Origin: a virus | Virus record (IMG/VR): IMGVR_UViG_3300010354_000518 | Span: 1 to 26,892 of that record | DNA: 26,892 bases | Direction: 5' to 3' (one strand) | In this document: in pieces, positions 1 to 26,892 of the stretch | Position numbering within the stretch: the first letter of the stretch is position 1 | How the letters are laid out: each line of letters starts with the position of its first letter | Made by a program: the position numbers and the translations under genes | The notes under the pieces: generated by a model | What the model saw: only the letters and a program-made list of their open reading frames with translations | What the model was told of the DNA's origin: nothing | The model's database searches: none

Positions 1-1
1 G

Positions 2-1042
2 ACGGATGTAGGCAAGCGGGTTCTGATCAAGAACGAAGGTAACGCTGCGTACAACGGCGTCTATACCGTCACGCAGACGGGTAGCGCCGGTGCTGTGTAC
101 ATCCTGACCCGTGCGACCGACTTCGATACCGCGGGTTCTGGGGTTGACCAGATCGATCAGGGCGACTTCTTCCTGATCACCTCGGGTACGGCGAATGCCA
201 ATACTTCGTGGGTGCAGCAGACTCCGCTGCCGGTCACGGTTGGTACGACGGGAATCGTCTTCACTCAGTTCGGCACTCCGATCACCTACTCGGCAGGCAC
301 CGGCCTCACCGAGTCTCCGGCGTACACTTTCAATATCGCCAACACCGGGGTCACGGCGGGCAATTACGGTGATGCGGCCACGGCTGTAACGCTGTCAATT
401 AACGCTCAAGGTCAGATAACCTCGGCCACCAACGCCTCGATTGCGATCTCTGCCTCCCAGGTTACCTCTGGGACCCTGGCTGCGGTTCGCGGTGGTACGG
501 GCATCGGCTCGTATTCTGTCGGTGATCTGCTATTCGCCAATACGACCACGACCCTGGACAAGCTGACCATCGGCACGAATGGGTACGTTCTAGTATCCAA
601 CGGCACCGCTCCCGGGTATGTTGCTCAATCCACCCTGTCGGTGGGGTTCGCCACGAGTGCGGGCAGTGCGGGTAGTGCCACGGACGCGACGAACATCAGC
701 ATCACCGAGGACACGACCAGTTCTTCGACGGTCTACCCGGTGTGGGTCACCGCCAATACCGGGAATCTTCCGGCCAAGGTCACCAGCACGAAACTGACCT
801 ACGTTCCTTCCACTGGTACTCTTTCGACTACGACGTTCAACGGCGCTTTGACTGGCAATGCTACGTCAGCGACAAATGCGACGAACGTGGCTACAACGGC
901 AACCGGCACCAACGCCGACTTCTTCATCCCATTCGTGGCCGCGTCTACCACCGGGAACCAGGGTCTTGGCGTGGACGCCGGGTTTACGTATAATCCGTCC
1001 ACAAATGCCGTGACTTCTGGCATCTCGGGCGGCACTTTCTGA
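2..1042 (+). CDS. Tail fibre protein, 5'-truncated by window edge
   Basis: The frame is open from base 2, so the true start lies upstream; the GTG at 95 is an internal codon. The visible start (TDVGKRVLIKN, then NGVYTV and LTRATDFDT) matches a module widely seen in phage tail fibres, in which a VLVK-type strand is followed by NGVY and TRATD. The rest is rich in Ser, Thr, Gly, Asn and Ala with almost no charge, including GGTGIGSYSVGDLLFANT, a GGTG...GDLL/GQLL motif that recurs in trimeric fibre shafts. The protein ends in ISGGTF. The next gene follows after 8 bp and is also fibre-like, so this is a receptor-recognition cassette. Which receptor it binds cannot be told from sequence. Confidence 0.8.
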   Translation, partial: TDVGKRVLIKNEGNAAYNGVYTVTQTGSAGAVYILTRATDFDTAGSGVDQIDQGDFFLITSGTANANTSWVQQTPLPVTVGTTGIVFTQFGTPITYSAGTGLTESPAYTFNIANTGVTAGNYGDAATAVTLSINAQGQITSATNASIAISASQVTSGTLAAVRGGTGIGSYSVGDLLFANTTTTLDKLTIGTNGYVLVSNGTAPGYVAQSTLSVGFATSAGSAGSATDATNISITEDTTSSSTVYPVWVTANTGNLPAKVTSTKLTYVPSTGTLSTTTFNGALTGNATSATNATNVATTATGTNADFFIPFVAASTTGNQGLGVDAGFTYNPSTNAVTSGISGGTF

Positions 1043-1050
1043 GGGATACC

Positions 1051-1518
1051 ATGGCTGCTACTGGCTTCACCCCAATCAAGCTTTACTCCAGCACGACGCC
1101 TTCGGCTGTCCCGTTGGCCGGAAATCTGGACAACACCAATGGTGCTGAACTTGCTATCAACATCACCGATGGCAAGCTGTTCTACAAGGATAATCTTGGC
1201 GTAATACGGATTATCGCCCAGACGTCTTCTGTCGCCAACGTCTCCTCCATCAGTTTCGGGACGACCGGGCTGACGCCAAGCACGGCCACTACGGGTGCTG
1301 TCACGGTCGCGGGTACCCTGGCCGTGGCCAACGGCGGTACCGGTCAGACGACCTACACCAACGGTCAGTTGCTCATCGGGAATACCACGGGCAACACTCT
1401 GACGAAAGCGACACTCACCGCTGGAACCGGGATCAGCATCACAAACGGTTCTGGATCGATTACAATTGCCGCCACCGCCTCCGGCGACAATTCCCTTCTC
1501 TGGTATTTCATGGGCTAA
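1051..1518 (+). CDS. Short tail fibre-like structural protein
   Basis: 155 aa, ATG preceded by GAGGG. The N-terminal half (LYSSTTPSAVPLAGNL, then GAELAINITDGKLFYKD) is a recurring phage fibre module. The centre carries VANGGTGQTTYTNGQLLIGN, the same GGTG...GQLL shaft motif found as GGTGIG...GDLL in the preceding gene. The C-terminus is Gly/Thr/Ser-rich and ends with an aromatic stretch (LLWYFMG). It probably forms part of a trimeric fibre or joins the neighbouring fibre to the spike downstream. The family assignment is by motif; the exact structural role is unknown. Confidence 0.7.
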   Translation: MAATGFTPIKLYSSTTPSAVPLAGNLDNTNGAELAINITDGKLFYKDNLGVIRIIAQTSSVANVSSISFGTTGLTPSTATTGAVTVAGTLAVANGGTGQTTYTNGQLLIGNTTGNTLTKATLTAGTGISITNGSGSITIAATASGDNSLLWYFMG

Positions 1519-1527
1519 GGAGCAATC

Positions 1528-3924
1528 ATGCCGCAAACCCCTAAGTCAGTTTCCGTAAGTCTGGCCGGTACCGCCGTTACTGCTTACACGGTCCCCGCCG
1601 GTGGGACTGCTGTTCTCAAAACCGCGCTCGCACAGAATGTGGTAGGCGGCTCAAGCTCTATCACCGTTCAAAAGTTGTCAGGCACCAGTTATTACCCTCT
1701 GATCATCGATCAGAATCCTGTTACCACTCCCGCAACGGGCGGTACGCAATGGAATTCGAGGAACTTGATTGATGGTCCCGTCACTCTGGGCGCGGGCGAA
1801 TCCGTCGTTGTATTCGACAGCGCGGGTCCTCAATGGAAATTCCCGAAAACGAACAACACTTTCGCAAGTGTTAACGCCACTTCTGCCAACGTGTCGGCTA
1901 AATCCATGACTTATGGCAACAGCGTATATGTCATGGTGTGCAGGGACAATACCAATAGTAAATCGATGCTTTTGCGAAGCACTGACGCAAATACATGGAC
2001 TGAAATCGCGACAGGGAATTTGCTGATAACTGCCAATGCTTATTTTGTTAAAAATATTGGTAATACATGGGTCGCCGCTGCGTATCTTAGCGGGATCATC
2101 ATGTACAGCACCGACAACGCGCTCACATGGACTGCTGTGACTGTCAGTTCGTCGGCTAATTCTTTTTGTTTAGCAACAGACGGTACCATATTCGCACTTG
2201 CCACATCGAATGGAGTCTACACGTCAAGTGACGGAATTTCTTGGACGTTGAACACAGCACTTAATAACGTAATAAACATCTCTTACAGCAGTTCGAGCAA
2301 CGCGTCTTACGCGCCACAGTCGATTTCTTGGAATGGATCGACGTGGTTCGTGTCAAATTATTACGGTGTGTTTACTACGACTGACTGGGTTACCTTTGGT
2401 TCTCTTTACAACCCGATGGGTGGAGCATACATTGGTACAGACTTCGCCGGAATCACTTGGTCGTCCCTGTATTCGAAGTTCTATTGCATTGGTGACCGCA
2501 CTGGAAACGGTGATGTTATCGTTTCTTCCACCAACGGATTCGCTTGGACACATACAGCACCCGGCACGAACGTGTTCTCAAGCACTATAAACGGTACCGT
2601 GAATGTAGCAGGGTCGAACACGGTTCTAATCGCAAAAGCAAGTGGAGGAATCACGAGTTTCTTGAAGTCCACGAACGGTTCCACATGGGCATCGGCAACT
2701 GATTCTCGCGGTTACACGGGTATGATCCGAGGTCTTGCTAATGGATATTTTGTTTCCTGCCAAAACGGGAACCAAAGTTACTACATGACCACAGATCCAG
2801 CCACATCTACTGGAACGTTGTTTTCAACGGGTGGTGGCGGCAACACCGTTTTCAGGGACGCCGCAAGTAATGGTACGGGGTGGGTGGTGACTTGGTATAA
2901 CTCGTCGTCCAATTTGACTTGGATCGAGTATGGTCCAACTCCGACTACTAAAACTGGGAATGTGGATTTCAGCTCTCAGACCGGCGGCTACGGCAGTGTT
3001 TATCAAGTCATATGGTGGGCTGCTGCTGGTGTATATGCATTGATAGCCGATAACGCTTATCTTTTTACCAGCACTGATGGGAGTTCTTGGAGTCAGTATG
3101 GTTCCGTCGCGACCACTGTTGGTAATTCTAACTCTCTAGTCGTTCACAACGGGGTCTTGTACATGACTGGGCAGAGTTCTAACAACAGGCTCGCATCTTT
3201 GACTGCCGCTCAGTTCTCTGCGGGCTCTTCGTGGACGCTTATTCTGCTCAGTACTTCCATTTATACGAGCATGAACAACGGCTACGGTGGAAGTCTCAAT
3301 GCATACCCAGACACCTACCACACTGGCGCATTGGTGTCTGATGGTACTAATATTTTAGTCAGCAACAACTATGGTGGTACCGCTGTTTACACCCCTTCGG
3401 TAGGTGCATATTATAGAACTCCAGGCGCAGGAGCGATTGAGGTTCAGCGTGTAAACGGGTTGGATTTTGTCACGCTGGGGTTCGGTAGAGTGAACCCCAA
3501 TGGCACCTACGGTTACTTTTACGGGTCGAACATTATGACAACGCTCCCAACCGCTCAGGTGTCTACCGGTTCATTCATGCCCGCGAATTTTCCCCTCGAT
3601 CCGAATGGTGGCAGTCCGAATAGCTTTGGGTCTATCATTTATTATAGCGGCAATTATTTCATTTGTGGCCGGGATGATCAGATGTCTTTCGGATCAGATC
3701 CGCGCCTAATCACGAGGTATACATGGAGTTCTACGAATATCGGCGGGATTATTAGTGTCTTCGCCAACAACCCAGTCCAGAATAAAATCCAAACTGATGG
3801 TACTAATTTCTTAACTTATACAGTGACAAGCGGAACGGCAAGTGTGGCCGTTTATAAAGGAACCACACCGGCGACAAGTCTCGCGTCCTCGACTGTATCT
3901 CTCGGTCTGGTCGAATTGACCTAA
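1528..3924 (+). CDS. Large tail spike/fibre with BNR-like repeats
   Basis: 798 aa; AAGGAG lies just before the ATG. Residues 1-105 resemble a short fibre attachment region (NVVGGSSSITVQKL, then GPVTLGAGESVVV). The remainder is full of S-x-D/N-G-x-x-W motifs typical of BNR (sialidase-type) beta-propeller blades: STDANTWT 151-158, STDNALTWT 194-202, SSDGISWT 233-240, and further copies SSTNGFAWT, KSTNGSTW and TSTDGSSW. This points to a beta-propeller receptor-binding or glycan-acting domain; no sialidase catalytic residues could be confirmed. From about base 1860 the DNA looks clearly more A+T-rich, with many T- and A-ending codons, than the virion and replication genes, which suggests separate acquisition or fast diversification, as expected for host-range genes. 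Confidence 0.75.
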   Translation: MPQTPKSVSVSLAGTAVTAYTVPAGGTAVLKTALAQNVVGGSSSITVQKLSGTSYYPLIIDQNPVTTPATGGTQWNSRNLIDGPVTLGAGESVVVFDSAGPQWKFPKTNNTFASVNATSANVSAKSMTYGNSVYVMVCRDNTNSKSMLLRSTDANTWTEIATGNLLITANAYFVKNIGNTWVAAAYLSGIIMYSTDNALTWTAVTVSSSANSFCLATDGTIFALATSNGVYTSSDGISWTLNTALNNVINISYSSSSNASYAPQSISWNGSTWFVSNYYGVFTTTDWVTFGSLYNPMGGAYIGTDFAGITWSSLYSKFYCIGDRTGNGDVIVSSTNGFAWTHTAPGTNVFSSTINGTVNVAGSNTVLIAKASGGITSFLKSTNGSTWASATDSRGYTGMIRGLANGYFVSCQNGNQSYYMTTDPATSTGTLFSTGGGGNTVFRDAASNGTGWVVTWYNSSSNLTWIEYGPTPTTKTGNVDFSSQTGGYGSVYQVIWWAAAGVYALIADNAYLFTSTDGSSWSQYGSVATTVGNSNSLVVHNGVLYMTGQSSNNRLASLTAAQFSAGSSWTLILLSTSIYTSMNNGYGGSLNAYPDTYHTGALVSDGTNILVSNNYGGTAVYTPSVGAYYRTPGAGAIEVQRVNGLDFVTLGFGRVNPNGTYGYFYGSNIMTTLPTAQVSTGSFMPANFPLDPNGGSPNSFGSIIYYSGNYFICGRDDQMSFGSDPRLITRYTWSSTNIGGIISVFANNPVQNKIQTDGTNFLTYTVTSGTASVAVYKGTTPATSLASSTVSLGLVELT

Positions 3925-3934
3925 AGGAACAATC

Positions 3935-4216
3935 ATGGAAGACACTATTTTCGACGGCGGTCCTGCCAATCCGATTGGTAACGAGCCGGGAATCTCAGTT
4001 AGGGATTACTTCGCTACCGCGATTGCTTCTGGTATTCACGCGGCGCGTGGTCAGACTGACGTGACGACGACCGCCCAGACCGCGTACCGTCAAGCCGATG
4101 CGATGCTCGCGGTGCGTAGCCAACCGTTGCCCGTTGCGGAAGCCCCAGTTGAGGCACCGACGGAAGAGCCCGCACCGGCACCCGCTCCGACCCCGGAGCC
4201 CGCACCTGACGCGTGA
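3935..4216 (+). CDS. Small conserved phage protein (GGP...RDYFA...ADAML type)
   Basis: 93 aa, ATG preceded by AAAGGAACAATC. The first 60 residues follow the pattern of a very common small phage protein of unknown function: FDGGPANPIG, then GISVRDYFATAIASGI, then AYRQADAMLAVR. Here it carries an extra C-terminal Pro/Ala/Glu-rich tail (EEPAPAPAPTPEPAPDA) that looks disordered. A similar Pro-Ala linker occurs in the protein at 24296-24634. It lies between the spike and the lysis genes. I know of no established function for this family. Confidence 0.7.
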   Translation: MEDTIFDGGPANPIGNEPGISVRDYFATAIASGIHAARGQTDVTTTAQTAYRQADAMLAVRSQPLPVAEAPVEAPTEEPAPAPAPTPEPAPDA

Positions 4217-4221
4217 GGTGA

Positions 4222-4377
4222 ATGATGGAACTCCGGATTTCTATCGAACTCGCGAATCAGATCATCGGCTACCTGGGCACACGCCCCTATCAGGAGGTGT
4301 GGCAGCTTATCGAGGCCATGAAGGAGGCCGCGAAGCCGCAGACCGCCGAGCTTCCTAAGGAGCAGGAGAATGGCTGA
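4222..4377 (+). CDS. Small hypothetical protein, 51 aa
   Basis: Starts with ATGATG (4222/4225) five bases after the previous stop, behind GTGAGGTGA, and ends at TGA 4375-4377. The predicted protein begins MMELRISIELANQIIGYLGT and is mostly amphipathic helix (ELANQIIGYL, EVWQLIEAMKEAAK) with a charged tail. The following gene starts inside its 3' end (8-bp overlap), which supports translational coupling. It is not recognised as a named family. Small helical proteins of this size are common between phage spike and lysis genes. Confidence 0.55.
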   Translation: MMELRISIELANQIIGYLGTRPYQEVWQLIEAMKEAAKPQTAELPKEQENG

Positions 4378-4540
4378 GAAGTGGATTCAGAAGGCGATCA
4401 AGAAGCCGGGTGCCCTTCATAAGGCATTGGGCGTTCCTGCGAATGAGAAGATCCCCGCCAAGAAGCTGGCCGTCAAGGAGTCTGATTCTTCCCTGATGAA
4501 GAAGCGCAAGACACTGGCGAAGACCCTCAAGAACTTTTAA
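4370..4540 (+). CDS. Small basic conserved phage protein, 56 aa
   Basis: ATG at 4370 overlaps the previous stop by 8 bp, with AAGGAGCAGGAG just upstream as a good ribosome site. The product is very Lys-rich (MAEKWIQKAIKKPGALHKAL, then IPAKKLA, then KKRKTLAKTLKNF). The W-I-Q-x-A-I-K-K-P-G-A-L start and the IPAKKL centre are typical of a widespread small phage protein usually left as hypothetical. The high positive charge suggests nucleic acid binding or a virion-associated role, but neither is shown. Confidence 0.65.
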   Translation: MAEKWIQKAIKKPGALHKALGVPANEKIPAKKLAVKESDSSLMKKRKTLAKTLKNF

Positions 4541-4542
4541 TC

Positions 4543-4743
4543 ATGAGCGACGATAACATTGACACTCGTTTATCGGTACATGAGGCAGTATGCGCTCAGC
4601 GGTACGAGAACATTGAAAAGAGCTTCAAAGAGGGTACGCGCCGGATGCGTAACATTGAGATCCTGCTCTACATCACGATCGCTGCAGTGTTCCTAGGCCC
4701 TGGTGTTGCCGCGATGTTCGTCAAGAAGATCATAGGGATCTGA
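4543..4743 (+). CDS. Small single-TM protein near lysis genes
   Basis: 66 aa. A soluble charged N-terminal part (RLSVHEAVCAQRYENIEKSF, residues 10-29) is followed by one hydrophobic helix (about residues 38-60, ILLYITIAAVFLGPGVAAMF) and a KK at the membrane edge. Similar VHEAVCAQRYENI proteins occur next to lysis genes in other phages. It may be a holin or antiholin-like accessory, but its topology (soluble N-terminus, TM at the C-terminus) does not decide this. No strong ribosome site is visible before the ATG; it follows the previous stop by only 2 bp, so re-initiation is likely. Confidence 0.6.
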   Translation: MSDDNIDTRLSVHEAVCAQRYENIEKSFKEGTRRMRNIEILLYITIAAVFLGPGVAAMFVKKIIGI

Positions 4744-4744
4744 A

Positions 4745-5020
4745 ATGGCTTGGTCAGACGTACTCAAGGCAGTCATTCCTATCGTGGTGGCTGCGCTTGC
4801 TTGGCTGTTGGGGCAGGTTGCATCTTTCTCTGAGCGTCTGACCAAGATCGAGGGGCAGATGCCTGCCTTGATCACCAAAGAAGGCGTCCCAACCGACAGT
4901 CCGATCAGCGCCGAGCGTCGGGCGATCATGAAAGAGCAAATCTACAAGGACATCAACGACCTTCAAGTCAAGGTCAAGCTTCTTGAAGAGCGCGAGAAGT
5001 TCTTGAAAGGGAACAAGTAA
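4745..5020 (+). CDS. Membrane-anchored coiled-coil protein, spanin-like candidate
   Basis: 91 aa, ATG two bases after the preceding stop codon, with AGGGA upstream. An N-terminal hydrophobic helix (about residues 7-26, KAVIPIVVAALAWLLGQV) is followed by a charged helical region; the last 40 residues (MKEQIYKDINDLQVKVKLLE) look like a coiled coil. N-terminal anchor plus coiled coil beside a holin and endolysin is the layout of an inner-membrane spanin (Rz type), but the sequence also resembles other small phage proteins with a GVPTDSPIS segment. No outer-membrane partner with a lipobox is seen nearby, so the spanin role is only a possibility. Confidence 0.55.
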   Translation: MAWSDVLKAVIPIVVAALAWLLGQVASFSERLTKIEGQMPALITKEGVPTDSPISAERRAIMKEQIYKDINDLQVKVKLLEEREKFLKGNK

Positions 5021-5502
5021 TGTTCGAAATGCTCAGTGGTGGCCTGCTCGGGTCGATCTTCGGCGGTATCTTCCGTCTGGCTCCGGAGGTGCTCAAGTTC
5101 CTGGACAAGGGAAACGAGCGTAAGCACGAACTCGCGATGTTCACCCTCCAGACTGACCTGGAGAAGATGCGTGGGCAATTCCGGATGGAGGAAAGGTACG
5201 TCGACCACTCTGTCGCGCAACTCGACGCCATTCAGGAAGCCTTCAAGGAACAGAGCCAGACTGCTTCCGCTAGTTACAAATGGGTCTCTGCTGCGTCTGC
5301 TCTGGTTCGCCCGGGCATCACCTACATTCTGTTCGGATTGTACGTCGCCGTTAAGATCACGGCCATCGTCTACGCCATCAACAGCGGGGCACCCTGGGTC
5401 GAAGTCTTGCGGGCGAATTGGGACGCTGATGACTTCGGGATGCTGAACATGATCCTTACCTTCTGGTTCGTGGGTCGCGCTATCGAGAAGTACCAGAAGT
5501 GA
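5020..5502 (+). CDS. Probable holin, 3TM (GTA-type) family
   Basis: 160 aa. The TAATG junction shares one base with the preceding stop. Residues 1-30 form a Gly/Leu-rich amphipathic stretch, 30-85 a charged helix, and 88-156 the membrane part: RPGITYILFGLYVAVKITAI (97-116) and FGMLNMILTFWFVGRAIEK (139-157). The R-P-x-x-T-Y plus late FWF-x-x-R-A pattern is the one I associate with the holin-of-3TMs/GTA holin family. It overlaps the endolysin by 4 bp (GTGA), and that tight coupling supports a role in cytoplasmic membrane permeabilisation before cell wall digestion. Confidence 0.7.
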   Translation: MFEMLSGGLLGSIFGGIFRLAPEVLKFLDKGNERKHELAMFTLQTDLEKMRGQFRMEERYVDHSVAQLDAIQEAFKEQSQTASASYKWVSAASALVRPGITYILFGLYVAVKITAIVYAINSGAPWVEVLRANWDADDFGMLNMILTFWFVGRAIEKYQK

Positions 5503-5969
5503 TCTCCGATGCTGTACAACTGGCTGCGCAGACCCTTGTTAAGCCTTTTGAGGGTTACGCAAAAAGGCTTCCCGATGGTAGCTGCACCGCTTACCCTGAT
5601 CCTGGTACTGGTGGTGACCCTTGGACTATTGGTTGGGGCAGCACTGGAGGAGACATACAGCAGGGTACGGTATGGACGGTGGAAAGGGCGGAGGCTGCCC
5701 TGCAGACCCACCTCGCACACTTTGTGAGCGGCTTGCTGAAGATGTCTCCTGGCTTGATTCGTGAGCCAGACCGCAGAATAGCGGCGGTGCTCTCGTGGGT
5801 CTACAACTGTGGGCTCGGTAACTACCGGATCAGCACCTTCAAGAAGCGTGTAGACGCGAAAGACTGGGAGGGTGCCCGTGAGGAATGTGTTAAATGGAAC
5901 AAGGCGGCTGGTCGGGTGCTACCGGGGCTGACCCGCCGAAGAATCGCTGAAGCCGCTCTTCTGGGTTGA
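5499..5969 (+). CDS. Endolysin, glycoside hydrolase 24 lysozyme
   Basis: 156 aa, starting at GTG 5499, which overlaps the holin stop (GTGA). It would cleave the beta-1,4 bond between MurNAc and GlcNAc in peptidoglycan. The N-terminal catalytic region shows the GH24 order: KPFEGYAKRL with Glu18, then AYPDPGTGGDPWTIGWGST with Asp34 and Thr43 as candidates for the Glu-Asp/Cys-Thr triad. A conserved VLSWVYNCGLGNYRISTFKK segment and a C-terminal GLTRRRIAEAALL helix complete the fold. Length is usual for a phage R/T4-type lysozyme. There is no clear signal peptide or SAR helix, so export likely depends on the upstream holin. A 9-bp inverted repeat flanks the catalytic Glu codon. Confidence 0.92.
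   Translation: MISDAVQLAAQTLVKPFEGYAKRLPDGSCTAYPDPGTGGDPWTIGWGSTGGDIQQGTVWTVERAEAALQTHLAHFVSGLLKMSPGLIREPDRRIAAVLSWVYNCGLGNYRISTFKKRVDAKDWEGAREECVKWNKAAGRVLPGLTRRRIAEAALLG
5541..5570 (+). repeat. Perfect 9-bp inverted repeat inside the lysozyme gene
   Basis: AAGCCTTTT (5541-5549) and AAAAGGCTT (5562-5570) are exact reverse complements around a 12-base spacer, about 40 bases after the GTG start. The loop holds the Glu18 codon. It could form an RNA hairpin early in the mRNA; no T-tract follows, so it is not a + strand terminator. Confidence 0.6.
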
Positions 5970-5994
5970 CCATATACTCCGGTGGTGATATAAT
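5966..5994 (+). promoter_or_regulatory. Strong sigma70-type promoter before virion block
   Basis: TTGACC (5966-5971), a 17-base spacer and a perfect TATAAT (5989-5994), with TG one base before the -10 (extended -10). The -35 overlaps the lysozyme stop. Transcription would start near 6001, giving a leader of about 23 bases that carries GGGGGA before the ATG at 6024. It fits a host RNA polymerase promoter for the adaptor-to-ejection protein operon. Confidence 0.8.
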
Positions 5995-6023
5995 ATGCGA
6001 AATCCTAAACCGTCGGGGGACCC

Positions 6024-6659
6024 ATGCCTGCAGCAGCAGTGATGACCTACGATAGCTTGTTTGAAAACATTCAAAGCTATCTGGAGCGCACCGATCAGGC
6101 CACCATCGACAAGATCCCGACGTTCATCATGCTCGCCGAGCAGGTGATCGCTGCGGATTTGAAGTTCCTCGGCAACCTGACGGTCAATACTAGCACCATG
6201 GTGCTGGGCGACCCCGTTATCGAGAAGCCCGCCCGGTGGCACAAGACCGTATCCATGAACGTCACCGTCAACGGTCAACGTCAGCCGGTGCTTTTGCGCA
6301 AGTATGAGTATATCCGAAATTATTGGCCGAATGCTACGCAGACTGACGTTCCTCTGTTTTACTGCGATTACGATTATACTCATTGGCTTGTAGGGCCGAC
6401 GCCCGACGCGGCGTATAGTTTCGAAATCCTGTACTATGAGCGTGTTCAGCCGCTAAGTTCCTCGAACCAGACGAACTGGTTCACCGAGTACGCTCCCCAG
6501 GCCATGCTTTATGGCTCCCTGCTGCAAGCGATGCCGTTCCTCAAGAACGACGAGCGCATCCCGATGTGGCAAGCGCAGTATTCTCAGATCATCGATGTGT
6601 TGAAGGCTGAAGACAAGCTCCGCATCGCCGATCGTCAAGCAATCGCGATTGACACATGA
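6024..6659 (+). CDS. Phage adaptor / head-tail connector protein (SU10-adaptor-like)
   Basis: 211 aa, ATG four bases after GGGGGA. The pattern (YDSLFENIQSYLER, then IPTFIMLAEQVIAADLKFLG, then YEYIRNYWPN, then a beta-rich segment ending in a long helix YAPQAMLYGSLLQAMPFLK and MWQAQYSQIIDVLKAEDK) fits phage adaptor proteins of the SU10-adaptor type, which sit under the portal and join it to the tail. It is the first gene after a strong promoter and is followed by hub and ejection-like genes, matching neck/tail gene order in podoviruses. The family call is from memory of its pattern, not from a search. Confidence 0.65.
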   Translation: MPAAAVMTYDSLFENIQSYLERTDQATIDKIPTFIMLAEQVIAADLKFLGNLTVNTSTMVLGDPVIEKPARWHKTVSMNVTVNGQRQPVLLRKYEYIRNYWPNATQTDVPLFYCDYDYTHWLVGPTPDAAYSFEILYYERVQPLSSSNQTNWFTEYAPQAMLYGSLLQAMPFLKNDERIPMWQAQYSQIIDVLKAEDKLRIADRQAIAIDT

Positions 6660-7906
6660 GCTACGTATCGCCATTCACCGGTGACGTCATTCAGCCGACC
6701 GATGTTAGTTATCGGGCGATTGCGCTGACGGCGAATACGACCCTGGCGTGGCCGATCAATGGCAACACCACGGGCAATTACGCTGCCCGTATCATGGACG
6801 TCACGCCGTCTACCGGGGGCCTGAGCCTCACGATGCCGCCCGCGAATCAGGTGTCGGTCGGCACCGATTCGTTGATCCAGAACCTGGGGGCCTCGTCTTT
6901 CACGGTTAGGAACAACGCCGGTGGCACGATCATCACGATCGCTGCGGGTGAGTCACAGTACCTATACCTCACGAACAATGGGTCGGTGGCCGGTACGTGG
7001 AGCGTGATCGCGTTTGGTGCCACGACCGCCGCTCCGGTCGCTTCGACTCTCGCTGGGTACGGGCTAGTTGCGATCTCGAACACGCTTAACCAAAGCCACC
7101 CAGCATCTTCGGTCTCTTCCGGCGGTACTTTCGCCGCTGCTGATCGGGCGCAGACCAAAGTGTGGTCCGGTGGTGCCGGTACGTATAACTTACCCGCTGC
7201 TGCAACGCTGGGTAATAACTGGTTCACGTTATTCAAGAATAACGGTTCCGGCTCGATAGTCGTCAGTTGCACCGGTGCCGAGAACATCGACGGTAATTCT
7301 TCCAAGACGTTCGCACCCACCGAGTCGGCTTTCATCATCTGTGATGGTACGCAGTACCTGACCGTCGGGTACGGCGTCAGTTCGCAGTTCGTCTTCTCGT
7401 CGTTCGTCAAAAGCGTCACCAGCGGGTCGTATCTGTTGACCGCGAGCGAAGTATCGAACACCATCCAAGAGTACATCGGAAGTCTGACCGGAAACGTCAC
7501 CATCGTTTACCCTCCGGTGGTGAACCTTTACGTGGTGAGTAACCAGACTACGGACAACGGATTCTCCTTGACTCTGACCACCGGGCTGGGATTCTCAGCG
7601 ATTGTTCCTCCAGGTCAGCAAGCCACGCTCGTTTGCGATGGCACGAACTTCCTGAATGCGAACACGACTCAGGCTGGTGCCAGCACAGTGAGCCTTCTGG
7701 ACGGTTCTCAGGCCACTCCGTCGCTTAACTTTGCTTCGGAGACGAGCACCGGCGTATATCGGCCTGCGGCGGGCAAGTTCGGCATCTCCGTGCTCGGTAA
7801 CAAGATCGTCGAAGTGGGTTCCGGGGGCGCGACCGTGACGGGTGCTGTGAACGCTACCGGTACCGGCACATTCACTGGTGGCATCGCTGGGGGTACCTTC
7901 TCATGA
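6656..7906 (+). CDS. Fibre-like beta-rich structural protein
   Basis: 416 aa, overlapping the adaptor stop by 4 bp (ATGA). Composition is Gly/Ser/Thr/Asn-rich with few charges. The N-terminus begins MSYVSPFTGDVIQPTDVSYR. Residues about 160-340 contain beta repeats each built around a shared idea (W/LFKNNGSGSIVV, FIICDGTQYLTVGYG, TLVCDGTNFLNANTTQ). Near the C-terminus SLLDGSQATPSLNFASETST and GVYRPAAGKFGISVLGNKIV form the GSxxxPSLxFxxxTxTGxYxP module common in tail fibre shafts. It ends GGIAGGTFS, like the ISGGTF end of the fibre at the window start. Likely a fibre or appendage attached near the tail hub; no adhesin specificity is evident. Confidence 0.65.
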   Translation: MSYVSPFTGDVIQPTDVSYRAIALTANTTLAWPINGNTTGNYAARIMDVTPSTGGLSLTMPPANQVSVGTDSLIQNLGASSFTVRNNAGGTIITIAAGESQYLYLTNNGSVAGTWSVIAFGATTAAPVASTLAGYGLVAISNTLNQSHPASSVSSGGTFAAADRAQTKVWSGGAGTYNLPAAATLGNNWFTLFKNNGSGSIVVSCTGAENIDGNSSKTFAPTESAFIICDGTQYLTVGYGVSSQFVFSSFVKSVTSGSYLLTASEVSNTIQEYIGSLTGNVTIVYPPVVNLYVVSNQTTDNGFSLTLTTGLGFSAIVPPGQQATLVCDGTNFLNANTTQAGASTVSLLDGSQATPSLNFASETSTGVYRPAAGKFGISVLGNKIVEVGSGGATVTGAVNATGTGTFTGGIAGGTFS

Positions 7907-9896
7907 CAAAGAAGGTATTCTCTCTGGATACTAAACCCGGCGTGCAGCGGGACGGTACATTCTTTGACAAGATGTACTACACGGATGGTCGCTGGGTGCG
8001 GTTCCAGCGTGGTCGTCCCCGCAAGATCGGTGGCTACCGCCAGATCACCGCTAATCTGCCCGGACCGTCACGTGGCATCTTCTTAAACCCGCAACAGAAT
8101 TTCAACAATGTGTTCAGCGGGTATTCGAGTGGTTTGGTCGTCATCCCCATCAATAATAGTGGGGTTGGTTCTGGTATCTCTCCGATCACGCTCACGGGGT
8201 TTACGTCGGACGCGAATAATCTGTGGCAGTTCGATACTTTCACAGACACAAATTCGCTGATTACGTTCTTGCTCGCACATCCAGGTCGTAACCTCACCCT
8301 GATCGACAACAACGTCGATACCCCGGTGCTCGGCGGGAACATCACTGGCACCTCGATGAGTCCGATCGGTGTGTTCACTGAGACTGTCACCCTCACCACG
8401 GGTCTGAACACGGGGACGATTGCTGCGGCAAACCCGCTGATCGGTGCGGGTCAAACGGTCGGCGACGGTATCAATTTCGCGCCAGGCACTACCGTGGTGT
8501 CGATTGTGGGCACCACTATCACATTCTCCACCAATGCCCTGACCACTGGTGCGGTCTCGTTGTCCTTCAATAACAACGTGAGCGTGTCCGGTGGTGTGGT
8601 GGTCCTGCACCCATACGTGTTCGTGTATGGCAACGCCGGACTAATCCGCAACTGTGCAGCGGGAAATATCAGCGACTGGGTGTCGACTGATGCCAACACG
8701 GTGAACGTTGCGACCGGCAAGATCGTGAAAGGTCTCCCGGTTCGCGGCGGCTCGAACTCCCCGTCTGGTCTGTTCTGGTCGCTCGACTCGCTCATCCGTG
8801 TTAGTTACGTGCCCACCACTGTAAACGTGGGCGCTACTGCGGTCACGCAGTATTGGCGTTACGACTTGATCAGCAGCCAGTCGTCGATTCTTTCAAGCCA
8901 GTCCGTGATCGAATATGACGGCATCTATTACTGGTGCGGTGTCGATAGATTCCTTTTATACAACGGCGTTGTGAAGGAGATCCCGAACTCGATGAACCAG
9001 AACTACTTCTTCGATAACCTGAATTACGATCAGCGCGAGAAGATCTGGGTCACGAAAGTTCCTCGCTTCGGCGAGATCTGGTGGTTCTACCCGCGTGGCA
9101 ACGCCACCGAGTGCACAGACGCTATCGTCTACAACATCCGCGAGAACTGCTGGTACGACGCTGGTCAAGCGCTCGGCGCACGCCGCTCGGCTGGCTATTT
9201 CTCGCAGGTGTTCCATTTCCCGATTGCTGCGAGTTGGGAGATCAACGCTGCCGGAGGCATCAGGACTGCCACTCTGACCAGTGGTGGCACCCTGTACACC
9301 AACGGTACGTACAACAGCACCCCCCTCACTGGAGGCACCGGAGTCAACGCGACGGCCAATATTACTGTGGCTGGTGGTATCGTCACTGTGGCGACGGTCT
9401 ATGATCCGGGATCTGGCTACCTTGCGGGCGACGTGCTGAGCGCGAGTATCCCCGGTGGATCGGGGTTCCAGTTAACGGTAACCAGCGTTGGCAACTTCGT
9501 GAGTCTTTGGCAGCACGAAATCGGCACCGATGCGGTTCGCGGTGCGTCTTTCGAGGCGATCGAGTCTTACTTTGAGACTAACGATCTCGGGTGGGTGTCC
9601 GGCGGCCCATCGCAAGCCACAGCCGATGGCGAAAATCGGTGGCTCCGCATTGAACGTGTTGAGCCGGATTTTGTCCAGTCCGGCACCATGGAACTATATG
9701 TGGTGGGTCGTCCGTACGCGCAAGCCGACGACTACACCAGCGGGCCATACACATTCGAGTTCGATACGCACAAAATCGATATGCGCGAGCAACGCCGCGA
9801 GGCTCGTTTGAGATTCGTGAGTAACGAAGCCGGTGGTGACTACCAGACCGGCAAGATCATCATCAGTGCCGATTTCGGCGATGTCCGGGGCTACTG

Positions 9897-9897
<1 letters not shown>
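7903..9897 (+). CDS. Tail hub-like / DNA stabilisation structural protein
   Basis: 664 aa, ATGA overlap with the preceding gene. The N-terminus (KPGVQRDGTFFDKMYYTDGR, then WVRFQRGRPRKIGGYRQI) is a well conserved phage structural signature; the body (VLHPYVFVYGNAGLIRNCAA, VRGGSNSPSGLFWSLDSLIR, YDGIYYWCGVDRFLLYNGVV) reads like successive beta-propeller blades, as in P22 gp10-type hub proteins. The C-terminal part (FEFDTHKIDMREQRREARLR) is conserved too. Two Gly/Thr-rich segments (about 159-225 and 453-531) break the conserved pattern and look like inserted beta domains. Placement between adaptor and ejection-like genes supports a tail hub role that keeps packaged DNA inside. Confidence 0.6.
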
Positions 9898-15225
<5,328 letters not shown>

Positions 15226-15227
15226 TC

Positions 15228-16838
15228 ATGGCTGAGACCACCGAAGACAGCGGCTTTAGCCCGCTTTTGGCGAGGATGCTGAGGGTTGACCCGAATCAAG
15301 TCGGGTCGATCTCTCTGTCTGCGCTTGGCCGTCAAGCCATGGGCGCGGATAGCGAAGCGTATCAGAAGGCGAAGGCCGAGGTAGACGCTGCTCGCGAGGC
15401 CATGGTGGCTGCGCTCCAGAATCGTAAGGGTCGAATTGACCCCGCCATGCTGGCGCTGGCACAGGGATTTTTAGCCCCGACTCGTACTGGCTCTTTCGGT
15501 GAATCGCTTGGCTCTGCAGTCGGCGCATACCAAAAAGCCCAGTCCGGTGAGGAGGAGCGTGCTGCTAAACTCGCGCAGATGCGCTACGAACTCGCTCGTG
15601 CCGCGATGGGTGAAGAGACACAGGCCGCACAACTCGGTCTGTCGGTGGCCTCGAAATTGTCGCCTAAGCTCACCGCGTACCAGCAGCAGGTGCAATCGGA
15701 GGGTATCGACCCCCGCTCACCCGAAGGCATTGCCCGTGTCAAAGAGCTTCTCGCAGGTGACAAAGCGACGCCAGAGATGAAACTGTTCGCAGCGCAGACT
15801 GGCATTTCTTTAACTGACCCGGCGTTTGCGCCCAAATTCCGTCAGTTCGAGGAGACCAAGAACCTGCGGGATATCGCCACTCGGCTCGGTCTGGACCTCA
15901 CGAATCCCGACCAACTCGGTGTTGCCCGGATGGAAGCTCGCCGCGAGGTATTCCGCAGGGATAACCCAGAGGTCGCCAAGAAGCTGCAGCAATTCGGCGG
16001 CGATCCTCTCGATCCGAATGATCTGGCACGCGCTCGGCGCGAAATCGCGACCGACGTGGCACTGGAGCGCCAAGGGAAAGTCACCACTATTCAGAGCCAG
16101 GAAGCGCAGACGACTCGCACGAGGCAGGAGATCGATGATCACATCCGGCAAGGAAACACCCAGGCCATCGTGCAGACCGCTCGCGATGCGGGGGTACCCA
16201 TCGATCCTAAGATCAGTTTCGCAGGGCTCAACAACAGAGAGGCTGCGGCTAAGAGAACGAAAGATCAAGAAGAAGCCAATAAGTATATCAACGAGAAGAT
16301 CGCTCCGCATATCTCTGGTATCGACGATGATCTCAACGACTTGCGGCGTGCCCTCACACTGAACTCCCAGATCAGCACCGGCGTGACGTACGGTCTGCCC
16401 GTGGTGGGTGGTGCCGCGAAGGTGCTGTCGGGTGACCGTGCGAAGATCTCGGAGTTCGACTCGATCGCAGCACGTTCGGCCAAGATGAACCGCATCCCGG
16501 GCGACTCCAACGTGTCGAACGCCGATATGCGCTGGATGCAGCTTGGTACGTTCAGCAGCGACAAAGAGCCGACGACGAACGAGAATATTATCAAGTTCCA
16601 GATCGCTCAGCGCCAGCGCGACCGCGACTACAACGAGTATATGCAGCGTTACGCGGCGGTCAACGGCGCGATCACTCCGCACGCTCAATCGGAATGGCGT
16701 AAGTATCTAGAGTCTAACCCGATCACGATCACGGACCGGGAAGGGAAGATTACGCTGAATCCAAGGCGTATGACCTATCAACAATACTTTGGTATGCCTC
16801 GGGTGCGTGTTGACGCCCAGGGCCGGGAGATTCGATAA
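15228..16838 (+). CDS. Ejection/internal virion-type protein, helical
   Basis: 536 aa, preceded by GGAGGGGGCTAATC. The segment ALAQGFLAPTRTGSFGESLG (about residues 82-101), followed by an Ala/Gln/Glu-rich helix, is a signature I associate with phage internal or ejection proteins. The rest is strongly charged and helical (RARREIATDVALERQGK, KDQEEANKYINEKIAPHISG) with two repeated-looking segments, LSVASKLSPKLTAYQQQVQS and IATRLGLDLTNPDQLGVARM. The C-terminus (RRMTYQQYFGMPRVRVDAQG) precedes a TAATG junction with the next gene. No catalytic motif. Probably ejected with the DNA or part of an inner core; this is inference from context. Confidence 0.55.
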   Translation: MAETTEDSGFSPLLARMLRVDPNQVGSISLSALGRQAMGADSEAYQKAKAEVDAAREAMVAALQNRKGRIDPAMLALAQGFLAPTRTGSFGESLGSAVGAYQKAQSGEEERAAKLAQMRYELARAAMGEETQAAQLGLSVASKLSPKLTAYQQQVQSEGIDPRSPEGIARVKELLAGDKATPEMKLFAAQTGISLTDPAFAPKFRQFEETKNLRDIATRLGLDLTNPDQLGVARMEARREVFRRDNPEVAKKLQQFGGDPLDPNDLARARREIATDVALERQGKVTTIQSQEAQTTRTRQEIDDHIRQGNTQAIVQTARDAGVPIDPKISFAGLNNREAAAKRTKDQEEANKYINEKIAPHISGIDDDLNDLRRALTLNSQISTGVTYGLPVVGGAAKVLSGDRAKISEFDSIAARSAKMNRIPGDSNVSNADMRWMQLGTFSSDKEPTTNENIIKFQIAQRQRDRDYNEYMQRYAAVNGAITPHAQSEWRKYLESNPITITDREGKITLNPRRMTYQQYFGMPRVRVDAQGREIR

Positions 16839-18868
16839 TGCCTATCGAACGCGTCATCGGAGGGGTGATCTATGAATTTCCTGACGGTACTTCAGAAGCC
16901 ACAATCAGGCGATTCGAAGCCCAAAAGACTGGCAGCGCTTCTGCTCCCGCCGCAGCGCCCGCAGCTCCGGCTAGACCCCGCCCCGCGCCTTTCTCCACCG
17001 GTGCCGGTAGTCAGTTCCTGCAAGGCCTGACGTTCGGATTCTCCGACGAGGCGATTGCAGGCCTGCGCTCGGCGTTCGGGCAAGGTAACTACGAAGACCT
17101 CGTGAAGGCTGAACGCGAAGCGCTGCGTAAATACGGCGAGGAGCACCCAGTCATCGGCACGGCAGCAGAGATCACCGGCGCGCTGGCTCCGGCAATCGCG
17201 ACCGGTGGCGCGAGCCTTATTCCCGGCCTCGGACGCACCCTAGCTTCGACGGTCGGCCCTCGGGCAGCGCAATTGCTGTTGGGCACTCAACCGACCGTGG
17301 GCCGCATGGCCGGTACTGGCGCTGTTGCTGGCGGGACGACTGCTATCGGCACCACTGAAAAGCCCGCTTCCGAGTGGGGTGGCGAGGCGTTCAGGGGTGC
17401 GGTGGCCGGTGGTGCAACTGCCGGTAGCCTCGGTCTGGCCGGTAAATATATCGCCGCACCCGCCTTTGCGAAAGTCAAGCAGGCGATGGGGTTCGGCGAC
17501 TCGAACAAAGCAGCGGATATCGCGATCGCCCGTGCTCTTGAGAAAGACGGCTTGACTCCCGATCAGGCAGCGGCGCGGTTGCTTGCCGTGCAGCGGGGTG
17601 AGATGACCATCGCTGATCTGGGCGAGAACACCGCAGCACTCTTGCGCCGTGCGTCGGCAGCACCGGGCGAAGCCCGCCGTACCGCCAAAGGCGAACTTGC
17701 AGCACGCGGGGCCGAGCGTATTCCTCGAGTGTCGGACGATCTGCGCACGTTGATGTCCGGATCGAAGGATTTCTACACCGACATCCAGGACCTGATCAAG
17801 AAGCGCTCGACCGAGGCTAACGCCTTGTACGACGCCGCTTACTCGGCAGCACCGACGTTCAGTGCACAGTCGGCACCAGACATCGCTAAATTGCGCAATC
17901 TGCCGTCGTTCCAGCAAGCGATGAGGGCAGGGCAACGCCGGATGGAGGATCTGGGCCTGGATCTGGCCGACCCCAAGAACACTCTGCGCGGGCTGCACGA
18001 GACGAAGATCGCGCTCGACGACATGATCAACACGGCGATGCGGGCTGGAGAAACCAATCAGGCTGCCACGCTGATCAGCATGAAGAATCGCCTTCTCAAG
18101 GATATGGAGAACGCGTCGCCCGAGTACCGGATCGCCCGCCAGACGTTCGCCGGAGACATGGAGATGCAGACGGCGATGGAGCAGGGGCAGCGTGTCATTC
18201 AGTTGCCCGAACTCGAGATGCGAAAGGCGATCGACCGGTTCAAGAACTCGCCCAGCGAGTACGACGCATTCCGCGCTGGTATCGCCCAGTCGATGCTTGA
18301 GCGTCTGCGTGCTGCAGGCCCCGCCGCTGACCCGGCGCAGGCAATCTTCCCGCGTGGCACCGAGGATAAGCTTCGCCGCGCTTTCCGTGACGACGACGCG
18401 TTTGACGCGTTCAAGACGCGACTGGCTGAAGAACGGGCGATGCTGCAGACCGAGAAAGCCGGATTCCGTCGCACGCCTTTGGATACAGACCTGGACGCCG
18501 ATGGTTCCGGAGTTGGTGCCGCCACGAACCTGTTGGCCGGCCGTCCGTTCATGGCCGGGATGGAAGCTCTCCGGAGTAATTTCCCGAATGTCGTCGGGAT
18601 GCCTCCCCGGATCGCTGCCCCCACCGTCGAGAAGCTCCTGACCCCCGCCGCGCAAACCGACCGGGTGTTGGGCGGCATCATGCAGTCGCTGAAACAGCAG
18701 GAACAGGAACTGCTTCAGGCCACCGGGGTAACCGGTGCCGGAGCCGCCCTCGCTGGTGGTCTGGCTGGCACTCGACCGATCAAGCAGCAGTATCCGGAAG
18801 AGTCTGTCCAACAGCCCGGTATACCGCCGATGCCCCCCGGAGCCTCTCCGCTGGGCTCGATGCAGTGA
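16838..18868 (+). CDS. Ejection/internal virion-type protein
   Basis: 676 aa, last gene of the virion operon (TAATG junction). The N-terminus VIYEFPDGTSEATIRRFEAQ is a short motif shared by many phage internal virion and transglycosylase-type proteins. Residues about 45-100 (FLQGLTFGFSDEAIAGLRSA, then REALRKYGEEHPVIGTAAEI) lead to a hydrophobic Gly/Ala stretch (ALAPAIATGGASLIPGLGRT and GTGAVAGGTTAIGT) that could contact membranes. The remaining part is charged and helical (RRMEDLGLDLADPKNTLRGL). I find no lysozyme or transglycosylase catalytic motif. A role in forming the DNA translocation channel is plausible from family and place, not proven. Confidence 0.6.
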   Translation: MPIERVIGGVIYEFPDGTSEATIRRFEAQKTGSASAPAAAPAAPARPRPAPFSTGAGSQFLQGLTFGFSDEAIAGLRSAFGQGNYEDLVKAEREALRKYGEEHPVIGTAAEITGALAPAIATGGASLIPGLGRTLASTVGPRAAQLLLGTQPTVGRMAGTGAVAGGTTAIGTTEKPASEWGGEAFRGAVAGGATAGSLGLAGKYIAAPAFAKVKQAMGFGDSNKAADIAIARALEKDGLTPDQAAARLLAVQRGEMTIADLGENTAALLRRASAAPGEARRTAKGELAARGAERIPRVSDDLRTLMSGSKDFYTDIQDLIKKRSTEANALYDAAYSAAPTFSAQSAPDIAKLRNLPSFQQAMRAGQRRMEDLGLDLADPKNTLRGLHETKIALDDMINTAMRAGETNQAATLISMKNRLLKDMENASPEYRIARQTFAGDMEMQTAMEQGQRVIQLPELEMRKAIDRFKNSPSEYDAFRAGIAQSMLERLRAAGPAADPAQAIFPRGTEDKLRRAFRDDDAFDAFKTRLAEERAMLQTEKAGFRRTPLDTDLDADGSGVGAATNLLAGRPFMAGMEALRSNFPNVVGMPPRIAAPTVEKLLTPAAQTDRVLGGIMQSLKQQEQELLQATGVTGAGAALAGGLAGTRPIKQQYPEESVQQPGIPPMPPGASPLGSMQ

Positions 18869-18903
18869 TCAGCTACTAATATAGCTCCCACCCCCTAGAA
18901 GCG

Positions 18904-18920
18904 CTCCGAGAGCCTCGGAG
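18904..18920 (+). terminator. Hairpin after virion operon, possible terminator
   Basis: CTCCGAG (18904-18910) and CTCGGAG (18914-18920) form a perfect 7-bp GC-rich stem with a 3-base AGC loop, 36 bases after the last virion gene. The following ACGTCTCTCTGCATT is pyrimidine-rich but not a clean T-tract, so it may be a weak or factor-assisted terminator or part of the control region structure. Confidence 0.45.
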
Positions 18921-18962
18921 ACGTCTCTCTGCATTCATGCACGTACGTGAGAATACTCAGAT

Positions 18963-19027
18963 GAACCCTGAGGTGGGGGTTCGGGGTGGTCTGGCGTCTG
19001 GAGACCCGGTTCGTATTAGGGAGAACC
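18963..19027 (+). repeat. GAACC/GGTTC inverted repeat cluster
   Basis: GAACCC (18963-18968) pairs with GGGTTC (18977-18982) around an 8-base loop, and GGTTC (19008-19012) pairs with GAACC (19023-19027) around 10 bases. The four half-sites form a second, shorter repeat family just upstream of the GATGTAAC cluster. Confidence 0.5.
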
Positions 19028-19035
19028 CCAATTCT

Positions 19036-19315
19036 GTTACATCGAGATGGAACGGTGATGTAACAGACCATAGGCTCAGAGCCCGCGTCGGACGCGGCTT
19101 CTGGAAGGGTGTAGCGCTGTTCCACCGTTCCATCGACTACCCCCCATATTCCGGTTTCCGAACCAGAGTCTCGCACCCCCGCGCATATGTAACAATGTAA
19201 CAGAGGGCCTGTTCTTCGATTGGGAGAGGGTGTTACATCAGGCGTTACATCATGATGGAACGATGTAACAATGTCAGGGGTTGAAGGCCTGAGCGGGGTG
19301 TGGTATGATTACATC
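19036..19315 (+). repeat. Iteron-like cluster of GATG(T/G)AAC 8-mers
   Basis: Copies in + orientation: GATGGAAC 19046 and 19254, GATGTAAC 19057 and 19262, variants TATGTAAC 19186 and AATGTAAC 19194. Copies in - orientation: GTTACATC 19036, 19232 and 19244, GTTCCATC 19127, variants GTTCCACC 19119 and ATTACATC 19308 (coordinates are first bases). The three-site unit GTTACATC-GATGGAAC-GATGTAAC occurs twice (19036-19064 with 2- and 3-base gaps; 19244-19269 with 2- and 0-base gaps). The outer sites of the first unit extend to an 11-bp perfect inverted repeat, TCTGTTACATC/GATGTAACAGA. The last copy overlaps the -10 of the primase promoter. Confidence 0.8.
19281..19309 (+). promoter_or_regulatory. 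Sigma70-type promoter for the replication module
   Basis: TTGAAG (19281-19286), a 17-base spacer and TATGAT (19304-19309) with TG at 19301-19302 as an extended -10. Transcription would begin near 19316, about 47 bases before the primase ATG. A GATGTAAC-type half-site (ATTACATC 19308-19315) overlaps the -10, and two full sites end at 19269, just upstream of the -35, so a repeat-binding protein could control this promoter. Confidence 0.7.
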
Positions 19316-19362
19316 ACCGCCGGATCCCCGGTGTCAATCTATAGCCTAGCATAGAGGGAAGA

Positions 19363-20916
19363 ATGACCAGTCTGGTAGAAGACTTCGCAGGCCTGTTCGC
19401 GGGCAATCTCCGTTCCTACGGTGAGTGGGATCCCAGCACCGGGAATATGTCCACCATCAAAGCCGAGGTGCCGCTTGCGGCGTACGAGGCGCACATCGAG
19501 GGCCGGATGGGTCTCGGCATCGTCCCGATCACGGACGGCGACACGTGCGCGTTCGGTGCCATCGACATTGACAAGCATGACACGCCCGAGGACATCGACT
19601 TCAAGTCGCTCGCGGCAAAGATCAAGGAGTACCGGCTCCCGCTGGTAATGTGTCGTACCAAGCGTGGTGGGGCGCACCTGTACGTGTTCGGGTCGGAGTA
19701 CCTCCCGGCCAAGCAGGTGCAGCGGCTGTTGGCCTCCTGGCGCGACATGCTCAAGATCCCGTACAAGACCGAGATCTTCCCGAAGCAGGACTCGCTGGTG
19801 ACCAGCAGCGGCGAGAAGGCGCTCGGGAACTGGATCAACCTGTGTTACTTCGACGCTGCTGATTCCAAGCGGTACGCATTCGACGAGAACGGCGAGCGGA
19901 TGACGTTCGAGTTATTCGTGCAGTATGCCCAATCCAAGCGGATCAGCGCGGCAGAACTGGCCGAGTTCACGCAGCGGGAGCACCTGGAGGCACCACCCTG
20001 CGTTCAGAAGATGATCCACACCGGCGTGGAGTCCGGTGCCCGAAATGACGCCATGTACAACGTGGTGATCTATCTCAAGCGGGCGCGACCGGACTCGTTC
20101 TTCGACGACGCGATGGCGTTGAACAAGCAGATGTTCGACAAGCCGCTGCCACCGTCCGAGGCCAAGAAGGTGATCCGGTCAGCGTCCAGGCGTGATTACC
20201 TGTACAAATGCGGCGAGGAGCCCTGCAAGAGCCTGTGTGATCGTAAGGTGTGCGTCACGCGCGAGTTCGGAATCTCGATGGACGAGAAGAAGGAACTCGA
20301 CGCGCACGACTCGCTGCCGATTTTCAGCGAACTGATCGAGTACCAGTCCGAGCCTCCACGGTGGGGTATCCACGTCAACGGCCAGCTTATTAACAACATC
20401 CCGACGGTGGTGCTGCGCGACCCGGCGGCGATGGGTACGCTGATATTCGAGAAGCTCAAGGTCAACATCCCGAAGATCAGTCAGGATTCGTGGCGAAAGA
20501 GAATCCTCGACCCGCTGGTGCCGACCCTGCGTACGGTTGAGGTGCCGAAGGAGGCGAGCGCGTCGGGCGTTGTTCAGGCCAAGTTCGTCGAATTCGTGCA
20601 AAAAGCTGATCTGAGTTCGGAAGGAACGAACACCGAGGATCGCAAGGCGCTGCTACGGAACATCCCGGTGGTGCAGGTGATCAACGGCGTGCGGTGCGTG
20701 GTGTTCCGGGGCACGGCATTCTCAGAGTACCTCAAGCGTAACAAGGCCGAGGTCATGACCGGGATGGACCTGTGGACCTGTCTGCGGCGAGACTGTGGCG
20801 CGGATCACGACAAAATGCGAATCCCCGGCGGCAAAGTGATCAATGTGTGGTATGCCCCCATCACCGACGAACACGAGGTGCGAGCAGATGACCCCGAATT
20901 CCAGTCAGAGTTCTAA
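19363..20916 (+). CDS. AEP-superfamily DNA primase with Zn-binding motif
   Basis: 517 aa, ATG behind AGAGGGAAGA. The N-terminal domain shows archaeo-eukaryotic primase motifs: FGAIDIDKHD with metal-binding Asp68 and Asp70, RGGAHLYVFG with His105, and TEIFPKQ with Glu137, then a GNWINLCYF segment (residues 155-163). This most resembles the TOTE-type/phage AEP primases. Residues about 215-280 (GARNDAMYNVVIYLKRARPD, then PPSEAKKVIRSASRRDYLYK) look like a PriCT helical domain, followed by a Cys cluster C283-x4-C288-x3-C292-x4-C297, probably binding zinc. The C-terminal 210 residues are not recognised. It would make primers, possibly also longer products. It is the first gene after the repeat-rich control region and overlaps the SNF2 helicase by 29 bp. 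Confidence 0.8.
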   Translation: MTSLVEDFAGLFAGNLRSYGEWDPSTGNMSTIKAEVPLAAYEAHIEGRMGLGIVPITDGDTCAFGAIDIDKHDTPEDIDFKSLAAKIKEYRLPLVMCRTKRGGAHLYVFGSEYLPAKQVQRLLASWRDMLKIPYKTEIFPKQDSLVTSSGEKALGNWINLCYFDAADSKRYAFDENGERMTFELFVQYAQSKRISAAELAEFTQREHLEAPPCVQKMIHTGVESGARNDAMYNVVIYLKRARPDSFFDDAMALNKQMFDKPLPPSEAKKVIRSASRRDYLYKCGEEPCKSLCDRKVCVTREFGISMDEKKELDAHDSLPIFSELIEYQSEPPRWGIHVNGQLINNIPTVVLRDPAAMGTLIFEKLKVNIPKISQDSWRKRILDPLVPTLRTVEVPKEASASGVVQAKFVEFVQKADLSSEGTNTEDRKALLRNIPVVQVINGVRCVVFRGTAFSEYLKRNKAEVMTGMDLWTCLRRDCGADHDKMRIPGGKVINVWYAPITDEHEVRADDPEFQSEF

Positions 20917-22630
20917 GATCAGCATCACATATGACGCGCGCACTGGCCGTTTCATCATCGCGACTCCTCCGTGGCTTGTTGATAAGGTTCGTCAAGTTCC
21001 TAATCGTCGTTGGGATCCTCGTCGTAGAGTGTGGACGGCTCCTGCTCTTCGTGCTAACAGCGAGTACCTCCTTAATTCTTTTCCTGTGGACGTATTCAGC
21101 CCTGAAGCTCATGAGGCTGCGCGAACGTCTATGGAGCGAACTCGTGCGCGATCGGTAGCGAAATTCCCGTCGGTCTACCGGTTCAAGACGGAGCCACGCC
21201 CGTACCAATTGAAGGCACTCGATCATGCGTGGGGCAAGTCTGCGTACGCTTTCTACATGGACATGGGCACCGGCAAGACCAAGACATCACTGGACCTGTT
21301 CTGCGGGTATTACCAGGATGCCAAGGTCGAGCGGGTTCTGGTGGTGACCAAGTTCAGCACGCGAAAGAACTGGGAGCGCGAGATCGGCATCCACTGTCCG
21401 GTGGAGACCGACGTGATGATCCTGGACACTGGCAAGCCGAAGGTGTTCGATGAGTGGAACTCGAAGGTCGATGGGCGGCTGAAATTCCTGATCGTCGGCA
21501 CCGAGTCGCTTGCTGCGGGTAACGCGATCCACCTCGCTCGGAAGTTCGTGGACACGAGCATCCGGGTTGGCATGATCGTGGACGAGGCCCATATGATCAA
21601 GAATCACGGCGCGATCCGCAGTAAGAACTGCGTGAGCCTGGGCAAGTCGGCGGCGTACAAGGTCGTGATGACCGGCACCCCGGTGGCGAATGGCCCGATG
21701 GACGTGTTCATGCAGTTCGAGTTCCTCGACCCGAACATTATCGGGATCGGGGATTTCTACTCGTTCCGTAACCGTTACGCGATCATGGGCGGGTACGAAG
21801 AGAAACAGATCGTCGGGTACCAGAACCTTGAGGAGCTTATCGAGCTTATCAGTCCTTTCGTGTATCAGGTGCGCAAGTCGGAAGTCCTGACCGAACTGCC
21901 GCCGAAGGTATACGAGATTCGTGAAGTGCAGTTAACAGATGAACAAAGACGACTATATCGAGACATTGCTAAACGTGACCAGACGGTATCTGGAGATAGG
22001 GGAATCACAGTCAAAACGGTCCTCGAACGGATGCTCCGACTCCAGGAGATCAGTGGTGGAATCATCACGTACGAGAGGAATCCCGATCTGTACGATCAAT
22101 CGAAATTTGAGCATTGCCGAATCCCTGGCAAGAATCCTAAAGTAGAGGAATTGCTCGCGATCGCCGAAGAGAACGAGGTCAGCACGATTGTGTGGTGCCG
22201 GTTCCTCGAAGAGATCCACATGGTGTCGGCGGCACTCCGTGAGAAGTACGGCGACCATTCGGTCGTCGAGATTCACGGCGGCGTGAACGAGGCGCAGCGG
22301 GACTACAACGTGCAGAACCTGTTCCAGACGGGCAAAGCGCGATTCCTGGTGGGCAACGCGGCCACCGGCGGTGTGGGCCTGAACATGACGAAGGCCGAAC
22401 TCGTGGTGTACTACTCGAATTCGTTCTCTTTCACCGACCGCGAACAGTCCGAGGATCGGGCGCACCGCATTGGTCAGACCAAGAGTGTGACCTACATCGA
22501 CATCATCGCGGAAGGCACCGTGGATGGCGTGGTGGTGGAGGCGCTCAAGTCCAAGAAAGACGTGTCCGAGTTCGTCCGCACGACCATCAACGACGTAAAC
22601 GATCGCACATTCCTGGGATCGATCACGTAG
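20888..22630 (+). CDS. SNF2-family (SF2) DNA helicase/translocase
   Basis: 580 aa from ATG 20888, which has GAGG about ten bases upstream; an in-frame ATG at 20843 would lie deeper inside the primase gene and adds unconserved-looking residues. Residues 9-50 (ISITYDARTGRFIIATPPWL, then RRWDPRRRVWTAP) resemble a HARP-like module of SMARCAL1-type annealing helicases. Then: motif I MGTGKTK (126-132), DEAH box (232-235), motif III MTGTPVANGP, and motifs V-VI with GNAATGGVGLNM and QSEDRAHRIGQ (520-530), the SNF2 hallmark. It would move along dsDNA or remodel forks using ATP. Codon use changes in patches along the gene. It probably takes the place of, or assists, a replicative helicase in this module. 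Confidence 0.88.
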   Translation: MTPNSSQSSKISITYDARTGRFIIATPPWLVDKVRQVPNRRWDPRRRVWTAPALRANSEYLLNSFPVDVFSPEAHEAARTSMERTRARSVAKFPSVYRFKTEPRPYQLKALDHAWGKSAYAFYMDMGTGKTKTSLDLFCGYYQDAKVERVLVVTKFSTRKNWEREIGIHCPVETDVMILDTGKPKVFDEWNSKVDGRLKFLIVGTESLAAGNAIHLARKFVDTSIRVGMIVDEAHMIKNHGAIRSKNCVSLGKSAAYKVVMTGTPVANGPMDVFMQFEFLDPNIIGIGDFYSFRNRYAIMGGYEEKQIVGYQNLEELIELISPFVYQVRKSEVLTELPPKVYEIREVQLTDEQRRLYRDIAKRDQTVSGDRGITVKTVLERMLRLQEISGGIITYERNPDLYDQSKFEHCRIPGKNPKVEELLAIAEENEVSTIVWCRFLEEIHMVSAALREKYGDHSVVEIHGGVNEAQRDYNVQNLFQTGKARFLVGNAATGGVGLNMTKAELVVYYSNSFSFTDREQSEDRAHRIGQTKSVTYIDIIAEGTVDGVVVEALKSKKDVSEFVRTTINDVNDRTFLGSIT

Positions 22631-22632
22631 GT

Positions 22633-22638
22633 TATAAT
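22633..22638 (+). promoter_or_regulatory. Possible -10 element (TATAAT)
   Basis: A perfect TATAAT lies 2 bases after the SNF2 stop and 26 bases before the next ATG. The 17-base-spaced -35 position reads TTCCTG, a poor match, and no TG extension is present, so this is a weak candidate. AGAGGAG (before the ATG at 22665) is a strong ribosome site. Confidence 0.4.
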
Positions 22639-22664
22639 GAGCGCATCAGTTAATAGAGGAGATC

Positions 22665-23006
22665 ATGAGCAGACCTAAAGTCTATGTCACGCACGAAGTG
22701 CCGACAGCCAATTACGCACCCGCCGAGGAATGGGGCGACGTGCAGTTCCTGTCGGTGGCTGAGATTTCGGGCGTACCTAATTCGCTGCACAATCGGAAGC
22801 TCATCGCGGCCATCCGCGACCGCATGAAGGAATTCGACCCGAAGCGCGACTTCATCGCCCCCAGCGGCTCGCCCATCATCACCGGCATCGTGTTCGCGAT
22901 CGCCCGGGAGAAGACCACCGTATTCAACGTACTGAAGTGGAATTCGCGCGACGCCGCGTACACTTGTGCTACCATTGACATTGCGGAGAATGCTCATGTC
23001 TACTGA
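22665..23006 (+). CDS. Conserved phage protein of unknown function, 113 aa
   Basis: Preceded by AGAGGAGATC. The order of blocks (KVYVTHEVPTANYAPAEEWG, DVQFLS, SLHNRKLIAAIRDRMKEFDP, RDFIAPSGSPIITGIVFAIA, TTVFNVLKWNSRDAAY) matches a small alpha/beta protein family common in phage replication regions: a YxxAxxxG start, then FDPxxDxxxxSGSP, then a core strand before WNxRDxxY. No catalytic role is known to me. It overlaps the next gene by 11 bp, so both are likely made together. Confidence 0.65.
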   Translation: MSRPKVYVTHEVPTANYAPAEEWGDVQFLSVAEISGVPNSLHNRKLIAAIRDRMKEFDPKRDFIAPSGSPIITGIVFAIAREKTTVFNVLKWNSRDAAYTCATIDIAENAHVY

Positions 23007-23427
23007 GAACGAATACAGCAAATACGACAGCATGACGTTGGTGCAGATCATCGAATCGATGAGCACCATTCAGAAGGCCAAAGAACGACTAGAGGACGAA
23101 CTGAAGCTGATCAATAAGGAATTCGACTTCCTGCGGATCACAAAGGTGCCCGCCAAGATGGAAGAGGATGGCGTAGACCGCATCACGGTAGCCGGTGTAG
23201 GGCGCGTGTCGCTCACAGCGGATATGCACGTGTCGGTGAAGGCTGACATGAAAGATAAATTCTACGAGTGGCTGCGCGATAACGGGCGCGGCGACTTGCT
23301 GCAAGAGACAGTTAACGCCTCGACGCTGAAAGCAGCGGTCAAGGGCATGTACAAGAACGGTGAAGAGATCCCGGACACGATGCTGAATGTGTCCCCTTTC
23401 ACCCGTGCCTCGATTACGAAGGCATGA
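22996..23427 (+). CDS. Conserved phage protein with coiled-coil start, 143 aa
   Basis: I choose ATG 22996 because GCGGAG stands nine bases upstream; in-frame ATGs at 22990 and 22966 lack this. Residues 8-50 form a charged helix (MTLVQIIESMSTIQKAKERL, then EDELKLINKEFDFL), followed by a beta-rich part (VDRITVAGVGRVSLTADMHV) and a KDKFYEWLRDNGRGDLLQ helix, then VNASTLKAAVKGMYKNGEE and SPFTRASITKA at the end. The V-x-G-V-G-R-V-S-L and N-A-S-T-L-K-A blocks are typical of a phage family often found near SSB and polymerase genes. Function unknown; it may act in DNA metabolism. A strong terminator-like hairpin follows. Confidence 0.65.
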   Translation: MSTENEYSKYDSMTLVQIIESMSTIQKAKERLEDELKLINKEFDFLRITKVPAKMEEDGVDRITVAGVGRVSLTADMHVSVKADMKDKFYEWLRDNGRGDLLQETVNASTLKAAVKGMYKNGEEIPDTMLNVSPFTRASITKA

Positions 23428-23442
23428 CAGAATTCGGCGAGA

Positions 23443-23476
23443 GCCGGATACCCGGCGCACGACGTGCGTCTTTTTT
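23443..23476 (+). terminator. Rho-independent terminator candidate
   Basis: Two adjacent, alternative hairpins: GCCGG (23443-23447)/CCGGC (23452-23456) with a 4-base loop, and CGCAC (23456-23460)/GTGCG (23464-23468) with loop GAC, followed after two bases by TTTTTT (23471-23476). The second with its T-tract has the form of an intrinsic terminator. It lies between the 143-aa and 249-aa genes and could reduce readthrough or switch expression. Confidence 0.65.
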
Positions 23477-23495
23477 AACCAACTGGAGCATATAA

Positions 23496-24245
23496 ATGGC
23501 AAAGACGAATCTGGCAGTCAAGGAAGCTGAACAGTTCGAACTGGTAACCAACGAGGCACCGGACTGGCTCCCGCAGGGCGTGGCACGGGGCGCGGAGAAT
23601 GTCGGCACCGACGACATGATCATCCCCCGGATCGAACTCGTGCAAGCGCTGTCCCCGGCGCGTAATAAGAAGGACGCGGCCTACATCGAGGGCGCGGAAG
23701 AGGGTATGCTCTTCAATAACGTCACGCGCGAACTCTATGGTGAGAACGTGACGGTGATTCCGGTGTATTACACCAAGCAATTCCTGATCTGGAAGGACCG
23801 CAAGCAGGGTGGTGGCGGCAGCAACGGGTTCCGTGGCGCATTCGCGACGCGCGAACTGGCTGAAGCCGAGATCGCCAAGCTCGGCGAGGAAGGCCTGGAG
23901 GCTACCGACACGGCTCAACACTTCGTGCTGGTGCGCAGCGGCGAGGGCTGGACCGAGGCGGTGCTGTCGATGGCCAAGTCCAAGATGAAGGTCAGCAAGC
24001 GCTGGAATTCGCTGATTCGGATGTCGAACACGGATTCTTTCGCGCGGGCTTATAAGCTCTCCTCGGTCACCGAGACCAACGCGCGTAACGAGTCGTACTT
24101 CAATTACAACGTGACCCCGCTGGGCTACGTTGCGAAGGACGTCTACGAGCGTGCCGAGAAGCTGTACGAGACGATTCGTGCCGGTGGCGTGAAGGTCAGC
24201 AATGACTACGACTCCGAGCCTGTCGCCGCAGATAGCGAGTATTGA
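23496..24245 (+). CDS. Conserved phage replication-region protein, 249 aa
   Basis: ATG preceded by TGGAGCATATAA. The pattern DDMIIPRIELVQALSPARNK, then EGAEEGMLFNNVTRELYGEN, then VTVIPVYYTKQFLIWKDRK is typical of a widespread phage protein found beside ssDNA-binding proteins and polymerases. Residues about 95-150 include a Gly-rich loop and a charged helix, and the C-terminal part (VLSMAKSKMKVSKRWNSLIR, then YFNYNVTPLGYVAKDVYERA) is conserved. The acidic C-terminus (DYDSEPVAADSEY) recalls the tails of ssDNA-binding proteins. A ssDNA-binding or recombination-helper role is possible; I do not recognise any catalytic residues. Confidence 0.6.
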   Translation: MAKTNLAVKEAEQFELVTNEAPDWLPQGVARGAENVGTDDMIIPRIELVQALSPARNKKDAAYIEGAEEGMLFNNVTRELYGENVTVIPVYYTKQFLIWKDRKQGGGGSNGFRGAFATRELAEAEIAKLGEEGLEATDTAQHFVLVRSGEGWTEAVLSMAKSKMKVSKRWNSLIRMSNTDSFARAYKLSSVTETNARNESYFNYNVTPLGYVAKDVYERAEKLYETIRAGGVKVSNDYDSEPVAADSEY

Positions 24246-24253
24246 TGTGACCT

Positions 24254-24282
24254 GGGGCTGCGCTGAGAGGCGTGGCCCCTCT
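24254..24282 (+). promoter_or_regulatory. Two mutually exclusive short hairpins in leader
   Basis: GGGGC (24254-24258) can pair with GCCCC (24275-24279); AGAGG (24266-24270) can pair with CCTCT (24278-24282). The pairings share two bases, so only one can form. They sit just before the GGAG ribosome site of the following gene, which could make them a simple translational switch; no T-tract is present. Confidence 0.3.
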
Positions 24283-24295
24283 ACTGGAGACCGAA

Positions 24296-24634
24296 ATGGC
24301 TACCAAAAAGAGCGCGACCACCGAGCCGCACGACGATTTCAAGACGATGCCGACCACGATGCCTACCGAGGAGCTTGAGGCGAAGCCCGAGCCTATCCCG
24401 GTCGCACCCGCCCCGGCACCCGCCCCTGCGCCTACTGGGTACCGCGATTTGTCCAGCGACGAGGCTCGTCGCGTGGCGAAGGTTAAGGCAGATTTCAGCG
24501 ACCTCATCGGCTACATCAACGCGCTGCGTGACTCGGTGCACGACGCCGAAGTGCAGCGCATGTATTCCGTCGCCATCACCAACGCCGAGACTGCCAGCAT
24601 GTGGGCGGTCCGAGCCATCACGCACCGAGGCTGA
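24296..24634 (+). CDS. Acb2/Tad1-like hairpin protein, candidate anti-CBASS sponge
   Basis: 112 aa from ATG 24296, chosen because TGGAG lies seven bases upstream (an earlier in-frame ATG at 24272 falls inside the leader hairpins). Residues 1-47 are a low-complexity linker rich in Thr, Glu, Pro and Ala (VAPAPAPAPAPTG). Residues 49-109 form a two-helix unit: YRDLSSDEARRVAKVKADFS, DLIGYINALRDS, then VQRMYSVAITNAETASMWAV and RAIT. The Y-R-x-L-S-x-x-E start and the S-x-A-x-T-x-x-E-x-A-x-M-W-A-x-x-A-I end match my memory of the Acb2/Tad1 hairpin family, whose members bind cyclic oligonucleotide signals and block CBASS or Thoeris. The function here is inferred; many members of this family are uncharacterised. 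The UvrD gene follows with a 1-bp overlap (TGATG). Confidence 0.55.
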   Translation: MATKKSATTEPHDDFKTMPTTMPTEELEAKPEPIPVAPAPAPAPAPTGYRDLSSDEARRVAKVKADFSDLIGYINALRDSVHDAEVQRMYSVAITNAETASMWAVRAITHRG

Positions 24635-26049
24635 TGAGAGTCGAGGCCATCTACGGGCCTCCCGGCACGGGCAAGACCACGGAGTTACTGCGTCGAGTGA
24701 AGCACACCCGGGACACTGGGGTGCAAGCTGAGCGCATCGCTTTCGTGTCTTTCACCCGTGCTGCGGCGAGCGAGGCGCTGTCGCGTCTAGGCTTGAAGCG
24801 GTCCAATAACGTGAGCACGATCCACGCCATGGCGTTCAGGCATCTCGGCCTGAGGCAGACCCAGGTGGTGGACCACGTGAAGCTCAAAGAGTTCGCTAAA
24901 GCGGTGGGGGTGCCGATCATCGGCAAGTCACCGGAAGATGATGAGGAGCGTGCAGATGGAGACTTCTACCTCGACCTACTCAATTACGCGCGAAGCACGT
25001 TCAGCATACCGGAGGAGGTCTACGACATCTCCGATCGCCCGGGCACGCGAGCAGAGTTCGGGATGTTCGTTCGCGCGTACGCTAATTGGAAACATACATA
25101 CGGATATTACGACTTCACCGACATGCTGGAGAGAGCGGCGAAAGGTGGTATCCGTGCGGATGCCGAAGTCGTATTCGTCGACGAGGCTCAAGACCTATCA
25201 CCTCTTCAGTGGGCTGTTGTCGACAAGATCTGCAAGCGAGCACACGAGGTGCATCTCGCGGGCGACGACGATCAGGCCATCTATACGTGGTCAGGAGCAG
25301 ACCCTCACGGTATGGCACGATTCACGGACCGGCACAAGGGTACTAGCCACGTTCTGTCGCTCTCGCATCGACTTCCTGTTGCAGTCCACGAAAGATCTCA
25401 AGCGCTCATCAATCGAGTCATGCTCCGAGTGGATAAGGAATTCAGTTCCAAAGGACATCTGGGATTGGTCCGCCTACACGGTTCGATCAACTCGGTGGAT
25501 ATCCGGCACGGGCAAGATACGCTACTTCTGGGACGGACGCATTCGGTCCTGCGCGAAGTTGAGCAATTGCTCATCGAAAGGCGCATTCCGTATTCCCGCG
25601 AATCCGGTCGCCCCGGTATGTACCAGAACAAGTACGCCGCCGGAGTCCGCGCCTTTAATAAGCTCAAGCGCGGGGGCCACATTACAGACGGAGAGCGTAA
25701 CGCTATTTACAACATTGCCACTGCCGACGCACTTAAACGAATGGACGACGGTGACTACAAGTTCCTCGTCGATCGGCCCTTCTACGTCTGCCTCAACGTC
25801 CCCGCCCGGGCCGTTGACTTTTACGCGGATGCTGACCTTGATGCGGAACCTACTATTCGTCTTTCTACTATCCATGCTTCTAAGGGTCATGAAGCGGAGC
25901 AAGTGATTCTGCTCACGGACATGACCACCCGGGTGCAGCAGACGGCAGAGAAAAGCCCGGACGACGAGATCCGGGTCTTTTACGTCGGCATGACACGCAG
26001 CAAGAACATTCTCGACATTGTGGAGGGCCACAACGGATTCAAACTGTAG
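24634..26049 (+). CDS. UvrD/Rep-type superfamily 1 DNA helicase
   Basis: 471 aa from ATG 24634 at a TGATG junction, with GAGG just upstream; the ATG at 24601 would lie wholly inside the previous gene. SF1 motifs in order: Walker [10 protein letters not shown] (8-16), motif Ia [12 protein letters not shown], Walker B VFVDEAQD with DEAQD at 183-187, motif [17 protein letters not shown] (from 210), motif IV-like [16 protein letters not shown], motif [19 protein letters not shown] and motif [19 protein letters not shown]. It is short relative to UvrD (about 720 aa) because the accessory domains are reduced, as in many phage helicases. It would unwind DNA 3'-5' with ATP in replication or recombination. 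A patch near 25850-25900 uses T-ending codons unlike its surroundings. Confidence 0.9.
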
Positions 26050-26052
26050 CGA

Positions 26053-26081
26053 TTGATCGATTATTCCACCCGTGGTATACT
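26053..26081 (+). promoter_or_regulatory. Sigma70-type promoter before SSB-like/polymerase genes
   Basis: TTGATC (26053-26058), a 17-base spacer and TATACT (26076-26081), with TGG immediately upstream of the -10 (extended -10). It begins three bases after the helicase stop. Transcription would start near 26088, giving a leader of about 20 bases with AGAGGA before the ATG at 26109. Confidence 0.7.
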
Positions 26082-26108
26082 TATACCTTCACTGACATAG
26101 AGGACCAA

Positions 26109-26378
26109 ATGAGCAAGCAATACGACAACACCAATTCGGGCATTCTCGCGCGTAACGAGCGCAAGGAGAAGGACACGCACCCGGATTTCACCGGCTCGAT
26201 CAACGTCGGCGGCACCGACTACTGGCTGTCCGCCTGGGTGAACGAGGGTCGCCCCGGCACCAAGTTCGAGGGCCGGAAATACTTCTCGATCAAGGTAAAT
26301 CCGAAGGATCAGGGCGGCTCCTCCCGGCCCGCGCCCCCTAAGGGCGACACGTACGTGGACGAAGACATTCCGTTCTGA
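26109..26378 (+). CDS. Small SSB-like phage protein with acidic tail
   Basis: 89 aa. The blocks [40 protein letters not shown] and [16 protein letters not shown] describe a small beta-barrel-like protein family common in phages and plasmids beside DNA polymerase or SSB genes. After a short Gly/Ser/Pro linker the protein ends in DEDIPF, the same acidic-then-Pro-Phe end used by bacterial SSB to recruit replication proteins. A role in single-stranded DNA binding or partner recruitment is therefore plausible. It is translationally coupled to the polymerase by a TGATG junction and has its own promoter. Confidence 0.6.
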
Positions 26379-26892
26379 TGACTGCCTTTCCCCGCATCGA
26401 CCGCGTGCCCTACGTGGTCATCGACACGGAGACCACCGGGCTGAAGTGGTGGGAGGACCGAGTATTCGGGATTTCCATCGCCCTGCCCAACGGCGACTCC
26501 ATGTACTGGGACATCCGCACCGACCCGCAGGTCATCCAGTGGCTCAGCGATCTGGCCAAGGATGATCGTGTGGGGGTGTGGGTGGGTCATAATCTGAAAT
26601 TCGACTACCATTTCCTGCGCGAGGCCGGATTCGTCATGCCGCCCGACCGCATCGACTGCACGATGATTCGGGGTGCCCTGATCAACGAGCACGAGCCCAC
26701 CTACTCGCTCGACTTCCTGGCTCGCAAGTACGGCAAGCAGCAGAAGGACGAGGAGATTTACGAGGAGATGGCGAAGCTGTTCGGCGGTCGCGCTACCCGA
26801 TCGGCGCAGATGCCGAATATCTCGCGTGCTCCGGTGCACGTGGTGGCGAAATACGCCAAGCAGGACGTGATCGCGACCCGGGCGCTGTACGA
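26378..26892 (+). CDS. Family A DNA polymerase, N-terminal 3'-5' exonuclease part (cut by window end)
   Basis: 171 complete codons are visible; the frame is open to the window end. All three exonuclease motifs of a DnaQ-fold proofreading domain are present: Exo I VIDTETTGL with Asp16 and Glu18, Exo II GHNLKFDYHFL with Asp76, and Exo III YAKQD with Tyr159 and Asp163. The start of the domain close to the N-terminus and the ordering TYSLDFLARKYG, then KYAKQDVIATRALY are typical of phage PolA-type polymerases, whose polymerase domain would follow beyond the window. A free-standing exonuclease cannot be excluded. ATG 26378 overlaps the previous stop by one base. Confidence 0.85.
   Translation, partial: MTAFPRIDRVPYVVIDTETTGLKWWEDRVFGISIALPNGDSMYWDIRTDPQVIQWLSDLAKDDRVGVWVGHNLKFDYHFLREAGFVMPPDRIDCTMIRGALINEHEPTYSLDFLARKYGKQQKDEEIYEEMAKLFGGRATRSAQMPNISRAPVHVVAKYAKQDVIATRALY

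Follow-up and report, generated by a model that had tools for sequence, protein, structure and literature searches.

A mirror-symmetric array of short sites upstream of a phage AEP primase gene as a probable primase-binding origin or operator

ColE2 Rep, RepE/RepS, PrimHYQ, PolpTN2, and pRN1 are AEP initiator-primases that combine an AEP domain with PriCT_1 and a C-terminal HTH or winged-helix (WH) domain, and domains of this type were proposed or shown to act at the origin (PMC5862659, PMC4234260). Origin recognition was also proposed for C-terminal WH or HTH domains of AEP primases as such (PMC5862659). TcpK, a stand-alone conjugation protein and not a primase, has a winged-helix fold and uses its beta-wing to recognize tandem 9-mers at the oriT of pCW3 (PMC6137059). 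S-2L PrimPol, which is considered here together with other replication proteins of 2-aminoadenine phages, is an AEP enzyme from a PurZ/DatZ phage (PMC8342488, PMC8065100). Iteron origins of plasmids and phage satellites consist of many short non-coding sites beside the gene for a winged-helix replication protein, possibly with autoregulation of the promoter. A literature search retrieved no paper on the arrays described below and no origin or repeat array for 2-aminoadenine (Z-genome) phages.

The locus studied here resembles each of these systems in part. It shares the many short non-coding sites and the neighboring replication gene with iteron origins, but its sites are only 7-8 bp long, occur in both orientations, and form a mirror-symmetric 12-site block. 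This block is present twice per genome, in inverted orientation, it lacks a clear AT-rich segment, and the genomes concerned are 2-aminoadenine genomes. With the AEP initiator-primases it has the set of protein domains in common, whereas the region between PriCT_1 and the WH domain is longer, SNF2 and UvrD helicases are separate proteins, the array is multi-site, and sequence-specific binding of the primase to it is putative. In contrast to S-2L, the phages of this group also carry PolA.

The window, i.e. the whole analyzed stretch of 26,892 nucleotides (positions 1 to 26,892 of the IMG/VR virus record IMGVR_UViG_3300010354_000518), contains a 494-bp gap between the end of a phrog_5880 gene (16838-18868, plus strand), the last of the upstream block, and the start of the AEP primase gene at 19363. 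A reading of the sequence alone had described a dense iteron-like array in this gap, with about twelve copies of GATGKAAC within 280 bp. The array proved to be real. Nine exact copies of GATGKAAC are present in the whole window, eight of them at 19036-19269 and the remaining one at 4224, whereas dinucleotide shuffling of the whole window gave a mean of 1.5 and a maximum of 6. Not more than two exact copies per 280 bp were found in any of 300 Markov-1 simulations, so that the observed clustering of eight was never reached. Three further copies with one mismatch each (19119, 19186, and 19194) bring the total to 11 sites. The supposed twelfth site (ATTACATC, 19308-19315) does share positions with the -10 hexamer TATGAT of the primase promoter, as had been noticed, but it was not found in relatives, and array 1 thus ends at 19269.

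Array 1 (19036-19269) comprises 11 GTTMCAY/RTGKAAC elements in four subclusters, A to D, which were delimited by site search and the positions of which are kept in relatives. Subcluster A (19036-19064) consists of GTTACATC, GATGGAAC, and GATGTAAC and is flanked by the perfect 11-bp inverted repeat (19033-19043/19057-19067) that the earlier reading had pointed out. In the window, the first plus-oriented site of the relatives, located 8 bp upstream, has been lost from this subcluster. Subcluster B (19119-19134, minus strand) contains GTTCCACC and GTTCCATC in tandem, 8 bp apart, and subcluster C (19186-19201, plus strand), its mirror image, contains TATGTAAC and AATGTAAC with the same 8-bp spacing. 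Subcluster D (19232-19269), with GTTACATC, GTTACATC, GATGGAAC, and GATGTAAC, is the mirror image of A. A three-site composite is indeed present twice, at 19036-19064 and 19244-19269, and the spacers of the two occurrences differ. Between A and B lies a GC-rich dyad, CAGAGCCCGCGTC-G-GACGCGGCTTCTG (19077-19103). Similar dyads were recognized by eye in the arrays of relatives and might form a hairpin or constitute another protein-binding site; an Rfam scan of the window gave no match. As a separate observation, the array region of distant members contains a perfect 20-bp palindrome, CTGTCGCAAGCTTGCGACAG, about 267 bp (L131) and 219 bp (L123) upstream of the primase gene, and related TGTCG/CGACA dyads occur in other arrays.

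Relatives were collected by a primase-based search (28 viral contigs) and a wider search (78 loci); an exact 16-mer search of viral contigs gave 14 loci, which did not enter the comparison. All close relatives, with 75-90% primase identity, possess the array, and its distances from the primase ATG hardly vary. The motif differs between groups of relatives: it is GTTMCA in the close relatives, TGTATCCG in one group at 70% primase identity with GTTCCAT in a sister group, and CTATCAC at 46%. At loci with only about 30% primase identity, no array was detected in the 430 bp upstream of the primase gene. Because the array is kept at fixed positions upstream of AEP primases and the element is rare elsewhere in the genome, neither of the first two outcomes that the sequence-only reading had set against itself, lack of conservation in relatives and chance frequency in the rest of the genome, was observed.

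According to pattern searches, each of 12 near-complete relatives (46.7-59 kb) has exactly two dense arrays, which are separated by 19-22 kb, and one of these genomes has an additional loose three-site cluster. Array 1 precedes the AEP primase gene, and array 2 precedes the genes for the small and large terminase subunits. The window contig ends before the expected position of array 2, which is known from relatives; the closest of these (contig of L004, 90% primase identity) has two A-rich arrays. When six genomes were compared site by site, array 1 followed the scheme +8+11-11-62+8+61-8-44+11+11-8- (orientation and distance to the next site) in five, and in the same five the inverted array 2 had the spacing of array 1 except for 64 instead of 62. 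The sixth genome (G008) kept the twin pattern only partly. A/D and B/C are mirror-image pairs in the arrays compared, and parts of the two arrays of G003 match at 82-93% on opposite strands. The layout of an origin or multi-site operator that had been proposed from the window alone survives, and the second, inverted array extends it beyond what could be seen there. On the outer side of array 2, contig L226 carries a small gene (12328-12762; phrog_2165, labeled DNA helicase) that by eye is VRR-NUC nuclease-like.

The placement of array 2 invites two other explanations. In the window clade it adjoins the small terminase subunit gene and might be a pac site read by the small terminase, with array 1 as a relic or decoy copy. 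Array 1, however, is not inferior to array 2 in conservation or order, and about 20 kb separate it from the terminase genes. We consider a pac site highly improbable. Alternatively, both arrays may be transcriptional control regions. In this case, a phage regulator distinct from the primase would bind them and switch two operons, that for replication and the late/terminase one, and replication would start elsewhere. The arrays do stand at the starts of both gene blocks, array 1 lies just upstream of a promoter present in many relatives, and four relatives carry two additional sites beyond array 2, close to where the following gene begins. Against this, no regulator gene adjoins either array among the annotated proteins, about 2.2 kb separate array 2 of PMBT28 from the small terminase gene downstream of it, and the alignment column that perfectly follows the A/C letter lies in the primase wing (see below). 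A dedicated repressor or activator gene was not detected among the window proteins scanned or the array-2 neighbors of G003, and the proteins scanned in the window and in relatives gave no match to ParA/ParB. We rate control by such a regulator as rather unlikely, though it is the alternative to be taken most seriously.

The phages were assigned to the 2-aminoadenine group via relatives, as the window ends before the genome part expected to carry the aminoadenine genes. Relative G003 encodes PurZ, a MazZ-like protein, and DatZ, i.e. the 2-aminoadenine pathway, and one member of the TGTATCCG group also encodes PurZ. Several cultured cousins with 40-45% primase identity are likewise annotated with the aminoadenine pathway, and SH-Ab 15497 has been named as a 2-aminoadenine phage (PMC8342488). 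The PurZ proteins of the TGTATCCG-motif phages G015, G016, and G017 (e.g. L179, about 1064-2086) are 73-84% identical among themselves and only about 40% identical to PurZ of other phages, despite primases about 70% identical to that of the window.

Cultured cousins, including SH-Ab 15497, PMBT28, and Kokobel2, possess two arrays each with other motifs: GGTTGC in SH-Ab 15497, GGTTAC in Bhz20, CGTTCCA in PMBT28 and K21lambda1, GTTCCAT in Kokobel2, and GTTACC, in fewer copies, in JeffCo. Across the phage groups, the motifs are GTTCCAT, A-rich GTTMCAT, TGTATCCG, CTATCAC, CGTTCCA, GGTTGC, and GGTTAC, and within each genome examined both arrays carry the same motif. Sharing within a genome combined with divergence between genomes points to one trans-acting factor that reads both arrays and co-evolves with its sites, as far as comparison of genomes can tell. 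A host protein could also be imagined, with motif differences reflecting host differences, since motifs differ between phages of different host genera. Phages of Acinetobacter baumannii, however, differ among themselves (GGTTGC versus GGTT[A/C/T]C). As phages of one host species carry different motifs, we give very little credence to a host factor.

The AEP primase itself (19363-20916, plus strand; 517 amino acids) contains an AEP-TOTE domain. The AEP catalytic domain was recognized by PF22548 (5e-12) and PriCT_1 by PF08708 above the cut-off at residues 221-279. The AlphaFold model of the whole primase had a pLDDT of 87.8. Its N-terminal part matched the fold of CAPP Prim-Pol (7nqf, E 1.4e-12), and the AEP domain matched S-2L PrimPol (6zp9, E 3e-4). 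The C-terminal 218 residues were also modeled alone (pLDDT 87.3, pTM 0.68), and both models showed the helix-helix-hairpin order of a winged helix. Residues ~399-508 (codons 20557-20886, plus strand) are accordingly a predicted winged helix on the grounds of structure models, fold comparison, and covariation. Foldseek with the model of the C-terminal 218 residues yielded no significant match. With VIA-align, the best match was TcpK (5vfx; Z 7.2, 91 residues, rmsd 3.5), followed by SaPI Rep (to the other half of the model), the C-terminal domain of SCCmec Cch, PadR regulators, and ORC winged helices. The matches were largely winged-helix proteins with Z of 4-7, scores that can indicate a common arrangement only, and the middling Z for TcpK is no proof of common descent. 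TcpK is nevertheless an apt comparison because this winged helix of similar size reads its tandem 9-mers with the beta-wing (PMC6137059), and the covarying residue of the primase, residue 492 at the start of the second strand of the modeled wing, sits in the corresponding element.

This residue emerged when alignment columns of 44 close primases were compared with the array letter, six phages having A-rich arrays and 38 C-only arrays. Residue 492 (codon 20836-20838, plus strand; V in the window) was V in all six A-rich-array phages and T or P in all 38 C-only phages. No other column separated the two groups perfectly in the primase, the SNF2 helicase, gp32, gp33, or gp34, five proteins for which all or five of the six A-type rows were present in the alignment. 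Separating columns were also seen in UvrD and SSB, but with only three A-type rows. In a tree built without the wing columns, the A-type phages fell into three lineages; an independent-pairs test of letter against wing comprised only three pairs, too few for significance alone. The perfect tracking of A versus C by the primase wing, and not by SNF2, gp32, gp33, or gp34, also argues against the separate transcriptional regulator considered above. The alternation of T and G in the sites, which had been suspected to mark two affinity classes, turned out to be letter usage per phage that tracks the wing residue. A positional rule for it was not supported, even if the letters coincide at 7 of 11 positions between two independent A-rich lineages.

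Further pairs of motif and wing were found outside this comparison. In the TGTATCCG phages, the most telling change concerns the residue that precedes the wing position: it is Y in these phages but H in the GTTCCAT sister group, and otherwise H or K. The primases of SH-Ab 15497 and pB23 are identical except for 16 of 529 residues. One of these is S504A in the same wing hairpin, and both arrays read GGTTGC in the former phage versus GGTT[A/T]C in the latter; the alignment of S504 relative to V492 varies by one residue depending on where gaps are placed. Separating columns in this Acinetobacter comparison were found in SNF2 and gp32 as well. The pair alone is therefore not specific to the primase; what points to the primase is that the position coincides. 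Exceptions to a one-residue rule are JeffCo/Barton (wing NKSSV with TGTTACC) and Kokobel2 (NKSAV with GGTTCCAT). Prospective tests were attempted from both sides. A DNA pattern designed for V492 primases retrieved one new primase (L202), the contig of which stops before the array, and A-rich D clusters retrieved many new array-2 fragments, but on contigs that lacked a primase gene.

On these sequence comparisons, the primase is the best candidate for the array reader. The small proteins at 22665-24245, which the sequence-only reading had put forward beside the primase as possible binders, fall behind it, because none of their columns perfectly separates A-rich from C-only phages. This holds also for the gp32-like protein (113 amino acids), the foremost candidate among small co-conserved proteins. 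It is present in the array-bearing phages compared, and columns that distinguish TGTATCCG from GTTMCA phages, among them R/Q/K44 to V, are densest in it, but it offers no perfect A-rich versus C-only column although the array letter changed in three lineages. Array reading by such a protein appears improbable.

The surroundings of array 1 fit a role of the primase at this site. A sigma-70-like promoter of the primase operon, TTGAAG-17-TATGAT (19281-19309, plus strand), is predicted just downstream of subcluster D, its -35 hexamer beginning 12 bp past the last array site. A TTGNNN-17-TATAAT-like promoter about 82 bp before the primase ATG (-79 to -84) occurred in many relatives scanned. Downstream of the primase gene follow an ORF for an SNF2-type helicase co-conserved with the primase (20843-22630, plus strand; its true start is probably downstream) and genes for Pam3 gp32/gp33/gp34-like proteins (22665-24245, plus strand), which are kept in all array-bearing phages compared. 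Common to these phages are the primase, the SNF2 helicase, the gp32/33/34-like proteins, UvrD, SSB, PolA, and the aminoadenine genes. Inside the replication operon, 24272-24634 encodes a protein with an Acb2/Tad1 hairpin domain (PF24729), possibly a counter-defense sponge.

With moderate confidence, we interpret the array as a region in which the AEP primase encoded by the phage itself would bind at many sites, and as a probable origin or operator. Short non-coding repeats lie beside a replication-initiation gene, and their regular spacing is kept between relatives. The primase-helicase-polymerase operon, the ordered array of many sites, the probable reading by the primase, and the published proposals for WH/HTH domains together make an origin the best reading of array 1. 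Many origins are AT-rich. The GC content of the intergenic region is 0.54 versus about 0.59-0.63 in overlapping 1-kb windows, which is slightly lower and without a marked AT-rich block. Of 12 relatives, six had the minimum of the detrended GC skew no more than about 2 kb away from array 1, and cultured phages showed no consistent pattern.

For primase binding, origin activity, autoregulation, and the part of array 2, we infer the following course. The C-terminal winged helix of the primase would read the 7-8-bp GTTMCAY sites with its beta-wing, and several primase copies would assemble on the mirror-symmetric array, bringing the AEP/PriCT part there. Replication would then start at the array with the neighboring SNF2 and UvrD helicases, SSB, and PolA. 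As the predicted promoter follows right after subcluster D, autoregulation is likely; occupancy of array 1 by the primase would probably also regulate the primase promoter. For array 2, either a second origin or a switch that couples late-gene transcription to replication is conceivable. We suggest tentatively, as a possibility that we hold less firmly, that these twin inverted mirror-symmetric arrays are the first recognizable origins of 2-aminoadenine genomes, served by an AEP primase that shifts its preference by single wing substitutions. If the arrays are origins, recognition and opening of a Z-genome would be directly testable in the cultured phages SH-Ab 15497, DMU1, pB23, and PMBT28, and the pairs of letter and wing found in nature would amount to a specificity code for an AEP primase that is ready for use. 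For a phage of such size, twin inverted arrays are an unusual layout.

Arrays of GTT[A/C]CA were also encountered outside this phage group. In Bacteroidetes-type phages, a search for A-rich clusters revealed VapE/VirE-type helicase genes that are immediately followed by GTTACAT arrays. The motifs are GGTTACAC in Flavobacterium phage FPSV-S1, TTGTTCCA in pippi8-1, and GTTACAT in L221, L231, and L233; Cellulophaga phi17:1 did not share the motif. Arrays located 3' of VapE/VirE-type genes in Flavobacterium-type phages span 1970-2205 in L221, 2955-3300 in L231, 2340-2600 in L235, and 2409-2720 in L236. Their core and the alternation of A and C between phages are the same as in the arrays of the window group, and VRR-NUC genes flank them as well. 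It is possible that an origin code is shared by, or convergent across, two initiator classes, AEP primases and VapE/VirE-type proteins. Common ancestry of the primase winged helix and the VapE C-termini is not claimed, since hhalign aligned the wing regions with a probability of only 0.2-0.3%. Finally, a 65.9-kb viral contig (L228), in which no match to the window primase or PurZ was detected, carries an eight-copy GTTACATC array at 6934-7281 beside a ParB-like/methyltransferase-type gene.

Follow-up and report, generated by a model that had tools for sequence, protein, structure and literature searches.

The gene at 24296-24634 (plus strand) of the window, that is, of the whole 26,892-nucleotide stretch of viral DNA analysed here, would encode, with a probability of about 75% as judged from its sequence, a divergent Acb2-type cyclic-nucleotide sponge that traps CBASS signals and is carried as an optional cargo gene where stop and start codons meet in the replication operon, rather than as a component of the replication machinery.

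Gene layout and family assignment

The open reading frame starts with ATG, ends with TGA at 24632-24634 and translates into the 112-residue protein quoted in the sequence-only reading; it is a real, conserved gene. The stop codon and the start codon of a UvrD-type helicase gene overlap in the sequence TGATG at 24632-24636, where the UvrD ATG (24634-24636) shares the final A of the TGA. Upstream, profile matches give the gene order AEP-type primase, SNF2-type helicase and Pam3 gp32-, gp33- and gp34-like genes, while downstream come UvrD, an SSB-like protein and, truncated by the window end, a DNA polymerase exonuclease domain. Both the coupling to UvrD and the placement among replication genes, as described in the sequence-only reading, thus hold. 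The primase (19363-20916) is of the archaeo-eukaryotic type and matches the TOTE conflict-system primase model PF22548 at 46 bits; elsewhere in the window, 10139-14254 forms a 1371-residue open reading frame with DUF4214 as its sole Pfam match. The features of the locus are the following.

23496-24245, plus strand: Pam3 gp34-like gene, the upstream border of the cargo slot (PF23977, 226 bits)
24286-24289, plus strand: GGAG ribosome-binding-like motif, 6 nt 5' of the start codon, read from the sequence
24296-24634, plus strand: Acb2-family hairpin gene, 112 aa (PF24729, 57 bits; 10-sequence alignment)
24296-24436, plus strand: variable Pro/Ala-rich disordered N-terminal tail, residues 1-47, starting MATKK (AlphaFold pLDDT; nucleotide identity)
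24437-24631, plus strand: Acb2-type hairpin, residues 48-112, with helices 54-80 and 84-109 (PF24729 profile, AlphaFold, Foldseek, VIA-align)
24440-24442, plus strand: codon for Tyr49, equivalent to T4 Acb2 Tyr8 and PaMx33 Acb2 Tyr11 (profile, pairwise and structure alignments)
24578-24580, plus strand: codon for Thr95, equivalent to T4-type Acb2 Thr68 (alignments)
24634-26049, plus strand: UvrD-type helicase, the downstream border of the slot (PF00580), its start codon overlapping the hairpin gene stop

The PF24729 (Acb2_Tad1_hairpin) profile, whose curated cut-off is 27 bits, matched residues 48-109 at 57 bits (E = 2.3e-15; profile positions 1-57 of 58). With the same profile, the founding Acb2 from PaMx33 (93 aa) scored 66 bits and a T4-type Vs.4 (88 aa, from Escherichia phage 4E10) scored 71 bits, and the family search matched none of 14 control genomes. 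All three proteins begin at profile position 1, so that Gly48-Tyr49 corresponds to Gly10-Tyr11 of PaMx33 and Gly7-Tyr8 of the T4-type protein; the domain spans 62 residues here versus 80 and 77, respectively, with a turn region 15-18 residues shorter. Phmmer searches of the PDB returned chiefly low-complexity matches to the Pro/Ala tail when the full protein was used and reached Vs.4 at E 0.52 with the hairpin alone, and an NCBIfam search with the protein gave nothing meaningful. Because a 10-sequence profile search reached solved Acb2 only at E 0.21-0.24, a weak direct match, the family claim rests on PF24729 together with the fold search. A further match of the hairpin is to the C-terminal end of phrog_717, a profile of 289 positions and unknown function, from which the domain seems to terminate larger phage proteins as well.

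AlphaFold modelling with the 10-sequence alignment predicted an antiparallel two-helix hairpin (block pLDDT 89-96 for the two helices) that resembles solved Acb2, a likeness of limited weight since helical hairpins are common. The 47-residue Pro/Ala-rich extension noted earlier is present and is predicted to be disordered, with a pLDDT of ~40 over residues 1-30, values below 50 over residues 1-31 and no strand in the model. In the Foldseek comparison with Acb2 proposed by the sequence-only reading, the six best PDB chains were all Acb2/Vs.4 (8h2x, 8h2j and 7uq2; probability 0.92-1.00, best E 0.19), though no PDB match reached E 0.001. VIA-align superposed the model on 8h2j_B (Z 7.5, 63 residues, rmsd 1.6 Å, 33% identity, first pair model 48 = chain 10) and on 7uq2_D (Z 8.7, 71 residues, rmsd 4.7 Å), and a viral fold library search placed named Acb2/Tad1 hairpin proteins at three of the best seven listed, none with a significant E-value. 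As unrelated helical hairpins also reach VIA Z scores of 7-8, the fold by itself would not decide; identity and register are what distinguishes Acb2 from other helical hairpins. Profile, fold and residue register together bear out the assignment to the Acb2/Tad1 hairpin family.

Compared with Acb2 of Pseudomonas phages PaMx33/PaP2 (PDB 8h2j, 8h2x and 8ixz), the protein shares the Pfam domain from position 1, an identical GYRDLS containing the key Tyr, and the closely superposing hairpin; however, overall identity is low (34%), the tail of PaMx33/PaP2 Acb2 is ~9 residues long whereas the disordered one here has 47, and the window hairpin is 18 residues shorter. Acb2/Vs.4 of T4-type phages (PDB 7uq2) has in common with it the domain, an ASMWAxRA segment and the Tyr8 and Thr68 equivalents, but differs in carrying Phe82 where Thr109 stands here; the window protein also has a shorter hairpin turn and the added tail. 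Tad1 (Thoeris anti-defence 1) shares the Pfam family name and two C-terminal helices, but is described as having an N-terminal four-strand beta-sheet; since none is predicted in the tail here, the modelled protein is of the Acb2 type. Solved Tad1 did not appear among the best 50 Foldseek PDB matches or the VIA-align matches listed, an absence that proves nothing. Short phage proteins of 66-80 aa annotated as 'Acb2/Tad1 hairpin domain-containing' (e.g. A0A8S5TVN8, L022 and L049) are already known; those of L022, which lies in the same slot, and L049 share an MWAVK-type second helix, but lack the long tail and have FNPSG or FNPGQ in place of GY-LS before the hairpin. The gene is therefore a further Acb2-family member, set apart by its tail and shorter hairpin.

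In T4 Acb2, Y8A and F82C are reported to abolish or diminish binding and T68M to lower affinity (PMC12657218, PMC12657230). Pairwise alignments pair these residues with Tyr49 (Tyr8), Thr109 (Phe82) and Thr95 (Thr68). The aromatic residue that stacks before the hairpin (Tyr8 in T4, Tyr11 in PaMx33) is thus present as Tyr49, at profile position 2 in all three proteins, while the C-terminal ligand-stacking Phe82 of T4 is replaced by Thr109; Phe82 is not family-defining, because PaMx33 Acb2 has Ala at that position. Of the nucleotide-pocket residues expected in the sequence-only reading, the Tyr8 and Thr68 equivalents were kept and that of Phe82 was not. Lys64 follows Tyr49 by 15 residues, as Lys26 follows Tyr11 in PaMx33 and Lys23 follows Tyr8 in the T4-type protein, and the aligned Lys26 of PaMx33 presumably contacts the ligand. 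Among the 14 homologues read in frame (the mis-framed L048 row being excluded), K64, R88, T95, W103 and T109 were identical throughout, while position 49 was Y in seven, H in three and A, V or G in four, and is hence not invariant in the subfamily.

The slot between the gp34-like gene and uvrD

A search of viral contigs with the gp34-like protein encoded upstream, a query neutral with respect to the hairpin gene, recovered 18 loci. UvrD lay nearby in 14, with a PF24729 gene between the two in six and absent in eight; the other four (L027-L030) had no recognisable UvrD nearby and no PF24729 match in the record. The gp34 and uvrD genes were directly joined at all eight empty sites, with a TGATG or TAATG overlap in L015, L018, L021, L024, L025 and L026 (the coordinates of L019 and L020 are those of L018), although many of the eight are near copies and represent few independent events. 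Comparison of L021 with L023, whose flanks are 95% (upstream) and 90% (downstream) identical, revealed a clean 551-bp insert in L023 that holds a short hairpin gene (78 aa, tail-less, FNPSG type) and a Cys-rich open reading frame. On a UvrD tree of 18 rows plus an outgroup, in which carriers of the hairpin gene are favoured among the rows first recovered with the hairpin as query, the presence/absence label needs four changes, at least two of them forced by starred branches.

Other small genes also occupy the slot. A small Cys-rich protein (CxTCxWFV...GRCRRHAPTM...DWCGDH) is encoded between the hairpin gene and uvrD at L005:1744-1962, L007:6306-6545, L022:5872-6300 and L003:6309-6599; the L005 copy and the L022 stretch had no Pfam match and the L003 copy no PHROG match, and that of L005 weakly matched one PHROG of unknown function. 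Unrelated small open reading frames lie 5' of the hairpin gene at L004:5198-5984 and L007:5370-5997, three of which were searched and had no PHROG match. In Acinetobacter phage SH-Ab 15497, a known Z phage, a dCMP-deaminase-like gene stands between the gp34-like gene and the helicase (L033:5801-6322). Away from this slot, a long-tailed hairpin gene directly precedes the DNA polymerase gene in L008, and another precedes a Cas4-type exonuclease and a resolvase in L011. Replication blocks are an ordinary location for hairpin genes, which is consistent with early expression. An alignment-based scan of bacterial genomes found 45 stretches fitting a pattern, none of which was confirmed as a relative.

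Relative to L001, dS was ~1.0 over the last 64 codons of the hairpin gene, compared with 0.24 for UvrD and 0.38 for gp34, and dN/dS was 0.13, 0.075 and 0.083, respectively. Nucleotide identity to L051 was 0.52-0.85 inside the hairpin gene and 1.00 over the first 60 bases of uvrD, and the tail (residues 1-47) was 0.52-0.80 identical to that of the nearest relative. This pattern is consistent with allele replacement by recombination, or with locally raised divergence, and with purifying selection on the hairpin. Faster divergence than in the neighbouring genes, under purifying selection, is how optional counter-defence cargo behaves.

Probable Z-genome relatives

An adenylosuccinate-synthetase match was found in 16 of the 19 records examined; those without one were the window record (cut at the polymerase), G023 and G026. 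L051, which is 91% identical to the last 2.4 kb of the window, encodes a polymerase, a PurZ with a GSTGKG motif, a dATP/dGTP pyrophosphohydrolase and a YfbR-like (DatZ-like) protein; the same motif occurs in Acinetobacter phage SH-Ab 15497. In close relatives (L051:3503-7702), the PurZ, pyrophosphohydrolase and DatZ-like genes lie just 3' of the polymerase, and the window, at 26378-26892, would be cut off just before them. The hallmark of phage PurZ is reported to be a Ser replacing Asp13 of PurA (PMC12884076), and we read the Ser of GSTGKG as this residue from the motif itself rather than from an alignment. By analogy with its relatives, the window phage probably has a 2-aminoadenine (Z) genome. 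Z-DNA metabolism was considered as the main function of the hairpin protein and rejected, as the hairpin-bearing G023 and G026 (possibly fragments) have no PurZ match and some PurZ-bearing relatives have no hairpin gene. Among the literature matches listed, none treated Z genomes and Acb2 together.

Proposed role and alternatives

The operon layout suggests that the hairpin gene is co-transcribed with the replication genes and would thus probably be an early product. As in the rest of the family, the hairpins may pack into an Acb2-like oligomer, one that could differ from the Acb2 hexamer given the 15-18 residues missing from the modelled hairpin. The putative oligomer would trap the cyclic di- and/or trinucleotides that host CD-NTases synthesize and thereby keep CBASS effectors, and those of other systems using the same signals, switched off; the Pro/Ala-rich tail would be a flexible, fast-changing appendage.

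That the protein is instead a replication accessory, such as a UvrD partner or loader, with the counter-defence use of the fold being derived, is suggested by the overlap with the UvrD start codon and by the polymerase and Cas4-type exonuclease genes that adjoin long-tailed hairpin genes in L008 and L011. The same genes speak against a fixed partner, since the neighbour differs between phages, and the gene is missing from eight of the 14 gp34-found relatives with UvrD, where gp34 is joined straight to UvrD; the nearly identical flanks of L021 and L023 differ by the insert. Moreover, acb2 of PaMx33, established in the literature as a sponge gene, likewise ends a replication block, where two hypothetical genes separate it from the preceding polymerase, primase and MazG genes, which makes such a location ordinary for acb2. 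We therefore regard an accessory role as quite unlikely, and the suggestion in the sequence-only reading that the family's ancestral role may lie in replication found no support, the slot being empty in close relatives and similar hairpin genes adjoining different genes in other phages. A generic helical hairpin scoring on PF24729 by chance would account for the many mid-range structural matches, which are typical of helical hairpins, but an E-value of 2.3e-15 across the whole profile, functional residues that fall in the same register and the absence of matches in the control genomes make this explanation exceedingly improbable.

A sponge that chiefly binds something other than a CBASS cyclic dinucleotide, be it cyclic trinucleotides, cyclic oligoadenylates of type III CRISPR, cADPR isomers (as for Tad1) or another nucleotide, is an improbable reading, though a more plausible one than either of these. 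The stacking Tyr of the cyclic-dinucleotide pocket varies among the homologues while K64, R88 and T95 are constant, and solved Acb2 and Tad1 are described as using distinct pockets for different ligands; the window protein, however, retains the GYRDLS of PaMx33 Acb2 as well as K64. The preferred reading remains an Acb2-type sponge directed at CBASS signals. More tentatively, and with the odds rather against it, the gene may represent a distinct Acb2 subfamily with a short hairpin, a disordered MATKK tail and a shifted ligand preference, carried as exchangeable cargo at one constant stop/start junction in the replication operon of 2-aminoadenine (Z-genome) phages.

These findings extend a proven immune-evasion family to uncultured phages, probably with Z-DNA, and mark the junction between the gp34-like gene and uvrD as a precise site where accessory genes, here two sequence types of putative sponge, come and go, making the slot a practical place to seek more counter-defence genes. 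If the variability at Tyr49 reflects ligand choice, the homologues would offer a ready-made set of variants in which to study specificity. Such specificity is of consequence, as sponges that take up decoy cyclic nucleotides are reported to set off the Panoptes defence (PMC12657218, PMC12657230). Should the distinct-subfamily reading be true, these phages would be protected twice, from DNA-targeting defences by their modified bases and from signalling defences by a sponge.
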